NCBI RefSeq assembly: GCF_031157375.1
Contig: NZ_JAVIFV010000001.1
Coordinates: 434,001 to 498,000 of the forward strand
Length of the DNA: 64,000 nt
Direction of reading: 5' to 3'
DNA from: Sphingosinicella sp. LHD-64
Lineage (GTDB): Bacteria > Pseudomonadota > Alphaproteobacteria > Sphingomonadales > Sphingomonadaceae
Below are positions 1 to 64,000 of the stretch, piece after piece (positions within the stretch are counted from its first letter, which is position 1; each line of letters starts with the position of its first letter). The position numbers and the translations under genes were made by a program. The notes under the pieces were generated by a model, which ran no database searches, was not told the origin of the DNA, and saw only the letters and a program-made list of their open reading frames with translations.

Positions 1-148
1 CCGCGCGCCGGTCCTTGGAGCCGGCATACCGGCGCGTCCTGAAGTAGCGGGCGATCAAGGTATCCGCCGCCGCCCCGCCTTCGCGCGCGGCGGCGATGAT
101 CGCGTCGAGCAGCTCGATCGCCGCCTCGGCACGCGCGGCCGGAGTCAC
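1..148 (-). CDS. rsmB: 16S rRNA (cytosine-C5) methyltransferase RsmB, N-terminal fragment
   Basis: Only the first 49 or so codons are in the window; the gene runs off the left edge. The translation starts VTPAARAEAAIELLDAI and continues through AADTLIARYF and RRYAGSKDRRA, which is the N-terminal NusB-like RNA-binding domain typical of alphaproteobacterial RsmB (methylates C967 of 16S rRNA). The GTG at 146-148 is chosen because a GGGAGCGG Shine-Dalgarno lies just upstream and the preceding lipoprotein gene stops 12 bases before it, so it is probably the last gene of the guaB operon. The catalytic SAM domain is outside the window, so the assignment rests on the N-terminal domain and on my recollection of this neighbourhood. 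Confidence 0.72.
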   Translation of the reverse strand, partial: MTPAARAEAAIELLDAIIAAAREGGAAADTLIARYFRTRRYAGSKDRRA

Positions 149-160
149 GCCGCCCGCTCC

Positions 161-460
161 CTACGGGAACGGCCGCTCCCGATAGGCGACCTTGTCCTCA
201 CCGTCCTCCTCATAGGCACGCAGATACAGCGTCGTGGTGCGGCCGTCGGCCAACCGCGCCTGCGCGGTGCAGCGTATGTCGGCGGGCGAACGGGCGGTCT
301 CCTGCGGGTTGGCGATCTCGGCGACCTGGATCGGCTGCGTCCGGGAGATTTCCCGTGCCCGGTCGGCGATCTCGGCGCAGTCCATACCGGAAATGCCGCC
401 ACAGCCCGCCAGGGCCAGCAGAAATGCGACCGGACCGCCTGCTCTCACGCGTGCGCGCAT
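161..460 (-). CDS. Small hypothetical lipoprotein
   Basis: A 99-residue protein with a short basic N-terminus, a hydrophobic stretch and a lipobox ending LALAGC (Cys20), so it should be lipidated and anchored in the envelope. The mature part is acidic and has two further cysteines (MDCAEI, DIRCTA) that could form a disulfide, plus a C-terminal segment rich in charged residues. I do not recognise the family. A GGGGAACGAAG motif precedes the ATG. It lies between guaB and rsmB on the same strand with short gaps, which suggests co-transcription, but its role is unknown. Confidence 0.7.
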   Translation of the reverse strand: MRARVRAGGPVAFLLALAGCGGISGMDCAEIADRAREISRTQPIQVAEIANPQETARSPADIRCTAQARLADGRTTTLYLRAYEEDGEDKVAYRERPFP

Positions 461-522
461 CTTCGTTCCCCGCTGGCCGACGATCGGCGGGAAGCTTCAT
501 CATCCGGCCCCGAAACGCAAGC

Positions 523-3509
<2,987 letters not shown>

Positions 3510-3561
3510 GCGGCTGCTTAAGGAGGCCGCAGCCTAGTGGCAAGCGATTCGGAAAAGCCGG

Positions 3562-4371
3562 CTAGCGCCCTGCCCGCTCGACCAGCGCACGCGCCTGATC
3601 GACATGCATCGCCTCGATCATCCGCCCCTCGTGGCGTTCGGCGCCGCCCCCTGCCGCCTCGATCAGCCGGCGGGCGGCCTCCAATTCGGCCTCGCTGGGC
3701 GAGAAGATGCGGTTGACCGTCTCGATCTGGCTCGGATGGATCACCGACTTGCCGTCGAAGCCGTAGCGCCGTCCCTCCTCGCACTGCTCGGCGAGGCCGT
3801 CGTCCGCCTCCAGGCGGTTGTAGACCCCGTCGAACGCGGCGACGTTCGCCGCCCGCGCCGCCAGCACGATCCGCTGCAGCGCGTAGACGAGGCCGCGCCG
3901 GCCGCGCTCGGGCGGGATACGCAGGCTTGCGGCGAGGTCGTTGGTGCCGGCGATCAACCCCTTGGTCGCCGGCGCGATCGCCGCGGCGTCGAGCACGCCG
4001 CGCGCCGTCTCGACCATGGCGAGCACCGGCTTGCCGATCAGCCATGACGCGTCATGCGCCTGCTTGGCATTCTCCGTCTTGGCGAGCACGACATAGTCGA
4101 CCGCGCAGCGCCGAAGCGCCACGACATCCTCGCCGAACCAGGGGGTATCGAGCGCATTGACGCGGACCGCCTTCACCCGTTCGCCGAACCCTTCGGCCGT
4201 CGCCGCGATCGCCGCCTCGCGCGCCGACGCCTTGTCCTCCGCCTTCACCGCATCCTCGAGGTCGAGGATCACCATGTCGGCGGCCAACGCCCGCGCCTTC
4301 TCGATCGCGCGCGGATTGGAGGCCGGCAGGAAGAGCAGCGAACGGCACTGGCGAAGGTCGATTGCGGTCAT
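3562..4371 (-). CDS. HpcH/HpaI aldolase / CitE-like CoA-ester lyase
   Basis: A 269-residue TIM-barrel protein of the citrate-lyase beta/malyl-CoA lyase family. Seen directly: LLFLPASNP at the N-terminus, DLEDAVKAEDK (metal-binding region), VRVNALDTPW, VLAMVETARGVLD and GLIAGTNDLAA. The length fits stand-alone CitE-like proteins, not the full citrate lyase complex, and no citD, citF or citG is nearby. Family knowledge suggests cleavage of a CoA thioester such as (methyl)malyl- or citramalyl-CoA; the substrate cannot be read from sequence. A GGAGGGGGCTCC ribosome site precedes the ATG. It diverges from the SPFH gene across a 77-base promoter region. Confidence 0.85.
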   Translation of the reverse strand: MTAIDLRQCRSLLFLPASNPRAIEKARALAADMVILDLEDAVKAEDKASAREAAIAATAEGFGERVKAVRVNALDTPWFGEDVVALRRCAVDYVVLAKTENAKQAHDASWLIGKPVLAMVETARGVLDAAAIAPATKGLIAGTNDLAASLRIPPERGRRGLVYALQRIVLAARAANVAAFDGVYNRLEADDGLAEQCEEGRRYGFDGKSVIHPSQIETVNRIFSPSEAELEAARRLIEAAGGGAERHEGRMIEAMHVDQARALVERAGR

Positions 4372-4448
4372 GGAGCCCCCTCCGATTCTGCTTGGATGCC
4401 TATGGCTTTGTCTACATGATATCGTCGGCAGCGGTGGAAGGAATCGCC

Positions 4449-5414
4449 ATGGAAGCTATCGTCCTCGTCCTTATCACGTTCGTGGTGCTGTACCTCTTCG
4501 TCAGCGTGAAGATGGTCCGGCAGGGATACAAGTACACGATCGAGCATTTCGGCCGCTTCACCGCCGTCGCCGCGCCCGGCCTCAATTTCTACCCGGCGAT
4601 CTTCTACCGGGTGGGCCGCAAGGTGAACATGATGGAGCAGGTGCTCGATATTCCGGGCCAGGAGATCATTACCAAGGACAATGCGATGATCCAGACGGAC
4701 GGCGTGGTGTTCTTCCAGGTGCTCGACGCCGCCAAGGCCGCCTATGAGGTGAGCGACCTCTACGTCGCGATCATGCAGCTCACCACGACGAACCTCCGGA
4801 CCGTGATGGGCTCGATGGACCTCGACGAGACCCTCTCCAAGCGCGACGAGATCAATGCGCGGCTGCTCTCCGTCGTCGACCAGGCCACCGAGGCCTGGGG
4901 CGTCAAGATCACCCGCGTCGAGATCAAGGACATCCGCCCGCCCGCCGACATCGTCAACGCGATGGGCCGCCAGATGAAGGCGGAGCGCGAGAAGCGCGCG
5001 CTGATCCTCGAATCCGAAGGCCTGCGCGCCTCCGAGATCCTGAAGGCGGAAGGCCAGAAGCAGAGCCAGATCCTCCAGGCCGAGGGCCGCAAGGAAGCGG
5101 CGTTCAGAGATTCCGAGGCGCGCGAGCGCGAGGCCGAGGCCGAGGCCAAGGCGACCAAGGTGGTCTCCGACGCCATCGCCGGCGGCAATTCGCAGGCGAT
5201 CAACTATTTCATCGCGCAGAAATATGTCGAGGCGGTCGGCCAGTTCGCCACTTCGCCCAACTCCAAGACGATCCTCTTCCCGGTCGAGGCGACGCAGCTG
5301 ATCGGCACGCTCGGCGGGATCGGCGAGCTGGCGAGGGAGGCGCTCGGCAGGAACGAGGGAGACGCCCCTGCCCCGGCACCGCGCCGGCAGGGGCCGTTCG
5401 AAGGAAACCAGTGA
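4449..5414 (+). CDS. SPFH/band-7 membrane protein (QmcA/stomatin-like)
   Basis: 321 residues: an N-terminal membrane segment (IVLVLITFVVLYLF), the SPFH domain from about residue 30 to 190 (VRQGYKYTIEHFGR, APGLNFYPAIFYRV), then a long Ala/Glu/Arg-rich coiled coil (about 190-260) and a proline-rich tail. Such proteins oligomerise at the membrane and are thought to organise membrane microdomains or protease complexes. The ATG at 4449 follows a GGTGGAAGGA ribosome site; an earlier in-frame start has none. Its stop overlaps the start of the NfeD gene (TGATG), the usual SPFH-NfeD operon pairing, which supports the assignment. Confidence 0.92.
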   Translation: MEAIVLVLITFVVLYLFVSVKMVRQGYKYTIEHFGRFTAVAAPGLNFYPAIFYRVGRKVNMMEQVLDIPGQEIITKDNAMIQTDGVVFFQVLDAAKAAYEVSDLYVAIMQLTTTNLRTVMGSMDLDETLSKRDEINARLLSVVDQATEAWGVKITRVEIKDIRPPADIVNAMGRQMKAEREKRALILESEGLRASEILKAEGQKQSQILQAEGRKEAAFRDSEAREREAEAEAKATKVVSDAIAGGNSQAINYFIAQKYVEAVGQFATSPNSKTILFPVEATQLIGTLGGIGELAREALGRNEGDAPAPAPRRQGPFEGNQ

Positions 5415-5881
5415 TGGATTTCAGCGGGCTGGAGCCGCAATGGTGGTGGCTGCTCGGCGCGGCGGTGCTGGGCATCCTCGAAATCGCAATGCCCGGCATC
5501 TTCCTGATCTGGCTGGGCGCCGCGGCGGCGATCACCGGCATCGCGGTCGCGGTCGTTCCGATGACGCTGCCGCTCCAGCTCGCCCTGTTCGGCCTGCTGT
5601 CGATCGCCGCGGTGATGGGCGGCCGGCGCTTCTACGAGCGCAACCCGGTCGACAGCGCCGATCCGCTGCTCAACGACCGCACCGCCCGGCTGATCGGCCA
5701 GAATGTCGAAGTGGTGACGGCGATCGCCAATGGCGAGGGCCGGGTGCGGGTCGGCGACAGCGTCTGGCCCGCCCGTGGCCCCGACGCGCCGGCGGGCGCG
5801 CGGGTGCGCGTGATCGGCGCCGAGGGCAATTGCCTGACGGTGAGCGCGCCGGCCGCGCTGCCGCCGGCGGCGAAAAGCTAG
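5414..5881 (+). CDS. NfeD family membrane protein
   Basis: 155 residues with two to three transmembrane segments in the first 75 (WWWLLGAAVLGILEIAMPG, then LIWLGAAAAITGIAVAV) and a soluble OB-fold-like C-terminal domain (LIGQNVEVVTAIANGEGRVRVGDSVWPARG), the standard short NfeD architecture. It partners the preceding SPFH protein; the two genes overlap by one base and an AAGGAAACC site lies just before the ATG at 5414. NfeD-type proteins are inferred to modulate or tether SPFH assemblies. Its stop is 4 bases from the stop of the converging DUF937 gene. Confidence 0.9.
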   Translation: MDFSGLEPQWWWLLGAAVLGILEIAMPGIFLIWLGAAAAITGIAVAVVPMTLPLQLALFGLLSIAAVMGGRRFYERNPVDSADPLLNDRTARLIGQNVEVVTAIANGEGRVRVGDSVWPARGPDAPAGARVRVIGAEGNCLTVSAPAALPPAAKS

Positions 5882-5885
5882 GGCC

Positions 5886-6479
5886 TCACCGCCCGAGCTT
5901 GCGCATGATGTCGTTGAGCGGGTTGCCGTCGCCGTCCATGTCGAGCATCGCCCCCAGACCGCCGAGCCCGCCCGCCTGCGGTTGAGGCTGCGGTCCGCCG
6001 CCCCTGCCGAGCACCCCGCCCAGCACGCTGCCGAGCATTCCACCCAGTCCGCCGCCCCCGGCCGGCGCCGCGCCGTCGCCCTGCCGGGACAGGAACCCGC
6101 CGACCAGCATCGCCAGCATCGGCAGCATCTGCCTCAGGGTCGAGGCATCGAGCCCGCTCTGGGCCGAGGCGTCGCTGGCGACCGCGCGGCTGACATCCTT
6201 CGATCCGAAAATCTGCCCGAGAATGTCGTTGCCCTGATTCACATCGGTCGGCTCGCTGCCGACGACATTGTCGAACAATCCGCCGCCGCCCATGCCGCCG
6301 AGCATGCCGACCAGGCCCTCGAGCCCGCCCGCCTGGCCCTGCGCATTCTGCTTGAAGCCGCCGAGGATGGCCGGAAGCAGCGCGCCCGCGCCGCTCCGCG
6401 CCTGATCTGGCGCGATGCCGAGCTGGCCGGCAATCGCGTCGATGCCGCCGCCGTTCAGGATGGCTTGCTGGATGTCCAT
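5886..6479 (-). CDS. DUF937-family glycine-rich protein
   Basis: 197 residues, start MDIQQAILNGGGIDAIAGQLGI, followed by ALLPAILGGFKQN and alternating Gly/Leu-rich segments, ending LDMDGDGNPLNDIMRKLGR. This is the DUF937 pattern; the C-terminal DMDGDGNPLNDI segment resembles a calcium-binding EF-hand-like loop, though the evidence is only the DxDxDG spacing. No signal peptide or membrane segment. Function unknown. The ATG has a GGAAGGGG motif upstream. Base composition is like that of its neighbours. Confidence 0.8.
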   Translation of the reverse strand: MDIQQAILNGGGIDAIAGQLGIAPDQARSGAGALLPAILGGFKQNAQGQAGGLEGLVGMLGGMGGGGLFDNVVGSEPTDVNQGNDILGQIFGSKDVSRAVASDASAQSGLDASTLRQMLPMLAMLVGGFLSRQGDGAAPAGGGGLGGMLGSVLGGVLGRGGGPQPQPQAGGLGGLGAMLDMDGDGNPLNDIMRKLGR

Positions 6480-6636
6480 GTGCGTACCCCTTCCTGCAAC
6501 ATTCAGGGACCATGCTTATCGCGCGGATGTGACAGGTCGCGCAACGTGGGACTTGCCGCATCCGGAACCGGCGCCTCGCCGCCGGGTTCTATGATCCTCG
6601 CCGGCGCATGAAGCCGGCCGACAAGGGAGGGTGACC

Positions 6637-7074
6637 ATGAGTATCTTCACCAAGATCAAGAATGCGATCCTCGGCCGTCCGCTGAACATGCCGAGCGGCG
6701 GCGCTGCCCCTGCCCCCGCTGTCGCCCCGGCGGCCGCGCCCGCGGCTGGCGCCGGCCAGGCGACCGCCCAGGCCCAGCCGCAGCCGCAACCCGCCCCCCA
6801 GCCGCAGGCGATCAGCGAGGTCGACGTCGCCCGGGTGCTGGAGGAGCGCGCCGCGGCGCAGGGCCAGCAGCTCAACTGGCGCACCTCGATCGTCGACCTG
6901 ATGAAGCTGCTCGACATCGATTCGAGCCTGGAGAACCGCAAGGAGCTGGCCCGCGAGCTCGGCTATACCGGCGACACCGGCGACAGCGCGACGATGAACA
7001 TGTGGCTCCACAAGCAGGTGATGCGCGAGCTCGCCGCCAATGGCGGCCGCGTGCCGGCGGAGCTGACCGACTAG
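6637..7074 (+). CDS. DUF3597 domain protein
   Basis: 145 residues. The N-terminus is MSIFTKIKNAILGR, then a low-complexity Ala/Pro/Gln linker (about residues 20-58), then the conserved DUF3597 block (LNWRTSIVDLMKLLDIDSSLENRK, ELARELGYTGDTGDSATMN, WLHKQVMRELAANGG). The second half resembles the LysM-adjacent and peptidoglycan-interacting proteins in which this domain is sometimes found, but here it stands alone. The ATG at 6637 is preferred over the GTG at 6631 because GGGAGG lies 6-7 bases upstream of it. Function unknown. Confidence 0.85.
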   Translation: MSIFTKIKNAILGRPLNMPSGGAAPAPAVAPAAAPAAGAGQATAQAQPQPQPAPQPQAISEVDVARVLEERAAAQGQQLNWRTSIVDLMKLLDIDSSLENRKELARELGYTGDTGDSATMNMWLHKQVMRELAANGGRVPAELTD

Positions 7075-7387
7075 ACGGCACATCTACGGCCCCGGTCCTC
7101 CGACGCCTCCAGCGTCGATCGGGATTGAATTCCGGCCGGGGCCGGTTGCCGGAATCGGCTCTCGGCCCCGGCCTCGTGGGACACGCCGTAGCACCGCGTC
7201 CTCGAGCGGCCGGGCTGGGGCTTTTCCGTCGGGCCACGTCTCGTGAGTCAGAGTGATCGGCAGTCCGAGCTTCGGGCGTCATACTCCAAAAACCGCTTGC
7301 GATATAAAACCAGTAGAACTAGCTCACAGCTGATTGCATAACGCAATCAGAACCGCGCGGGCGCGCTGCATGAGGAGGAAATCGGGC
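7075..7387. other. 313-base intergenic region with GC-rich hairpin and an operator-like palindrome
   Basis: No convincing gene. It contains an 11-bp GC-rich inverted repeat (7134-7144 paired with 7163-7173) that could end transcription of the DUF3597 gene although no T-run follows. Near its 3' end is an unusually AT-rich stretch (7285-7350) that holds the 7-bp-arm palindrome annotated separately. The rest looks like ordinary promoter-containing spacer. Confidence 0.5.
7331..7349. promoter_or_regulatory. Palindrome upstream of RibD-like gene, possible operator
   Basis: TGATTGC and GCAATCA arms separated by ATAAC, lying 39 bases before the ATG of the reductase gene within an AT-rich island. 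The symmetry, AT content and position suit a dimeric regulator site, but no regulator gene is adjacent and this is inference only. Confidence 0.35.
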
Positions 7388-7918
7388 ATGGCCAAGCTCG
7401 TGTTCGGAATGAACCAGTCCCTCGACGGCTATGTCGATCACGACCGCTTCGCGCCCGACCCCGTCCTGTTCCGCCACTTCATCGAGGAGGCCGAGGGGCA
7501 GACGGGCAGCGTCTATGGCCGCAAGATGTATGAGATCATGCGTTATTGGGACGACGATCATCCCGATTGGGAGCCGGAAGGAGCCGCCTTTGCGGCCGCA
7601 TGGCGCAGGCAGCCGAAATGGGTCGTCTCGCGCACGCTCGAGTCGGTCGGCCCCAACGCCACGCTTGTCGGCGACGATCTCGGGAGCGCGATCCGCGCGC
7701 TGAAGGCCGAGCGCGACGGGGAGATCGAAGTCGCCGGTCCGGACCTGGCGCGAAGCCTCACCGAACTCGGCCTGATCGATGAGTATCGAATCTACCTGCA
7801 TCCTGTCGTGCTTGGCCACGGCACGCCCTATTTCGCCGGACCGCGGCCGCCGCTCCACCTTGTGGCCAGCGATCGGATCGGCGAGGATGTGATCAGGTTG
7901 ACGTACGTTCCCGCCTGA
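7388..7918 (+). CDS. RibD C-terminal / dihydrofolate-reductase-fold protein
   Basis: 176 residues. Starts MAKLVFGMNQSLDGYVDHDRF, the signature of the YyaP/YwjB-like stand-alone RibD_C group, then GQTGSVYGRKMYEIMRYW, KWVVSRTL and IEVAGPDLARSLTELGLIDEYRIYLHPVVLGHGTPYF, which form the NADPH-binding and C-terminal parts of a DHFR-like fold. Likely a soluble NAD(P)H-dependent reductase of unknown substrate. The ATG at 7388 is chosen because AGGAGGAAATC precedes it; an upstream in-frame start lacks such a site. It converges on the DUF2938 gene, stops 23 bases apart. Confidence 0.88.
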   Translation: MAKLVFGMNQSLDGYVDHDRFAPDPVLFRHFIEEAEGQTGSVYGRKMYEIMRYWDDDHPDWEPEGAAFAAAWRRQPKWVVSRTLESVGPNATLVGDDLGSAIRALKAERDGEIEVAGPDLARSLTELGLIDEYRIYLHPVVLGHGTPYFAGPRPPLHLVASDRIGEDVIRLTYVPA

Positions 7919-7940
7919 TCCCGCGGCTCGCCGGCGCCGC

Positions 7941-8426
7941 TCAAAATGCCTGCGTGGCCAGCCAGGCTGAACCGAACAGCCCGGCGCCGAAGATGAGATG
8001 CGTCATCAAACCGCGCAGTCGCGCGATGTGGGGATTGGGGAGCCGGGACGCGGCGACACCGAACCCCATGGCGGGCTGCATCAGGAAAAAGGGCGCAGCG
8101 ACGGTCAGCAGACCGACGCCAAGCGCGAGGCCCAGATTTGGTCGCGCGACCCATGCCGCGCCACCGAGCAACAGAAGAATGCCCGCAAATGCGACGCCGA
8201 TCAGATAGTGGGCGATCCATCCGATCGCTTTCTCTCCGGAGACCGGAGGTGCCGCCGCAATCGTGTCGTGGACAAACCGTCCTTTGGGCATGTGCCCGAG
8301 CCAGCGGCCCACCAGCGCATAGTCGAGCGAGGGGATGCCGAACGTACGACGCTGCAACAGCGCCCAGAGATCCATTGTTGCGGTCGCTCCGACGCCCATC
8401 GCGATCAGCAGAATGAAAAGCTCCAT
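7941..8426 (-). CDS. DUF2938 integral membrane protein
   Basis: 161 residues with about four transmembrane segments. Motifs recognised as DUF2938: MDLWALLQRRTFGIPSLDY, LVGRWLGHMPKGRFVHD, GEKAIGWIAHYLIG, PFFLMQPAMGFGVAASRLPNP. Function unknown; the family is confined to the inner membrane by its hydrophobicity. Start at 8426 follows GCGGAGGACAG; an earlier in-frame ATG adds eight residues without a better ribosome site. It lies 130 bases downstream of the hydrolase gene on the same strand. Confidence 0.85.
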   Translation of the reverse strand: MELFILLIAMGVGATATMDLWALLQRRTFGIPSLDYALVGRWLGHMPKGRFVHDTIAAAPPVSGEKAIGWIAHYLIGVAFAGILLLLGGAAWVARPNLGLALGVGLLTVAAPFFLMQPAMGFGVAASRLPNPHIARLRGLMTHLIFGAGLFGSAWLATQAF

Positions 8427-8555
8427 CTGTCCTCCGCAAGACGGCATATAGCGCCGAGTCGGCTGCTTTTACGAGTTCGAGTGGGCTTGCGATCAATGCC
8501 CTGGCGCACGCGCTCGAAAGCACATGGTCCGATCCGGCCAGCTCCAGCCGATCGT

Positions 8556-9467
8556 CTATCGCGCGCCTCTCTCGATGCGTTCAAGAAATGCGCCGAGCAA
8601 TGCGTTGAACTGCTGCGGCTGGTCGACGAACACGGCATGCCCGGCATCTTCGATGGCATGAAATTCCGCGTCGGCCACGCGGGACGCCATGTCCCTTTGA
8701 TCGACCAGCTCAGCGGACCGTGCGGAGGCGACGATGAGCACCGGCTTGTCCATCCGCTCGAGCGCCGGCCGCCGATCGACGCCGAACAGATCGGCGACCA
8801 GCATCGCCGCCCCGGTCGCGGTCGGCGTCGCGAGCGCCCGATCGACCAGCTGGTCGAGTTCGGCGGAGGAAAGCGGGCGAACGACGACCGCACGCATCAT
8901 CCCTTCGGTATAGTCGCGCGGCGCATTCATGTAAGCCGACAGCCTGCCGAACTGGCGTGCGGCGGCGTGCGGCGCCCGTTCGATGCGGGCGGCGCCGCTC
9001 GATATGGGAGAATCGACAAGCACGATGCCCTCGATGTTCGCGGTGCCGTAGCGCTCGACATAGGCTGCGGTGTCCTGAACCCCCTGAGACCAGCCGACCA
9101 GAACGAAGCGGCCGACATTCAGCCGTGCGAGCAGGGCATGAAGATCCTGGGCGCGCTGTTCCGGCGTGTTGCCCTCCGCCGTCTTGGTCGATTGCCCCTG
9201 GGAGCGCGGATCGACGGAGATCACCCGTCTATCGCTGCCGAACGCCGCAATCTGGGCAGACCAGATCGAGCCCGAGAAGCGCCAGCCGGGCAGAAGCACC
9301 AGCGTGGGCCGGTCCGCCCGCGCCGGTCCCTCGTCGATGACATGGATGCGCACATCTGCCGACACCGGAACATCGGCGGTTCTGGCGTTCGATGCGGACG
9401 CCATGAAGGGCATCAGCATGCAGAGCGAAGCGAGGCGGACAAGATTTCGGATACTCGCTGAAGCCAT
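8556..9467 (-). CDS. Secreted alpha/beta hydrolase
   Basis: 303 residues with a signal-peptide-like N-terminus (LVRLASLCMLMPFMASASNARTA). The alpha/beta-hydrolase fold shows LVLLPGWRFSG (oxyanion region), VDPRSQGQS, the nucleophile elbow GWSQG and a C-terminal EDAGHAVFVDQP with the catalytic His; the acid is probably in the VLIVASARSAELVD region. Related to non-haem peroxidase/esterase-type hydrolases; substrate unknown. The ATG at 9467 is set by a TTGGAGAAAA ribosome site, while the upstream open extension has none. Confidence 0.85.
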   Translation of the reverse strand: MASASIRNLVRLASLCMLMPFMASASNARTADVPVSADVRIHVIDEGPARADRPTLVLLPGWRFSGSIWSAQIAAFGSDRRVISVDPRSQGQSTKTAEGNTPEQRAQDLHALLARLNVGRFVLVGWSQGVQDTAAYVERYGTANIEGIVLVDSPISSGAARIERAPHAAARQFGRLSAYMNAPRDYTEGMMRAVVVRPLSSAELDQLVDRALATPTATGAAMLVADLFGVDRRPALERMDKPVLIVASARSAELVDQRDMASRVADAEFHAIEDAGHAVFVDQPQQFNALLGAFLERIERGAR

Positions 9468-9634
9468 TGTTTTTCTCCAAAGGTGCCCGAAATGCGGAAA
9501 ACCGGACCCGGCGCGCTTCGCACGATCGGTTCGACCGGCCAGCGCTTTCTTTTCGACCAGCAGCGAAGGGTGCCGCCACCCGGTGCGCGATTGGCGCGCG
9601 ATGTTGGTCGGGACCATTCCGATGCCCCGATCGA

Positions 9635-10534
9635 TCATGCGCCGGCGCCGCCAAAGCTTCCAGCCAGCCGGTTCGCAAAATCAACGATCGTGGCGCCCCC
9701 TTCGGCACCGTGGTCGGGATTGACCTCGCACACGGTCAATCCGGCCAGGTTATCGGCCGACAGAAGGATGGTCAGGGCCGTCATGGCCGCATCGACGGTA
9801 ATCCCGCATTTCCGCCTGACATTTTCCGCCAGCGGAAAGTTCTCATAATCGATCACGTCCACGTCGAAATGGATCAGCACCTGGTCGAAGGACCCGGCCC
9901 AAGCCACGGCGCGCGCGGCTGCGGACGCAGGATCGGCGCCGACGGCCGCCACGTCGATGATCTCGATGGCGCGCTGGTCGATCACCGCCTGCTCCGGAGC
10001 GGTGATGTTCCCGGCACCGAACAGCAGCAGGTCCTCCGGCACCAGCATGGGGCGGCGGGGACCGATCTTCGTCAGTCGATCGACAGCGCCCGGAAGCCCA
10101 AGCATATGCGCGACACCCATCCAGTCGAGGGCGCCGTCGGGCGTGGTTTCGGGGGTGTTCAGATCGGCGTCGAGATCGAAGTAGATCAGTCCCGTCCGAT
10201 GGGAGGGTGCGAAGCTGCCGGCCAGCGTCCCGAGCTCGATCGTACAATCGCCTCCCACTACCAGGGGCAGCAGGTTCGCCGAGCGTGCCCTCCGGACTTG
10301 TGCGGCCACCGCCGATGCGACGGCAGCAACCTGCGCCACGTTCATCGCGAGCGGCGAGGCGGGATCCGCACGCCAGCGGAAGCCTTCGACATCGCCGAAA
10401 TCGCGGCAGGCAAACCCCGCGGCGGAGAGCCGATCGACCAAGCCGGCTCGTCTCAATGCTTCCGGCGCCTTTTCTTGCCCCGGCGCGTATGCACCTGCGC
10501 TGCTGGGCGCGCCGATGAGAGCGATCGAGCGCAT
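9635..10534 (-). CDS. Arginase/agmatinase/formiminoglutamase-family protein
   Basis: 299-residue ureohydrolase-fold protein: MRSIALIGAPSSAGAY, VVGGDCTIE (the GGDH/C position), YFDLDADLNTPETT, DWMGVAHML, IHFDVDVIDYENFP and VCEVNPDHG. In canonical arginases the second motif is DAHxD; here a residue normally His reads Asp (DLDAD), so one manganese ligand may be replaced. This variant may bind metal differently or act on a non-arginine substrate. CCCGGAG sits 6 bases before the ATG at 10534; the ATG at 10540 would be too close to it. Same strand as the truncated gene upstream, with a 134-base gap. Confidence 0.83.
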   Translation of the reverse strand: MRSIALIGAPSSAGAYAPGQEKAPEALRRAGLVDRLSAAGFACRDFGDVEGFRWRADPASPLAMNVAQVAAVASAVAAQVRRARSANLLPLVVGGDCTIELGTLAGSFAPSHRTGLIYFDLDADLNTPETTPDGALDWMGVAHMLGLPGAVDRLTKIGPRRPMLVPEDLLLFGAGNITAPEQAVIDQRAIEIIDVAAVGADPASAAARAVAWAGSFDQVLIHFDVDVIDYENFPLAENVRRKCGITVDAAMTALTILLSADNLAGLTVCEVNPDHGAEGGATIVDFANRLAGSFGGAGA

Positions 10535-10668
10535 GACCATCTCCGGGTAGTAGACCGCTATCGCCAGAAGGTCAGGTAGGAGCGATCGCGTCTGCTTTCC
10601 ACAGCCTGAAAACGGATAATCGATGCATGGCGGTTTTTCCGGATGCCGATCGAAACCCGGCCGGTCCG

Positions 10669-11073
10669 CTATCGACCATTCCGCCACCCAGGGTCGTGAA
10701 GTGCAGGATTTCTGTCGAGCCCGGCGAACACGCAAGAATTATGCGGCGGCGCACAATTTTCGGCAATTGAGGTGCCTTTTTCGGCCCCGGGTTGTGCTTC
10801 GTGGACGGCGCGGATCGAGATCTGGGTGATGGTCTCGTGATAGCCCTGCGTCTCGTCGTTCACGCCGCCGACGCTCTCGTTGTAGCGGCGGATGAGGTGC
10901 GGCAGGTCGCGCTCCGGCACGATGTCGGGCCGCTCCAGCACCAGCCAGGCGCAGGTCGAAAGATGCGCTTCGTGGGTCCATTCGGCCTTGGGCAAGGTGC
11001 AGGCCAGCATCCGCTCCCCGATCGAGCGGATGGCATCGTCGTCGGCGAACGGTCTCGGTTCGCAATCGCTCAT
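10669..11073 (-). pseudogene. Conserved hypothetical protein, C-terminally truncated
   Basis: 134 residues. The first two thirds match a conserved proteobacterial family I know only as hypothetical: [58 protein letters not shown]. After IRAVHEAQPG the translation becomes unlike the family and ends without the usual 40 or so C-terminal residues, so the 3' end seems to have been replaced by unrelated, AT-richer sequence. The ATG at 11073 has GGGAG 7 bases upstream. An intrinsic terminator for pckA lies only about 20 bases upstream, leaving little room for a promoter. It may be a decaying gene; a sequencing frameshift would be an alternative. Confidence 0.5.
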
Positions 11074-11093
11074 CTCATGTCTCCCAAACAGCA

Positions 11094-11128
11094 AAAGGAG
11101 CGCGCCGGCCCCGCCGGCACGCTCCTTT
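11094..11128 (-). terminator. Intrinsic terminator of pckA
   Basis: 16-bp stem with one mismatch (11094-11109 against 11113-11128) around a 3-base loop; on the minus strand it is followed by a short T-run. It begins 26 bases after the pckA stop. Confidence 0.8.
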
Positions 11129-11153
11129 CGAGACGGTTGTGGTGCTTGAGGCG

Positions 11154-12797
<1,644 letters not shown>

Positions 12798-12876
12798 CTT
12801 GGCTCTCCTATGGATAAAGGGGTTCGGCCCCGCCAGCGGGGGCGCTCTGCATGGAGCCGCGCATATCGAAGGGTTG

Positions 12877-12901
12877 GCCGCGCGTCAAAGGGTAGCGCGG
12901 C
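12877..12901. promoter_or_regulatory. Inverted repeat in the pckA-chvI divergent promoter region
   Basis: GCCGCGC and GCGCGGC arms, 11 bases apart, in the only intergenic space between divergent pckA and chvI. Position suits a regulator site for both genes; GC-rich arms also arise by chance here. Confidence 0.3.
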
Positions 12902-12947
12902 AGGACGCCCGTCGCTAAAGCCGGTCCGGGGAAGGAACGAGCCCAAC

Positions 12948-13655
12948 ATGTCGACCACGATCGCGCTCGTCGACGACGACCGCAATATCCTGACCTCGCT
13001 TTCCGTCGCGCTCCAGTCGGAGGGCTATATCACCCGGCTCTATTCGGACGGCGAGGTCGCGCTGAAGCCGCTCACCGAGACGCCGCCGGACCTCGCCATC
13101 TTCGACATCAAGATGCCCAAGATGGACGGCATGGAGCTGCTCAGGCGGGTGCGGGAGAAGGCCGATTTCCCGGTCATCTTCCTGACGTCCAAGGACGAGG
13201 AGCTCGACGAGGCGCTCGGCCTCGCCATGGGCGCGGACGACTATATCGCCAAGCCCTTCTCCCAGCGCCTTCTCCTCGCCCGCATCCGCGCCGTGCTGCG
13301 CCGGACGGAGGCGCGGGCGCGCACGGCCGGCGAGAATGACGAACCGGAGGCGGCGGAGATCGCGCGTGGACGCCTCGTCATGGACCCGGCGCGCCATCGC
13401 GTGCGCTGGGACGGCAGGGAGGTGGTGCTCACCGTCACCGAATTCCTGATCCTGGAAACGCTGGCGCAGCGCCCCGGCGTGGTGAAATCGCGCAACCAGC
13501 TGATGGACATCGCCTACCAGGACGACATCTACGTCGACGACCGCACCATCGACAGCCATATCAAGCGGATGCGGCGCAAGTTCCGCGAGGTCGACGGCGC
13601 GTTCGGCGCGATCGAGACGCTCTACGGTGTCGGATACCGCTTTGCCGAGGAATGA
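12948..13655 (+). CDS. chvI: Two-component response regulator ChvI
   Basis: 235-residue OmpR-class regulator. The receiver domain occupies residues 1-120: acidic pair DDD near the N-terminus, phospho-acceptor Asp53 in [11 protein letters not shown], Thr in LTSKDE and Lys in YIAKPF. The winged-helix DNA-binding domain follows ([42 protein letters not shown]). Partner of the sensor kinase ChvG, whose frame overlaps the 3' end. In alphaproteobacteria ChvGI responds to acid or envelope stress. GGGGAAGGAACGAG precedes the ATG. Confidence 0.95.
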
Positions 13656-15198
13656 CGCGCCCGAGCTGAAGCTCGGCTGGTCGCGGCGGCTCTCGATCCG
13701 CCAGCGCATCCTCGCCGTCAACATCTTCGCGATCGTGATCCTCGCCGGCAGCCTCTTCTACCTGGACGGCTTCCGCAGCCGCCTCACCCAGGCGCGGATC
13801 GATCAGGCCCAGTCCGAAGCGGTGATGATCGGCCATATGCTCGCCGCGGCGCCGCGCGAGATCTGGCAGCCCGCCCTGATCCAGCTCGGCCGGGATTCGG
13901 GCACCCGCCTCCGGGTCTATTCCCGCGACGGCGCCAAGCATGAGGACAGCTGGAACGGCGCGCCGCCGACCTATGAGCTGCGCGACCCGTCGACGGAAGC
14001 CTGGTATCGCGACGTCGCGCGCGCGCTCGACAACGGCTTCGACGCGATCGTCGGGGCGCGCCAGCCGGAGCCCTTCACGCCGCCGGTCGTGGACCGGCTG
14101 CCGGCCTGGCCGGAGGCTGTGCAGGCGCTGCGGTCCGGGGCGCCCGTCGTCGAGAATCGTCGCGCTCCCGACGGCACCGCCTATGTCAGCGCCGCGGTCG
14201 GGATCGGCCGCGCCCGTGAGAATGTCCTGCTGCTCACCGTCAATGCGCGCGACGTGCGCCGCGTCGTCCGCGCCGAACGGCTCAGCCTCGCCATCATCCT
14301 GTTCGGAACGCTCGTCCTGTCGGCGCTGCTGTCGCGCTTTCTCGCCCGGACCATCGCCAATCCGCTGCGCGCCCTCGCGCTGGCGGCGCACCGGGTCCGG
14401 CTCGGGCGGGCGCGGGAGGTCGACGTCCCGACCCTGCCCTCGCGGCGCGACGAGATCGGCCTGCTCGCGCGCGCGCTCAGCGACATGACCCAGACGCTGA
14501 GGCACCGCATCGACGCGACGGAGGCCTTCGCTGCGGATGTGACCCACGAGCTCAAGAATCCCCTCGCCTCGCTCCGATCGGCGGTGGACTCGCTGGAGCG
14601 CGTCGAGGATCCGGGCCTGCGGCGGCAATTGCTCGACGTCGTCCGCCACGACGTCGTCCGGCTCGACCGGCTCGTTGTCGACATCGCCGAATCGGCCCGG
14701 CTCGATGCCGAACTCTCCCGCGCGCGGTTCGAACCGGTCGACCTCGGTCGGCTGATCGAGGCCATGGTCCCGACCTGGGAGGCGCGTGCCGCGACGCGCG
14801 GCGTCGAGATCGCCTTCGCGCGGCCGCTCGCCGGAACCGCCGTCATCATGGGCGACGAATCGCGGCTGGCGCGGCTCGTCGACAATCTCGTCGACAACGC
14901 CATCTCCTTCTCGCCCGAAGGCGGGCTGGTCGATGTGCGCGCAGCGGCGGCCGGGGAGGAAGTTCTGGTCAGCGTCGACGACGAAGGGCCGGGGGTGCCG
15001 ACGGATTCGCGTGAGGCGATCTTTAACCGCTTCCATTCCATTCGCCCGGATGAGGATTTCGGCCGCCATTCGGGCCTCGGCCTTGCCATCGCCAAGGCCA
15101 TCGTCGAGGGTCACGATGCGCGGATCGAGGTCAGGGACCGGCATGACGGGCGGGCAGGCGCGCGCTTCGTCGTGCACTTCCGGGGAGCGGCGGCGTGA
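13627..15198 (+). CDS. chvG: Sensor histidine kinase ChvG
   Basis: About 523 residues: membrane segment near the N-terminus ([19 protein letters not shown]), a periplasmic sensor domain of about 190 residues, a second membrane segment ([21 protein letters not shown]), HAMP linker, the H-box [16 protein letters not shown] with the phosphorylated His near residue 306, and the ATPase domain (N-box [33 protein letters not shown]). Partner of ChvI. The start is uncertain: the GTG at 13627 overlaps chvI by 29 bases, and a TTG at 13642 is an alternative; neither has a strong ribosome site. The stop overlaps the hprK start (GTGA). Confidence 0.92.
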
Positions 15199-15635
15199 AG
15201 AATCCCATTTTGTCATCCGAGACCGTCCATGTGAGCGCGGTATCGATCGACGGCCGCGCCGTGCTGATCGGCGGCCTCTCCGGCAGGGGCAAGTCCGATC
15301 TGGCGCTGCGGCTGATCGACCGCGGCGCCCGTCTGGTCAGCGACGACTATACGATCGTCCGCCGGGTCGACGGCCGGCTCCTCGCCGGCGCGCCGCCCAA
15401 CATTGCGGGCCGGATCGAGGTGCGCGGCGTCGGCATCCTCGAATTCCCGAATGACGAGGGTGTGCCCGTTGCCCTCATCGTCGATCTCGGCCTCGAGCCG
15501 GAGCGGCTGCCGAGCGAAGGCGAGACGCGGACGCTGGCCGGCATATCGGTGCCGGTCATCGGGCTTGCAGGGCTCGAGGCGTCCGCGCCGATCAAGGTCG
15601 AGGCCGCGCTGAAGCTGTTCGGGCTGAAGTCGTGA
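15195..15635 (+). CDS. hprK: Short HPr kinase/phosphorylase
   Basis: 146 residues, roughly half the length of Gram-positive HprK: the N-terminal domain is missing and only the P-loop kinase domain remains, as is normal in alphaproteobacteria. The Walker A motif GLSGRGKSDLALRL is at about residues 27-40, followed by VSDDYTIV and the signature IEVRGVGILEFPN. Expected to phosphorylate HPr (gene three positions downstream) on its regulatory serine, linking the incomplete PTS to ChvGI signalling. GTG start overlapping the chvG stop by 4 bases; its own stop overlaps the rapZ start the same way, so expression is tightly coupled. Confidence 0.92.
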   Translation: MKNPILSSETVHVSAVSIDGRAVLIGGLSGRGKSDLALRLIDRGARLVSDDYTIVRRVDGRLLAGAPPNIAGRIEVRGVGILEFPNDEGVPVALIVDLGLEPERLPSEGETRTLAGISVPVIGLAGLEASAPIKVEAALKLFGLKS

Positions 15636-16588
15636 CCCGGGCCGCCTCGCCGACCCGCATCCTGCTCGTCACCGGCCTGTCCGGCGCAGGCAAATCGACC
15701 GTGCTCAAAACGCTGGAGGATCTCGGCTGGGAAGCGGTCGACAACCTGCCGCTCTCCCTTCTCAACCGCCTGCTCGCGACGCCGCTGCCCGCCGGGGCGG
15801 ACGAGCCGCGCTCGCTCGCGCTCGGGCTCGACAGCCGGACCCGCGGCTTCGACGCCGAGAAGATCGTCGGCGAGATCAAGCGCTTCGCCAGGGAGCGGCA
15901 CCAGGCGATCGAGACGCTCTACCTCGATTGCCAGACCCACGAACTCCTGCGCCGCTATTCGGAGACGCGGCGCCGCCACCCGCTCGCGCCCGATCGTCCG
16001 GCGACCGACGGCATCGCGGAAGAGCGCGAGATGATGGCGCCGCTGAAGCGCTGGGCCGACCATGTCATCGACACGACCGACAGCGATGCCAATGGGCTGA
16101 GGCAGCAGATCCGCCACCGCTTCGGCGCGGGCGCGGATGCGCCGACGCTCGGCATCCAGTCCTTCGGCTTCGCGCGCGGCCTGCCGCGCAATGCCGACCT
16201 CGTCTTCGACATGCGCTTCCTCAGGAATCCGCATTGGGAGCCGGCGCTGCGCGACCTCACCGGGCTCGACCAGGCGGTGCGCGATCATATTGCGACCGAT
16301 CCGGCCTATGAGGACGCCGTTTCGCGAATCGAGGACTTGCTGCTCGTTCTCCTCCCCCGCTACCGGGCGGAGGGGAAAGCCTATGTTTCGGTCGCCTTCG
16401 GCTGTACCGGCGGGAGACACCGTTCCGTCCATGTCGCCCATCGGGTCGCGGCACGGTTGCGCGCGGCGGGATTTTCGCCCACTCTGGAGCATCGCGACCT
16501 CGCCACGCCGCCTCGCGACGGCATAGAGCGGTCCGCTGAAACGGGTTTGGATGCGACGAAGGCGGACGACGGCTTTCAAGGTGACTAG
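15632..16588 (+). CDS. rapZ: RNase adapter protein RapZ (nucleotide-binding)
   Basis: 318 residues. N-terminal P-loop VTGLSGAGKSTVLKTLEDLG, then WEAVDNLPLSLL, LDSRTRGF, and the characteristic C-terminal block SFGFARGLPRNADLVFDMRFL, RNPHWEPALRDLTG, VSVAFGCTGGRHRSV. RapZ proteins bind small RNAs or amino-sugar metabolites in enterics; in alphaproteobacteria the role is less clear. The C-terminal tail beyond the family core (about 30 residues) is low in conservation. GTG start overlapping hprK; its TAG stop directly abuts the next ATG. Confidence 0.95.
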   Translation: MTRAASPTRILLVTGLSGAGKSTVLKTLEDLGWEAVDNLPLSLLNRLLATPLPAGADEPRSLALGLDSRTRGFDAEKIVGEIKRFARERHQAIETLYLDCQTHELLRRYSETRRRHPLAPDRPATDGIAEEREMMAPLKRWADHVIDTTDSDANGLRQQIRHRFGAGADAPTLGIQSFGFARGLPRNADLVFDMRFLRNPHWEPALRDLTGLDQAVRDHIATDPAYEDAVSRIEDLLLVLLPRYRAEGKAYVSVAFGCTGGRHRSVHVAHRVAARLRAAGFSPTLEHRDLATPPRDGIERSAETGLDATKADDGFQGD

Positions 16589-16996
16589 ATGATTGGTTTG
16601 GTGCTGGTGACTCACGGCCGACTGGCGTCGGAGTTCATTGTGGCGATGGAGCATGTCGTGGGTCCGCAGGAGCGGATCGAGGGCATCTGCATCGGCCCCG
16701 ACGACGATATGGAGACGCGCCGCGAGGACATCGCCCAGGCGATCGCGCGGGTCGACGACGGCAATGGCGTCATCATCCTCACCGACCTGTTCGGCGGCAC
16801 GCCGTCCAACCTCGCCATCTCGCTCATGAAGACCGACAAGATCGAGGTGATCGCCGGAATCAACCTGCCGATGCTGATCCGGCTCGAGGGCGCGCGCAAG
16901 ACGATGGACGTGAAGGCGGCCGTGGCGGCCGCGCGCGAGGCCGGCCGCAAGTATATCTCGGTGGCGAGCGAGGTGCTCGGCGAGGCGGCCGCCTGA
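16589..16996 (+). CDS. PTS EIIA component, mannose/fructose type
   Basis: 135 residues beginning MIGLVLVTHGRLASEF, in which His9 is the phosphorylated residue. The family also shows ILTDLFGGTPSNLA and INLPMLIRL. No permease EIIB/C/D is nearby, so this is the regulatory, incomplete PTS typical of alphaproteobacteria, in which EIIA passes information about phosphoryl status and not sugar. It abuts rapZ with no gap and overlaps the HPr start by one base (TGATG). Confidence 0.95.
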   Translation: MIGLVLVTHGRLASEFIVAMEHVVGPQERIEGICIGPDDDMETRREDIAQAIARVDDGNGVIILTDLFGGTPSNLAISLMKTDKIEVIAGINLPMLIRLEGARKTMDVKAAVAAAREAGRKYISVASEVLGEAAA

Positions 16997-17262
16997 TGAT
17001 CAGCCGGACCGTGGAGGTGCGGAACAAGCGCGGCCTCCATGCCCGCGCGAGCGCGAAGTTCGTCACCCTCGCCGCCCAGATCGATGCCGCGGTCGAGGTC
17101 GAGAAGGACGGCACCAGGGTCTGCGGCACCTCGATCATGGGCCTGATGATGCTCGGCGCCGCGATGGGCGACAGCATCACGATCAGCGCCACCGGTCTCG
17201 GCGCCGAGCTGGCGGTGGATCGGCTCTCCGCACTGGTCGAGGACCGGTTCGGCGAGGAATGA
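16996..17262 (+). CDS. Phosphocarrier protein HPr
   Basis: 88 residues. His15 in RNKRGLHARASAKF is the EI-dependent phosphorylation site, and Ser46 in CGTSIMGLMML is the expected HprK target, so both regulatory residues are intact. Ends with the usual helix LSALVEDRFGEE. Enzyme I is not in the window. Last gene of the chvI-chvG-hprK-rapZ-EIIA-HPr unit; a palindromic repeat follows 12 bases after the stop and may stabilise or end the transcript. Confidence 0.95.
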   Translation: MISRTVEVRNKRGLHARASAKFVTLAAQIDAAVEVEKDGTRVCGTSIMGLMMLGAAMGDSITISATGLGAELAVDRLSALVEDRFGEE

Positions 17263-17273
17263 TGGACCTATCA

Positions 17274-17356
17274 CGTCACCCCAGCGAAGGCTGGGGTCTC
17301 AGGCAGAAGATGGCGCCGTGTATCTCCTTGAGATGCCAGCCTGCGCTGGCATGACG
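17274..17356. repeat. Extragenic palindrome pair, CCCCAGC/TGCCAGC type
   Basis: Two hairpins back to back: CCCCAGCGAAGGCTGGGG and TGCCAGCCTGCGCTGGCA, with outer CGTCA/TGACG ends. The outline (CGTCA, palindrome, GGTCTC ... GAGAT, palindrome, TGACG) is the same as at 25862-25932, so both belong to one family with diverged stems. Confidence 0.8.
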
Positions 17357-17368
17357 GATTAGAGATCA

Positions 17369-18169
17369 GTGCCCAAGCAGATCACCTCCTTCTCCAACCC
17401 GATCGTCAAGCAAGCCCGCGGCCTGCGCGACAAGAAGCACCGGCGCGCCGAGGGCCGCTTCCTCGCCGAGGGGCTCCGCATCCTGACCGAGGCGCGGGAG
17501 GCGGGCGTCCTGCCAGAAATCCTGTTCTATTCGGACGCGTCCCATCCCCTGCTCCGTCAGCTGATCGACAAGACCGAGGCGGCCGGCGGCGACGCGATCG
17601 AGACCAATGCCGACATCCTCCACAAGATCTCCGGCAAGGAGAATCCCCAGACGGTGCTCGGCGTCTACAGGGCGTTCGACACGTCGCTCGCCCGGATCGA
17701 CCGCGACGCCGCGCCGCTCTGGATCGTCGCCCAGGCGCTGCGCGATCCCGGCAATATCGGCACCATCCTGCGGACCGGCGACGCGGTCGGCGCCGGCGGG
17801 TTGATTCTCGTGGACGACTGCGCCGATCCCTTCTCGGTCGAGGCGATGCGTGCCTCGATGGGCGCCCTGTTCACCCAAAAGGTGGCCGCCGCGCGATGGG
17901 ACGCGTTCGTGCCCTGGCTTCGTTCAGGCCCGGGCCAGCTGGTCGGGACCAGTCTCAAGGCCGTCCATGACTATCAGGAACCATGCTATACCAGGCCGAC
18001 CTTCATCCTGGTCGGCAACGAGCAGGCGGGGCTGCCCGGGGCGTATGAGGCGGAGTGCGACGTGCTGGTGAAGATGCCGATGCTGGGCAAGGCCGACAGC
18101 CTCAATGCGGCGGTGGCGACCGCGGTGATGGCCTATGAGGTGATCAACCAGTGGCGGAGGATGACATGA
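17369..18169 (+). CDS. TrmH/SpoU-family RNA 2'-O-methyltransferase
   Basis: 266 residues. N-terminal substrate-binding domain (SFSNPIVKQARGLRDKKHRRAEG, FLAEGLRILTEA) followed by the knotted SPOUT domain: motif 1 LRDPGNIGTILRTGDAVGAGG, motif 2 FILVGNEQAGLP and motif 3 VKMPMLGKADSLNAAVATAV. Methylates a ribose in rRNA or tRNA; the nucleotide is not deducible. GTG start at 17369, just after a palindromic repeat. Its stop overlaps the ATG of the next lipoprotein gene. Confidence 0.92.
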   Translation: MPKQITSFSNPIVKQARGLRDKKHRRAEGRFLAEGLRILTEAREAGVLPEILFYSDASHPLLRQLIDKTEAAGGDAIETNADILHKISGKENPQTVLGVYRAFDTSLARIDRDAAPLWIVAQALRDPGNIGTILRTGDAVGAGGLILVDDCADPFSVEAMRASMGALFTQKVAAARWDAFVPWLRSGPGQLVGTSLKAVHDYQEPCYTRPTFILVGNEQAGLPGAYEAECDVLVKMPMLGKADSLNAAVATAVMAYEVINQWRRMT

Positions 18170-18849
18170 AGGCGATCCTGATCGCGGGCCTCGCGGCGCT
18201 CGCCGCCTGCGCGACTCCCGCCGAAAACAACCAGATCGGGGAGGACGCCTATCGCGCACTCGGCACCGAGCCCTTCTGGTCGGTGACGATCGCCGACGGC
18301 CAGATGCGCTACGAGACGCCGGACAGCCGCGACCTCATCGTCCCCGCGCCGGAGCCGCGGACCAGCTTCAACGGCCACCGCTACGAGACCGAGCGCCTGA
18401 CCGTCGACGTGACCCATCAGCCGTGCAGCGACGGAATGAGCGACCGGCGCTATGCCGACACGGTGCGCGTCACCGCCGACGGGCGCGAGCTCAGCGGCTG
18501 CGGCGGCGAGATCCTGCCCCCCGCCAGTCTCGCCGACACGAGCTGGAGCCTCGTCGCGATCGGCGGCGAGGCGGTCTCGGGCGAGCGCTATGCGATGCAG
18601 TTCACAGCCGACCGGGTGAGCGGCCAGGCCGGCTGCAACCGCTTCGGCGGCAGCTACGCGCTCGCCGGCGAGACGCTGACGCCAGGGCCGATCATGTCAA
18701 CCCGGATGGCCTGCCCCGAACCGGCCATGACCCACGAGGGCCGCGTCCTCGCGGTCCTGCGTGGACCGGTGACGGTGAGCTTTCCCGACGGCGACACGAT
18801 GGTGCTCGCCGGCAATGGCGGCGAAATCCGCCTGCGCCGGGCGATCTAG
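18166..18849 (+). CDS. META-domain lipoprotein
   Basis: 227 residues. Lipobox LAALAAC places the lipidated Cys at residue 15. An N-terminal domain (about 25-110) resembling the DUF306-associated 'COG3650-like' segment (ALGTEPFWSVTI, FNGHRYETERLTVDVTHQPCSDGMSD) is followed by a META/HslJ-like domain (TSWSLVAIGGEAV, GQAGCNRFGGSYAL, RMACPEPAMTHEGRVL). Likely an envelope protein; function unknown. GCGGAGGATGAC precedes the ATG, which overlaps the methyltransferase stop. Confidence 0.85.
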   Translation: MKAILIAGLAALAACATPAENNQIGEDAYRALGTEPFWSVTIADGQMRYETPDSRDLIVPAPEPRTSFNGHRYETERLTVDVTHQPCSDGMSDRRYADTVRVTADGRELSGCGGEILPPASLADTSWSLVAIGGEAVSGERYAMQFTADRVSGQAGCNRFGGSYALAGETLTPGPIMSTRMACPEPAMTHEGRVLAVLRGPVTVSFPDGDTMVLAGNGGEIRLRRAI

Positions 18850-18894
18850 TCGGGTCGACGGGGAGCACGATCACTCCCCGCCCCTCTTCACAGC

Positions 18895-19158
18895 CTAAAG
18901 CGGCTCCCAGCCATATTGGGTGCAATAGCCGACGAACTCGTCCACCTGGAATTGGGTGTAGGTTCCCGACAAATGATACTGGACGTAGTGAAAGCCGCAC
19001 TCGGGATCGATCTGCCCGACCTGCACCTGATGCGAGGCGTCGCTGTACATATAGGTCCGATAGGCAGCTTCCCGGTAGTCGAAGCCCGCAGTGGCCGGAC
19101 CGGCGCCGGTGACCGTCAACACGGCGGCCAATGAGGATATTTTGAACCACCTGCCCAT
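18895..19158 (-). CDS. Small secreted DUF6289-like protein
   Basis: 87 residues with a signal peptide (WFKISSLAAVLTVTGAGPATAG). The mature part, YMYSDASHQVQVGQIDPECGFHY, YHLSGTYTQFQVDEFVGYC, resembles short DUF6289-type exported proteins with a YxSDA motif and conserved cysteines; I am only moderately sure of that family. TTGGAGGAAATT gives a strong ribosome site for the ATG at 19158; the upstream TTG is inside that site and is not the start. Converges on the META lipoprotein gene. No function known. Confidence 0.7.
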   Translation of the reverse strand: MGRWFKISSLAAVLTVTGAGPATAGFDYREAAYRTYMYSDASHQVQVGQIDPECGFHYVQYHLSGTYTQFQVDEFVGYCTQYGWEPL

Positions 19159-19314
19159 AATTTCCTCCAACGTTCTGATGGTGGAACAGATCGCATGACG
19201 CAGTCTATGATTGACCTCCGCGATCTTGTTACCATCGCAACAAAAGGGTGAAAGTCCATCTGTTCCGAATACTGTACGATTTCAATTTTAGGAGGGCAGG
19301 CGCAAAAACGCGCC

Positions 19315-20703
19315 TTAATTGGGCTGGCCGTCTTTTTCGGTCGGAAACAACTTGGTGAGCGGACGCGGCGCGCCTTCGATCAAGGGCAAGTCCTCGATCT
19401 CCTTGGCGCCGCTCGAGACTTCCAGCGCTTCGAAGCGCTTGGCCTGGGTCATCACCTGGCTCTCCAGGCTGCCGACGAAGGCGTTGTAGGCGCCGGTTGC
19501 GAGCTCGAGATTGCGGCCGAGCCGGGCGACATGGGCGCCCATCGTGGCAAGGCGCGAATGGAGCTCCTTGCCGAGCCGGGCGATCTCGGCCGCCTCCTCG
19601 GCGAGCCGCTCCTGCCGCCAGACGCTCGCGACGGTGCGGGCGATCGCGACGAGGTTGGTGGGGGTCGCGAGCAGCACGCGGCGCCCGAAGGCCCACTCCC
19701 ACAGGCCGTCGTCCTGCTCCAGCGCCGCGGTGAGGAAATGCTCGCCCGGGATGTACATGACGACATAGTCGGCGGCGTCGCCGAACTGTTCCCAATAATT
19801 CTTGGAGCCGAGTTGCTGGGCGTGGGTGCGGATCGCCGCGGCATGCTTCTGGAGATGGGCGGCGCGGGCGGCCTCATCGATCTCCTCGCTCGCATCGAGA
19901 TAGGCGTTGAGCGAGCATTTGGCATCGATGATCAACTTGCGCCCGCCCGGCATGCGCACGATCACGTCGGGGCGGAGGCAGCCGTCGTCGGTCGTGACCG
20001 AAACCTCCGACTGGAAATCGGCATGCGGGGACAGGCCCGCCTGCTCGAGCACGTTGCGCAGGCTCTGCTCGCCCCAGCGCCCCCGCGCCTTCGGGCTGGC
20101 CCGCAACGCGTTGACGAGGTTGCGCGTCTCGTCGCGCACCTGGGTGTGCCCGGTGTGCAGGAGCTGCACCGCTTCGCGCAGGCCGGCATATTGGTCGACG
20201 CGGTTCTTCTCGACCTCCTTGAGGCCATCCTCGTAGCGCTTCAGCGTCGCCTCGACCGGCTGAAGCAGCGCCTTCAGTTGCGCCTCGCTCTTCTCGCTGG
20301 CCTGATGGAAGCGGGCGTCGGCGCGCTCCAGGAACTGCTTCTGCGCCTCGCTCAGCAGCTTCGAGCCGACCTCGTTGAACTGCGCGGCGAGCGCGTCCTT
20401 CGCCTCCATCAGCTCCTTCATCCGAAGCTCGAAATTGCGGGCGTCCGCCTGCATCTCGGAGAGCTGGCGGAGCGCCGTATCACGCTCTGACGTGACCTCG
20501 GTCAACGTCATGCGCAGCAGCTCACCCGCCCTGGCGCGCTCCTCCGCTGCGGCATGGCCTTTTTCCGCCTCGCTCACGCGCGTGCGCAGATCGTCCCGTT
20601 CGGCATGGAGCGGCGCCGCCTGGCGCGCTGCGGCGAACCAGCCGAGGCCCAGACCTCCGATCAGGGCGACAAGCGCCAGGATGACGACGGTGACGGGTTC
20701 CAT
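19315..20703 (-). CDS. rmuC: DNA recombination protein RmuC
   Basis: 462 residues. One N-terminal membrane anchor (VTVVILALVALIGGLGLGWFA), a long coiled coil (about 30-200, many Glu/Arg/Ala heptads), and the RmuC nuclease-like core: WGEQSLRNVLEQAGL, VTTDDGCLRPDVIVRMPGGR, IIDAKCSLNAYLDA, and YVVMYIPGEHFLTAAL. The PDVIV...IDAKC pair matches the PD-(D/E)XK arrangement. It is thought to limit inverted-repeat-associated rearrangement, which is notable in a window rich in palindromes. Start at 20703 is set by the membrane anchor; the ribosome site is weak. Confidence 0.93.
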   Translation of the reverse strand: MEPVTVVILALVALIGGLGLGWFAAARQAAPLHAERDDLRTRVSEAEKGHAAAEERARAGELLRMTLTEVTSERDTALRQLSEMQADARNFELRMKELMEAKDALAAQFNEVGSKLLSEAQKQFLERADARFHQASEKSEAQLKALLQPVEATLKRYEDGLKEVEKNRVDQYAGLREAVQLLHTGHTQVRDETRNLVNALRASPKARGRWGEQSLRNVLEQAGLSPHADFQSEVSVTTDDGCLRPDVIVRMPGGRKLIIDAKCSLNAYLDASEEIDEAARAAHLQKHAAAIRTHAQQLGSKNYWEQFGDAADYVVMYIPGEHFLTAALEQDDGLWEWAFGRRVLLATPTNLVAIARTVASVWRQERLAEEAAEIARLGKELHSRLATMGAHVARLGRNLELATGAYNAFVGSLESQVMTQAKRFEALEVSSGAKEIEDLPLIEGAPRPLTKLFPTEKDGQPN

Positions 20704-20818
20704 ATTCCCATGTCCTGCAGCGGAACGAAGCACGAACTTAGCGCTGCAGGGGCGCGGGCTCAAGCCGGACGGAACGGAAGGTGTGGAAAAGCCGTTCGGG
20801 AGGCGTCAGGGAGGCGGC

Positions 20819-21340
20819 ATGTTCGGGACACGGCTGATTCTCGCAGGCATGTTGGCGGCGCTCGGCGTCGCCGGCTGCCGGCCGGCGCCCGAGACGGCGC
20901 CGATCGACAATGGCACGGCCAAGGTCGAGGCCGATGACGCCCCGGTGGCCGATCTCAACGCGTCGCTGGCGCTCGACCAGCTCGCCGGGGCCGAGAACCA
21001 TATGGCGGCGCCCGAAGGCTTTGGCGGGCTGCCGCCGGACGACCGCGCGCTGCGCTTCGTCGGCCGCTGGGCGGCGGAGGTGGGCATGTGCCGCAGCCAG
21101 GCCTGGGTGTTCACCCACGAGCGGCTGACCACGCCGGCGGGATCGGTCTGCGAATTCGGCGACATCACGCCGGTCGACGGCGGCTACGACATCGCGGCGC
21201 GCTGCACCGCCGAAGCGCCGCCGCGGGACGACACGATCCGGCTGCGCTTCGCGGAAAGCGCGCGGGCGATGCTGTTCGAATCGGAGAGCGTGGCCGGAAG
21301 CGGGCTGGTCTATTGCGGACCGCTGCCTGCGGCGGACTAG
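20819..21340 (+). CDS. Hypothetical lipoprotein
   Basis: 173 residues with lipobox LGVAGC (Cys20). The mature domain contains RALRFVGRWAAEVGMCRSQAWVFTHERL, CEFGDITPVDGGYDIAARC and a C-terminal LVYCGP; the four cysteines could form two disulfides. I do not recognise the family. AGGGAGGCGGC precedes the ATG at 20819; the longer open frame upstream overlaps rmuC antisense and is discarded. The TAG stop lies inside the left end of the MITE-like repeat 21337-21496. Confidence 0.75.
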   Translation: MFGTRLILAGMLAALGVAGCRPAPETAPIDNGTAKVEADDAPVADLNASLALDQLAGAENHMAAPEGFGGLPPDDRALRFVGRWAAEVGMCRSQAWVFTHERLTTPAGSVCEFGDITPVDGGYDIAARCTAEAPPRDDTIRLRFAESARAMLFESESVAGSGLVYCGPLPAAD

Positions 21341-21496
21341 GACCAATCGACATTCAGCATGAAACTCCCTCTCCCAGCGGGGAGAGGGTTGGGGTGAGGG
21401 GGTTCTGCCTCCGAGAATGGTCCCAAATGCCCGACACCCTCACCCTGCCCTCTCCCTCAAGGGAGAGGGTACAAACCGAATGTCGATCCGTCCTAG
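21337..21496. repeat. MITE-like element A with CTAG ends
   Basis: 160-base element with imperfect 21-base terminal inverted repeats: CTAGGACCAATCGACATTCAG at the left, and at the right the reverse complement of CTAGGACGGATCGACATTC. Inside are two hairpins of CCCTCTCCC/GGGAGAGGG and a GGGGTGAGGGGG segment. The reverse-oriented relative is at 61580-61751. The CTAG ends provide the TAG stops of both flanking genes. Confidence 0.8.
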
Positions 21497-22041
21497 GCGG
21501 CGCGGCGCGTCGCCGTCTCGCGGCGGGCCTTGACCAGCTTCTTCATGATCATGTCGCGCTTCAGGCGCGAGAGATGATCGATGAAGAGCACGCCGTTCAG
21601 ATGGTCGATCTCGTGCTGGAGGCAGACGGCCAGCAGGCCGTCGATCCACGCCTCATGTTGCTTGCCGTCACGGTCGAGCCAGCGGGCGCGGACCCGGTCG
21701 GGGCGCATCACCTCGGCATATTGATCGGGCACCGACAGGCAGCCCTCATTGTAGGGCACCGTCGTCCCGGAGGTTTCGAGGACCTCCGGATTGATGAAGA
21801 CGCGCGGGTCCTTGACCGGCTCGCCCTCCTCGTCGCCTTCTTCCGGCTCCTGCAGGTCGATGACCAGCAGCCGCTTGGGCACGCCGACCTGGATGGCGGC
21901 GAGGCCGATGCCGGGCGCCGCGTACATGGTCGCGAACATGTCGTCGATCAGGGTCTGCAGCTCGGGCGTGACCTCCTCGACGGGCGTGGAGATCTGCCGG
22001 AGCACCGGGTCCGGGGTTTCGAAGATCGGCAGGATGGCCAT
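21493..22041 (-). CDS. def: Peptide deformylase
   Basis: 182 residues. All three catalytic motifs are present: GIGLAAIQVG (motif 1), EGCLSVP (motif 2, Cys zinc ligand) and HEIDHLNGVLFIDHLSR (motif 3, HExxH). Removes the formyl group from nascent N-termini. An extra loop rich in Glu (LQEPEEGDEEGEPVKD) lies between motifs 1 and 2, longer than in E. coli but common in alphaproteobacteria. Start MAILPIFETPDPVLR at 22041. The stop codon is in the CTAG end of the MITE-like element. Confidence 0.97.
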   Translation of the reverse strand: MAILPIFETPDPVLRQISTPVEEVTPELQTLIDDMFATMYAAPGIGLAAIQVGVPKRLLVIDLQEPEEGDEEGEPVKDPRVFINPEVLETSGTTVPYNEGCLSVPDQYAEVMRPDRVRARWLDRDGKQHEAWIDGLLAVCLQHEIDHLNGVLFIDHLSRLKRDMIMKKLVKARRETATRRAA

Positions 22042-22072
22042 GGCGGCGATGTAAGGCGAATCGCGCCGCCGT

Positions 22073-22597
22073 TCAAGAAAAGCGGCGACGCCTGAGCACG
22101 ATGTAGAGCGCCCCTGTCCCGCCGTGGCGCGGATGGGCGCCCCGCACCGCCGCGATGTCGCCGGCATGGCGCGAGGCGGCGAGCCAGTCGCCCACGGCGG
22201 CGCGGATGGCGCCGCGCCGTGCGGGCCGATGGTCCTCGCTGGGCGGCTTGCCGGTGACGAGCAGGACGAGCCGGTCGCCGCCGGCGATCGCGGCCTCCAG
22301 CTGGCCGTCGATCAGCGCCCAGGCGGTGGCGAGATTGTGGCCGTGCAGGTCGACGATCCGGTCCGGCGGGACGAGGCCGCGCGCCAGCCGCTTGTCCCAG
22401 CTCGCGTCCAATGTGGTGCCCGGCGCCGTCCGGGCCGCCGGCTTCGGCACCGCCTTCACGGGCCGGGAATTCGGCCGGGCGTCGAGCGCCAGAGACGCGC
22501 CAGCTTCAGCCGGCGGCGTCGCCCTGCCCTCCAGCGGCCGGACGCTTTCGACCACCTTGCGCCACAGCGCCTTTTCCTCAGCGGTCAGCCGGCGCAC
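22073..22597 (-). CDS. Smr/MutS2-type endonuclease domain protein
   Basis: 174 residues: a disordered, Pro/Ala-rich N-terminal half and a C-terminal Smr domain with IVDLHGHNLATAWALIDG (the LDLHG motif), DRLVLLVTGKPPSE and HGGTGALYIVLRRR. Stand-alone Smr proteins are nucleases or RNA/DNA-binding proteins; the role of this one is unknown. GTG start, overlapping the 3' end of mltA by 20 bases on the same strand, so likely coupled. mltA-smr adjacency is common in alphaproteobacteria. Confidence 0.9.
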   Translation of the reverse strand: MRRLTAEEKALWRKVVESVRPLEGRATPPAEAGASLALDARPNSRPVKAVPKPAARTAPGTTLDASWDKRLARGLVPPDRIVDLHGHNLATAWALIDGQLEAAIAGGDRLVLLVTGKPPSEDHRPARRGAIRAAVGDWLAASRHAGDIAAVRGAHPRHGGTGALYIVLRRRRFS

Positions 22598-23858
22598 GGG
22601 CGCGGAGCCTCTCCAGCGCGCCGCGCGGCAGCAGGATCAGCGCGCGGCCGCGCGACTGCATCGCGCCGGCCGTCGTGGCCGCGGCCGGGCCGGCGCCCCA
22701 GAACGTGTCGACGCGGTTGGCGCCGCGGATCGCGCCGCCGGTGTCCTGTGCGATCCACAGGCCATCGGCGCGGGGATTGTCCATGTTGGAAAGCAAGACC
22801 GGCGCGCCCAACGGGATGAAGCGCGGATCCGCGGCGACGCTGACCTCTGGCGTCACCGGCCGCCCAAGCGCGCCCAGCGGGCCGGGGCCGGTGAGCTCGC
22901 GGAAGAAGACGTAGCTGAGGTTTTCCTGCATCACCGCCCGGCCCTCCTCGGGATGGGCATGGAGCCACGCGACGATCTTCTGCATGCTGACCGGCGGGGC
23001 GATCAGGCCGCGGTCGCGCAGCACGCGGCCGATCGCGACATATTCGCGCCCGTTCTGCCCGGCATAGCCGATCCGCATCACGCCGCCGTCCGGCAGCCTC
23101 AGGCGCCCCGAGCCCTGGATCTGGAGGAAGAACAGCTCGACCGGATCGGCGGCCCAGCCGATCTCCAGCCCGCGCCCGGCGAGCGCCCCGGCTTCGATCG
23201 CTGCGCGGTCGTGATAGGGCACGTAGTTGCCGCTTTCATCGACGCGGCCCCGGCCTCGCGCGCCCGTCGCCGGATTGGCGTCGAGGAGATCGGGCGGAAC
23301 CGCATAGACCGGCACCTCATAGCCCGTCTGGCGGATGCGCGACCCGCGGATCTCCGGTTCGTAATAGCCGGTCGCGAAGGCGGCGCCGTCGCCGACCTCG
23401 ACCGTCTCGAAATGGCGGCGGAAGAACAGGACGTCCGACTGCGGCGTCCAGTCCGTGACGACCGCATCGGCGTCGCTGCAGGCCCCGCGCCAGTCCTCGG
23501 GCCGGGTGAGGCCGCTCGCGTCCTGGCGGGTGATCAGCGACGGACAGCTGATCCGGAAGGCCTGGAGCGCGCGTGTCGCCGCGGCCGGCTCGAGGCCGAG
23601 ATCCGGCCCGGACCGCACCCCGGCCTCGACCGCCGTCGCCGGCTGGGCTGCAGGTGGGGGCGTCGGCGGCTGCGGCGGCGTCACCGCCGGTTGCCGCGGC
23701 GACACGCAGCTCGCCAGCGCGACGAGCAGAAATCCGGCGGCCGGCCAGCGCGGAAGTTTCGGAAGTTTCAGCTTCCCCGGACGAAAAAAACCATCCGTCG
23801 GCGGCAGATGCGGCCGTTTCGCCGATCGAGATCGAAAGATGGATTCGCCGCCGCCCAT
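22578..23858 (-). CDS. mltA: Membrane-bound lytic murein transglycosylase A
   Basis: 426 residues. A lipobox-like LVALASC lies at about residue 51, after an unusually long N-terminal region; no in-frame ATG, GTG or TTG allows a shorter start, so the n-region may really be long. After a Pro-rich linker comes the MltA domain (GYYEPEIRGSR, VPYHDRAAIEAG, FFLQIQGSGRL) and the 3D domain AQDTGGAIRGANRVDTFWG with the catalytic Asp. Cleaves peptidoglycan to 1,6-anhydromuropeptides at the outer membrane. Diverges from the Rid-like gene. Confidence 0.92.
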   Translation of the reverse strand: MGGGESIFRSRSAKRPHLPPTDGFFRPGKLKLPKLPRWPAAGFLLVALASCVSPRQPAVTPPQPPTPPPAAQPATAVEAGVRSGPDLGLEPAAATRALQAFRISCPSLITRQDASGLTRPEDWRGACSDADAVVTDWTPQSDVLFFRRHFETVEVGDGAAFATGYYEPEIRGSRIRQTGYEVPVYAVPPDLLDANPATGARGRGRVDESGNYVPYHDRAAIEAGALAGRGLEIGWAADPVELFFLQIQGSGRLRLPDGGVMRIGYAGQNGREYVAIGRVLRDRGLIAPPVSMQKIVAWLHAHPEEGRAVMQENLSYVFFRELTGPGPLGALGRPVTPEVSVAADPRFIPLGAPVLLSNMDNPRADGLWIAQDTGGAIRGANRVDTFWGAGPAAATTAGAMQSRGRALILLPRGALERLRARAPADR

Positions 23859-23983
23859 CCTGAGGGCATAACCCGTTCGGGCCGCTGTAGGAAAGCGCGG
23901 CAGTTTCAGCCCGACGCGACGGAACCCGATGCCCGGCTCGTTTGTCGTCGCGCGAGCACAATCTCGAGATGCGGGAGACGGAC

Positions 23984-24442
23984 ATGGAGCTCGTGACCCA
24001 CAAGAAGTTCAAGAGCGGCCGGCTGATGCCCTGGGGCAAGGGCACGGTCGTCCGCGGCGCCAAGGGAATGGTCTACCTGTGCGGAAACACCGCGACCGCC
24101 AGGGATTACGACCCGACCGGCGCGACAGGCGGATTCGCCGGCGACCCGGCCGCGCAGTGGCGCGAGGTCCTGGCCAACATCAAGTCGGATCTGGAAGAGC
24201 TGGGCAGCGGCCTCGATCATCTCGTCCGGCTGACCTTCTTCGTCAAAGGTCCGTTTCCGAACGGCGGCGTGCTGAGCTCACCCAACTACCGGCTGGACGT
24301 GCTGGACGACTTCTTTGCCGAACATTGCCCGAAACATTGTAGCGACAACAATCCGGCGCCCTCGGAGGTGATCGGCGTCGCCGCGCTGGCGCAACCCGAC
24401 ATCGTCATCGAGATCGTCGCGGTGGCGGCGCTGCCGGACTGA
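23984..24442 (+). CDS. Rid (YjgF) family protein lacking the RidA arginine
   Basis: 152 residues of the trimeric Rid fold: MELVTHKKFKSGRLMPWGKG, GMVYLCGNTATARD, WREVLANIKSDLEELGSGLDHLVRLTFFVK. In RidA the C-terminal motif PxRxxxxV supplies an arginine for imine hydrolysis; here it reads PAPSEVIGVAAL, with no Arg, so this is likely one of the Rid subgroups without classic enamine deaminase chemistry. The ATG at 23984 follows GCGGGAGACGGAC; an ATG 15 bases upstream is a weaker alternative. Confidence 0.85.
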   Translation: MELVTHKKFKSGRLMPWGKGTVVRGAKGMVYLCGNTATARDYDPTGATGGFAGDPAAQWREVLANIKSDLEELGSGLDHLVRLTFFVKGPFPNGGVLSSPNYRLDVLDDFFAEHCPKHCSDNNPAPSEVIGVAALAQPDIVIEIVAVAALPD

Positions 24443-24454
24443 TCGGGGGCCGGC

Positions 24455-25108
24455 TCAGGCGCCAGCTTCGTCGGTCTCGACGAGGAGCCAGTTGGGATCC
24501 TGGCTCTTGAGATCGCGGCGGAAGGTCCAGATGTCGTTGGTGGGGATCGCGTCGCTCAACGAGCCGGCGACGACCTCGCCCTCGGCATTGCGGGTCACCG
24601 CCACGACGAACGCGTCGAAGCGGACCTCGATCTCGGCGTCTTTGCCATCCAGGCGGGCGGCGTCGATCGACGCGCGCTCGATGGCGACGAGCCGGTTGTC
24701 GAGCGTCTGGCCGGCGGCCTCGCGCGCGGCGATGGCCGCCTCGAATGCGTCGCGGACCTGCGGGGCGCTAAGATAGGCGAGCTCCTCGCGGTCGCCCTTC
24801 CAGAAGGCTTCGAGCACCATCCGGTAGGCGCCCTGAGCGCCCTCGAGGAAGCGGGCGACGTCGAAGCCGGGATCGGCGGCGATGATCGCACGGACGCCGG
24901 CGGCGGCGCCCTGGTCGAACGCAAGTCCGGTCGGCTCCGCCGCGGTGGCCGGCGCATCGGCCTTGGCCGGCGCGGCTTCCACGCCCGGCGTGGCTTCGGG
25001 GCGGGTCAGCGGGCGCTGCTCGTGACCGGTCCGCTGGCCGAGGACGGCATAGAGCCGAAGGCCCACGAACAGGGCGATCATGGCCAGCAGCACGATTCCG
25101 ACGGTCAA
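24455..25108 (-). CDS. Tim44-like domain membrane protein
   Basis: 217 residues: an N-terminal membrane anchor (VGIVLLAMIALFVGLRLYAVLG), an Ala/Pro linker, then a Tim44-like domain from about residue 75 (DPGFDVARFLEGAQGAYRMVLEAFWKGD, LAYLSAP, VRFDAFVVAVTRNAEGEVV, IWTFRRDLKSQDPNWLLVET). Family members (TimA) are inner-membrane proteins of uncertain role. Start is a TTG at 25108 because CAGGAGAAATTCG lies directly upstream and no ATG/GTG fits. Diverges from secB, and lies upstream of mltA-smr, a common alphaproteobacterial arrangement. Confidence 0.88.
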   Translation of the reverse strand: MTVGIVLLAMIALFVGLRLYAVLGQRTGHEQRPLTRPEATPGVEAAPAKADAPATAAEPTGLAFDQGAAAGVRAIIAADPGFDVARFLEGAQGAYRMVLEAFWKGDREELAYLSAPQVRDAFEAAIAAREAAGQTLDNRLVAIERASIDAARLDGKDAEIEVRFDAFVVAVTRNAEGEVVAGSLSDAIPTNDIWTFRRDLKSQDPNWLLVETDEAGA

Positions 25109-25306
25109 CGAATTTCTCCTGAATGCAGCCGCCTACATAAGCGCGAAACCCTGCGGTTTCAAATGTCCATTCCCCGTAACGACTGAAACGGGCGGATGTT
25201 GCGCCGGGATGATGCGGCTGCTACCCGCCCCCGTCGAGGCGACGCCTTTCGAGTCCTCCGGGCGCGCCATGCATTTCCACCGTAATCATCAAGGGTTTGA
25301 AACGAG

Positions 25307-25846
25307 ATGGCCGAAGAGAATGGTGCGACCGGCGCGGATGCTGCGAACGGTGCGGACAATGTGGCGCCGGTTGGTGCCGGAACGCTCCCCCAGGTCGGCG
25401 TGATCGCGCAATATGTGAAGGACCTGTCGTTCGAGAATCCGAACGCCCCGGCCGTCTACCAGTGGCAGGGCCAGCCGCAGGTCGACGTCCAGTTCAACAT
25501 CGGCTCGCAGCCGGTAGGGGAGGACGTCTACGAGGTGGCGCTGAAGATCGAGGTCGGCTCGAAGACCGATCAGGGCACCGTCTTCACCATCGACCTGCTC
25601 TACGGCGGCCTGTTCGCGCTCAAGAACGTCCCGGACGAGCAGCTCCAGCCCTTCCTTCTCGCCGAAGCACCGCGCATCCTCTTCCCGTTCGCGCGCCAGG
25701 TGCTCGCCGACGCGACCCTCCAGGGCGGCTTCCCGCCCTTCCTGCTCGATCCGATCGATTTCGGCAGCCTCTACATGCAGCAGGCCGCGCAGCAGCAGGC
25801 GGGCCTCACCGGCGGCCAGGCCGGCGAGGTGACGGGTCAGGCCTGA
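25307..25846 (+). CDS. secB: Protein-export chaperone SecB
   Basis: 179 residues. After a Gly/Ala-rich acidic N-terminal tail the SecB fold starts at PQVGVIAQYVKDLSFENPNAP, followed by VALKIEVGSK, VFTIDLLYGGLFAL and ILFPFARQVLADATLQGGFPPFLLDPIDF. Tetrameric cytosolic chaperone that holds secretory precursors and passes them to SecA. The C-terminal tail is longer and Gln/Gly-rich compared with E. coli. ATG preceded by a weak GAAACGAG site. A palindromic repeat follows 15 bases after the stop. Confidence 0.96.
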   Translation: MAEENGATGADAANGADNVAPVGAGTLPQVGVIAQYVKDLSFENPNAPAVYQWQGQPQVDVQFNIGSQPVGEDVYEVALKIEVGSKTDQGTVFTIDLLYGGLFALKNVPDEQLQPFLLAEAPRILFPFARQVLADATLQGGFPPFLLDPIDFGSLYMQQAAQQQAGLTGGQAGEVTGQA

Positions 25847-25861
25847 CGTCCCGGAAGACAT

Positions 25862-25932
25862 CGTCATTCCAGCGAAAGCTGGAATCTCCGTTCTTTTACG
25901 GCAAAGAGATTCCAGCGTTCGCTGGAATGACG
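25862..25932. repeat. Extragenic palindrome pair, CATTCCAGC type
   Basis: Outer arms CGTCATTCCAGCGAAAGC... and its near-perfect reverse complement ending GCTGGAATGACG, each itself a hairpin (TTCCAGC/GCTGGAA), 17 bases apart. Located between secB and murJ. Same layout as 17274-17356. Confidence 0.85.
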
Positions 25933-25999
25933 GGATTTCATCGATGACGGGCCGATTTCCGAAGAGGCTGGAGCGGGCGGACAAGGTCGCGGCATCGCG

Positions 26000-27571
26000 A
26001 TGAATCTCGTCCGCGCCTTTTCCTCGATCGGCCTGTTGACGCTGGCGAGCCGCGTGCTCGGCTTCGTCCGCGACATGCTGATGGCGCGGTTCCTGGGTGC
26101 CGGCTTCGCGTCCGACGCCTTCCTGATCGCCTTTCGCCTGCCCAACATGTTCCGCGCCCTCTTCGCTGAGGGCGCCTTCGCCTCCGCCTTCGTGCCGATG
26201 TTCAACCGGAAGGTCGGGGAGGATGACGGCAAGCTGATCCGCGCCTATGCCTTTGCCGAGCAGGCGCTCGCGGTCCTCCTTCCCTTCCTGATCCTGTTCA
26301 CCGGCGCGATGATGCTGCTCGCCGGGCCGGCGGTGCTGGTCCTTTCCGGGGGGTTCAACGACGTCACCCCCGAGCAGTTCGCCTTCGCGACGGAGCTGGC
26401 GCGGATCACCTTTCCCTACCTCTTCTTCATCAGCCTGGTGTCGCTCCTGGGCGGCATCCTCAACTCGCTGCACCGGTTCTGGGTGAATGCGGCGGCGCCG
26501 ATCCTCCTGAACCTCTGCCTGATCGTCGCGCTGATCTTCTTCCACGGACCCGACCAATATGCGACGGCGCGGGCGCAGGCGTGGGGCGTGACGGTGGCCG
26601 GCGTGCTGCAGTTCCTCTGGCTCTGGCTCGCCTGCCGCCAGGCCGGGGTGAAGCTGAGGCTCAGGCGGCCGCGGCTCAACGACGACGTGAAGCAGCTGCT
26701 GAAGCTGATCTGGCCGGCCGCGGCCGGCGCCGGGGCGATGCAGATCAACCTCGTCGTCTCGACCATGCTGGCGGCGCGCTTCCTCCAGGAAGGCTCGGTT
26801 TCCTACATCTATTATGCCGACCGGCTGAACCAGCTCCCGCTCGGCCTGGTCGGCATCGGCCTCGGCACCGTGCTGCTGCCGACCATCGCCCGCCTGATTT
26901 CCGGCGGCGACGAGGCTGGCGCGCTCGATTTCCAGAAGAAGGGGCTCCAGCTCGCCCTGTTCCTGACCCTGCCCGCCACCGCCGCGCTGATCGTCGGCGC
27001 CGAGCCGATCATCCGCGGGCTCCTCCAGTACGGCGCCTTCACGGCCGCCGACGCGACCGCCACCGCCTGGGCGCTCGCCGCCTTCTCGACCGGCCTGCCC
27101 GCCTACATCATGATCAAGGTGCTGACCCCGGGCTTCCACGCCCGGCAGGACATGAAGACGCCATTGAGGTTCGCGCTGGTCGCGATCGCGGTAAACCTCG
27201 TCCTGAACCTGATCCTGATCTGGCCGCTCGCCCATGTCGGGCCGCCGCTCGCGACCGCCATCGCGTCCTGGGTCAATGTCATCCTGCTCTACCGGAGCCT
27301 GCGGGCGCGCGGCCATTTCGCGATGGACCGCAGCCTCGCCAGCCATATCGCGCGCCTCGCGCTGGCCGCGATACTGATGGCCGCTGCGCTGTTCGCCGCC
27401 AAGCCGCTGATCGATCCGCTCCTGACCGGCACGTTCGAACTGCGCGTCGCCGGCCTCGCCCTGCTGGTCGGCGGCGGCGTCATCGTCTATGCGGCGGCGG
27501 TCTTCGTCACCCGGGCCTACACGCTGCGGGAGCTGAAGGCGGTCCTCAGGCGCAAACCCAAGGAGTCATGA
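26000..27571 (+). CDS. murJ: Lipid II flippase MurJ
   Basis: 523-residue MOP-superfamily transporter with 14 or so membrane segments. Diagnostic N-terminus [25 protein letters not shown] and [23 protein letters not shown]; the central [19 protein letters not shown] and [29 protein letters not shown] motifs are intact. Exports the peptidoglycan precursor across the inner membrane. Its TGA overlaps the trpS start region (ATGATG), so trpS is translationally coupled. Confidence 0.97.
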
Positions 27572-28569
27572 TGCGCGTCCTCTCCGGCATCCAGCCGACC
27601 GGCAGCCTCCACCTCGGCAATTATCTCGGGGCGATCCGGCGCTGGGTGAAGATGCAGGACGAGGCCGAGTGCATCTTCTTCCTCGCCGATCTCCACGCGG
27701 TCACCGTCTACAACGATCCGGCGGAATTGCGTGCCAATGTCAACGGGATGGCCGCCGCCCTCATTGCCTGCGGCATCGATCCGGAGAAGTCGCTGGTCTT
27801 CAACCATGCCCGGGTGCCCGCCCATCCCGAAATGGCCTGGCTGCTCTCCTGCACCGCACGTGTCGGCTGGCTCAACCGGATGACCCAGTTCAAGGAGAAA
27901 TCAGGCAAGAACCGCGAAGGCGCCAGCGTCGGCCTCTACGCCTATCCGATCCTGCAGGCGGCGGACGTACTGCTCTACCAGACCACCCATGTGCCGGTCG
28001 GCGAGGACCAGAAGCAGCATCTCGAGCTCTGCCGCGACATCGCGACCAAGTTCAACGCCGACTATGGCGTCGAACTGTTCACCCTGCCCGAGCCATGGAT
28101 CGGCGAGAGCGCGGCCCGGATTATGAGCCTGCGCGACGGCACCGCGAAGATGTCCAAGTCCGACCCGTCGGACATGAGCCGGATCAACCTCGTCGACGAC
28201 GATGACACGATCGCGCAGAAGATCCGCAAGGCGAAGACCGATCCCGAGCCGCTGCCGGACTCGGTCGACGACCTCGCCGGGCGCCCCGAGGCGCTCAACC
28301 TCGTCACCATCTATGCCGCGCTCACCGACCGGACGCCGCAGTCGGTGACCGGGGAATTTGCCGGCAAGGGCTTCGGCGCGTTCAAGCCGGCGCTCGCCGA
28401 GCTGCTGGTCCAGACGCTGTCGCCGATCCGCGCGCGGCTCAATGACTTCGCAGCCGATCCGGCGGCGCTCGACAGCATCCTCCAGCAAGGCGCTCGAAAG
28501 GCTGCGGAAATGGCGGCGCCGACATTGGAGGGCGCCTATCGCGCGCTGGGCTTGCCGCGCGGAATCTGA
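27571..28569 (+). CDS. trpS: Tryptophanyl-tRNA synthetase
   Basis: 332 residues, class I synthetase. HIGH-like motif in [16 protein letters not shown] and the KMSKS loop in [12 protein letters not shown] are present, as is the tryptophan-pocket [13 protein letters not shown]. The ATG at 27571 has AGGAG 5 bases upstream; the ATG at 27568 (one extra Met) would be too close. Overlaps the last base of the murJ stop. Confidence 0.97.
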
Positions 28570-28677
28570 TAGGACTGGTTTCGCTTCAGCACCGGTTCAG
28601 TGCTGTCGTGCGAAGAGGGATGGCTGCTCTGTCTCGGGAAGGTCAAAACTTCCCCGCTTTTTGAAAGGCTTGGTGCC

Positions 28678-29337
28678 ATGTCCATGTCCAAGAGGCTGCT
28701 CGCGCTGGCGGCGCCCTTTGCGTTGCTCGCCCTGAGCGCCTGTGCGACGGGGCTGCCGACGCAGGTGCAGCGCTTCCAGATGATGCCCGCGCCGTCGGGC
28801 CAGAGCTTCGTCGTCCAGGCGAAGGATCCCGAGAATCAGGGCAGCCTCGAATTCGCGCAATATGCCGGCCTCGTGCGCCAGCACCTGATCGGGCTCGGCT
28901 ACAGCGAGGCTTCGTCGTCGCAGCAGGCGAGCCTCGTCGTCGAGCTCGATTATGGCGTCGACGACGGGCGCGAGCGGGTCGTCGCGCGGCCCGATCCGTT
29001 CGGGCCGGGCTGGGGTTTCCCCTATTACAGCCGGTTCGGCTATTTCGGCCGCCACCGCTACCCCTTCTACTGGGGCTGGCATGATCCGTTCTGGGGGTCG
29101 GGCGGCTACGACATCGACAGCTATACGGTCTACACCAGCTATCTCGACATGGACATCCGCCGCACCGCCGACGGCCAGTCGGTGTTCGAGGGGCTTGCCC
29201 AGGCGCGCTCGCGTTCGAACGAGCTGCCGGCGCTGGTCCCGAACCTCGTCGAGGCGATGTTCACCGGCTTCCCCGGCAATTCGGGCGAGACGGTGCGCAT
29301 CACCGTGACGCCGGAACGCGAGCGGCGCGGCGGCTAG
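28678..29337 (+). CDS. DUF4136 lipoprotein
   Basis: 219 residues with lipobox LLALSAC (Cys22). DUF4136 features: FVVQAKDPENQGSLEFAQYAGLVRQHLIGLGY (helix-strand of a dodecin-like repeat), SLVVELDYGVDDGRE, and a C-terminal ARSRSNELPALVPNLVEAMFTGFPG. A Tyr/Trp/Gly/Phe-rich central loop (about residues 100-145) is notable. Envelope protein of unknown function. The start at 28678 follows GAAAGGCTTGG; an upstream in-frame extension has no lipoprotein signal and is discarded. Confidence 0.85.
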   Translation: MSMSKRLLALAAPFALLALSACATGLPTQVQRFQMMPAPSGQSFVVQAKDPENQGSLEFAQYAGLVRQHLIGLGYSEASSSQQASLVVELDYGVDDGRERVVARPDPFGPGWGFPYYSRFGYFGRHRYPFYWGWHDPFWGSGGYDIDSYTVYTSYLDMDIRRTADGQSVFEGLAQARSRSNELPALVPNLVEAMFTGFPGNSGETVRITVTPERERRGG

Positions 29338-29350
29338 GAGCCAAGGACTC

Positions 29351-29437
29351 CGTCATTGCGAGGAACCTAGCGACGAAGCAATCCAGTCGGAGGCACGGGC
29401 CTTGGGCTGGATTGCCACGCTTCGCTCGCAATGACGG
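29351..29437. repeat. Extragenic palindrome, CATTGCGAG type
   Basis: CGTCATTGCGAGGAACCTAG... at the left and CTTCGCTCGCAATGACG at the right, with internal AGCAATCCAG / CTGGATTGC arms. This is a widespread alphaproteobacterial extragenic repeat pattern. It lies between the DUF4136 and DUF885 genes. Confidence 0.85.
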
Positions 29438-29527
29438 CATTGGTGCACCCAAGCCTTTCGCAACCGACTTGCATCGCTAATACACGGCGCTAGGGTACGG
29501 CGATCTTCCCGCTTCGGAGTCCCCGCG

Positions 29528-31366
29528 ATGCTTCTCGACCGCCGCACCTTCCTCATGTCCGCCGCTTCCGCCGCCGCGCTCGGCGCGTCGGGCGCCGGCT
29601 TCGCCCAGGCCCAGTCGGGATCGGGCGGGGGCACCCATGCCGCGCTCAATGCGCTGATGGAGCGCGCCTATCAGGAGATCATCCTCTCCGATCCCGAGAC
29701 GCGGACCTCGCTCGGCCTCGACAAGGGCGCCGATGCCGCGGCCAAGTCGCAGCTCGACGACCGGTCCGCCGCCGGCATCCGCGCCGACCAGCAGAAGGTC
29801 CGCGAACTCTACCGGGATCTGCGCGCCATCCCGCGCGACGGCCTCACCGGCATGGACGCGGTCAATTACGACACGGTCAACCAGTATTGCGAGACCGTCG
29901 TCTACGCCTATGACAATTTCGACTATGGCACGCACAGCTGGCCCGAACCCTATACGGTGAGCCAGCTCGGCGGGACCTACCAGTCCATGCCCGACTTCCT
30001 CGACAGCCAGCATGCGATCGACACCGCCGCCGACGCCGAGGCCTATCTGTCGCGCCTCAGCGCCTACGCGACCCAGCTCGACAACGAGACCGCCCGGCTG
30101 CGCGGCGAATATGCCATGGGTGTGATCCCGCCCGATTTCGTCATCGACAAGACGGTGCAGCAGATGGAGACCGTCCTCGGCACCGCACCGGCCCAGGCGG
30201 GCCTCACCACCTCGCTCGCCCGCCGCACCGCCGAGAAGAACATCGCCGGCGACTGGGCGGCACGCGCCGAGCGGATCGTCAGCGGCAACATCTATCCGGC
30301 GATCCAGCGCCAGCGCGACATCGTGCGCGCCCAGCGCGCCGGCGCCACCCATGATGCGGGCGTGTGGCGGCTGCCGGAAGGCCCGGACTATTACGCCTAT
30401 GGCCTGCGCTACGCGACGACGACGACGATGAACCCCGACGAGATCCACCAGCTCGGCCTCGATCAGATCGCCGAGCTTTCCTCGCAGGCCGACCGGATCC
30501 TGCGCGCCCGGGGCCTGACCCAGGGCACGGTCGCGGAGCGGCTCGGCGCGCTCGGGCGCGATCCGCAGCACGTCTACCCCAACACCGATGCCGGCAAGAC
30601 CCAGCTGATCGCCGATCTCAACACGCAGATGGCCGACATCCGCCGGCGCCTGCCCAACTGGTTCGGCCGGCTGCCGCGCGCCGAGTGCGACATCCGCCGT
30701 GTGCCGCCGGCGATCGAGGCCGGCGCGCCGGGCGGCTATTACCAGTCGCCGGCGCTCGATGGCTCGCGCCCCGGCGCCTATTACATCAACCTGCGCGACA
30801 CCGCCGAATGGCCGAAATGGACGCTGCCCACCCTCACCTATCACGAGGCGGTGCCGGGCCATCACCACCAGATCGCGCTGGCGCTCGAGGCCACCGATAT
30901 CCCGATGCTGCGCCGCCTGATGGGCTTTTCGGCCTATTCGGAAGGCTGGGGCCTCTATTCCGAGCAGCTCGCCGACGAGATGGGCATGTACGAAAACGAC
31001 CCGCTCGGCCGGCTCGGCTACCTGCAGAGCTTCATGTTCCGCGCCGCCCGCCTCGTCGTCGACACCGGCCTCCACCACAAGCGGTGGAGCCGCGAGCAGG
31101 GCATCCGCTACATGGTCGAAGCGCTGGGCGACCAGGAATCGTCGGTCACCACCGAAGTCGAGCGCTACTGCGTCTGGCCGGGCCAGGCGACCAGCTACAA
31201 GGTCGGCCAGACCCGCTGGCTCCAGCTGCGCGAACGCGCCCGGCAGCAGCTGGGCGACCGGTTCGACATCAAGAGCTTCCACGACACCGCGCTGGCCGCC
31301 GGCGCCATGCCGCTCGCCGCGCTGGAACGGGTGGTGGACGACTGGGTCGCCGCCCGCCGCGCCTGA
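29528..31366 (+). CDS. Tat-exported DUF885 metallopeptidase-like protein
   Basis: 612 residues. The N-terminus LDRRTFLMSAASAAALGAS carries the twin-arginine motif, so export is probably folded. The DUF885 domain fills the rest: TYHEAVPGHHHQIALALEA holds an HExxxHH-type zinc motif near residue 438, followed by YSEGWGLYSEQLADEMG and RAARLVVDTGLHHKRWS, and WPGQATSYKVGQTRWL near the C-terminus. Family members are inferred zinc-dependent carboxypeptidases; activity here is unproven. Confidence 0.88.
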   Translation: MLLDRRTFLMSAASAAALGASGAGFAQAQSGSGGGTHAALNALMERAYQEIILSDPETRTSLGLDKGADAAAKSQLDDRSAAGIRADQQKVRELYRDLRAIPRDGLTGMDAVNYDTVNQYCETVVYAYDNFDYGTHSWPEPYTVSQLGGTYQSMPDFLDSQHAIDTAADAEAYLSRLSAYATQLDNETARLRGEYAMGVIPPDFVIDKTVQQMETVLGTAPAQAGLTTSLARRTAEKNIAGDWAARAERIVSGNIYPAIQRQRDIVRAQRAGATHDAGVWRLPEGPDYYAYGLRYATTTTMNPDEIHQLGLDQIAELSSQADRILRARGLTQGTVAERLGALGRDPQHVYPNTDAGKTQLIADLNTQMADIRRRLPNWFGRLPRAECDIRRVPPAIEAGAPGGYYQSPALDGSRPGAYYINLRDTAEWPKWTLPTLTYHEAVPGHHHQIALALEATDIPMLRRLMGFSAYSEGWGLYSEQLADEMGMYENDPLGRLGYLQSFMFRAARLVVDTGLHHKRWSREQGIRYMVEALGDQESSVTTEVERYCVWPGQATSYKVGQTRWLQLRERARQQLGDRFDIKSFHDTALAAGAMPLAALERVVDDWVAARRA

Positions 31367-31424
31367 CCGGCAACGAACCCGTCCGTCGGGCGTTCTCCAT
31401 GCAAACCAGCCGAGGAGACGTCCG

Positions 31425-31589
31425 ATGACGGTCATTGCTTCCCGGCGTTTCGTCCTGGTCGCCTCGCCGAGCGCGACCGAATGGATCGGGGAGGTTCTGA
31501 GACGGATCTTCCCCTGTTCAGAGGATTTGCCCCGTCCGATCGGGCGACTGGTCGAGCGACTGGGCGGAGGTGACAGGACCGCCGGATGA
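31425..31589 (+). CDS. Small ORF, hypothetical 54-residue protein
   Basis: Starts MTVIASRRFVLVASPSA, continues TEWIGEVLRRIF and ends GGGDRTAG. GCCGAGGAGACGTCC gives a good ribosome site, and the stop lies 4 bases before a strong bidirectional terminator, so the frame is plausibly transcribed and translated. A two-cysteine-free basic amphipathic stretch is seen, but no known family. Could be a small protein, or a leader-like ORF at the end of the DUF885 transcript. Confidence 0.4.
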   Translation: MTVIASRRFVLVASPSATEWIGEVLRRIFPCSEDLPRPIGRLVERLGGGDRTAG

Positions 31590-31592
31590 AAG

Positions 31593-31625
31593 AAGGGAGG
31601 ACCAGTTCGACTGGCCCTCCCTTTT
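31593..31625. terminator. Bidirectional intrinsic terminator between a small ORF and dnaA
   Basis: Stem AAGGGAGG and CCAG on the left paired with CTGG and CCTCCCTT on the right, TTCGA loop, then TTTT on the plus strand. Serves rightward transcripts, and leftward from dnaA with a shorter T-run. Confidence 0.8.
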
Positions 31626-31645
31626 CTCCCCCTAGAGAGATTGAA

Positions 31646-33052
31646 TCAGCTCTCCAGCTGGCGCGTCAGCAGGCGGATGTCCGAATCGAGTTCGGGGTCC
31701 TGGGCGCGCAGCTTCTCGATCTGGCGGACGGCGTGGATCACCGTCGTGTGATCGCGTCCGCCGAAACGGCGGCCGATCTCCGGCAGCGAGCGCGGCGTCA
31801 GCTGCTTGGAGAGATACATCGCGACCTGGCGCGGCCGGGCGACCTCGCGGGCGCGGCGGGCGCTGGTCATCTCGGCCTTGCGGATGCGGTAATGGTCGGA
31901 GACGCGGGTCTGGATCTCGTCGATCGAGATGCGGCGCTGGTTGGCGCGCAGGATGTTGGCGAGCACCTCGCTGACGAAATCGAGGTCGATCGCCCGGTTC
32001 TGCATCACCGCATAGGCGGCGATACGGTTCAGCGCGCCTTCGAGCTCGCGGACGTTCGAGCTGATCCGCTTGGCGAGGAACATCACCACGTCCTCGGGCA
32101 CCGAGACGTCGGGCAGCTGCTCGAGCTTCTTGGTGATGATGTTGAGGCGCAGCTCCAGATCGGCCGCGTTGATGTCCGCGACCAGGCCCCAGGACAGGCG
32201 CGAGAGGATGCGCGGCTCGATCCCGTCGAGGTCCTGCGGCGCGCGGTCCGAGCTGATCACCAGCCGGCGCCCGGCCGAGATGATCTCGTTCATCGTGTGA
32301 AAGAATTCTTCCTGGGTCGATTCCTTGCCGGCGATGAACTGGACATCGTCGATCATCAGCAGGTCGGCGGAGCGCAACTGCTGCTTGAACTGGATCGTCT
32401 CGTTGGCGCGCAGCGCCGCGACGAACTCGACCATGAACTTCTCGGCCGACATGTAGATGATCTTCGCCCGCGGCCGCAGGCGATGGAATTCGTGGCCGAT
32501 CGCGTGCAGCAGGTGCGTCTTGCCGCGCCCGGTGCCGCCATGGATGAAGAGCGGGTTGAACGCGACATTGTCGGCCGTCGCGAGCGTCCGCGCCGCGTTG
32601 AACGCGACCTCGTTCGCCTTGCCGACGACGAAATTCTCGAAGCGGTAGCGCGGCTCCAGCGAGACGGCATAGGCGCCGGGCGCCTGCGCCGTCCCGGGCG
32701 CGGGCGCTTCGGGCGCCGGGATCTCGACGACGGCGGCGGTGCGCGGCGCCGCCGAGCCGACGCCGATCTGGATGCGCTTCACCTCGGGCATGCGCGCGCG
32801 CCATGCGAGCGCGAGCCGCTCGGCGAAATGGGTCTGCACCCAATCGGCCATGAACTGGGACGGCAGTTCCAGCTTCAGCATGCCGGCCTCGGCATCGAAG
32901 CTGCCCAGCGCGATCGGACGCAGCCAGCCGTCGAAGGTGCGCGCCCCGCAATCGCGGCGCAGACTCGCCCGAATCGACTCCCACGCGGCAACGATCGGTT
33001 CCGGACCGACATCCGACTTCGACACTGACTTGCTCGCCGGCATCTGCGCCAC
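31646..33052 (-). CDS. dnaA: Chromosomal replication initiator DnaA
   Basis: 468 residues. Domain I ([23 protein letters not shown]), a variable linker to about 120, the AAA+ domain III with Walker [14 protein letters not shown] and Walker [13 protein letters not shown], and domain IV with the DnaA-box recognition helix motif [12 protein letters not shown]. Starts at GTG 33052 with GGGGAG upstream; an ATG three codons inside is an alternative. Upstream of it on the minus strand is rpsT; there is no dnaN-recF next to it, as usual in this class. Confidence 0.97.
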
Positions 33053-33460
33053 CCTTACTCCCCTTAGCCTCTCTGCCGCTTCCCGAAGGCGGCCTGTTCA
33101 GGGCACAAAACTCCTCCGTACGGCGAATCCCCCGGCGCGCCGTGACCCAAGTTCGTCTTGCTGTTGCGTCCGGCAGGGGAGATTCGCCCGGCCGGAAAGG
33201 GTGTTTTAGGAACCCGACCGGAGTCCGATCAAGGGTAAAGAAAGCGTCACAAAAAAATAATCCGGGTTGACTTGGAAAAAACGGCGGAAGTCCGCCCTCT
33301 TTGTAATATTACACAAGTAATTCAACGTGTTGCCGCAAGACAGCATAGCCTCGGTCCGCGAATCGCGGAAAGTCCTAGGTTTTTCATGAACCTGTCTCGC
33401 AAGCGCAAAAAACCCGCCGGCTGGAAGCCGGCGGGCCTCATTTTCAGCCTTTCAAAGGCC
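33053..33460. other. 408-base dnaA leader/promoter region
   Basis: No gene seen. It holds the rpsT terminator (33407-33435), a perfect 12-bp palindrome TGTAATATTACA at 33302-33313 in an AT-rich stretch, and a hairpin GGCGG-ACTT-CCGCC followed by TTTTTT on the dnaA strand (33276-33296). A weak minus-strand promoter (TTGATC, 18 bases, TAAAAC) can be read closer to dnaA. I find no clear cluster of DnaA boxes, so nothing marks this as the origin. Confidence 0.5.
33407..33435 (-). terminator. Intrinsic terminator of rpsT
   Basis: Perfect CCCGCCGGC/GCCGGCGGG stem with a 5-base loop followed by TTTTTT on the minus strand, 26 bases after the rpsT stop. Confidence 0.9.
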
Positions 33461-33724
33461 TTAGGCGAGCGCGGTCAGACGCCGCGTCAGGCGAGACAGC
33501 TTGCGCGCCGCCATATTCTTGTGGAGCACGCCCTTGGCGACGCCCCGTGCCAGCTCCGGCTGCACGCGCTTCAGCGCCTCGGCGGCCTGAGTCTTGTCGC
33601 CGGCGGCCAGCGCCGACTCGACCTGCTTCACGAAGGTCCGAATGCGGCTCACGCGCGCGCCGTTGATCTCGGTGCGGCGGGCATTGCGGCGGATGCGTTT
33701 CTTAGCCTGCGGCGTATTCGCCAT
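33461..33724 (-). CDS. rpsT: 30S ribosomal protein S20
   Basis: 87 residues, basic, starting [21 protein letters not shown] and ending [13 protein letters not shown], with the central alpha-helical stretch ([21 protein letters not shown]) typical of S20. Binds the 5' domain of 16S rRNA. Placed between mutM and dnaA, a common alphaproteobacterial order. Its leader overlaps a terminator-like hairpin (33749-33772). Confidence 0.98.
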
Positions 33725-33748
33725 GTACTTGCCTCGTCACGATAAATG

Positions 33749-33772
33749 AAAAAGGCGCGGCTTCACCGCACC
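33749..33772 (-). terminator. Terminator-like hairpin between mutM and rpsT
   Basis: GGTGCGG/CCGCGCC stem (one G-T pair), TGAAG loop and TTTTT run on the minus strand, 25 bases before the rpsT start. Either ends mutM transcripts, with rpsT using a promoter packed into the same bases, or acts as an rpsT leader attenuator. Confidence 0.6.
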
Positions 33773-33816
33773 CGTTGAGGGAGCGCCTCTACGCGCACAG
33801 CGCACGCGGGTCAAGA

Positions 33817-34632
33817 TCAGCGCTGGCATTTGGCGCAGAAGAAGGTCGAACGGCCCGAATCGACCCGGCGCCGGATCGCCGCGCCACACCGCGGACAGGG
33901 CTGCCCCTCGCGCCCGTAGACGCGCCAGTTCGAGGAAAAATAGCCGAGTTCGCCACTGGGCTGGACATAGTCCCGCAGGGTCGAACCGCCGGCTTCGATC
34001 GCCGCGCGGAGCACGGCCTTCACCGCCTCCGCGAGCCGATCGAGCCGTGGCCGCGAGATGCGACCGGCCTCGCGTCCCGGATGGATCTGCGCCAGGTTGA
34101 GGGCATCACAGACGTAGATGTTGCCGAGCCCCGCGACGATCCGCTGGTCGAGCAGCATCGCCTTGACCGGCGCGACCCGGCTCGCGAATGCCCCGGCCAG
34201 ATAGGCGCCATCGAACCCGCTGCCGAGCGGCTCCGGACCCATGGCGGCGAAGGGCGGCATCGCGTCCAGCCGATCGGTCGGAACGAGGTCGATCGAGCCG
34301 AAGCGACGGGGATCGTTGAGCGCCAGCCGCCGGCCCTCGTCGGTCTCGATCACGACATGATCGTGGACACGCAGCTCCTTCGGGTCGATCCGCCAGCTGC
34401 CCGACATGCCGAGATGAAAGACGAGCGTGTCGCCACGGTCGGTCTCGATCAGCCCATATTTGGCGCGGCGCCCGAGCCGCGTCACCCGCGCGCCGGTGAT
34501 CCGCTGGCGCAGGTCCGGCGGAAACGGCCGCCGAAGGTCGCCGCGGCGCAGCTCGATCGAAACGATCCGCCGCCCTTCGAGCACCGGCGTGAGACCGCGG
34601 ACGGTGGTTTCGACCTCGGGCAGCTCAGGCAT
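33817..34632 (-). CDS. mutM: Formamidopyrimidine-DNA glycosylase
   Basis: 271 residues. The processed N-terminus MPELPEVETTVRGL provides the catalytic Pro and Glu; the conserved Lys in RRAKYGL and the H2TH segment (VAGLGNIYVCDALNLAQIHP) are present, as is the C-terminal zinc finger CPRC-16-CAKC. Removes 8-oxoguanine and formamidopyrimidine lesions. The start at 34632 places the catalytic Pro second. Diverges from ubiE over a 58-base region. Confidence 0.97.
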   Translation of the reverse strand: MPELPEVETTVRGLTPVLEGRRIVSIELRRGDLRRPFPPDLRQRITGARVTRLGRRAKYGLIETDRGDTLVFHLGMSGSWRIDPKELRVHDHVVIETDEGRRLALNDPRRFGSIDLVPTDRLDAMPPFAAMGPEPLGSGFDGAYLAGAFASRVAPVKAMLLDQRIVAGLGNIYVCDALNLAQIHPGREAGRISRPRLDRLAEAVKAVLRAAIEAGGSTLRDYVQPSGELGYFSSNWRVYGREGQPCPRCGAAIRRRVDSGRSTFFCAKCQR

Positions 34633-34690
34633 GATCGCTCGCGAATAGAGACGTGCACATTTGCTGTTCCCCCTGCTAGAGGCGGGCGCG

Positions 34691-35419
34691 ATGGACAAGG
34701 TATCTTTCGGCCACGAGGATGTTTCGCCCGAGGAGAAGACCCGGCGGGTGCGCGGCGTCTTCTCGAGCGTCGCGACGCGCTACGACCTGATGAACGACCT
34801 GATGTCGGGCGGACAGCATCGCCTGTGGAAGAATCTGTTCGTCCGCAAGGTGCGGCCGCGCGCGGGCGAGTCGATCCTCGACATGGCCGGCGGCACCGGC
34901 GACATCGCCTTCCGGATGGCGCGGACCGGCGCGCGGATCACGGTGGCCGACATCAATCCGGAGATGCTTGGCGTGGGCATGGAGCGGGCGAAGGCGCGCG
35001 GGATCGACGGCCTCGCCTGGGCCGAGGAGAATGCCGAGACGCTCTCCTTCGCCGACAAGCGCTTCGATGCCTATACGATCGCGTTCGGCATCCGCAACGT
35101 GACCGACATTCCGGCGGCGCTCCGGGACGCCCATCGCGTGCTCCGCCTCGGCGGGCGATTCTATTGCCTGGAATTCTCGCAGACCCGCTGGCCCGGCTTC
35201 GCCAAAATCTACGAGACCTACTCCCGGCGGATCGTGCCGCAGATCGGCAAGATCGTGACCAAGGATGCGGACAGCTACCGCTATCTGATCGAATCGATCG
35301 AGCGCTTCCCGAACCTGGGCGCGTTCGCGCGGATGATCGAGGCGGCCGGCTTTCGCAACGTGAAGGCCGAGCCGATCCTCGGCGGCCTCGTCGCCATCCA
35401 CAGCGGCTGGAAGCTTTGA
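34691..35419 (+). CDS. ubiE: Demethylmenaquinone/ubiquinone methyltransferase UbiE
   Basis: 242 residues. SAM-binding motif I ILDMAGGTGDIAFRMA, then FSSVATRYDLMNDLMSGGQHRLWK (UbiE signature near the N-terminus) and CLEFSQ...YRYLIESIERFPN. Performs the C-methylation step of ubiquinone synthesis. An upstream in-frame extension is discarded because the ATG at 34691 fits the family N-terminus. The TGA overlaps the TTG start of ubiB. Confidence 0.96.
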   Translation: MDKVSFGHEDVSPEEKTRRVRGVFSSVATRYDLMNDLMSGGQHRLWKNLFVRKVRPRAGESILDMAGGTGDIAFRMARTGARITVADINPEMLGVGMERAKARGIDGLAWAEENAETLSFADKRFDAYTIAFGIRNVTDIPAALRDAHRVLRLGGRFYCLEFSQTRWPGFAKIYETYSRRIVPQIGKIVTKDADSYRYLIESIERFPNLGAFARMIEAAGFRNVKAEPILGGLVAIHSGWKL

Positions 35420-36948
35420 CCGCGTCAGTCGTCCATGTCTGGCGGCTCCTGAAGTGGGGCCGGGTGCTGGCGCGGCATGGCGCGCTGCGCGGGATCGAGC
35501 ACGATCCGAACACGCCGGCGCCGGTGCGGCGGCTGTGCAAGCTCGCCCGTTTCGGCGCGCGCGTGCCGAAGGTGCCGACCTACGCCACCGCCTTCCAGGA
35601 GATCGGGCCGGCCGCGATCAAGTTCGGCCAGGCGCTCGCGACCCGGCCGGATCTGGTCGGCGAGGAGGCGATGCGCAACCTCGCGATGCTGCAGGACCGG
35701 CTGCCGCCGGCGCCGTTCGACAAGATCAGGGCGGCGATCGAGCAGGGCCTCGGCAAGCCGATCGACCAGCTCTTCTCGCATATCGATCCGGAGCCGGTCG
35801 GCGCCGCCTCGATCGCCCAGGTCCACCGGGCGATCACCACCGAGGGCCGCGAGGTCGCGGTGAAGGTCCTGCGGCCGAACATCGAGGAGGATTTCGCCGC
35901 CGCGATCGAGACCTACGAATGGGGGGCTGCCCAGGTCGAGGCAATGGGCGGCGAGGCGGCGCGCCTGCGGCCGCGGCTGGTGATCGCCACCTTCCGGCAG
36001 TGGACCAACCGCGAGCTCGATCTCAGGCAGGAGGCGGCTTCGGCGTCGGAGCTCAAGCAGAATCTCGTCGCGGAGAGCGGCTTCTTCGTTCCCGAGATCG
36101 ACTGGAGCCGCACGTCGCGCCGCGTGATGACGCTGGAGTGGATCGACGGCATCAAGCTGACCGACCGCGAAGGGCTGGTCCGCGCCGGCCACGACCTCAA
36201 GGCACTGGCCGCGATCCTGGTGCGCGCCTTCCTGCGCCAGGCAGTGGTCGACGGCTTCTTTCACGCCGATCTCCACCAGGGCAATCTCTTCGCCCTGCCC
36301 GACGGGCGGCTCGCGGCGATCGATTTCGGGATCATGGGCCGGATCAACCGCCAGGCGCGGATCTGGCTCGCCGAGATCCTCTACGGCCTCATCACCGGCA
36401 ATTACCGCCGCGTCGCCGAAATCCATTTCGAGGCGCAGTATGTGCCGCCGCACCATAATATCGACGAGTTCGCGACCGCGCTCCGGGCGGTGGGCGAGCC
36501 GATCCGCGGCCTGCCGGCCAAGGAGGTGTCGATCGGCCACATGCTCGACGGCCTGTTCAAGATCACCCGCGACTTCGACATGCGGACACAGCCGCATCTG
36601 CTGCTTCTGCAGAAGACGATGGTGATGGAGGAAGGCGTCGCCACGTCGCTCGATCCCGACATCAACATGTGGGAGACGGCCGAACCCTTCCTGACCGAAT
36701 GGGTGCGCAGCGAGCTGGGCCCGGAAGTGCGGATCGCGGACGAGATCGTCCGGGGCGCCCGGCTGCTGCGCAGGCTCCCCGACCTCGTCCGGCGGATCGA
36801 CCACTATTATCCCGCACCCGGCGCCGCGCCGCCGGCGCCGCCGCTGCCGGAAATCCTGGTGATCCGCCCGCTCGGCTGGATGCGCTATGCCGTCACCGCC
36901 TTCATCGCTGCGGCAGCTGGGGCGGGGGCGGTCCTTCTTCTTCGTTGA
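35416..36948 (+). CDS. ubiB: UbiB ABC1-family protein kinase-like protein
   Basis: 510 residues. KxGQ motif in IKFGQALATRPDL, the A-rich loop EPVGAASIAQVHRA, the kinase-like HADLHQGNLFALPDG and AIDFGIMG motifs, and a C-terminal membrane segment (RYAVTAFIAAAAGAGAVLLL). Needed for ubiquinone biosynthesis, probably as an ATPase on the membrane. Start TTG at 35416 overlaps the ubiE stop by 4 bases; no ATG or GTG lies closer to the conserved N-terminus. Confidence 0.95.
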   Translation: MTASVVHVWRLLKWGRVLARHGALRGIEHDPNTPAPVRRLCKLARFGARVPKVPTYATAFQEIGPAAIKFGQALATRPDLVGEEAMRNLAMLQDRLPPAPFDKIRAAIEQGLGKPIDQLFSHIDPEPVGAASIAQVHRAITTEGREVAVKVLRPNIEEDFAAAIETYEWGAAQVEAMGGEAARLRPRLVIATFRQWTNRELDLRQEAASASELKQNLVAESGFFVPEIDWSRTSRRVMTLEWIDGIKLTDREGLVRAGHDLKALAAILVRAFLRQAVVDGFFHADLHQGNLFALPDGRLAAIDFGIMGRINRQARIWLAEILYGLITGNYRRVAEIHFEAQYVPPHHNIDEFATALRAVGEPIRGLPAKEVSIGHMLDGLFKITRDFDMRTQPHLLLLQKTMVMEEGVATSLDPDINMWETAEPFLTEWVRSELGPEVRIADEIVRGARLLRRLPDLVRRIDHYYPAPGAAPPAPPLPEILVIRPLGWMRYAVTAFIAAAAGAGAVLLLR

Positions 36949-36981
36949 AATCCACCCTTGATGCGCATACCTTATGCGCAT
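36945..36981 (+). promoter_or_regulatory. ccdAB promoter with doubled 8-bp palindromic operator
   Basis: TTGAAA (36945-36950), 17-base spacer, TACCTT (36968-36973). The 8-bp palindrome ATGCGCAT occurs twice, at 36961-36968 and 36974-36981, bracketing the -10. CcdA-type antitoxins repress their own promoters, so these are good operator candidates. Transcription would start near 36980, at the second ATG, implying a leaderless mRNA. Confidence 0.5.
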
Positions 36982-37225
36982 GAACGCTCCCGGCAAGGTC
37001 TCGTCCACCAAGCGGGCGACAAACGTCTCGCTTAGGTCCGACCTGATTGACGAAGCGAAGAAGCTCGGCATCAACATATCGGAAGCCTGCGAACAGGGTC
37101 TGGAGAAGGAAGTCGCCCGGTCTCGTCGGGAGGTGTGGCTGGAACAAAATCGCGAAGCGATTGAGGCCGCCAACGCCTGGGTCGAAAAGCACGGCTTGCC
37201 GCTTGCACGCTATCGGCAATTCTGA
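36980..37225 (+). CDS. ccdA: CcdA-type antitoxin
   Basis: 81 residues from the ATG at 36980 (a second ATG at 36974 falls in the predicted -10 box and would add two residues). A ribbon-helix-helix N-terminus (STKRATNVSLRSDLIDEAKKLGINISEACEQG) and a C-terminal toxin-binding tail (REVWLEQNREAIEAANAWVEKHGLPLARYRQF) match CcdA. Expected to bind and neutralise CcdB and repress the operon. Its TGA overlaps the ccdB ATG (TGATG). Confidence 0.85.
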   Translation: MNAPGKVSSTKRATNVSLRSDLIDEAKKLGINISEACEQGLEKEVARSRREVWLEQNREAIEAANAWVEKHGLPLARYRQF

Positions 37226-37524
37226 TGCCCCGTTTCGACGTGCACCGCATGCAAGAGGGCGAGGGATACCTGATCGATTGTCAGGCCGACCTCCTGCATG
37301 GCCTCAACACCAGGCTGGTCGTTCCGCTGCTGCGCCCCGGCGAAGGGCCTCCTCCAATTTCGCGGCTCAATCCGGCATTCCGCATCCGGGACACGGATGT
37401 CGTGATGTACACACAATTCGCCGCATCGGTGCCGGTGCGCGAGCTCGGCGAACCCGTGGCCTCCCTGATGGACGAGGATCATGCGATCATGAATGCGTTC
37501 GACATGCTGCTGACAGGATATTGA
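37225..37524 (+). CDS. ccdB: CcdB-type gyrase toxin
   Basis: 99 residues: MPRFDVHRMQEGEGYLIDCQADLL, NTRLVVPLLRP, LNPAFRI, VVMYTQFAASVPVRELGEPVASL and the C-terminal IMNAFDMLLTGY. In plasmid F CcdB poisons DNA gyrase through its C-terminal residues Trp-Gly-Ile; this copy ends with Thr-Gly-Tyr, as many chromosomal CcdB relatives do. Expected toxin of the pair with the preceding gene. It sits between ubiB and coaBC, 4 bases before coaBC. Confidence 0.85.
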   Translation: MPRFDVHRMQEGEGYLIDCQADLLHGLNTRLVVPLLRPGEGPPPISRLNPAFRIRDTDVVMYTQFAASVPVRELGEPVASLMDEDHAIMNAFDMLLTGY

Positions 37525-37528
37525 CCGG

Positions 37529-38749
37529 ATGAACGGCAAGAAGATCCTCCTGATCGTCGGCGGCGGGATCGCGGCCTACAAGGCGTGCGAGCTCGTCCGG
37601 CTGATCCGCAAGGCGGGCGGCAGCGTGCGCTGCGTGCTGACCGTCGGCGGCGCCCATTTCGTGACGCCGATGACGCTGGCGGCTCTCTCCGAAAGCCAGG
37701 TGTTCACCAATCTCTTCGACCTCAAGGACGAGGCGGAGATGGGGCATATCCAGCTGTCCCGCGAGGCCGATCTCGTCGTGGTCGCGCCGGCCACCGCGGA
37801 CCTGATGGCAAAGATGGCGGCGGGAATGGCAGACGATCTCGCCACCACCCTCCTGCTCGCGACCGACAAGAAGGTGCTTGCCGCGCCCGCGATGAACGTG
37901 CGGATGTGGCTGCACGAGGCGACGCAGCGCAACGTCGCCCGGCTGCGCGACGACGGCGTCACGGTCATGACGCCCGACGAGGGCGAGATGGCCTGCGGGG
38001 AATATGGGCCGGGGCGCCTGCCCGAGCCGGAAGCGATCCTCGACGCGATCGAACGGATGCTGGGTGCGCCCGATCCGCTGGCGGACCAGCCCGATTTCGC
38101 GCCGGATGCCCCGCTCGCCGGACGGCATATCCTGGTCACCGCCGGGCCGACGCATGAGCCGATCGATCCGGTGCGCGTGCTCGCCAACCGTTCGTCGGGC
38201 AAGCAGGGCTTCGCGATCGCCGCCGCGCTTGGCGCCCTGGGCGCAAGGGTGACGCTGGTGGCCGGGCCGGTCAGCCTGCCCACGCCCGGGGGCGTGACCC
38301 GCATCGATGTCGAAACCGCCCGCGAGATGGCCGAGGCGGTGGACCGGGCCCTGCCCGCCGACGCCGCAGTGATGGTGGCCGCGGTTGCGGACTGGCGCGT
38401 CGAGCCGGCCGCATCGAAGATCAAGAAAGGCCCGGAGGGGCCGCCGCGCCTGTCGCTCGTCGAAAATCCGGACATCCTTGCCGAACTGGCGGTTTCGTCC
38501 AGGCGCCCCAGGCTGTTGATCGGCTTCGCGGCGGAAACCGACAATGTCGTCGGCAATGCTCAGGCGAAGCGGGAGCGCAAGGGGGCCGACTGGATCGTGG
38601 CGAACGACGTCTCCGGCGACGTGATGGGCGGGACCAACAACCGCGTTCATTTGATCACCGCCCAGGGCATCGAGAACTGGGACCCTGCTCCGAAGGCGGA
38701 CATCGCCCGCAAGCTCGCCGAGAGGATCGCCGCCGCATTGGAGGGCTGA
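37529..38749 (+). CDS. coaBC: Bifunctional CoaBC (PPC decarboxylase / phosphopantothenoylcysteine synthetase)
   Basis: 406 residues. CoaC half: LLIVGGGIAAYKACELVRLI, PATADLMAKMAAGMADDL, PAMNVRMW and GEMACGEYG. CoaB half: ILVTAGPTHEPIDPVR, LANRSSGKQGFAIA, AAVADWRV, and LIGFAAETDN. Converts 4'-phosphopantothenate plus cysteine to 4'-phosphopantetheine in CoA synthesis. Linked to the ccd pair by position only. Followed 1 base later by a DoxX gene. Confidence 0.96.
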   Translation: MNGKKILLIVGGGIAAYKACELVRLIRKAGGSVRCVLTVGGAHFVTPMTLAALSESQVFTNLFDLKDEAEMGHIQLSREADLVVVAPATADLMAKMAAGMADDLATTLLLATDKKVLAAPAMNVRMWLHEATQRNVARLRDDGVTVMTPDEGEMACGEYGPGRLPEPEAILDAIERMLGAPDPLADQPDFAPDAPLAGRHILVTAGPTHEPIDPVRVLANRSSGKQGFAIAAALGALGARVTLVAGPVSLPTPGGVTRIDVETAREMAEAVDRALPADAAVMVAAVADWRVEPAASKIKKGPEGPPRLSLVENPDILAELAVSSRRPRLLIGFAAETDNVVGNAQAKRERKGADWIVANDVSGDVMGGTNNRVHLITAQGIENWDPAPKADIARKLAERIAAALEG

Positions 38750-38750
38750 G

Positions 38751-39179
38751 ATGCGGGACTGGTTGTTTCTGACGCCGCTGGCGCGCTTCGGCGACGCCGG
38801 GCTGCTGCTGCTGCGCTGGGTGACCGGTGCGTTCCTGATCTGGCAGAGCCATGACAATATCTTCAGCGCCGAGCGGATGGACGAGTTCGTCCGGTTCCTT
38901 ACCCAGTTCCATTTCCCGATGCCCGAGGCGATGGCGCCGCTCTGCGTCTGGGCGCAGTTCCTGTGCGGCTTCGCCTTCATCCTGGGCCTCTTCACCCGCT
39001 GGGCCGGCGTGGTAACGACGGTCGTCTTCATCGTCGCGGTGTGGATGGTGCACTGGCCGCAGGATTTCCCGGGCTGGTGGCCGGCGCTGATCCTCGTCTT
39101 TCTCGGAATCCTGTTTGCGACCCTTGGCGGCGGGCGCTACGCGCTCGACAATCCATACGAACCGCCAGGGACAAGATGA
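38751..39179 (+). CDS. DoxX-family membrane protein
   Basis: 142 residues with four membrane segments ([71 protein letters not shown]). The DoxX motif pattern (first-helix Arg, RWAG) is recognisable. Role unknown; possibly redox or terpenoid-quinone related given the ubiE/ubiB context, which is inference. Its TGA overlaps the dut ATG. Confidence 0.85.
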
Positions 39180-39613
39180 TCCAGATCGAGCTGAAGCGCC
39201 TGCCCCACGGCGAGGGCCTCCCCCTCCCCGCTTATGCCACCGACCATGCCGCCGGCCTCGATGTGGTCGCAGCCGAGAGCCTCACGCTCGCGGCCGGGGC
39301 GCGCCATGCCGTCGCGACCGGCTTCGCCATCGCCATTCCCGAGGGCTATGAAGTTCAGGTCCGGCCGCGTTCGGGCCTGGCGCTCAAGCACGGCATCACC
39401 TGCCTCAACACGCCGGGGACGATCGATGCCGATTATCGCGGCGAGGTGAAGATCATCCTCGCCAATCTCGGCAGCGAGCCGTTCGAGATCGTCCGCGGCG
39501 AGCGGATCGCGCAGCTTGTTCCGGCGGCAGTGACCAAGGCAACGTTCGCGGAGATGGAGACGCTCAGCGACACGATCCGCGGCGCGGGCGGGTTCGGATC
39601 GACGGGCCGGTAG
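39176..39613 (+). CDS. dut: dUTP diphosphatase
   Basis: 145 residues with all five trimeric dUTPase motifs: [10 protein letters not shown] (1), [12 protein letters not shown] (2), [13 protein letters not shown] (3), [10 protein letters not shown]-type region [13 protein letters not shown] (4), and [11 protein letters not shown] (5). Hydrolyses dUTP to dUMP, limiting uracil in DNA and feeding dTMP. ATG overlaps the DoxX stop by four bases. Confidence 0.97.
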
Positions 39614-39618
39614 CGCTC

Positions 39619-39645
39619 GGGCCGGGAAGCACCTAAGTCCGGCCC
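39619..39645. other. GGGCCGG/CCGGCCC inverted repeat abutting the thiF-like start
   Basis: Seven-base arms 13 bases apart end directly before the ATG at 39646, with no Shine-Dalgarno between them. It may be a terminator-like hairpin for dut or may regulate translation. Confidence 0.35.
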
Positions 39646-40410
39646 ATGACCCTGACCGACGACCAGCTCGACCGCTACGCCCGGCATATCGTCCTCCGGG
39701 AGATCGGCGGCGAGGGCCAGCAGAAGCTGCTCAAGGCCGAGGTGGTGGTGATCGGCGCCGGCGGGATCGGATCGCCGGCGATCCAGTATCTCGCCGCCGC
39801 CGGCGTCGGGCTGCTGACCATCATCGACGACGACCGGGTCGACCTTCCGAACCTCCAGCGCCAGGTCCTGTTCGGGACCAGGGACATCGGCGCCGCCAAG
39901 GCCCGGGTCGCGAAACGGCGGGTCGAGACGCTCAACCCCGACGTCGCGGTCGAGTCGGTGACGCGCCGGATCAGGCCCGAGAATGCGCGACGCTTCATCG
40001 AGGGCGCGACCGTCGTGCTCGACGGGTCCGACAATTTCGCGACGCGCCTGACCGTCTCCGATCAATGCACCGCGGCGCGCGTCCCGCTCGTCTCCGCGGC
40101 GATCGGCCGCTTCCAGGCGCAGGTCGGAACCTTCCGCGGCTGGGAGGCGGATCGGCCCTGCTATCGCTGCTATGTCGGCGATGCGTTCGACGCGGAGGAT
40201 TGCGACACCTGTTCGGAGCTGGGCGTGCTTGGCGCGATGGCCGGAATTGCCGGCACGTTCGCCGCGCTCGAGACGATCCGGACGATCACCGGCTTCGGCG
40301 AGGACGCCGCGGGCAAGCTCCACATCTTCGATGGCCTCAAGCCCGCGATGCGGACGGTCAGGATCGCGAAGGATCCGGCCTGCTCAGCGTGCGGACGGCA
40401 GCGCGGCTAG
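39646..40410 (+). CDS. ThiF/MoeB-family sulfur-carrier adenylyltransferase
   Basis: 254 residues. LDRYARHIVLREIGGEGQQ, the nucleotide-binding VIGAGGIGSPAIQYLAAAGVG, DDDRVDLPNLQRQVLFG and the zinc cysteines CYRC...CSAC. Adenylates the C-terminal glycine of a ThiS- or MoaD-like carrier; thiamine or molybdopterin cannot be told apart here. No Shine-Dalgarno is visible at the ATG. The last 27 bases overlap the amine oxidase gene on the other strand. Confidence 0.9.
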   Translation: MTLTDDQLDRYARHIVLREIGGEGQQKLLKAEVVVIGAGGIGSPAIQYLAAAGVGLLTIIDDDRVDLPNLQRQVLFGTRDIGAAKARVAKRRVETLNPDVAVESVTRRIRPENARRFIEGATVVLDGSDNFATRLTVSDQCTAARVPLVSAAIGRFQAQVGTFRGWEADRPCYRCYVGDAFDAEDCDTCSELGVLGAMAGIAGTFAALETIRTITGFGEDAAGKLHIFDGLKPAMRTVRIAKDPACSACGRQRG

Positions 40411-41613
40411 CGCCGCCTCGGCTGCGGCAATGCCGGTTTCATAGGCACCGTGCGCCGTCGAGAAATCCCGCAGCGAGCAACCTTCGCCGGCGAAGAAGAT
40501 GCGGTCCTCGACCGGCCGGGCCAGCGCCGCCCGCGCCGCATGGTGGCCGGGCAGCGCATGGCTGTAGGAGCCGCCGAACAGGGGATCCTGCCCCCAGCGC
40601 GTCTCGACGAGCGGCGTCAGGCGACGGCGCATCTCGCTGCCGAGCAGGCCGACGAGCTGCTCGATGCCGAAATCCAGCCCCGCACCCTCCCCTTCGGCCT
40701 CCAGCTCCCTGGCGCCAACGCCGCCGAAGAAGCATTCGATCACCGGCCGGCCGAACGGGCGCAGCGAATAGGCTCCGGTGTCGGCCCGTCGCGGATCGCC
40801 GAAGAGCTGGCTGTCGGGCGGAAAGGGCTCGACCCGGTCGAGGCGCAGGAAGGCCTTGTTGGCGAGGCCCAGCGGCAGCCGCGCCGCCGCCTCGACCTTG
40901 TCGGGCAGGTCCGGCGTGAAGCGCAGGCGGCCGTCGGCGAGCACGTTGGTCGGCACCGCGACGATGACCGTGTGCGCCTCGATCGGACCGGCCGCCGTGT
41001 GCGCGACGAGGATGGGGCCGCTCCGGTCGATCCGCTCGACGGCGGCGCCGAGCCGCACCGGCAGCCCGTCCCCGGCGCCCGTGATGAACGCACCGAAACC
41101 GGCGGGCAGGCGCCAGTTCAGCTCGCCCGCAGCATCCTCGTAGGCGAGATAGTCGGCGACCGAGAGACGCTCGAGCTCGGCGCCGTTCATGAAGCCGCTC
41201 AGCGCCTCCAAATAGCAGTTCCAGCGATGGCCTGTCTCCATCGCGTCCGACGCGAGGTCGCTCGGCGGCGGGGTCTCGCGCAGACGCCGCATGAAGGCGG
41301 CGTAGGTCTCGCGCGCCTCGGCCTGTTCTTCGGCGGTGAAGCCGAGGTCGGCGAACTGGGTGCGCCAGGCGGGCGGGGTGCGATCGATCTCGACCTCCGC
41401 CTCCTCGGCCAGCGCCCGCCAGGGATTGCGGTCGGCGGAATGAAGCCAGCCGCAGCCGAGATCGAGCTTCATGCCGGCAATGTCGCGCGTATGGCCGCGG
41501 CCGCCGAGCCTGTCGCCGGCCTCGACGACCAGCGTCTCGACCGCTTCACCGGAGAGCCGTCGCCCCGCCGCGACCCCCGCCGCGCCGCCGCCGATGATGA
41601 GGATATCGATCAT
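40384..41613 (-). CDS. FAD-dependent amine oxidase family protein
   Basis: 409 residues. DILIIGGGAAGVAAGRRLSG (Rossmann FAD motif), VEAGDRLGGRGHTRDI, the GCGWLHSAD region that often precedes the substrate site, and the C-terminal FAGEGCSLRDFSTAHGAYETG FAD motif. Resembles monoamine/polyamine oxidases; substrate unknown. Same strand, and 19 bases after the FKBP gene. Confidence 0.9.
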   Translation of the reverse strand: MIDILIIGGGAAGVAAGRRLSGEAVETLVVEAGDRLGGRGHTRDIAGMKLDLGCGWLHSADRNPWRALAEEAEVEIDRTPPAWRTQFADLGFTAEEQAEARETYAAFMRRLRETPPPSDLASDAMETGHRWNCYLEALSGFMNGAELERLSVADYLAYEDAAGELNWRLPAGFGAFITGAGDGLPVRLGAAVERIDRSGPILVAHTAAGPIEAHTVIVAVPTNVLADGRLRFTPDLPDKVEAAARLPLGLANKAFLRLDRVEPFPPDSQLFGDPRRADTGAYSLRPFGRPVIECFFGGVGARELEAEGEGAGLDFGIEQLVGLLGSEMRRRLTPLVETRWGQDPLFGGSYSHALPGHHAARAALARPVEDRIFFAGEGCSLRDFSTAHGAYETGIAAAEAALAALPSAR

Positions 41614-41632
41614 GGCGGCGGGCCCGGCGCGC

Positions 41633-42115
41633 CTACTGCGCCTGCCCGCCGATGCCGAGCAGGTCGATGGTGAAGATCAGGGTCGCACCACCCGGGATCG
41701 GGCCGCGGCCGTTGGGCCCGTAAGCGAGCGTGTAGGGAATGGCGAATTCGTAGCGGTCGCCGACCGCCATCATCGGCACGCCCTCCTGCCAGCCGCGGAT
41801 GAGACCGCCGAGCGGGAAGGTCGCCGGCTCGCCGCGCGCGACCGAGCTGTCGAACTCGCTGCCGTCGATGAAGCGGCCGACATAGTGGATGGTGACGGTG
41901 TCGCTGACGGTCGGGCGCGGCCCTTCCGCGCTGCCGCTGACCTTGCGGTACCTGAGGCCGCTCACCGTGCGATGCCAGCCTTCGGCCGGATCGAGGCGGT
42001 TCAGATACTGGAAATGATAGTCGGCATTGGCCGGATCGCCCGGCGTCTGGGCCAGCGCCGCACCGCGCGCCAGGCAGCCCAGCAACAGGACCGCCGCAAC
42101 ATGCGTCATCGTCAT
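41633..42115 (-). CDS. Periplasmic FKBP-type peptidyl-prolyl isomerase
   Basis: 160 residues with a signal peptide (HVAAVLLLGCLARGAALAQ) and an FKBP domain from about residue 65 (VSDTVTIHYVGRFIDGSEFDSSV, RGWQEGVPMMAVGDRYEFAIPYTLAYG, IPGGATLIFTIDLLGI). Catalyses prolyl cis-trans isomerisation of exported proteins. The start overlaps the topA stop by one to four bases. Confidence 0.92.
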   Translation of the reverse strand: MTMTHVAAVLLLGCLARGAALAQTPGDPANADYHFQYLNRLDPAEGWHRTVSGLRYRKVSGSAEGPRPTVSDTVTIHYVGRFIDGSEFDSSVARGEPATFPLGGLIRGWQEGVPMMAVGDRYEFAIPYTLAYGPNGRGPIPGGATLIFTIDLLGIGGQAQ

Positions 42116-44619
42116 TTCTTCCCCCTCGCCTTCTTCGCGGGCGCCTTGCGGCCCCTGCCCTTCTTCGCCGGCCCCTTGGCGGCGCGATCGTCGATGAGCT
42201 GGGCGGCTTCCTCCAATGTCAGCTGGTCGGGCGCAAGCGTCTTGGGCAATGTCGCGTTGGTCGTGCCGTCGGTCACATAGGGACCGAAGCGCCCTTCCAT
42301 CAGCCTGATCTCGGCCTCGGTACGCGGATGCTTGCCCAACACTTTCAAGGGCTCGCGCGAGCCGCGCTGGCGGCCGCCGCCATTGGCTGCGTCGGCGAGC
42401 TTCGCGACCGCCGCGTTCATGCCGACCTCGAACACGTCGGTCGTAGAGCCGAGCTTCGCATATTTGCCGTCATGGGCGAGGTAGGGGCCGTAGCGGCCGA
42501 TGCTCGCGGTGATCTCCTTCCCCGTCTCCGGATGCGTGCCGACGGCGCGCGGCAGCGAGAGCAGGCGCAGCGCCACCTCGAGGTCGGCCCCGGCGCCCGG
42601 CACGTCCTTGGGCAGCGAGGCGCGCTTCGCTTCCTTGCCGTCGCCGAGCTGGAAATAGGGGCCGAACCGCCCGGAGCGCAGCGTCACGTCCTGCCCGGTC
42701 TCCGGATCCTGGCCAAGCACCTGCGGGCCATTGTCCTCGCTGGCCTCGCCGCCCTGGCCGAAGCGGCGGGTATATTTGCAGTCCGGATAGTTGGAGCAGG
42801 CGACGAAGGCGCCGAACTTGCCGCCGCGCAGGCCGAGCCGGCCGGTGCCGCAGACCGGGCAGAGGCGCGGATCGGCGCCGTCGCCCCTGTCCGGGAAAAG
42901 ATAGGGCGAGAGGAACTCGTCCAGCGCCGCGGTGATGTCGGAGGGCTTCTGCTCCATCACCTCGCCGGTCTTCGGCTTGAAGTCCCGCCAGAAGGCCGCG
43001 AGCACCTGCTGCCACTGCGCCCGGCCGCCGGATATGTCGTCGAGCTCGTCCTCGAGATGGGCGGTGAAATCGTAGGAGACGTAGCGCTCGAAGAAGCGCT
43101 CGAGAAAGGCGGTCAGCAACCGCCCGCTCTCCTCGGGAAAGAAACGACCCTTCTCCAGCCGGACATAGTCGCGGTCCTTGAGCGTCTGGGGAATCGTCGA
43201 ATAGGTGGAGGGGCGGCCGATGCCGAGCTCCTCCATCTTCTTCGTCAGCGACGCTTCGGAATAACGCGGCGGCGGCTGGGTGAAATGCTGCTCGGCCTCG
43301 ACCTTCTTCCTGGCCGGGACATCGCCGTCCTTGAGGCGCGGAAGCCGGCGGCTGTCCTCGTCCTCGACATCGTCCCGTCCCTCCTCGTAGAGGGCGAGGA
43401 ACCCCGGAAACAGCACGACCTGGCCGGTGGCGCGCAGCGCGTGCTGGCCGGTGCCGTCGGTGAGCTCCACCGTCGTGCGCTCCAGCCGCGCCGAGGCCAT
43501 CTGGCTCGCCAGCGCGCGCTTCCAGATGAGATCGTAGAGCCGGGCATGATCGCCCGAGCCGACGCGCTCCCTGGCAAAGTCCGTCGGGCGGATCGCCTCG
43601 TGCGCTTCCTGCGCATTCTTGGCCTTGGTCTCGTAGTGGCGCGGCTTGTCCGGCACATAGCCGGCATCGTAGCGGTCGGCGACGGCCTTGCGGGCGGCCG
43701 AGATCGCCTCCGGCGCCATCTGGACGCCGTCGGTGCGCATATATGTGATCGCGCCGTCCTCGTAGAGATCCTGGGCGAGGCGCATCATCACGCTGGCGGA
43801 AAGGCCGAGCTTGCGCGCCGCTTCCTGCTGGAGGGTCGAGGTGGTGAAGGGCGGCGGTGGATTGCGGGTGAGCGGCTTGGTCTCGACCGCGGTGACGGTG
43901 AAGCGCCCCTCCTCGACCGCCTGCTTCGCGGCGCGCGCCGTGCCTTCGCTGCCGATCGTCAATCGGTCGATCTTCTCGCCCTGGTAGCGGACGAGGCGGG
44001 CGAGGAACTCGGTGCCGTCCGCCTCCATCGTGGCGGTGACCGACCAATATTCCTGCGCGCGGAACAGCTCGATCTCGCGCTCGCGGTCGACGATCAGGCG
44101 CAGCGCCACCGACTGGACGCGGCCGGCCGACTTGGCGCCGGGCAGCTTGCGCCAGAGCACCGGCGAGAGCGTGAAGCCGACCAGATAATCGAGCGCGCGG
44201 CGGGCGCGATAGGCGTCGATCAGGTCTTCGTCGAGCGCGCGCGGCCTGGACATCGCCTCGGTGACCGCGGACCTGGTGATCGCGTTGAACGTCACCCGCT
44301 CGACATCCGCCGGAAGCGCCTTGCGGTTTCTCAGCACCTCCTGAACATGCCAGGAGATCGCCTCGCCCTCGCGATCCGGGTCGGTCGCGAGGATCAGCGC
44401 GTCGGCCTTCTTCGCCTCGTCCGTGATGGCTTTCAGCTGCTTCGTCTTGTCCGCATAGGTTTCCCACTCCATCGCGAAGCCCTGATCGGGATCGACCGAT
44501 CCGTCCTTGGGCGGCAGATCGCGGACATGGCCGTAGGAGGCGAGCACGCGATAGCCGCCGCCCAGATACTTCTCGATGGTTTTCGCCTTGGCGGGCGATT
44601 CGACGACGACCAGCTTCAT
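42112..44619 (-). CDS. topA: DNA topoisomerase I
   Basis: 835 residues. MKLVVVESPAKAKTIEKYLG opens the Toprim domain, ATDPDREGEAISWH completes it, and the active Tyr is in EDGAITYMRTDGVQMAPE. One four-cysteine zinc finger (CPVCGTGRLGLRGGKFGAFVAC...C) is followed by three TopA C-terminal repeats and an extremely Lys-rich tail. Relaxes negative supercoils. Start at 44619 matches the conserved N-terminus; GGAAAC is a weak ribosome site. Downstream of dprA/plsY, separated by two small genes. Confidence 0.97.
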   Translation of the reverse strand: MKLVVVESPAKAKTIEKYLGGGYRVLASYGHVRDLPPKDGSVDPDQGFAMEWETYADKTKQLKAITDEAKKADALILATDPDREGEAISWHVQEVLRNRKALPADVERVTFNAITRSAVTEAMSRPRALDEDLIDAYRARRALDYLVGFTLSPVLWRKLPGAKSAGRVQSVALRLIVDREREIELFRAQEYWSVTATMEADGTEFLARLVRYQGEKIDRLTIGSEGTARAAKQAVEEGRFTVTAVETKPLTRNPPPPFTTSTLQQEAARKLGLSASVMMRLAQDLYEDGAITYMRTDGVQMAPEAISAARKAVADRYDAGYVPDKPRHYETKAKNAQEAHEAIRPTDFARERVGSGDHARLYDLIWKRALASQMASARLERTTVELTDGTGQHALRATGQVVLFPGFLALYEEGRDDVEDEDSRRLPRLKDGDVPARKKVEAEQHFTQPPPRYSEASLTKKMEELGIGRPSTYSTIPQTLKDRDYVRLEKGRFFPEESGRLLTAFLERFFERYVSYDFTAHLEDELDDISGGRAQWQQVLAAFWRDFKPKTGEVMEQKPSDITAALDEFLSPYLFPDRGDGADPRLCPVCGTGRLGLRGGKFGAFVACSNYPDCKYTRRFGQGGEASEDNGPQVLGQDPETGQDVTLRSGRFGPYFQLGDGKEAKRASLPKDVPGAGADLEVALRLLSLPRAVGTHPETGKEITASIGRYGPYLAHDGKYAKLGSTTDVFEVGMNAAVAKLADAANGGGRQRGSREPLKVLGKHPRTEAEIRLMEGRFGPYVTDGTTNATLPKTLAPDQLTLEEAAQLIDDRAAKGPAKKGRGRKAPAKKARGKK

Positions 44620-44721
44620 GTGTGGAAAGTTTCCTTCACGCGTACGCGTACAAGGTGGAAAGCGCCGCGCCGGTCCGTCAAGAGCCTGGATGGCCCGCAT
44701 TCGGCAATGGGGAAAGAATGA

Positions 44722-44749
44722 CCGGCGCCCGAGTCAAATCGGGCGCCGG
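44722..44749. terminator. GC-rich hairpin after the DUF465 gene
   Basis: 11-bp perfect stem CCGGCGCCCGA/TCGGGCGCCGG with a 6-base loop, 11 bases past the DUF465 stop on the minus strand. The T-run after it is short, so it is a possible, not certain, terminator. Confidence 0.55.
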
Positions 44750-44759
44750 CCCGCCGGCG

Positions 44760-44933
44760 TCAACCGGCCAAGCCCCTGCGCATCCGTGCGGTCAGCCGGT
44801 CCTTGATGGCCAGCTTCATCTTCTTGAGCCGAAGCAGCCGGAAGCTGTCGGGACGGCTCCGCTTCATCTCCTTGCGGATCGAATCGTCGAGGCTGCGGTG
44901 GATGAGCGTGAGGCGATAGGTGGATGATGACAT
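44760..44933 (-). CDS. DUF465 (YdcH-like) small protein
   Basis: 57 residues: MSSSTYRLTLIHRSLDDSIRKEM, RSRPDSFRLLRLKKMKLAIKDRL. This is the two-helix DUF465 pattern (YdcH-like, unknown function, cytosolic). GGAGTCAATC lies upstream of the ATG at 44933; a 20-residue upstream extension has no ribosome site. Confidence 0.85.
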   Translation of the reverse strand: MSSSTYRLTLIHRSLDDSIRKEMKRSRPDSFRLLRLKKMKLAIKDRLTARMRRGLAG

Positions 44934-45020
44934 GATTGACTCCAGCAGGTTCGGCATGCCGGCAGGCAGATCTGCGGCAGCGGCCCATTTCACGTTGTCG
45001 GAATGCCGCGACGTGGCGGC

Positions 45021-45377
45021 TCAGGCGGCTGGAGGCGCCCGGGCCTGATAGTGGAATTGCGGATCGAGCGACGCCGCGGCGAAGGCGGTCTGCGCCACGC
45101 GCGCTGCCGGCCGGACCGAAACCAGCTCGGTGACCACCGTCGGCGGCGGCGGCGGCAGAGCCGGCGAAGCCTCGTCGTTGGTGCCGTTGTCGTCGGGGCG
45201 GCCGGCGATCCGCAGGCCGGTGGCCAGCCGAAGAATCTTGCCGTTGCCGAGGCGGGCCGTGTTCGGATCGGATTGCGGCTGGACGCCGCTCCCGGAGAGA
45301 CCGAGCAGCAGGCCGACCAGGAGCGCCAGGACCGTGACGGACCCCCGCTTCCTCGCCGACTCCCCTTGCTCGAACAA
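45021..45377 (-). CDS. Hypothetical single-pass membrane protein
   Basis: 118 residues from a TTG at 45375-45377 with GAGGAGAATACGC upstream; no ATG or GTG lies near it. One N-terminal membrane segment (VTVLALLVGLLLGLSG), then a disordered, Pro/Asn-rich region with PPPPPT and a terminal QFHYQARAPPAA. I do not recognise a family. Same strand as dprA and DUF465. Confidence 0.5.
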   Translation of the reverse strand: MFEQGESARKRGSVTVLALLVGLLLGLSGSGVQPQSDPNTARLGNGKILRLATGLRIAGRPDDNGTNDEASPALPPPPPTVVTELVSVRPAARVAQTAFAAASLDPQFHYQARAPPAA

Positions 45378-45501
45378 GCGTATTCTCCTCAACGCCGGCT
45401 CATGACGTAGGGTCTCGCCAGGATGGGAACAATGGGTGTCCCTGCCCTTCGCGACGAACCGAAGCCGGTCCGGTCTCCGGGCGCCCGGCAAGGCGACGAG
45501 A

Positions 45502-46590
45502 CTATGCCAGGCTCACGCGTCCGCCCGCATGTCGCTCCAGCCGGCCCGCCAGCTCCAGCTCCAGAAGCACGGTATGGACCGCTGCGGGCGTGGCCCCTGA
45601 CTGCCGAAGGAGCTCGTCCACCGGCACGGGAGTCGGGCCCAGCAGGCCGGTGACGCGGCGCCGGGTCTCCGCGTCGATATCGGCGGGAACGGGGCCTCCA
45701 CCATAGTCGAGCCGGCGCTGGCGGAACGGGCGCGGGTGGATCGGGCTCAGCGCCTCGATCACGTCCTCGGCCGTCTGGACCAGGGTCGCGCCCTCGCGGA
45801 TCAGCAGGTTGCAGCCTTGCGCGCGGGGATCGAGCGGCGAGCCGGGCACGGCCATCACCTCGCGGCCGAACTCGGTCGCATGGCGCGCCGTGATCAGCGA
45901 GCCGGACTTGGGCGCCGCCTCGACCACCACGGTTCCCTGCGCGAGGCCGGCGATGATCCGGTTGCGATAGGGAAAATGGCGGGCGCGCGGCTCGGTACCC
46001 GGCGGCTGCTCGGCAAGCAGCAGGCCGCGGGCCGCGATGGCGCGCTGCCGCTCTTCGTTTTCGGGCGGGTAGCAGATGTCGATGCCGCCGGCGATCACCG
46101 CGATCGTGCCGGTTGCAAGCGCGCCGTCATGCGCCGCCGTGTCGATGCCGCGGGCGAGGCCCGACACGACGACCTGACCGGCATCGCCCAGCCCTTGCGC
46201 GAGCATCCGCGCGAAACGGCAGGCCGCGGCCGAGGCGTTGCGGGCACCGACCACGGCCACCGCCGGCCTGTCGAGGAGCGAGAAGTCTCCCTTGGCGATC
46301 AGCGCTGGCGGTGCGCTCTCCAGTTCGGCCAGCAACGCGGGATAGAGACTCTGGCCGAGAAACAGGTGGCGGGCACCGAGCCGTGCCACCGTCTCGATCT
46401 CGCGCTCGACCTGCGCGGCCGGCGCCAGCCTGGGCGCCCGCCCGCCGCCGCGTGCGGCGAGATCGGGAATCGCATCGATCGCCGCCTGCGCCGATCCGAA
46501 GCGGGCGAGAAGCTGGAAATAGGTGACCGGGCCGATATTGTCGGAGCGGATCAGGCGCAGCCGCGCGACGGCGTCGGGCGGCGCCGGCAT
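45502..46590 (-). CDS. dprA: DNA-processing protein DprA
   Basis: 362 residues. Rossmann-like DNA_processg_A domain: AVVGARNASAAACRFA, VVSGLARGIDTAAHDGAL, GIDICYPPENE, YRNRIIAGLAQGTVVVEA, SGSLITARHATEFGREVMAVPG. A C-terminal winged helix (about 300-360) follows. Loads RecA on incoming single-stranded DNA in transformation. The start overlaps the plsY stop (TGATG); the frame stays open through plsY but that is not real coding. Confidence 0.95.
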   Translation of the reverse strand: MPAPPDAVARLRLIRSDNIGPVTYFQLLARFGSAQAAIDAIPDLAARGGGRAPRLAPAAQVEREIETVARLGARHLFLGQSLYPALLAELESAPPALIAKGDFSLLDRPAVAVVGARNASAAACRFARMLAQGLGDAGQVVVSGLARGIDTAAHDGALATGTIAVIAGGIDICYPPENEERQRAIAARGLLLAEQPPGTEPRARHFPYRNRIIAGLAQGTVVVEAAPKSGSLITARHATEFGREVMAVPGSPLDPRAQGCNLLIREGATLVQTAEDVIEALSPIHPRPFRQRRLDYGGGPVPADIDAETRRRVTGLLGPTPVPVDELLRQSGATPAAVHTVLLELELAGRLERHAGGRVSLA

Positions 46591-47204
46591 CAGCCCGCCT
46601 TGCGCCCGACCTTCGGCTCGGTGCCATTGCGAAGCCGAGCGATGTTGGCGCGGTGCTTCCACAGAACGAGCAGCGCGAAGCCGAGGAACAACGGGGCCTG
46701 GTCGAACCGGCCCATCGCGGCGGCGGCGATCGGCGCGGCGACGGCTGCGCTCATGCCGCCGACCGAGGAATAGCGGGTGAGGAGGAGCGCGCCGATCCAG
46801 GCCGCGGCCGCAATCAGCGCCACCGGCCAGGCCAGCGCGGCAAGCAGGCCGAGCAGTGTCGCCACCCCCTTTCCGCCCTTGAAGCGCAGCCACACCGGCC
46901 AGAGGTGGCCCAGGAAAGCGCCGATCGCGGCGACCCCGTCCAGCCCCATGATGTTCGGCCACAGCGCGCGGACCAGCAGCACCGCAGCGGCGCCCTTGGC
47001 GGCGTCGAGGATCAAGGTCGCGGCGGCGAGCCCCTTGCGGCCGGTGCGCAGCACGTTGGTGGCGCCGATATTGCCGGAGCCGATGTCGCGAACGTCGCCC
47101 AGACCGGCGAAGCGCGTCAGCAGCAGCCCGAACGGAATCGCGCCGAGCAGGTAGCCGAGCAGAAGTGAAAGGAGCGGCTCGGCAAGTGTATCCCAAGTAA
47201 TCAC
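46590..47204 (-). CDS. plsY: Glycerol-3-phosphate acyltransferase PlsY
   Basis: 204 residues, five membrane segments. Signature [13 protein letters not shown] (acyl-phosphate/G3P motif), [19 protein letters not shown] and [12 protein letters not shown], the three conserved cytoplasmic loops. Uses acyl-phosphate to acylate sn-glycerol 3-phosphate. GTG at 47202-47204 preceded by GAAGGGGATGCC. plsY-dprA-topA order is typical of alphaproteobacteria. Confidence 0.95.
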
Positions 47205-47293
47205 GGCATCCCCTTCTATGCCGGCGTAAGCCCGCGCGGGGATCGGCGCAACTGCGTTTGCTGTCGGCAAATGTCGCAGCTACATCGGCCGCG

Positions 47294-48091
47294 ATGCCGC
47301 CCGCCCGCCCCCTCCTCGTCTTCGATTCGGGCGTCGGCGGTCTTTCGGTGCTGCGCGAGATCCGGACGCTGCTGCCTCATGCGCCGATCGTCTATGCGGC
47401 GGACAGCGGCGGCTATCCCTACGGCACCAAGAGCCCGGCCGAGATCGCCATTCGCGTGCCGGCGCTGCTCGGGCGGCTCACCGAACGCTATGATCCCGAG
47501 CTCATCGTCATCGCCTGCAACACCGCCTCGACGATCGCGTTGGACGACGTCCGCGCCGCGCTCGATCTGCCGGTCGTCGGCACCGTGCCGGCGATCAAGC
47601 CGGCCGCCGTCCTGTCGAAGACCAGGGTGATCGGCGTGCTCGGCACCAAAGCAACGATCGTCCAGCCCTATGTCGATCGACTCGCGGCCGAGTTCGCCAC
47701 CGACTGCACGGTGATCCGCCATGGCTCGGCCGAGCTGGTCGACCTCGCCGAGGCGACCCTGCGCGGCGCAGCGACGTCTTCTGACAGCTATCGCCGCGCC
47801 CTCGACGGCCTGCTCCACCAGCCTGGCGGTGACCGCATCGACGTTGTCGTCCTCGCCTGCACCCATTTCCCGCTGGTCGAGGACCGGCTCGCCGAGGCCG
47901 CGCCGCACGCGCTTACCTTCGTCGACGGCAATGCCGGCATCGCACGGCGCACCGCCTGGCTCGCCCGCGACGTCACCTGGCCCGAGGAGCCGTCCGAAGG
48001 CATCGCCGTCTTCACGGGCGACGCGACAGCCGCCGAGGCCTATCGCGCCGGCCTTGCCGGTTTCGGCCTCACCCGGATCGAGAAGCTCTGA
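47294..48091 (+). CDS. murI: Glutamate racemase
   Basis: 265 residues. FDSGVGGLSVLREIR, GYPYGTKSP, the first catalytic Cys in ACNTAS and the second in LACTHFP. Makes D-glutamate for peptidoglycan. An upstream extension without a ribosome site is rejected; MPPARPLLVFDSG fits the family N-terminus. Confidence 0.96.
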   Translation: MPPARPLLVFDSGVGGLSVLREIRTLLPHAPIVYAADSGGYPYGTKSPAEIAIRVPALLGRLTERYDPELIVIACNTASTIALDDVRAALDLPVVGTVPAIKPAAVLSKTRVIGVLGTKATIVQPYVDRLAAEFATDCTVIRHGSAELVDLAEATLRGAATSSDSYRRALDGLLHQPGGDRIDVVVLACTHFPLVEDRLAEAAPHALTFVDGNAGIARRTAWLARDVTWPEEPSEGIAVFTGDATAAEAYRAGLAGFGLTRIEKL

Positions 48092-48178
48092 GCGGCCGCT
48101 TGTTGCGAGCCGTTCTCACTGGCCTTCCCGTGGACAAATCCGCTATTGGGCAGTCGAGCAACGGGGACGAGTAGAGTC

Positions 48179-49393
48179 TTGGACTATCAGCGCATCTTTG
48201 CGGAGGCGATCGAGCGGCTGCATGCCGAGGGCCGCTATCGCGTGTTCATCGATATCCTCAGGAACAAGGGCGCCTTCCCCAATGCGCGCTGCTTCCACGG
48301 CCACAACGGCCCGAAGCCGATCACCGTCTGGTGCTCGAACGACTATCTCTGCATGGGCCAGCATCCGTCGGTCACCGGCGCGATGGAAGAGGCGCTGCAC
48401 GATGTCGGCGCCGGCTCCGGCGGCACCCGCAACATCGGCGGCAACACCCACTACCATGTCGAGCTCGAGGCCGAGCTCGCGGACCTGCACGGCAAGGATT
48501 CGGCGCTGATCTTCACCTCGGGCTACATCTCGAACGAAGCGACGCTGTCGACGATCGGCAAGCTGCTGCCCGGCTGCATCATCTTCTCCGATGCGCTCAA
48601 CCACGCCTCGATGATCGCCGGCATCCGCAATTCCGGCTGCGAGAAGCAGGTCTTCCGCCACAACGACCTCGAACATCTCGAGGAGCTGCTGGCGGCCGCC
48701 CCCGCCGATGCCCCGAAGCTGATCGCGTTCGAGAGCGTCTATTCGATGGACGGCGACGTCGCCCCGATCCACGCGATCTGCGACCTCGCCGACAAGTACA
48801 ACGCCCTCACCTATCTCGATGAGGTGCACGCCGTGGGCATGTACGGCGCGCGCGGCGGCGGCATTTCGGAGCGCGACGATGCCGCGCATCGCCTCACCAT
48901 CATCGAGGGCACGCTCGGCAAGGCGTTCGGCGTGATGGGCGGCTACATTGCAGCCGACAGGAACATCGTCGACGTGGTGCGCAGCTACGCGCCGGGCTTC
49001 ATCTTCACCACCTCGCTCTCGCCGGTGCTGGTCGCCGGCGTGCTGGCGAGCGTCAGGCATCTCAAGGCCTCGTCGGTCGAGCGCGACGCGCAGCAGGCCA
49101 ATGCCGCGACGCTGAAGCGGATCTTCGCCGAGGCGAAGCTGCCGGTGATGCCGTCGACGACGCACATCGTGCCGCTGCTGGTCGGCGATCCGGTCCGCGC
49201 GAAGCGGATCAGCGACATCCTGCTCGCCGAATACGGCATCTACGTCCAGCCGATCAATTACCCGACCGTGCCGCGCGGCACCGAGCGGCTGCGCTTCACC
49301 CCGGGCCCCGCGCACAGCGAAGAGATGATGCGCGACCTCACCGCCGCGCTCGTCGAGATCTGGGACCGGCTGGAGCTGCCGCTCGCCGCCTGA
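48179..49393 (+). CDS. hemA: 5-aminolevulinate synthase
   Basis: 404 residues. Start is a TTG (48179) reading [23 protein letters not shown], the class-specific N-terminus. PLP Lys in [13 protein letters not shown], and [45 protein letters not shown]. Condenses glycine and succinyl-CoA (C4 pathway), committing to haem. Consistent with an alphaproteobacterium. GGGGACGAG is a weak ribosome site. Confidence 0.97.
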
Positions 49394-49395
49394 GC

Positions 49396-49956
49396 TCAGC
49401 CGAGCACGACGGTGCCGCCGCCCGGCAAGGCAAGCGGCTCGCCGAAGCGCACGACCGTTCGTTCGTCATAGGCCTCTCCGCCTGGCGCCGCCATGACATG
49501 GACGACGCGCGCCTTCACATCGACGACCCAATAATGCGCGATCCCGGCCGCCGCATAATCGCGCAGCTTTTCGCCGAGATCGCGGTCGAGCGTGGAGTCG
49601 GAGATTTCGATCGCCAACCGCACCTGCTCGGGCTGCAAAAGCCCCGTTTCCTCGATCGCACCCGCAACCAGCGCCGCATCGACGGCGCGCACGGTGTCGG
49701 TGCCAAGCATGATGCCGACTTCGCCACTCAGGGTGAGGCCGCTCCCGGTCATCCCTTGCGACAAGACCGCGATCACCTGGGCCTGCATCGCGCCATGACC
49801 GCCATGGGGTGGATTCATCCGCACAAGCTCCCCATGGTCCAGCTCCACCGTCATGTCTTCGAACGCGCCGAGATCGGCCATGCGGAGAAACTCCGCAGTG
49901 GTGAAGCGCGCGGGCGCGGTGCCGTCGTGATGAAAACGTTCTCTGGGACGATTCAT
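49396..49956 (-). CDS. Uma2-family (DUF820) endonuclease-like protein
   Basis: 186 residues. PD-(D/E)XK-like core: TAEFLRMADLGAFED, VELDHGELVRMNPP, RAVDAALVAG, RLAIEISDSTLDRDLGEKLRDYAAAGIAHYWVVD. The Asp-Glu-(Ser)-... arrangement of Uma2 proteins is recognisable. DNA binding or cleavage is inferred, and the real role is unknown. Diverges from the TauE gene. Confidence 0.85.
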   Translation of the reverse strand: MNRPRERFHHDGTAPARFTTAEFLRMADLGAFEDMTVELDHGELVRMNPPHGGHGAMQAQVIAVLSQGMTGSGLTLSGEVGIMLGTDTVRAVDAALVAGAIEETGLLQPEQVRLAIEISDSTLDRDLGEKLRDYAAAGIAHYWVVDVKARVVHVMAAPGGEAYDERTVVRFGEPLALPGGGTVVLG

Positions 49957-50000
49957 GGCGATAGAGCTAGCATGAATGGCCATCGGGTTCACCGCCAAGA

Positions 50001-50753
50001 ATGATCTCCGCCCTCGATTTCCTCATCCTCGCCGCTGCGGCCTTCGCCGCAGGCGGATTCAATGCGCTGGCGGGCGGCGGCTCGATCTTCACCTTTCCGG
50101 TGCTGATCGCGGTCGGGCTGCCGCCGATCATGGCCAATGTCACCAACACGATTGCGCTCTGCCCCGGCTATGTCGGCGGGGTGCTCGCCCAAAGGCGCGA
50201 CCTGACCGGCCAGGGCCGGCGCATGGCGCTGCTCCTGCCCGTCGCCGCTGTCGGCGGGGTGGTCGGCGCCTGGCTGCTGACTCAGACAGACGAGGGCACC
50301 TTCGAGGCGCTGATCCCCGCGCTGGTGCTCGGCGCCTGCCTGCTGCTTGCGATCCAGGACCCGGTGCGGCGCATGCTGACGCGCGGGAGCGCGCGCATCC
50401 CGCTCGCCTGGGCGATCCCGCCGGTGATCCTCGCGGCGGTCTATGGCGGCTATTTCGGGGCGGGGCTCAGCGTCATGTACCTTGCCATGATCGGCCTCGC
50501 GCTCGACGACACGCTGACGCGCCTCAACGGCCTCAAGCAGGCGATGGGGCTGGTCACCAACGTCACCGCCGCGCTTTATTTCGCCGGCATGGCCGAGGTC
50601 CACTGGCCGGCGGCCGGGGTGATGGCGGTGGGCGCGCTGCTCGGCGGCGCGGCGGGCGGACGACTGGCGAGCGTCGTGCGGCCGGGCGTGCTGCGCGCCA
50701 TCGTCATCGTGATCGGCGTGCTGATCGCCGCCGCCTTCACGCTGCGGGGGTAG
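50001..50753 (+). CDS. TauE/SafE-family transporter
   Basis: 250 residues with about eight membrane segments. AAGGFNALAGGGSIFTFPVL and GYFGAGLSVMYLAMIGL are the two half-site repeats of the family. Members export sulfite or organosulfonates; substrate not deducible. Start ATG at 50001 in a 44-base divergent gap with the Uma2 gene. Confidence 0.9.
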   Translation: MISALDFLILAAAAFAAGGFNALAGGGSIFTFPVLIAVGLPPIMANVTNTIALCPGYVGGVLAQRRDLTGQGRRMALLLPVAAVGGVVGAWLLTQTDEGTFEALIPALVLGACLLLAIQDPVRRMLTRGSARIPLAWAIPPVILAAVYGGYFGAGLSVMYLAMIGLALDDTLTRLNGLKQAMGLVTNVTAALYFAGMAEVHWPAAGVMAVGALLGGAAGGRLASVVRPGVLRAIVIVIGVLIAAAFTLRG

Positions 50754-50810
50754 TCAACCGCGCCGGGCTGGCCTAGAGGCGAGGCTTCATTCCATCGGGG
50801 AGTCTGCGCC

Positions 50811-51269
50811 TTGGCCGAGCGCATCGCCATCGCTTCCGATCACGCCGCCGTCGAGCTGAAGGCGGCGCTGGCCGACCATCTGCGCGAACAGGGCCACAGC
50901 GTCACCGATCTCGGTCCGCAAGGCGTCGATTCGGTCGACTATCCCGACTACGGCTACAAGCTCGCCGAGGAGATCGCCGCCGGCCGCGCCGATTTCGGCG
51001 TCGCGCTCTGCGGCTCGGGCATCGGCATCTCGATCGCCGCCAACCGCCATCCCGCCTGCCGCTGCGCGCGGGTCAGCGAACCCTTGTCCGCCCGCCTCGC
51101 CCGCCAGCACAACGACGCCAACGCCATCGCCATGGGCGCGCGGCTGATCGGCATCGAGATGGCCAAGGCCTGCCTCGACGCCTTCCTCGCCGAACCGTTC
51201 GAGGGGGGGCGCCACCAGCGCCGCGTCGACAAGCTAACCAACCCGTCCTTCACCAAGGAGTCCGCATGA
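50811..51269 (+). CDS. rpiB: Ribose-5-phosphate isomerase B
   Basis: 152 residues. [35 protein letters not shown] (catalytic Cys in the CGSG loop), [17 protein letters not shown]. Interconverts ribose 5-phosphate and ribulose 5-phosphate. TTG start at 50811. Overlaps glyA by four bases (ATGA), giving an rpiB-glyA pair. Confidence 0.95.
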
Positions 51270-52582
51270 CGACCACCGCCGCCAACGATCTCCACGACGT
51301 CCAGCCCGACGGCTTCTTCACCCGCGGTCTCGCCGAGGCCGACCCGGCGGTGTTCGCCGGCGTGACCCACGAGCTCGACCGCGAGCAGAACCAGATCGAG
51401 CTGATCGCGTCGGAGAACATCGTCTCGAAGGCGGTGCTCGAGGCGCAGGGCACGGTCTTCACCAACAAATATGCCGAAGGCTATCCGGGCCGGCGCTACT
51501 ATCAGGGCTGCCACCCGTCCGACGAGGTCGAGACGCTGGCGATCGAGCGCGCCAAGCAGCTGTTCAACTGCGGCTTCGCCAACGTCCAGCCCCATTCGGG
51601 CGCACAGGCGAACGGCGCGGTCATGCTGGCACTGACCAGGCCCGGCGATACGATCATGGGTTTGAGCCTCGATGCCGGCGGCCACCTCACCCACGGCGCC
51701 AAGCCGGCCATGTCCGGCAAATGGTTCAACGCCGTCCAATATGGCGTCCGGCCCGACGACCATCTCATCGACTATGACCAGGTCGAGGCGATGGCGAAGG
51801 CGCAGAAGCCGCGGCTGATCATCGCCGGCGGCTCGGCCTATCCGCGCCACATCGATTTCGCCCGCTTCCGCGCGATCGCGGACGAGGTGGGCGCCCTCTT
51901 CATGGTCGACATGGCCCATTTCGCCGGCCTCGTCGCCGCGGGCGAGCACCCGACTCCGTTCGGCCACGCCCATGTCGTCACCACCACCACCCACAAGACG
52001 CTGCGCGGCCCGCGCGGCGGGATGGTGCTGACCGACGACGAGGACATCGCCAAGAAGATCAACTCGGCGGTCTTCCCCGGCCTGCAGGGTGGTCCGCTGA
52101 TGCACGTCATCGCCGCCAAGGCGGTCGCGTTCGGCGAGGCGCTCCAGCCGGAGTTCAAGACCTATGCCAAGGCGGTCATCGCCAATGCCAAGGCACTCGC
52201 CAGCCGTTTGAAAGAGCGCGGCGCCGATCTCGTCTCGGGCGGCACCGACACGCATCTCGCGCTCATCGACCTCCGCCCGCTCGGCGTCACCGGCAAGGAT
52301 GCCGACGAGGCGCTGGAGCGCGCCGGCATCACCTGCAACAAGAACGGCATCCCCAACGATCCGCTGCCCCCGGTCAAGACCAGCGGCATCCGCGTCGGAT
52401 CGCCCGCCGGCACGACCCGCGGCTTCGGCGTCGCCGAATTCCGCGACATCGCCGACATGGTCGCCGATGTTCTGGAAGGCCTCAAGGCCAACGACCATGC
52501 CGCCAACAGTGCGGTCGAGGCCGAGGTCAACCAGCGCGTGCGGGCGCTCTGTGCGCGCTTCCCGATCTATCAGGGCTTCTGA
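51266..52582 (+). CDS. glyA: Serine hydroxymethyltransferase
   Basis: 438 residues. [18 protein letters not shown], the PLP Lys in [29 protein letters not shown] and AYTKGERY-type tetrahydrofolate contact region replaced here by the usual [12 protein letters not shown]. Interconverts serine and glycine and supplies one-carbon units. Ends 10 bases before the zinc-ribbon gene. Confidence 0.97.
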
Positions 52583-52592
52583 GGGGGCCGTC

Positions 52593-52922
52593 ATGGCAGA
52601 CGAAGCGAAACTGACGCGGATGTGCGGCACCTGTTCGGCGGGCCTGCCGGACGGCGCGAACTTCTGCCCGGCTTGCGGCACCGCGATCCAGGCCGAAGGC
52701 GGCGAGTCGATCGGCCAGATGCTGGCCGGTTTCGCGAGCGGCACCGCGGAGGAGATCAGGAAGGCAAGCCAGCCGGTGCTCACCAGCCCGACCGGCAGGA
52801 AGGTCGCCGCCGGCGCTGCGATCGGCGCGGTCGCGGCCGTCGCCATCCCCTTCGTCTCGATCGGCGTCGGTGCGCTGGTCGGTGCGGGCGTCGCAGCCCT
52901 GCGGCGGAGCAAATCCGGCTAG
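52593..52922 (+). CDS. Zinc-ribbon protein with glycine-zipper segment
   Basis: 109 residues. N-terminal zinc ribbon (MCGTC...FCPACG), then an acidic linker and a hydrophobic Gly/Ala-rich segment (GAAIGAVAAVAIPFVSIGVGALVGAGVAAL) that could span or associate with a membrane. Function unknown. Packed between glyA and nrdR; its TAG is directly followed by the nrdR ATG. Confidence 0.75.
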   Translation: MADEAKLTRMCGTCSAGLPDGANFCPACGTAIQAEGGESIGQMLAGFASGTAEEIRKASQPVLTSPTGRKVAAGAAIGAVAAVAIPFVSIGVGALVGAGVAALRRSKSG

Positions 52923-53384
52923 ATGCGCTGCCCGTTCTGCGCCCATGAGAACAGCCAGGTGAAGGACAGCCGTCCCACCGAGGACGGCTCGGCCATCCGC
53001 CGCCGCCGCCAGTGCGAGGATTGCGGCGCACGCTTCACCACCTTCGAGCGCATCCAGCTGCGCGAATTGACCGTGCTCAAGTCCGAGGACAAGCGCGAGC
53101 CGTTCGACCGCGCCAAGCTCGAACGCTCGATCGCCATCGCCTGCCGCAAGCGGCCGGTACCGACCGAACGGATCGAGCGCCTCGCCTCCTCGATCCAGCG
53201 CCAGATCGAAACCAGCGGCGAAAGCGAGATGCCCTCGGCCCGGATCGGCCAGATGGTGATGGAGGGCCTGAAGGCGCTCGACCCGGTCGCCTATATCCGC
53301 TTCGCCAGCGTCTATAAGGACTTCCGCGAGGCCAAGGACTTCGAGGACTTTGCTGGCACGATCAGTGAAGCGGGGAAGGAGTAG
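52923..53384 (+). CDS. nrdR: Transcriptional repressor NrdR
   Basis: 153 residues: the N-terminal zinc ribbon MRCPFC...[13 protein letters not shown] and the ATP-cone domain ([22 protein letters not shown] to [19 protein letters not shown]). Represses ribonucleotide reductase genes according to nucleotide pools. ATG at 52923 immediately follows the preceding TAG. The next gene in line before insertion would be trmJ. Confidence 0.97.
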
Positions 53385-53403
53385 ATTTCCCTTACCCCGC
53401 ATT

Positions 53404-53444
53404 CCCGAGCGAAGTCGAGGGACTAGGCCGAGCGAAGCCGAGGC
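53404..53444. repeat. Left palindromic pair flanking the GIY-YIG gene
   Basis: Two tandem imperfect 18-mers, CCCGAGCGAAGTCGAGGG (53404-53421) and GCCGAGCGAAGCCGAGGC (53427-53444), 5 bases apart. The whole segment (about 48 bases) recurs in reverse complement at 53754-53794 on the other side of the nuclease gene, and in direct orientation at 60469-60509. Confidence 0.9.
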
Positions 53445-53459
53445 CCTAAGCGGGCAGAC

Positions 53460-54572
53460 ATGAGTTTCTGGACCTATATCCTCCACTGCGCCGACCGGAG
53501 CTACTATACCGGCCATACCGACGATCTGGACCGACGGGTCGCCGAACATCAAAGCGGCGCCATTCGCGGCTATACCTACGAACGCCGCCCGATCGAACTG
53601 GTCTGGGCCGACAACTTCCCGACCCGCGCCGAGGCGCAAGCGGCGGAAACCAAGATCAAGGGCTGGTCGCGTGCGAAGAAGGAGGCCTTGATCGCCGAGA
53701 ATTGGGATCGGCTGAAGCGACTTGCGATCCCGCCTGGTGAGCGCGCCGAAAGAGCCTCGGCTTCGCTCGGTTTAGTCCCTCGACTTCGCTCGGGAAAAGC
53801 GGAATTGGGGATGCCGCGGAAAGCAACGCCCCCCGCCATCGTCCTCGTCCGCCCGCAACTCGGCGAGAATATCGGCAAGGCGGCGCGGGCGATGCTCAAT
53901 TTCGGGCTCACCGACATGCGCCTCGTCGCCCCGCGGGATGGGTGGCCGAACCCAAGCGCAGGTCCTGCCGCCTCAGGCGCGGACATCGTGCTGGAGCAGG
54001 CACAGGTGTTCGACACCGTCGCCGAGGCGGTGGCGGACTGCCCGTTCGTCTATGCGACCACGGTCAGGAAACGCGGCCTCGTCGTACCGGTGGTCTCGCC
54101 GGAGGAAGCCGCGCGCGAAGTCCAGACCAACGCCGGCCCCTCAGCCATCCTGTTCGGCGCCGAACGATCGGGCCTCGAGACCGACGAGGTCGCGATCGCG
54201 AGCAAGATCGTCACCGTGCCGGTCAATCCCGAGTTCCGCTCGCTGAACCTCGCCCAGGCGGTGATGCTGCTCGCCTATGAGTGGTCGAAGCTGCAGACGC
54301 TCGCCGTGCCGACCCTGGGCGACCAGGCCGAGCCGCGCGCCGAGCATGTCCACCTCGAAGGCCTGATCCGACAACTCTTCGACGCGCTCGAGGCGGCCGA
54401 CTATTTCCACCCGCCCGATCGCACGCCGGCGACCCAGAACACCATCCGCACCATCGTCACCAAGGCCGGCTGGTCGGCGCGCGAGGTGCAGGCGATGCGC
54501 GGCATCGTCCGGGCGCTGGAGGAAGGCCGGCTGCGTCAGCCGCGCAGTTCGTCGAACCGGTCGAACTCGTAG
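53460..54572 (+). CDS. GIY-YIG nuclease domain fused in frame to TrmJ-like methyltransferase
   Basis: 370 codons with no stop. Residues 1-90 form a stand-alone GIY-YIG domain: FWTYILHCADRSYYTGHTDDL (GIY/YIG elements), DRRVAEH (conserved Arg), FPTRAEAQAAETKIKGWSRAKK (Glu and the family's terminal motif). Residues 99-112 (ASASLGLVPRLRSG) are the right-hand repeat translated. Residues 118-370 are a SPOUT tRNA methyltransferase: RPQLGENIGKAARAMLNFG, FGAERSGLETDE and SLNLAQAV (TrmJ type, acting on Nm32 of tRNA). The native 3' end of the nuclease seems lost in the repeat. Either a true fusion, or two products if translation also starts at 53811. Confidence 0.7.
   Translation: MSFWTYILHCADRSYYTGHTDDLDRRVAEHQSGAIRGYTYERRPIELVWADNFPTRAEAQAAETKIKGWSRAKKEALIAENWDRLKRLAIPPGERAERASASLGLVPRLRSGKAELGMPRKATPPAIVLVRPQLGENIGKAARAMLNFGLTDMRLVAPRDGWPNPSAGPAASGADIVLEQAQVFDTVAEAVADCPFVYATTVRKRGLVVPVVSPEEAAREVQTNAGPSAILFGAERSGLETDEVAIASKIVTVPVNPEFRSLNLAQAVMLLAYEWSKLQTLAVPTLGDQAEPRAEHVHLEGLIRQLFDALEAADYFHPPDRTPATQNTIRTIVTKAGWSAREVQAMRGIVRALEEGRLRQPRSSSNRSNS
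53754..53794. repeat. Right palindromic pair, inverted copy of 53404-53444
   Basis: GCCTCGGCTTCGCTCGGT (53754-53771) and CCCTCGACTTCGCTCGGG (53777-53794); reverse complement of the left pair with the TAG-containing spacer kept. It is inside the open reading frame and encodes the linker. Confidence 0.9.
53811..54572 (+). CDS. tRNA methyltransferase TrmJ-like (alternative, unfused reading)
   Basis: Alternative reading of the previous entry, giving a 253-residue protein of the usual TrmJ length beginning MPRKATPPAIVLVRPQLGENIGKAARAM. The ATG has only a weak GGAATTGGGG site upstream. This would be the ancestral methyltransferase gene following nrdR before the nuclease cassette and repeats arrived. 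The last 37 bases overlap the converging chorismate mutase gene. Confidence 0.7.
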   Translation: MPRKATPPAIVLVRPQLGENIGKAARAMLNFGLTDMRLVAPRDGWPNPSAGPAASGADIVLEQAQVFDTVAEAVADCPFVYATTVRKRGLVVPVVSPEEAAREVQTNAGPSAILFGAERSGLETDEVAIASKIVTVPVNPEFRSLNLAQAVMLLAYEWSKLQTLAVPTLGDQAEPRAEHVHLEGLIRQLFDALEAADYFHPPDRTPATQNTIRTIVTKAGWSAREVQAMRGIVRALEEGRLRQPRSSSNRSNS

Positions 54573-54859
54573 GCGATCGAGCCCTCGACGAGGCGCTCGT
54601 AGATATCGCCGATCACCTCGTCGGGCACGCTGGCCGCCCGGGCGTGGCTCCGGGCATTCTCGATCACCTGCGCCTTGCGCCATTCGACGCGCACCGTGTC
54701 GCGATGCGGTTTGATCCGCGCGGCGGCGTCCATGTAGCGGAAACGCTCGCCGATCAGCGCGACGATCTGCTCATCGAGCCGGTCGATGCCGTAGCGCACC
54801 TCGGCCATGGTCTCGCACGCCGCCGGCTTCACTCGTTCTTCAGTCATGGCATTGGTCAT
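54536..54859 (-). CDS. Chorismate mutase (AroQ/PchB type)
   Basis: 107 residues: VRYGIDRLDEQIVALIGERFRYMDAAARIK (helix 1 with the catalytic Arg and Lys positions), EWRKAQVIENARSHA and VIGDIYERLVEGSIAYEFDRFDEL. Converts chorismate to prephenate, or acts as isochorismate pyruvate lyase-like PchB; which one is not certain. AGGAG lies just before the ATG at 54859; a second ATG 12 bases in is also possible. Confidence 0.88.
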   Translation of the reverse strand: MTNAMTEERVKPAACETMAEVRYGIDRLDEQIVALIGERFRYMDAAARIKPHRDTVRVEWRKAQVIENARSHARAASVPDEVIGDIYERLVEGSIAYEFDRFDELRG

Positions 54860-54895
54860 GGCGCTCCTTTAACGACACGGCGCGCCCTGTCGAGG

Positions 54896-54924
54896 TTGAC
54901 TTTCCGCGCGAGCGCGGCCATGTG
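54896..54924 (+). promoter_or_regulatory. Candidate rpsD promoter
   Basis: TTGACT, 17-base spacer, CATGTG. The -35 is good and the -10 is poor. It is in the only gap before rpsD, which includes further hairpin-forming leader sequence (54970-55000). Confidence 0.3.
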
Positions 54925-55034
54925 CCCGCCTTCGCAATTGGCCCCGCACCCCTGGTGAAGCGGTGGCCGCGCCGGATGACACGGTCCGGCGGTGCGGTTC
55001 CAGGGATCATGATAACGCGAATTGGAGTTTCATT

Positions 55035-55649
55035 ATGTCGAAGCGCAGCAGCGCCAAGTACAAGCTCGACCGCCGGATGGGCGAGAACGTCTTCGGTCGC
55101 CCGAAGAGCCCGGTCAACAAGCGCGAATACGGCCCCGGCCAGCACGGCCAGCGCCGCAAGGGCAAGATGTCGGACTTCGGCATCCAGCTGCGCGCCAAGC
55201 AGAAGCTCAAGGGCTATTACGGCGACGTCACCGAGAAGCAGTTCAAGCGCGCCTACACCGACGCGTCGAAGATGAAGGGCGACACCGGCCAGAACCTGAT
55301 CGGCCTGCTCGAGCGCCGTCTCGACATGGTCGTCTACCGCGCCAAGTTCGCGCCGACCATCTGGGCCGCGCGCCAGCTGGTCAGCCACGGCCATGTCCGC
55401 GTCAACGGCGTCAAGTGCAACATCGCCTCGCGCCGCGTGAACGTCGGCGACGAGGTCACGCTGGGTTCCAAGGCGCAGGAAATGGCGCTGGTCATGGAGG
55501 CGCAGAGCCTCGCCGAGCGTGACATCCCCGAATATGTCGCCCCCGACGGCGCCGCCAAGGTCACCTTCACCCGCGTGCCCACGCTGGACGAGGTGCCCTA
55601 TCCGGTCCGCATGGAACCGAACCTGGTCGTCGAATTCTACTCGCGCTGA
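55035..55649 (+). CDS. rpsD: 30S ribosomal protein S4
   Basis: 204 residues: [41 protein letters not shown], the S4 RNA-binding motif ([34 protein letters not shown]). Binds 16S rRNA early in assembly. ATG at 55035 with ATTGGAG upstream; an in-frame extension upstream has no support. Followed by a strong terminator. Confidence 0.98.
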
Positions 55650-55672
55650 TCCTGTCGGTCAGACGCGATCAG

Positions 55673-55704
55673 AAAAGGCGGTTCCCTGCGGGGAGCCGCC
55701 TTTT
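55673..55704 (+). terminator. Intrinsic terminator of rpsD
   Basis: Stem AAAAGGCGGTTCCC/GGGAGCCGCCTTTT (one G-T pair) with TGCG loop, ending in a T-run; works in both directions for the converging S9 peptidase gene. Confidence 0.9.
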
Positions 55705-55705
55705 C

Positions 55706-57679
55706 TCATTCCAGGCCGAGCGTGGTGCGCAGGAAGGCATCGCTCCGCCGCAGCATGTCCGCCCGCGCCGTCGAATCCTCGATCTGGTGATCGAGCCCCG
55801 GATAGGCCACCAGCTCGACCCGCCCGCCCGCTTCGCGCAGCCGGCCTTCCATGCGCCGTGACTGGCCGATGCCGACATTCCTGTCGAGATCACCGTGAAA
55901 GAGCAGCACGGGCACGCGGATCGCCGCGGCATTCTCCGCAGGCGAGCCGTCGCGGACGTGCGGGCCGCTGCCGACGAAGTCGCGGATCGCCGCGAAGCTG
56001 GTCCAGCGCCGCCACTCCTCCTTCAGGAGGTTGAGATCGGTGACCGGCGCGATCGCCACCGCCGCCTTGAACAATTGCGGGTCGAGCACGTTCGCCTGCA
56101 GCGCCGCATAGCCGCCATAGGACCAGCCGACGATCGCCAGCCTGGCAGGATTCGCGATCCCCTCCGAAACGAGCCAGCGTCCGGCATCGTTGACGTCGCC
56201 GATCGCGGTCCGCCACGCCTGGAAGCCGTTCTCGCGGAACCAGTCGTCGCCATAGCCGGCCGACCCCCGGAAATTGGGCTGGAGCACGGCGAAGCCGCGA
56301 TTGGCGAAATATTGCGCCAGCCAGTCGAACCCCCATTCGTCGCGCGCCTCCGGGCCGCCATGCGGCAGGACGATCGCCGGCAATCCGCGGCCGCTGCCGG
56401 CCGGGGGCAGCGTCAGATAGGCCGGGATCGTCGTCCCGTCCGCGGCGCGGTAGGAGACGGCGCGCACCTCGGCCAGGGTGACGTTCTCCAGTTGCGGCCG
56501 CGCCAGCATGATCTCGTTGAGCTGGCGCGTGCCGCGGTCGTAGAGGAAGTAGCGGCCCGGATCGCGATCGCTCGCGGCGAGGATCAGCAGCCGGCTTTCA
56601 TCCTCCGATGAATCGATAAAGCGGATCTGCGGCAGGTTCGGCATCGCCCGACCGAGCTGGGCGGCGAGCTGCTGCAGCTCCGGATCGAAATAGACCGCCT
56701 GACGCGTCTCGGTGACGTAGGAGGCGCCGATCACCCGCCCGCCGCGGCCGATCCGCAGCAGCCCGGCGACATCGACGGTGTCGTGCGAGACAAGCAGCTC
56801 GCGCCGGCCGGAGCCGTCCAGCGCAAGCCGGTACAGGGCCATGCGCCCGTTCAGCTTCTGGAAGACGTAGGCGGCGTTGAGCGCGCGATCGACCGCGGCC
56901 GGACTCATGCCCTCCCGGGTCGATTCCGTATATTGGCCAAGGGGGCGCCACTCCTCCGAATCGGCGGCCCGGTAGAAATAGTTGATCACGTCGCCCATCA
57001 TCCCGGTCTCGCCGCGCGGCGGACGCATGCCCATGATCCGGATCGTGCCGTGACCGTCGGAAACATAGCGGGCGGCATTGAGCCGCGCCGTCTCGACCGT
57101 TCGGGTCGAGAGATTGGCGGTGTCCACCCGCACCACCCCATAGCCGTTCTCGCGCCGCTCGATATTGGTGCCCTGGCGGCGCTCCGGCACGAAATTCTGC
57201 CCCATCAGCACCGCGCCGTTCTGCCCGGGCAGCCAATCGATGACGTTGCCGCCCCACAGGCTGACGTAGCGCTGGTAGAAGCTGTCGGTCTGGCCGAGCA
57301 CGCGGATGTTGGCGCCGTCGCTGTCGAGCGCGACGAGCCGGCTGAGCGAGACGATCTCGCCGGGGCTGTCGGTGAGCCCGAAGACCGTGCAGAGCAGCCG
57401 CGCATCCGAGACCCAGCCGCACCCGCCGAGCCGCTGGCGAACCCCGTCCGCGGCGGTGGTGACGCGCGAGTCCCCGCTGTCGAGATCGACGGTGTAGAGG
57501 CGCGACGCCTGCCCATCGGCCGGCGCGACATAGGCGAGCCGGCGCCCGTTGGGCGAAAGCGCGATGCTTTCGATGCTTTCGCGCGCACCAAAAGCCGTGG
57601 CCATATCGGGCGCCTGCGCCAAGAGCGCGGCGGGCATGGCCAAGAGCAGCAGCAAGTAACCGCCAAGACGAATTCGCAT
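55706..57679 (-). CDS. Secreted S9-family peptidase (prolyl oligopeptidase-like)
   Basis: 657 residues. Signal peptide (LGGYLLLLLAMPAALLAQ), beta-propeller-like N-terminal part with SPNGRRLAYV, and a C-terminal hydrolase domain: DEWGFDWLAQYFANRGFAVLQ, nucleophile GWSYGGYAAL, Asp in FHGDLDRNV, His in YPGLDHQIED. Expected to cleave dipeptides or acyl-peptides in the periplasm. GGAGGGGGCTCC precedes the ATG at 57679. Diverges from the M28 peptidase gene over 122 bases. Confidence 0.92.
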   Translation of the reverse strand: MRIRLGGYLLLLLAMPAALLAQAPDMATAFGARESIESIALSPNGRRLAYVAPADGQASRLYTVDLDSGDSRVTTAADGVRQRLGGCGWVSDARLLCTVFGLTDSPGEIVSLSRLVALDSDGANIRVLGQTDSFYQRYVSLWGGNVIDWLPGQNGAVLMGQNFVPERRQGTNIERRENGYGVVRVDTANLSTRTVETARLNAARYVSDGHGTIRIMGMRPPRGETGMMGDVINYFYRAADSEEWRPLGQYTESTREGMSPAAVDRALNAAYVFQKLNGRMALYRLALDGSGRRELLVSHDTVDVAGLLRIGRGGRVIGASYVTETRQAVYFDPELQQLAAQLGRAMPNLPQIRFIDSSEDESRLLILAASDRDPGRYFLYDRGTRQLNEIMLARPQLENVTLAEVRAVSYRAADGTTIPAYLTLPPAGSGRGLPAIVLPHGGPEARDEWGFDWLAQYFANRGFAVLQPNFRGSAGYGDDWFRENGFQAWRTAIGDVNDAGRWLVSEGIANPARLAIVGWSYGGYAALQANVLDPQLFKAAVAIAPVTDLNLLKEEWRRWTSFAAIRDFVGSGPHVRDGSPAENAAAIRVPVLLFHGDLDRNVGIGQSRRMEGRLREAGGRVELVAYPGLDHQIEDSTARADMLRRSDAFLRTTLGLE

Positions 57680-57801
57680 GGAGCCCCCTCCTATTTCTAT
57701 GGCTTGATGGCCGAAGTCTCCACCGGGCGCAAGGTTGCGGAAGCGCCTCGAGGCTGCCAAAAGCCCGGCCTTGTCGACCTCCACGCCGGGAAATCGATCC
57801 G

Positions 57802-59472
57802 ATGCGCCGCCTCGCCCTCATCGCCGTTTTGCTGAGCTCGCCCGCCCTCGCCCAGCCGCAGATCTCCCGGGAGACGCTGCAGTGGGTGACGCAGCAGCTT
57901 TCGTCCGACGCGTTCGAGGGCCGCGCGCCGGGCACCCAGGGTGAGGCGCGCACCGTCGAGCTGATCGCGCAGGAGTTCCAGCGGGCCGGGCTGCAGCCGG
58001 GCAACAACGGCAGCTGGTTCCAGGATGTGCCGCTGGTCGAGATCACGCTGCAGGGCAGCCCGCAGCTCCGGATCGCCGGCGGGAGCGGCGCGCCGACCGC
58101 CTTCGCCTACCGCACCGATTTCGTCGGCACCTCCTATCGCGCCCAGCCGCGCGTGGCAGTCGAGAACAGCGACATCGTCTTCGTCGGTTACGGCATCAAC
58201 GCGCCGGAGCGCGGCTGGAACGACTATGAAGGCGTCGACGTCCGCGGCAAGACGGTGGTCATCCTGGTGAATGACCCGGACTGGAGCGCGTCCGGTCTCG
58301 AAGGCCCCTTCGGCGGCCGGGCGATGACCTATTACGGCCGCTGGACGTACAAGTTCGAGGAGGCCGCCCGGCAGGGCGCCGCTGCCGCGCTCATCGTCCA
58401 CGACACCGCGCCGGCCTCCTACGGCTGGAACGTCGTCGAGAACAGCTGGACCGGCCCCCAGCCCTATATGCAGACGCCGAACGACGGCGCCGACCAGACC
58501 GCGATGAACGGCTGGCTGAGCCACGACGCCGCCCGTCGCCTGCTCGCCGCGGGCGGGCAGGACCTCGATGCCCTCAGCCGCGCCGCCGCGCAGCGCGGCT
58601 TCCGCGCGGTGCCGCTCGCCGGCCTTCGCGCCTCGGTCACGCTCGACAACCAGGTCCGCCGCTTCGCCTCGCGCAACGTCGTCGGGATCCTGCCCGGCAC
58701 GTCGCGCGGCGACGAATATGTCCTCTACACCGCCCATTGGGACCATCTCGGCATCTGCCGCGAGGAGGGCCCTTCGACGCCGCCTGCGGCGTCGCTCAGG
58801 ACAGGCGAGGACCGGATCTGCAACGGCGCCACCGACAATGCGAGCGGCACCGCGGCGCTCGTCGCGCTGGCCGAAGCCAATGCCCGCACCGGCGCCACGT
58901 CGCGCAGCCAGGTGTTCGTCGCAGTGACCGCCGAGGAATCGGGCCTGCTCGGCTCGGCCTATTATGCGGCCAATCCGATCTACCCGCTCTCGCTCACCGC
59001 CGGGGGCATCAACATCGACAGCCTCCAGCTGGCGGGCGACGCCCGCGACGCCTATGCGGTCGGCGCCGGCAAGTCGGAGCTCGACGCCTATCTGCAGCGC
59101 GCGGCCCGAGCCGAGAACCTGACCCTGACTCCCGAGCCGGCGCCGGAAGCGGGCTATTACTACCGCTCCGACCATTTCAGCCTCGCCAAGCGGGGCGTGC
59201 CGATGGTCTATGCCAAGCTCGGGCCGGACCTGGTCAATGGCGGCCGCACCGCCGGCCTCGCCGCGCAGGAAGACTATCGCGCCAACCGCTATCATGCGCC
59301 CGGCGACGAATATGATCCCGCCTGGAACTGGGACGGCGCGGTCCACGAGGTGCGCCTGCTCTACCGGATCGGCCGCGAGCTCGCGGAGAGCGAGGCCTGG
59401 CCGAACTGGAACCAGGGCGACGAGTTCCGCGCCATCCGCGATCGCTCGCGCGCCGAGCAGCTGCTGCGATGA
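57802..59472 (+). CDS. Secreted M28-family zinc metallopeptidase, paralogue
   Basis: 556 residues with signal peptide (LALIAVLLSSPALAQ). M28 ligands AHWDHLG, DNASG, TAEESG, NIDSL and DHFS are in the order of the family, but between AHWDHLG and DNASG it carries a 12-residue segment, PSTPPAASLRTG, encoded by a palindrome-like repeat, absent from the paralogue at 1983-3509. A longer central insertion than in the paralogue is also seen. Likely a periplasmic aminopeptidase; substrate unknown. Its stop overlaps aguA by four bases. Confidence 0.9.
   Translation: MRRLALIAVLLSSPALAQPQISRETLQWVTQQLSSDAFEGRAPGTQGEARTVELIAQEFQRAGLQPGNNGSWFQDVPLVEITLQGSPQLRIAGGSGAPTAFAYRTDFVGTSYRAQPRVAVENSDIVFVGYGINAPERGWNDYEGVDVRGKTVVILVNDPDWSASGLEGPFGGRAMTYYGRWTYKFEEAARQGAAAALIVHDTAPASYGWNVVENSWTGPQPYMQTPNDGADQTAMNGWLSHDAARRLLAAGGQDLDALSRAAAQRGFRAVPLAGLRASVTLDNQVRRFASRNVVGILPGTSRGDEYVLYTAHWDHLGICREEGPSTPPAASLRTGEDRICNGATDNASGTAALVALAEANARTGATSRSQVFVAVTAEESGLLGSAYYAANPIYPLSLTAGGINIDSLQLAGDARDAYAVGAGKSELDAYLQRAARAENLTLTPEPAPEAGYYYRSDHFSLAKRGVPMVYAKLGPDLVNGGRTAGLAAQEDYRANRYHAPGDEYDPAWNWDGAVHEVRLLYRIGRELAESEAWPNWNQGDEFRAIRDRSRAEQLLR
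58771..58805. repeat. Palindrome-like insertion inside the M28 coding region
   Basis: CCTTCGACGCCGCCTGCGGCG... ending in GCTCAGGACAGG, with a GACGCCG/CGGCGTC hairpin. Its CCTTCGAC...GCTCAGGACAGG outline is that of the other extragenic repeats, yet it lies in frame in the peptidase. Confidence 0.75.
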
Positions 59473-60449
59473 GTCTCCGCCAGCCGCCCGAATGGGCGCC
59501 GCACGACGCCGTCTGGATCGGCTTTCCGAGCCATGCGGACCTGTGGGAGGACGATCTCGCGCCGGCCCGCGAGGAGGTCGCCGCCTTCGCCCGCATCGTC
59601 CATGCCGAGGGCAAGGGCGAGGAGGTGCGGCTGGTTGCGGCCGATCCCGCTTCCGTCGCGGCGGCGGAGACGCTCGCCCCGTTCGCGACCGTCATCCAGG
59701 AGCCGTTCGGCGACATCTGGCTGCGTGACACCGGCCCGATCATCTTGCTGTCGGGCGCCGGCCCGGCCGCCGCGCGCTTCCGCTTCAACGGCTGGGGCGG
59801 GAAATACGAGCTGGCCGGCGACGACACGGTGGGCCTCAGACTCGCCGAGACGCTCGATCTGGTCGCGGCCTCGCACGACTGGGTGCTGGAGGGCGGCGCG
59901 ATCGACGTCGACGGCACCGGTCTCGCCGTCACCACCGAACAGTGCCTGCTCAATCCCAACCGCAATCCGGGCATGACCCGCGCCGACGTCGAGGCCCGGC
60001 TGAGGGCCGATCTCGGCGTGGACCGCCTGCTCTGGCTCGGCGACGGGCTCCTCAACGACCATACCGACGGCCATGTCGACAACCTCGCCCGCTTCGTCGC
60101 CGAAGGGACGCTGGCCATTCCCGAGCCGACTGCGGACGATCCCAATGCCGCCGTCTATGCGGACGCCCGCCGCCGCGCCGAGGCGTTCGGCGTGAGAATC
60201 GTCCCCCTGCCCTCGCCCGGCAAGGTCGAGCGCGATGGCGAAATCATCCCGGCTTCCTACATGAACTTCTACATCGGCAATGCCGCCGTGGCCGTCCCGG
60301 TCTACGGCGCGCCGAATGACGCCGCCGCCGTGGAGGCGATTGCTGCGCTCTTCCCGGGCCGGCATGTGGCAGGCTATCGCGCCGACCACATCCTGACCGG
60401 GGGCGGCAGCTTCCACTGCATCAGCCAGCAGGTGCCGGCGCTGGACTGA
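59469..60449 (+). CDS. aguA: Agmatine deiminase
   Basis: 326 residues. PPEWAPHDAVWIGFPSHADLW, DIWLRDTGPII, NGWGGKY, NDHTDGHVDNLARF and the catalytic Cys in LTGGGSFHCISQQ. Hydrolyses agmatine to N-carbamoylputrescine and ammonia. Overlaps the peptidase stop by four bases. Followed, after a palindromic repeat, by aguB, which completes the pathway. Confidence 0.96.
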   Translation: MSLRQPPEWAPHDAVWIGFPSHADLWEDDLAPAREEVAAFARIVHAEGKGEEVRLVAADPASVAAAETLAPFATVIQEPFGDIWLRDTGPIILLSGAGPAAARFRFNGWGGKYELAGDDTVGLRLAETLDLVAASHDWVLEGGAIDVDGTGLAVTTEQCLLNPNRNPGMTRADVEARLRADLGVDRLLWLGDGLLNDHTDGHVDNLARFVAEGTLAIPEPTADDPNAAVYADARRRAEAFGVRIVPLPSPGKVERDGEIIPASYMNFYIGNAAVAVPVYGAPNDAAAVEAIAALFPGRHVAGYRADHILTGGGSFHCISQQVPALD

Positions 60450-60468
60450 ACAGTTATTAACCGCTCAT

Positions 60469-60567
60469 CCCGAGCGAAGTCGAGGGACTGAGCCGAGCGA
60501 AGCCGAGGCTTGTCCTATTCTCGCCGTCGCTCGAAAGAGTATCTCGACTTCGCTCGACATGAACGGA
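60469..60567. repeat. Palindromic repeat array between aguA and aguB
   Basis: CCCGAGCGAAGTCGAGGG (60469-60486), ACTGA, GCCGAGCGAAGCCGAGGC (60492-60509), then a third arm (CTCGACTTCGCTCGAC within 60543-60560). First pair is almost identical to the left GIY-YIG flank. Confidence 0.85.
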
Positions 60568-60578
60568 TGGTTTTGATC

Positions 60579-61427
60579 ATGACCCAACTCACCGTCGCCG
60601 CGCTCCAGCTCGCGTTCGGCGAGGACGCGCAAGAGAATATCCGCAACGTCTCCGAACTGGTGCGCGAGGCGGCTGGCAAGGGTGCGCAAGTGGTGCTGCC
60701 GCCCGAGCTGTTCGAAGGCCCCTATTTCTGCCGCACCCAGGACGAGGCTTTGTTCGCCAACGCCCGGCCGGTCGACCGCCATCCGGCGGTGCTGGCGATG
60801 CAGAAGCTCGCCGCGGAGCTCGGCATCTACATCCCGACCAGCTTCTTCGAGGCGGACGGGCCGCATCACTACAACAGCCTCGCGATGATCGACCCCGCCG
60901 GCGCGGTGATGGGCGTCTACCGCAAGACCCACATTCCCGACGGCCCCGGCTATCAGGAGAAGTTCTACTTCCGCCCCGGCAATACCGGCTTCCGCACCTG
61001 GCCGACACCGGACGCGACGCTCGGCATCGGCATCTGCTGGGACCAGTGGTATCCGGAAACGGCGCGCAGCCTGATGCTGCAGGGCGCCGAGATCCTGTTC
61101 TACCCCACCGCGATCGGCACCGAGCCGCACGATCCCGATCTCGACACGTCGCGGCTGTGGCGCCGGGCGATGATCGGCCATGCGGTGTCGAACGTCGTTC
61201 CCGTGGTCGCCGCCAACCGGATCGGCAACGAGGACGGCCAGATCTTCTACGGCCACAGCTTCATCTGCGACCAGCGGGGCGACATCCTCGCGGAGTTCGG
61301 TGCGAACGAGACCGGCGCCCTCGTCGCCACCCTCGACCTCGACACCGCCAAACGCCACCGCGCCGCCTTCGGCTTCTTCAGGGACCGCCGGCCGGAGTTT
61401 TACGGACGGATCGTCGAGGACATCTGA
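60579..61427 (+). CDS. aguB: N-carbamoylputrescine amidase
   Basis: 282 residues, nitrilase fold. Glu in LPPELFEGPYFC, Lys in VYRKTHIPDG and Cys in GIGICWDQWYPE form the catalytic triad. Converts N-carbamoylputrescine to putrescine. ATG at 60579 is picked from the conserved MTQLTVAALQLAF; no strong ribosome site is visible, and the repeat just upstream (60469-60567) forms part of its leader. Upstream in-frame extension is repeat-derived. Confidence 0.95.
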   Translation: MTQLTVAALQLAFGEDAQENIRNVSELVREAAGKGAQVVLPPELFEGPYFCRTQDEALFANARPVDRHPAVLAMQKLAAELGIYIPTSFFEADGPHHYNSLAMIDPAGAVMGVYRKTHIPDGPGYQEKFYFRPGNTGFRTWPTPDATLGIGICWDQWYPETARSLMLQGAEILFYPTAIGTEPHDPDLDTSRLWRRAMIGHAVSNVVPVVAANRIGNEDGQIFYGHSFICDQRGDILAEFGANETGALVATLDLDTAKRHRAAFGFFRDRRPEFYGRIVEDI

Positions 61428-61448
61428 GAGCTAACGCCTCACTCTTCT

Positions 61449-61571
61449 ACCGCTCATCCTGAGTAGGGACTGAGCTTGGCGAAGGCCCGTATCGAAGGAC
61501 CGATCGGATAGCTCGTGCGCCCTTCGATACGCCGCTTCGACTTCGCTCAGCGGCTACTCAGGATGAGCGGT
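61449..61571. repeat. Palindromic repeat, CTCATCCTGAG type
   Basis: Outer arms ACCGCTCATCCTGAGTAG (61449-61466) and its exact complement (61554-61571). Interior has GTATCGAAGG / CCTTCGATAC arms. Same layout as 63652-63762. Confidence 0.88.
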
Positions 61572-61579
61572 ATGGTAAG

Positions 61580-61751
61580 CTAGGGCCAATCGACATTCAG
61601 AGACGTTCACCTGCTTTCCCTCTCCCTCGAGGGAGAGGGCAGGGTGAGGGTGTCGGGCATTCGGAGTTATCCTGGGACGCAGAACCCCCTCACCCCAGCC
61701 CTCTCCCCGCTGGGGAGAGGGGGCTTCGCTCTGAATGTCGATTGGCCCTAG
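61580..61751. repeat. MITE-like element B with CTAG ends
   Basis: 172 bases with perfect 23-base terminal inverted repeats beginning CTAGGGCCAATCGACATTC. Interior has two CCCTCTCCC/GGGAGAGGG hairpins and GGGTGAGGGT, in reverse order relative to element A at 21337-21496. Confidence 0.88.
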
Positions 61752-61757
61752 CCGATC

Positions 61758-63071
61758 CTAAGCCCGCCGCCAGGTTGTGCCCTGAGGTCCATCCTCCAGC
61801 ACGATCCCCTCGGCCGCCAGTTCGGCTCGAAGACGATCGGCTTCGGCGAAATCCTTCCGCCTCTTGGCCTCGGTACGTGCAGCGACGAGGCCGTCGATGC
61901 GCGCGTCGCCTTCGCCTTGGAACCAGCCCGTCGCGTCCGAGCCGAACAGCCCGAGCAATGCGCCGCTGGCCCGCAGCACGGCACCATCCTCGATCGCCGA
62001 CAGCCTGGCAAGCGCAAGCGGCGTGTTAAGATCGTCCGACAAGGCATTGAGAACGCCTTCATCCGCCACGCCACCGGCCTCGCCGACCGCGCGATAGAGC
62101 CGATCCAGCGTCGCCTTGCTCTGGGCGATCAGCGCGTCGGACCATTCGAGCGGCTGGCGGTAATGCGCGGAGAGCAGGGCGAAGCGCAGCACCTCGCCCT
62201 TGTGCCCCTCAGCCAGCAGATCGGCGACGGTCACCACATTGCCAAGGCTCTTCGACATCTTCTCGCTGCCCGCCATCGACAGGAAGCCGTTATGCACCCA
62301 GTAGCGGGCGAGCGGCGCGCCCTGGTGCGCGCAGCGGCTCTGGGCGATCTCGTTCTCGTGATGGGGGAAGATGAGGTCGAGCCCGCCGCCGTGGATGTCG
62401 ATCGTCTCGCCGAGATGCTCCCGGATCATCGCCGAGCATTCGATGTGCCAGCCCGGCCGGCCGCGGCCCCAGGACGACTCCCAGCCGATCACCCCGTCCA
62501 CCGACGGCTTCCACAGCACGAAATCGGCCGGGTCGCGCTTGTACCCCGCCACCTCGACGCGGGCGCCGGCGATCATCGCGTCGCGGTCGCGCCGGCCGAG
62601 CGCGCCGTAACCGGGGTCGCTCGGCACGTGGAAGAGGACGTGGCCGTCCGCCTCATAGGCGTTGCCGGTCGCGATCAGCCGCGCGATCATCGCGACCATC
62701 TGCCCGACATGGCTCGCGGCGTGCGGCGCGATATCCGGCGCCTGGACGCCGAGCGCACCCATATCCGCCAGATAGAAGTCCTCGTAACGCTTTGTGATCA
62801 CGGACGGATCGACGCCTTCCGCCCGCGCCGCCTCGATGATCTTGTCGTCGACGTCGGTGACGTTGCGGGCATAGACGAGGCTGTCCGCCCCGTAGACATG
62901 GCGCAGCAGCCGGGCGAGCACGTCGAACACCACGGCGGGCCGCGCATTGCCGATATGGGCGCGGTTGTAGACGGTCGGCCCGCACACATACATCGTCACC
63001 CGCGCAGGATCGGCGGGGGTGAAGACGCGTTTCTCGCGCGCCATCGTGTCGTGGAGACGGATCTCGGTCAT
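61758..63071 (-). CDS. cysS: Cysteinyl-tRNA synthetase
   Basis: 437 residues. Zinc Cys in [17 protein letters not shown] (with HIGN), [29 protein letters not shown] and the KMSKS loop [10 protein letters not shown]. The C-terminal anticodon domain is shorter than in E. coli (461 residues). ATG overlaps the cvpA stop by four bases; a long upstream in-frame extension lies in cvpA and is not used. Confidence 0.97.
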
Positions 63072-63601
63072 CGGGCTTTGGTCGGAGTCTCTTCGGGATC
63101 GGGGCCGCGCTGCGCCTCGACCAGGTCGACGATCGTCTCGCCGCTCGATTCGAGCAGGTGATAGGTGCGCGATTCGCTGATCCAGTCCGGCCGCGCCGCC
63201 GCCCGGCCCCAGATCGTGTCGTAGACGAGGCTCAGCAGCAGATAGAGCAGGGTCGCCCAGATCAGGCCCTTCAAGGCGCCGAAGCCGGCGCCGAGCACCC
63301 GGTCGACCGGCCCGACCACCGACTGGCGCACCCGCGTCCCCAGCCGGCGCGAGGCGAGCTTGCCGCCGAGGAAGACGAGGCCGAACACCAGCAGGAAGGC
63401 GAGCGCCGCGGCGCCCGATTCCGTCCCGATCGGCCCGGCCAGCAGCCGCTCCACCGGTTCGTAGAAATAGCGCAGCGCGACGATCGCCAGGATCCAGGCG
63501 AACAGCGACAGCACCTCCGCCACGAAGCCGCGCAGGAAGCCGAAGACGAGGCCCGCCCCGACCAGCAGCAGGACGACGATGTCGAGCATGGTGAGACCCA
63601 T
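63068..63601 (-). CDS. cvpA: CvpA family membrane protein
   Basis: 177 residues with four membrane segments ([69 protein letters not shown]) and a soluble acidic C-terminal tail. Family members affect colicin V export in E. coli; the native role is unsettled. Start at 63601 (MGLTMLDI) or 63589. Downstream of radA by one repeat-filled gap, a common arrangement. Confidence 0.9.
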
Positions 63602-63651
63602 GGGGAGCGTGCCTAAAGGAGGACGAGCTTCGTTCAAACCACAATTTTACA

Positions 63652-63762
63652 CTCATCCTGAGTGGCCGTTGAGCTTGTCGAAACGGCGTATCGAAGGACG
63701 CAGAGAGTCTCCGACCGGTCTTCGATACGGGGCTTCGACAAGCTCAGCCCCCTCAGGATGAG
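63652..63762. repeat. Palindromic repeat, CTCATCCTGAG type
   Basis: Outer CTCATCCTGAG (63652-63662) and CTCAGGATGAG (63752-63762) with interior GTATCGAAGGAC / GTCTTCGATAC and GAGCTTGTCG / CGACAAGCTC arms. Lies between cvpA and radA. Confidence 0.88.
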
Positions 63763-63778
63763 CGGGATCGGATGATCT

Positions 63779-64000
63779 TCAACCGCGCCCGAGCAGATGG
63801 TCGACGAGTTGTCCGAGCGTCTTGTAACCGGAGAGCGTCAGCATGTCCTTCCCGCCACCGACCGCGGCCGGCACGAGCGCGCGCTCGAAGCCTAGCTTGG
63901 CGGCTTCCTTGAGGCGCAGATTGGCATGGGCGACGGGCCGGAGCTCGCCGGACAGGGCGACCTCGCCGAACGCCACCGTCTCGGCCGGCACCAGGCGCTC
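63779..64000 (-). CDS. radA: DNA repair protein RadA, C-terminal fragment
   Basis: The gene runs off the right edge; only the last 73 codons are seen. ERLVPAETVAFGEVALSGELRP, ANLRLKEAAKLGFERALVP and YKTLGQLVDHLLG belong to the C-terminal Lon protease-like domain of RadA, a helicase-like recombination and branch-migration protein. Upstream of cvpA on the same strand. Confidence 0.9.
   Translation of the reverse strand, partial: ERLVPAETVAFGEVALSGELRPVAHANLRLKEAAKLGFERALVPAAVGGGKDMLTLSGYKTLGQLVDHLLGRG

Follow-up and report, generated by a model that had tools for sequence, protein, structure and literature searches.

Bracketing of a small GIY-YIG nuclease subfamily by inverted hairpin repeats suggests a REPtron-like system

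Introduction

The stretch of DNA analysed here (the window, 64,000 nucleotides) contains a small GIY-YIG nuclease gene that lies between nrdR and trmJ and is flanked by inverted copies of a REP-like repeat, which raises the question of whether the gene and the repeats belong to one mobile unit or have come together by chance. A preliminary description had inferred a GIY-YIG nuclease in the role of REP partner. In the available part of Di Nocera 2013 (PMC3733652), tagged REPs comprise GTAG repeats, which have a transposase partner, and CGTC repeats, which "apparently lack a dedicated transposase". The latter, defined by a CGTC tag, a stem of 8-9 bp, a loop of 4-5 nt and a CCA-like tail and including Neisseria dRS3 and Rickettsia RPE-4/6, were not tied to transposase genes, and their mode of spread was left open, as far as that part of the paper goes (PMC3733652). 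The reading preferred here, with a probability of roughly 0.74, is a REPtron-like system in which REP hairpins are the target of a structure-selective GIY-YIG nuclease that spreads the repeats, both cleavage and movement being inferred.

The cassette between nrdR and trmJ

The near-identical inverted pair of the preliminary description was confirmed by an inverted-repeat search, each arm being 46 nt long and composed of two units 23 nt apart, with 303 nt separating the arms (Table 1). The gene between them, which had been taken to be complete, proved to have no stop, its frame continuing through the downstream arm into TrmJ; in the resulting product, Pfam placed GIY-YIG at residues 3-74 and SpoU_methylase at residues 126-273. 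By inference, TrmJ probably has its own start at ATG 53811 as well. In several relatives, too, TrmJ lies in a long open frame (about 340-460 aa). Given the single open frame here and the long frames there, the products may include fusion or read-through proteins.

Table 1. Features of the window considered in this study
Feature	Position	Strand	Remarks
nrdR	52923..53384	+	upstream neighbour at insertion site; Pfam Zn_ribbon_NrdR and ATP-cone
Degenerate CCGCATT tag	about 53397-53403		just before upstream repeat arm
Upstream repeat arm	53402..53447	+	two hairpin units, CCGAGCGAAGTCGAGG and CCGAGCGAAGCCGAGG
Single-domain GIY-YIG nuclease, K-x-W-x-R-x-x-K subfamily	53460..53729	+	Pfam PF01541, conservation, AlphaFold2
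Open frame without stop, GIY-YIG to TrmJ via downstream arm	53460..54572	+	370 aa
Downstream repeat arm	53751..53796	-	inverted copy of upstream arm, 93% complementary
trmJ (SpoU methylase family)	53811..54572	+	downstream neighbour at insertion site
Mini-element, gene-less	60461..60566	.	inverted pair like window repeat; missing here in nearest relative L251
Mini-element, second branched repeat type (CCGCTCATCCTGAGTAGGG...)	61450..61570	.	inverted pair; L280
Further branched-type mini-element	63640..63765	.	L281; by eye, left edge approximate

The AlphaFold2 model of the nuclease (mean pLDDT 91) showed a single compact GIY-YIG domain that has C-terminal helices. Conserved residues were Y6, Y16, G18, R26, H30 and E63, with Y6, Y16 and R26 invariant and E63 present in at least 98% of each group; Y6, Y16, R26 and E63 are presumably the catalytic tyrosine, arginine and glutamate residues of the domain. 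The closest solved structures were two UPF0213 proteins (1zg2 and 1ywl) followed by Slx1, with Foldseek E values of 0.003-0.024, and Slx1 cuts branched DNA according to the structure entry titles. No match to the window protein was found in NCBIfam, PADLOC or PHROGs, and a CGTC-type protein gave one weak match to a PHROG endonuclease (E 0.0028).

Bracketing of related nuclease genes

A scan of named genomes yielded 245 relatives, the best 80 of which were used with flanks of up to 10 kb. The 150 nt upstream of each gene were compared with the 150 nt downstream, and their best inverted match served as the bracketing score, with a threshold of 30. Enrichment of repeats near GIY-YIG genes, the absence of which would have refuted the preliminary description, was evident from the finding of inverted pairs at 65/80 homologous loci compared with 101/13,743 random intervals from the same loci (0.7%) and, with 250-nt flanks, at 67/80 homologous loci compared with 16/893 other ORFs (1.8%). 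Scores below 30 were noted for 15/80 homologous loci and for 9/40 loci of the subfamily described below, several of which still show repeats.

The restriction of bracketing to one nuclease subfamily was seen in a second set, obtained by a PF01541 search of 150 Pseudomonadota genomes and consisting of the 80 best-scoring listed loci, without UvrC-sized frames or the window genome's own genes; being the best-scoring, these loci are not a random draw. The threshold was reached by 32/80 of them as opposed to 50/6,147 control intervals. When the genes were sorted by class, 31/40 with the K-x-W-x-R-x-x-K motif were bracketed compared with 0/36 YhbQ-like and 0/4 YLKS-type genes (Fisher 1.9e-14) and with 4/216 other ORFs of these loci. 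The score of one locus, L161, fell from 32 to 22 in the class-sorted count because of a different placement of the gene edge. Assignment to classes was by motif, except for 11 of 175 sequences that were assigned by eye, 4 of them among the 80 Pseudomonadota loci. Since the homologues share descent, Fisher values overstate independence, and firmer evidence comes from the contrast between subfamilies and from the within-genus comparisons given below. In the genomes of L083, L036, L079, L047 and L026, 10 of the loci of 16 PF01541 matches were examined, and of six subfamily-like genes (L235, L236, L238, L239, L241 and L244) only L235 and L238 scored at least 30; some of these genes had already been included in the first set.

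These comparisons bear on the alternative that the gene is flanked by common repeats through chance. REPs of the window class are indeed abundant in some genomes, and a looser tag pattern occurs 73 times in the genome of the window, where related repeat types are common. The exact core CGAGCGAAGYCGAG, however, is present in only 9 copies in 3.89 Mb, 4 of them at the cassette, so that the exact window repeat is not a common one there; moreover, bracketing of 81-84% of homologous genes compares with the 0.7% and 1.8% given above. Chance flanking is accordingly ruled out, to near certainty, by the random intervals, the other ORFs of the same loci and the other GIY-YIG classes.

All of the non-UvrC GIY-YIG genes in the window genome share the arrangement. 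PF01541 had six matches, one in a 650-aa frame of UvrC size, and the other five genes were all bracketed, with scores of 38-77. At four of the five (L002, L003, L004 and L005) the repeats carry the CGTC tag and by inspection fit the CGTC REP definition, with 8-bp stems and loops of 4-5. L002 and L005 have a mismatch at the outer stem pair, and L003 has CTC where CCA would be expected. L002 (G000:C3:167325-170546), whose N-terminal part seems to be out of frame, is apparently a decaying copy that has kept its flanking repeats. The window's own repeat lacks the CGTC tag; the degenerate tag of its arms corresponds to a sequence that is mostly CCGTTCG in relatives, and the commonest tag of its class is CGTTCG rather than GTAG. 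Repeats around CGTC-type nuclease genes combine a short stem with a CGTCAT tag, and most of them end in a CCA-like tail. The earlier inference of a GIY-YIG nuclease as REP partner is thus supported, other members of the subfamily being bracketed by CGTC REPs too, while movement by the nuclease is unproven.

Correspondence between repeat type and nuclease type

The association of repeat type with nuclease type was evident from the distribution of tag classes on a nuclease tree built with FastTree. Separation of the GAGC/CGTTCG class (74 loci) from the GTCAT class (19 loci) required a single change, compared with a mean of 17.5 and a minimum of 12 after 100 label shuffles. This count of 93 loci leaves out 34/135 subfamily loci without a shared regex class as well as seven loci of GAGC plus branched type and one mixed locus. 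Within the GAGC/CGTTCG class, core subtype changed 19 times as opposed to 50 times with shuffled labels (n=90), and both ends of a cassette were of the same core type in 53/65 cases (shuffled mean 16.6).

Stem pairing was examined in 246 unique units drawn from the 93 related loci with a search pattern that specified the loop and not the stem. Watson-Crick pairs, of several types, occurred at stem positions 1 to 5 in 89, 88, 85, 80 and 65% of units, respectively, whereas slid registers gave at most 50%. With a DNA energy model, single hairpin units were no more stable than shuffled sequences (z -1.10, 0.36, -0.74 and 0.55), so that the case for a hairpin rests on covariation and on the dimer; the mini-element at 60461..60566 forms a single DNA hairpin (z -5.63).

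Repeat copy number in genomes with and without the nuclease

Numbers of repeats in 199 genomes of the family differed according to the presence of a window-type nuclease (E <= 1e-15). Thus, the median number of CCGYTCRNNYYGAG copies was 61.5 in 62 genomes with the nuclease and 17 in 137 without it. Among mixed genera, 21/27 had more copies with the nuclease (mean 2.6-fold, permutation p 5e-5), and 6/27 showed the opposite. This tag pattern counts an entire repeat class and not one family, and a reversed control pattern also differed slightly (7 with the nuclease compared with 5 without, p 0.02). Exceptions were noted in both directions, 11/137 genomes without the gene having more than 60 copies and 7/62 with it having fewer than 20. 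Similarly, at least 20 CGTC copies were present in 11/32 genomes with a CGTC-type nuclease compared with 6/118 without (150 Pseudomonadota genomes; nuclease at E <= 1e-12), and the contrast held within nine mixed families (p 0.002). Many genomes with a CGTC-type nuclease contain few CGTC copies (median 5), several almost none; the pattern used covers some repeat families only. The tie between nuclease and copy number is a correlation, and the order of events is not shown.

The Y1 (RAYT-type) transposase, sought as PF01797, was present in 31 genomes and had a far smaller separate effect than the nuclease in a joint fit to copy number (t 2.4 for Y1 and 9.1 for the nuclease). The search gave no PF01797 match in the window genome, by which a RAYT-driven origin of the repeats there was ruled out.

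According to a second alternative, which we consider unlikely, the GIY-YIG gene is a passenger of homing type that enters existing repeat pairs spread by another enzyme. Homing endonucleases of the free-standing GIY-YIG type are known, gene-less pairs whose ends are of the same kind occur, so the gene could have landed inside one, and the presence of Y1 does have its small separate effect on copy number. Both the single change of tag class with nuclease clade and the agreement between the two ends of a cassette speak against this alternative, as does the lack of a detected Y1 transposase in the window genome. For the CGTC repeats, the available part of Di Nocera 2013 (PMC3733652) likewise gives no associated transposase.

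With the nuclease itself as the partner of the repeats, as preferred here, account has to be taken of the rarity of the resident nuclease's own repeat type in its genome (the nine exact cores), where the abundant types match the cassettes of relatives. Turnover of nucleases, although not shown, would explain this.

Presence and absence at fixed sites

A sample of 26 genomes of the same genus contained the locus in 24, with nrdR-trmJ readable in 22. The cassette was present at 10 of these sites, including that of the window genome, and absent from 12. In agreement with the order proposed as ancestral in the preliminary description, nrdR and trmJ at the 12 empty sites were separated by only 2-62 nt with no gene and no repeat recognisable by eye, the 62-nt gap of L093 being the least clear case; all relatives carrying the nuclease without the repeats, which would have refuted the proposal, was not what was found. 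Among the filled sites, two or more repeat types were represented. On a tree of NrdR and TrmJ, the distribution of full and empty sites needs five changes; the tree is weakly supported and does not distinguish gain from loss. When loci that shared either neighbour were merged, the 135 subfamily loci represented 56 separate contexts, of which nrdR-trmJ, with 55 loci, was the largest. Use of exact neighbour-cluster pairs gave 76 contexts for the same 135 loci, but split the nrdR-trmJ site.

Variation was also seen at 60.45 kb, where the first mini-element lies and where, in the nearest relative, L251, the two flanking genes overlap. Among 14 relatives, similar pairs were present in L252, L253 and L258, a branched type in L259 and a CGTC-like one in L264, the remainder having other spacers or hardly any. 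This intergenic site, bounded by the orthologues of the window genes at 59424-60449 and 60567-61427, holds repeat families that differ from species to species, much as a permissive landing site would. At neither nrdR-trmJ nor 60.45 kb was a target-site duplication readable, and the junctions were not clean. Genes for glyA, nrdR, GIY-YIG, an RNA methyltransferase and rpsD were also noted on a record labelled as a plasmid of Sphingomonas parapaucimobilis (L285, NZ_CP155752.1); given these genes, the record could represent a chromid or a piece of chromosome with the wrong label.

The patchy presence of the cassette at one site within a genus, together with the number of contexts, weighs against a non-mobile host function, in which the nuclease would trim or resolve REP cruciforms or the repeats would serve as terminators or RNA stabilisers. 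The Slx1-like fold, the stable hairpin formed by a repeat dimer and the position of the window cassette between two genes of one strand are all compatible with such a function, whereas the lack of these repeats at YhbQ-like genes (none of 36) is not readily so; we regard it as distinctly unlikely.

Relation to known systems and proposed mechanism

In RAYT REPtrons and REPINs, which the present system resembles, the enzyme gene likewise lies inside inverted hairpin repeats whose tag is unpaired, head-to-head dimers are dispersed, the repeat family is specific to the enzyme lineage and the distribution is patchy, as described in the available part of PMC6006769. The two systems differ in enzyme and tag: RAYT REPtrons have an HUH/Y1 transposase and a GTAG tag, while the nuclease described here belongs to the unrelated GIY-YIG superfamily without HUH/Y1 chemistry and its repeats have CGTTCG-like or CGTC tags. 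Compared with CGTC REPs as presented in the available part of PMC3733652, for which no dedicated enzyme was found, a GIY-YIG gene is here located inside inverted pairs. That work, in the part available, excluded repeats in hypothetical proteins under 120 aa (PMC3733652), and many GIY-YIG genes of the subfamily are of this size class; we infer that this may be why they were missed. No report of a link between GIY-YIG nucleases and REPs was found among the matches listed in the open PMC literature, preprints and subscription journals not being covered.

Small size and patchy presence are also features of GIY-YIG homing endonucleases, from which the window system differs in that no intron or defined allelic target was seen and hairpin repeats occur as gene-less copies as well. 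The window nuclease has the same fold as UPF0213, YhbQ and YazA, which we take to be names of GIY-YIG subfamilies; the YhbQ-like genes, unlike those of the window subfamily, were unbracketed and lack the K-x-W-x-R-x-x-K segment. MITEs are short gene-less inverted pairs, and such pairs are found here too, a subterminal motif being common to 3/10 of the mini-elements examined and the upstream ends of nine cassettes. In contrast with MITEs, no target-site duplication was seen, and the autonomous partner would be a nuclease and not a known transposase.

In the mechanism proposed, each small nuclease of the subfamily would be paired with a matching family of hairpin repeats, the gene lying between inverted copies and the dispersed gene-less inverted pairs being MITE- or REPIN-like. 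The nuclease would probably recognise an extruded hairpin with its unpaired tag and nick it in the way that Slx1-type GIY-YIG enzymes act on branched DNA, after which host repair or replication would copy or insert the repeat pair. Spread in cis with the gene would give a cassette, and spread in trans would give mini-elements. Hairpin cleavage, movement and dependence of movement on the nuclease are all inferred, none having been observed.

The pairing recurs in many bacteria and repeat type follows enzyme type, which suggests that these enzymes are the partners hitherto missing for a widespread class of repeats, described as having no enzyme of its own. Whether the subfamily is specifically the missing partner of CGTC REPs and of a sister CGTTCG superfamily, spreading them in a transposition-like manner without a transposase by a structure-selective nick in the extruded hairpin and subsequent host repair, is a proposition to which we give even odds; bacterial mobile elements of a new class would then be at hand. 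Through the pairing, CGTC repeats gain a concrete, testable enzyme. If the reading is correct, the REP lifestyle has evolved on at least two occasions, with DNA-cutting enzymes unrelated to each other; many small genes whose sole annotation is "GIY-YIG nuclease family protein" would acquire a function, and repeats studied as regulators or typing markers would be linked to an enzyme.

Gene-less elements and further repeat types

Repeats are dispersed beyond the cassette. Within the window, 17 core matches with at most two mismatches were found compared with 4.8 expected, a number reached in 0/100 shuffles, and 3 of the 9 exact cores of the genome lie in the gene-less unit 7 kb from the cassette. 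Repeat dimers in the window genome were head-to-head in 11 cases and in the opposite orientation in one (by eye, with one self-overlapping pair omitted). Descent of mini-elements from cassettes is supported only in part by the subterminal motif, the pattern for which was composed after inspection of cassettes and mini-elements. In 2.12 Mb the motif had nine matches, each of them immediately upstream of a cassette, and it was present in the three mini-elements referred to above (from L265-L274); a motif from the downstream end of cassettes had no matches.

Inverted pairs of the branched type (CCGCTCATCCTGAGTAGGG...GTATCGAAGGAC) are common in the window genome (Table 1; L268 and L276-L284), although nucleases bracketed by this type were seen in relatives only. 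Long inverted repeats of a further type were noted at the nuclease genes of family f16 (L187, L200, L210 and L219), three of which have GGAGCGAAGCGACGCGCGCAGACCC on at least one arm, L219 having a variant.
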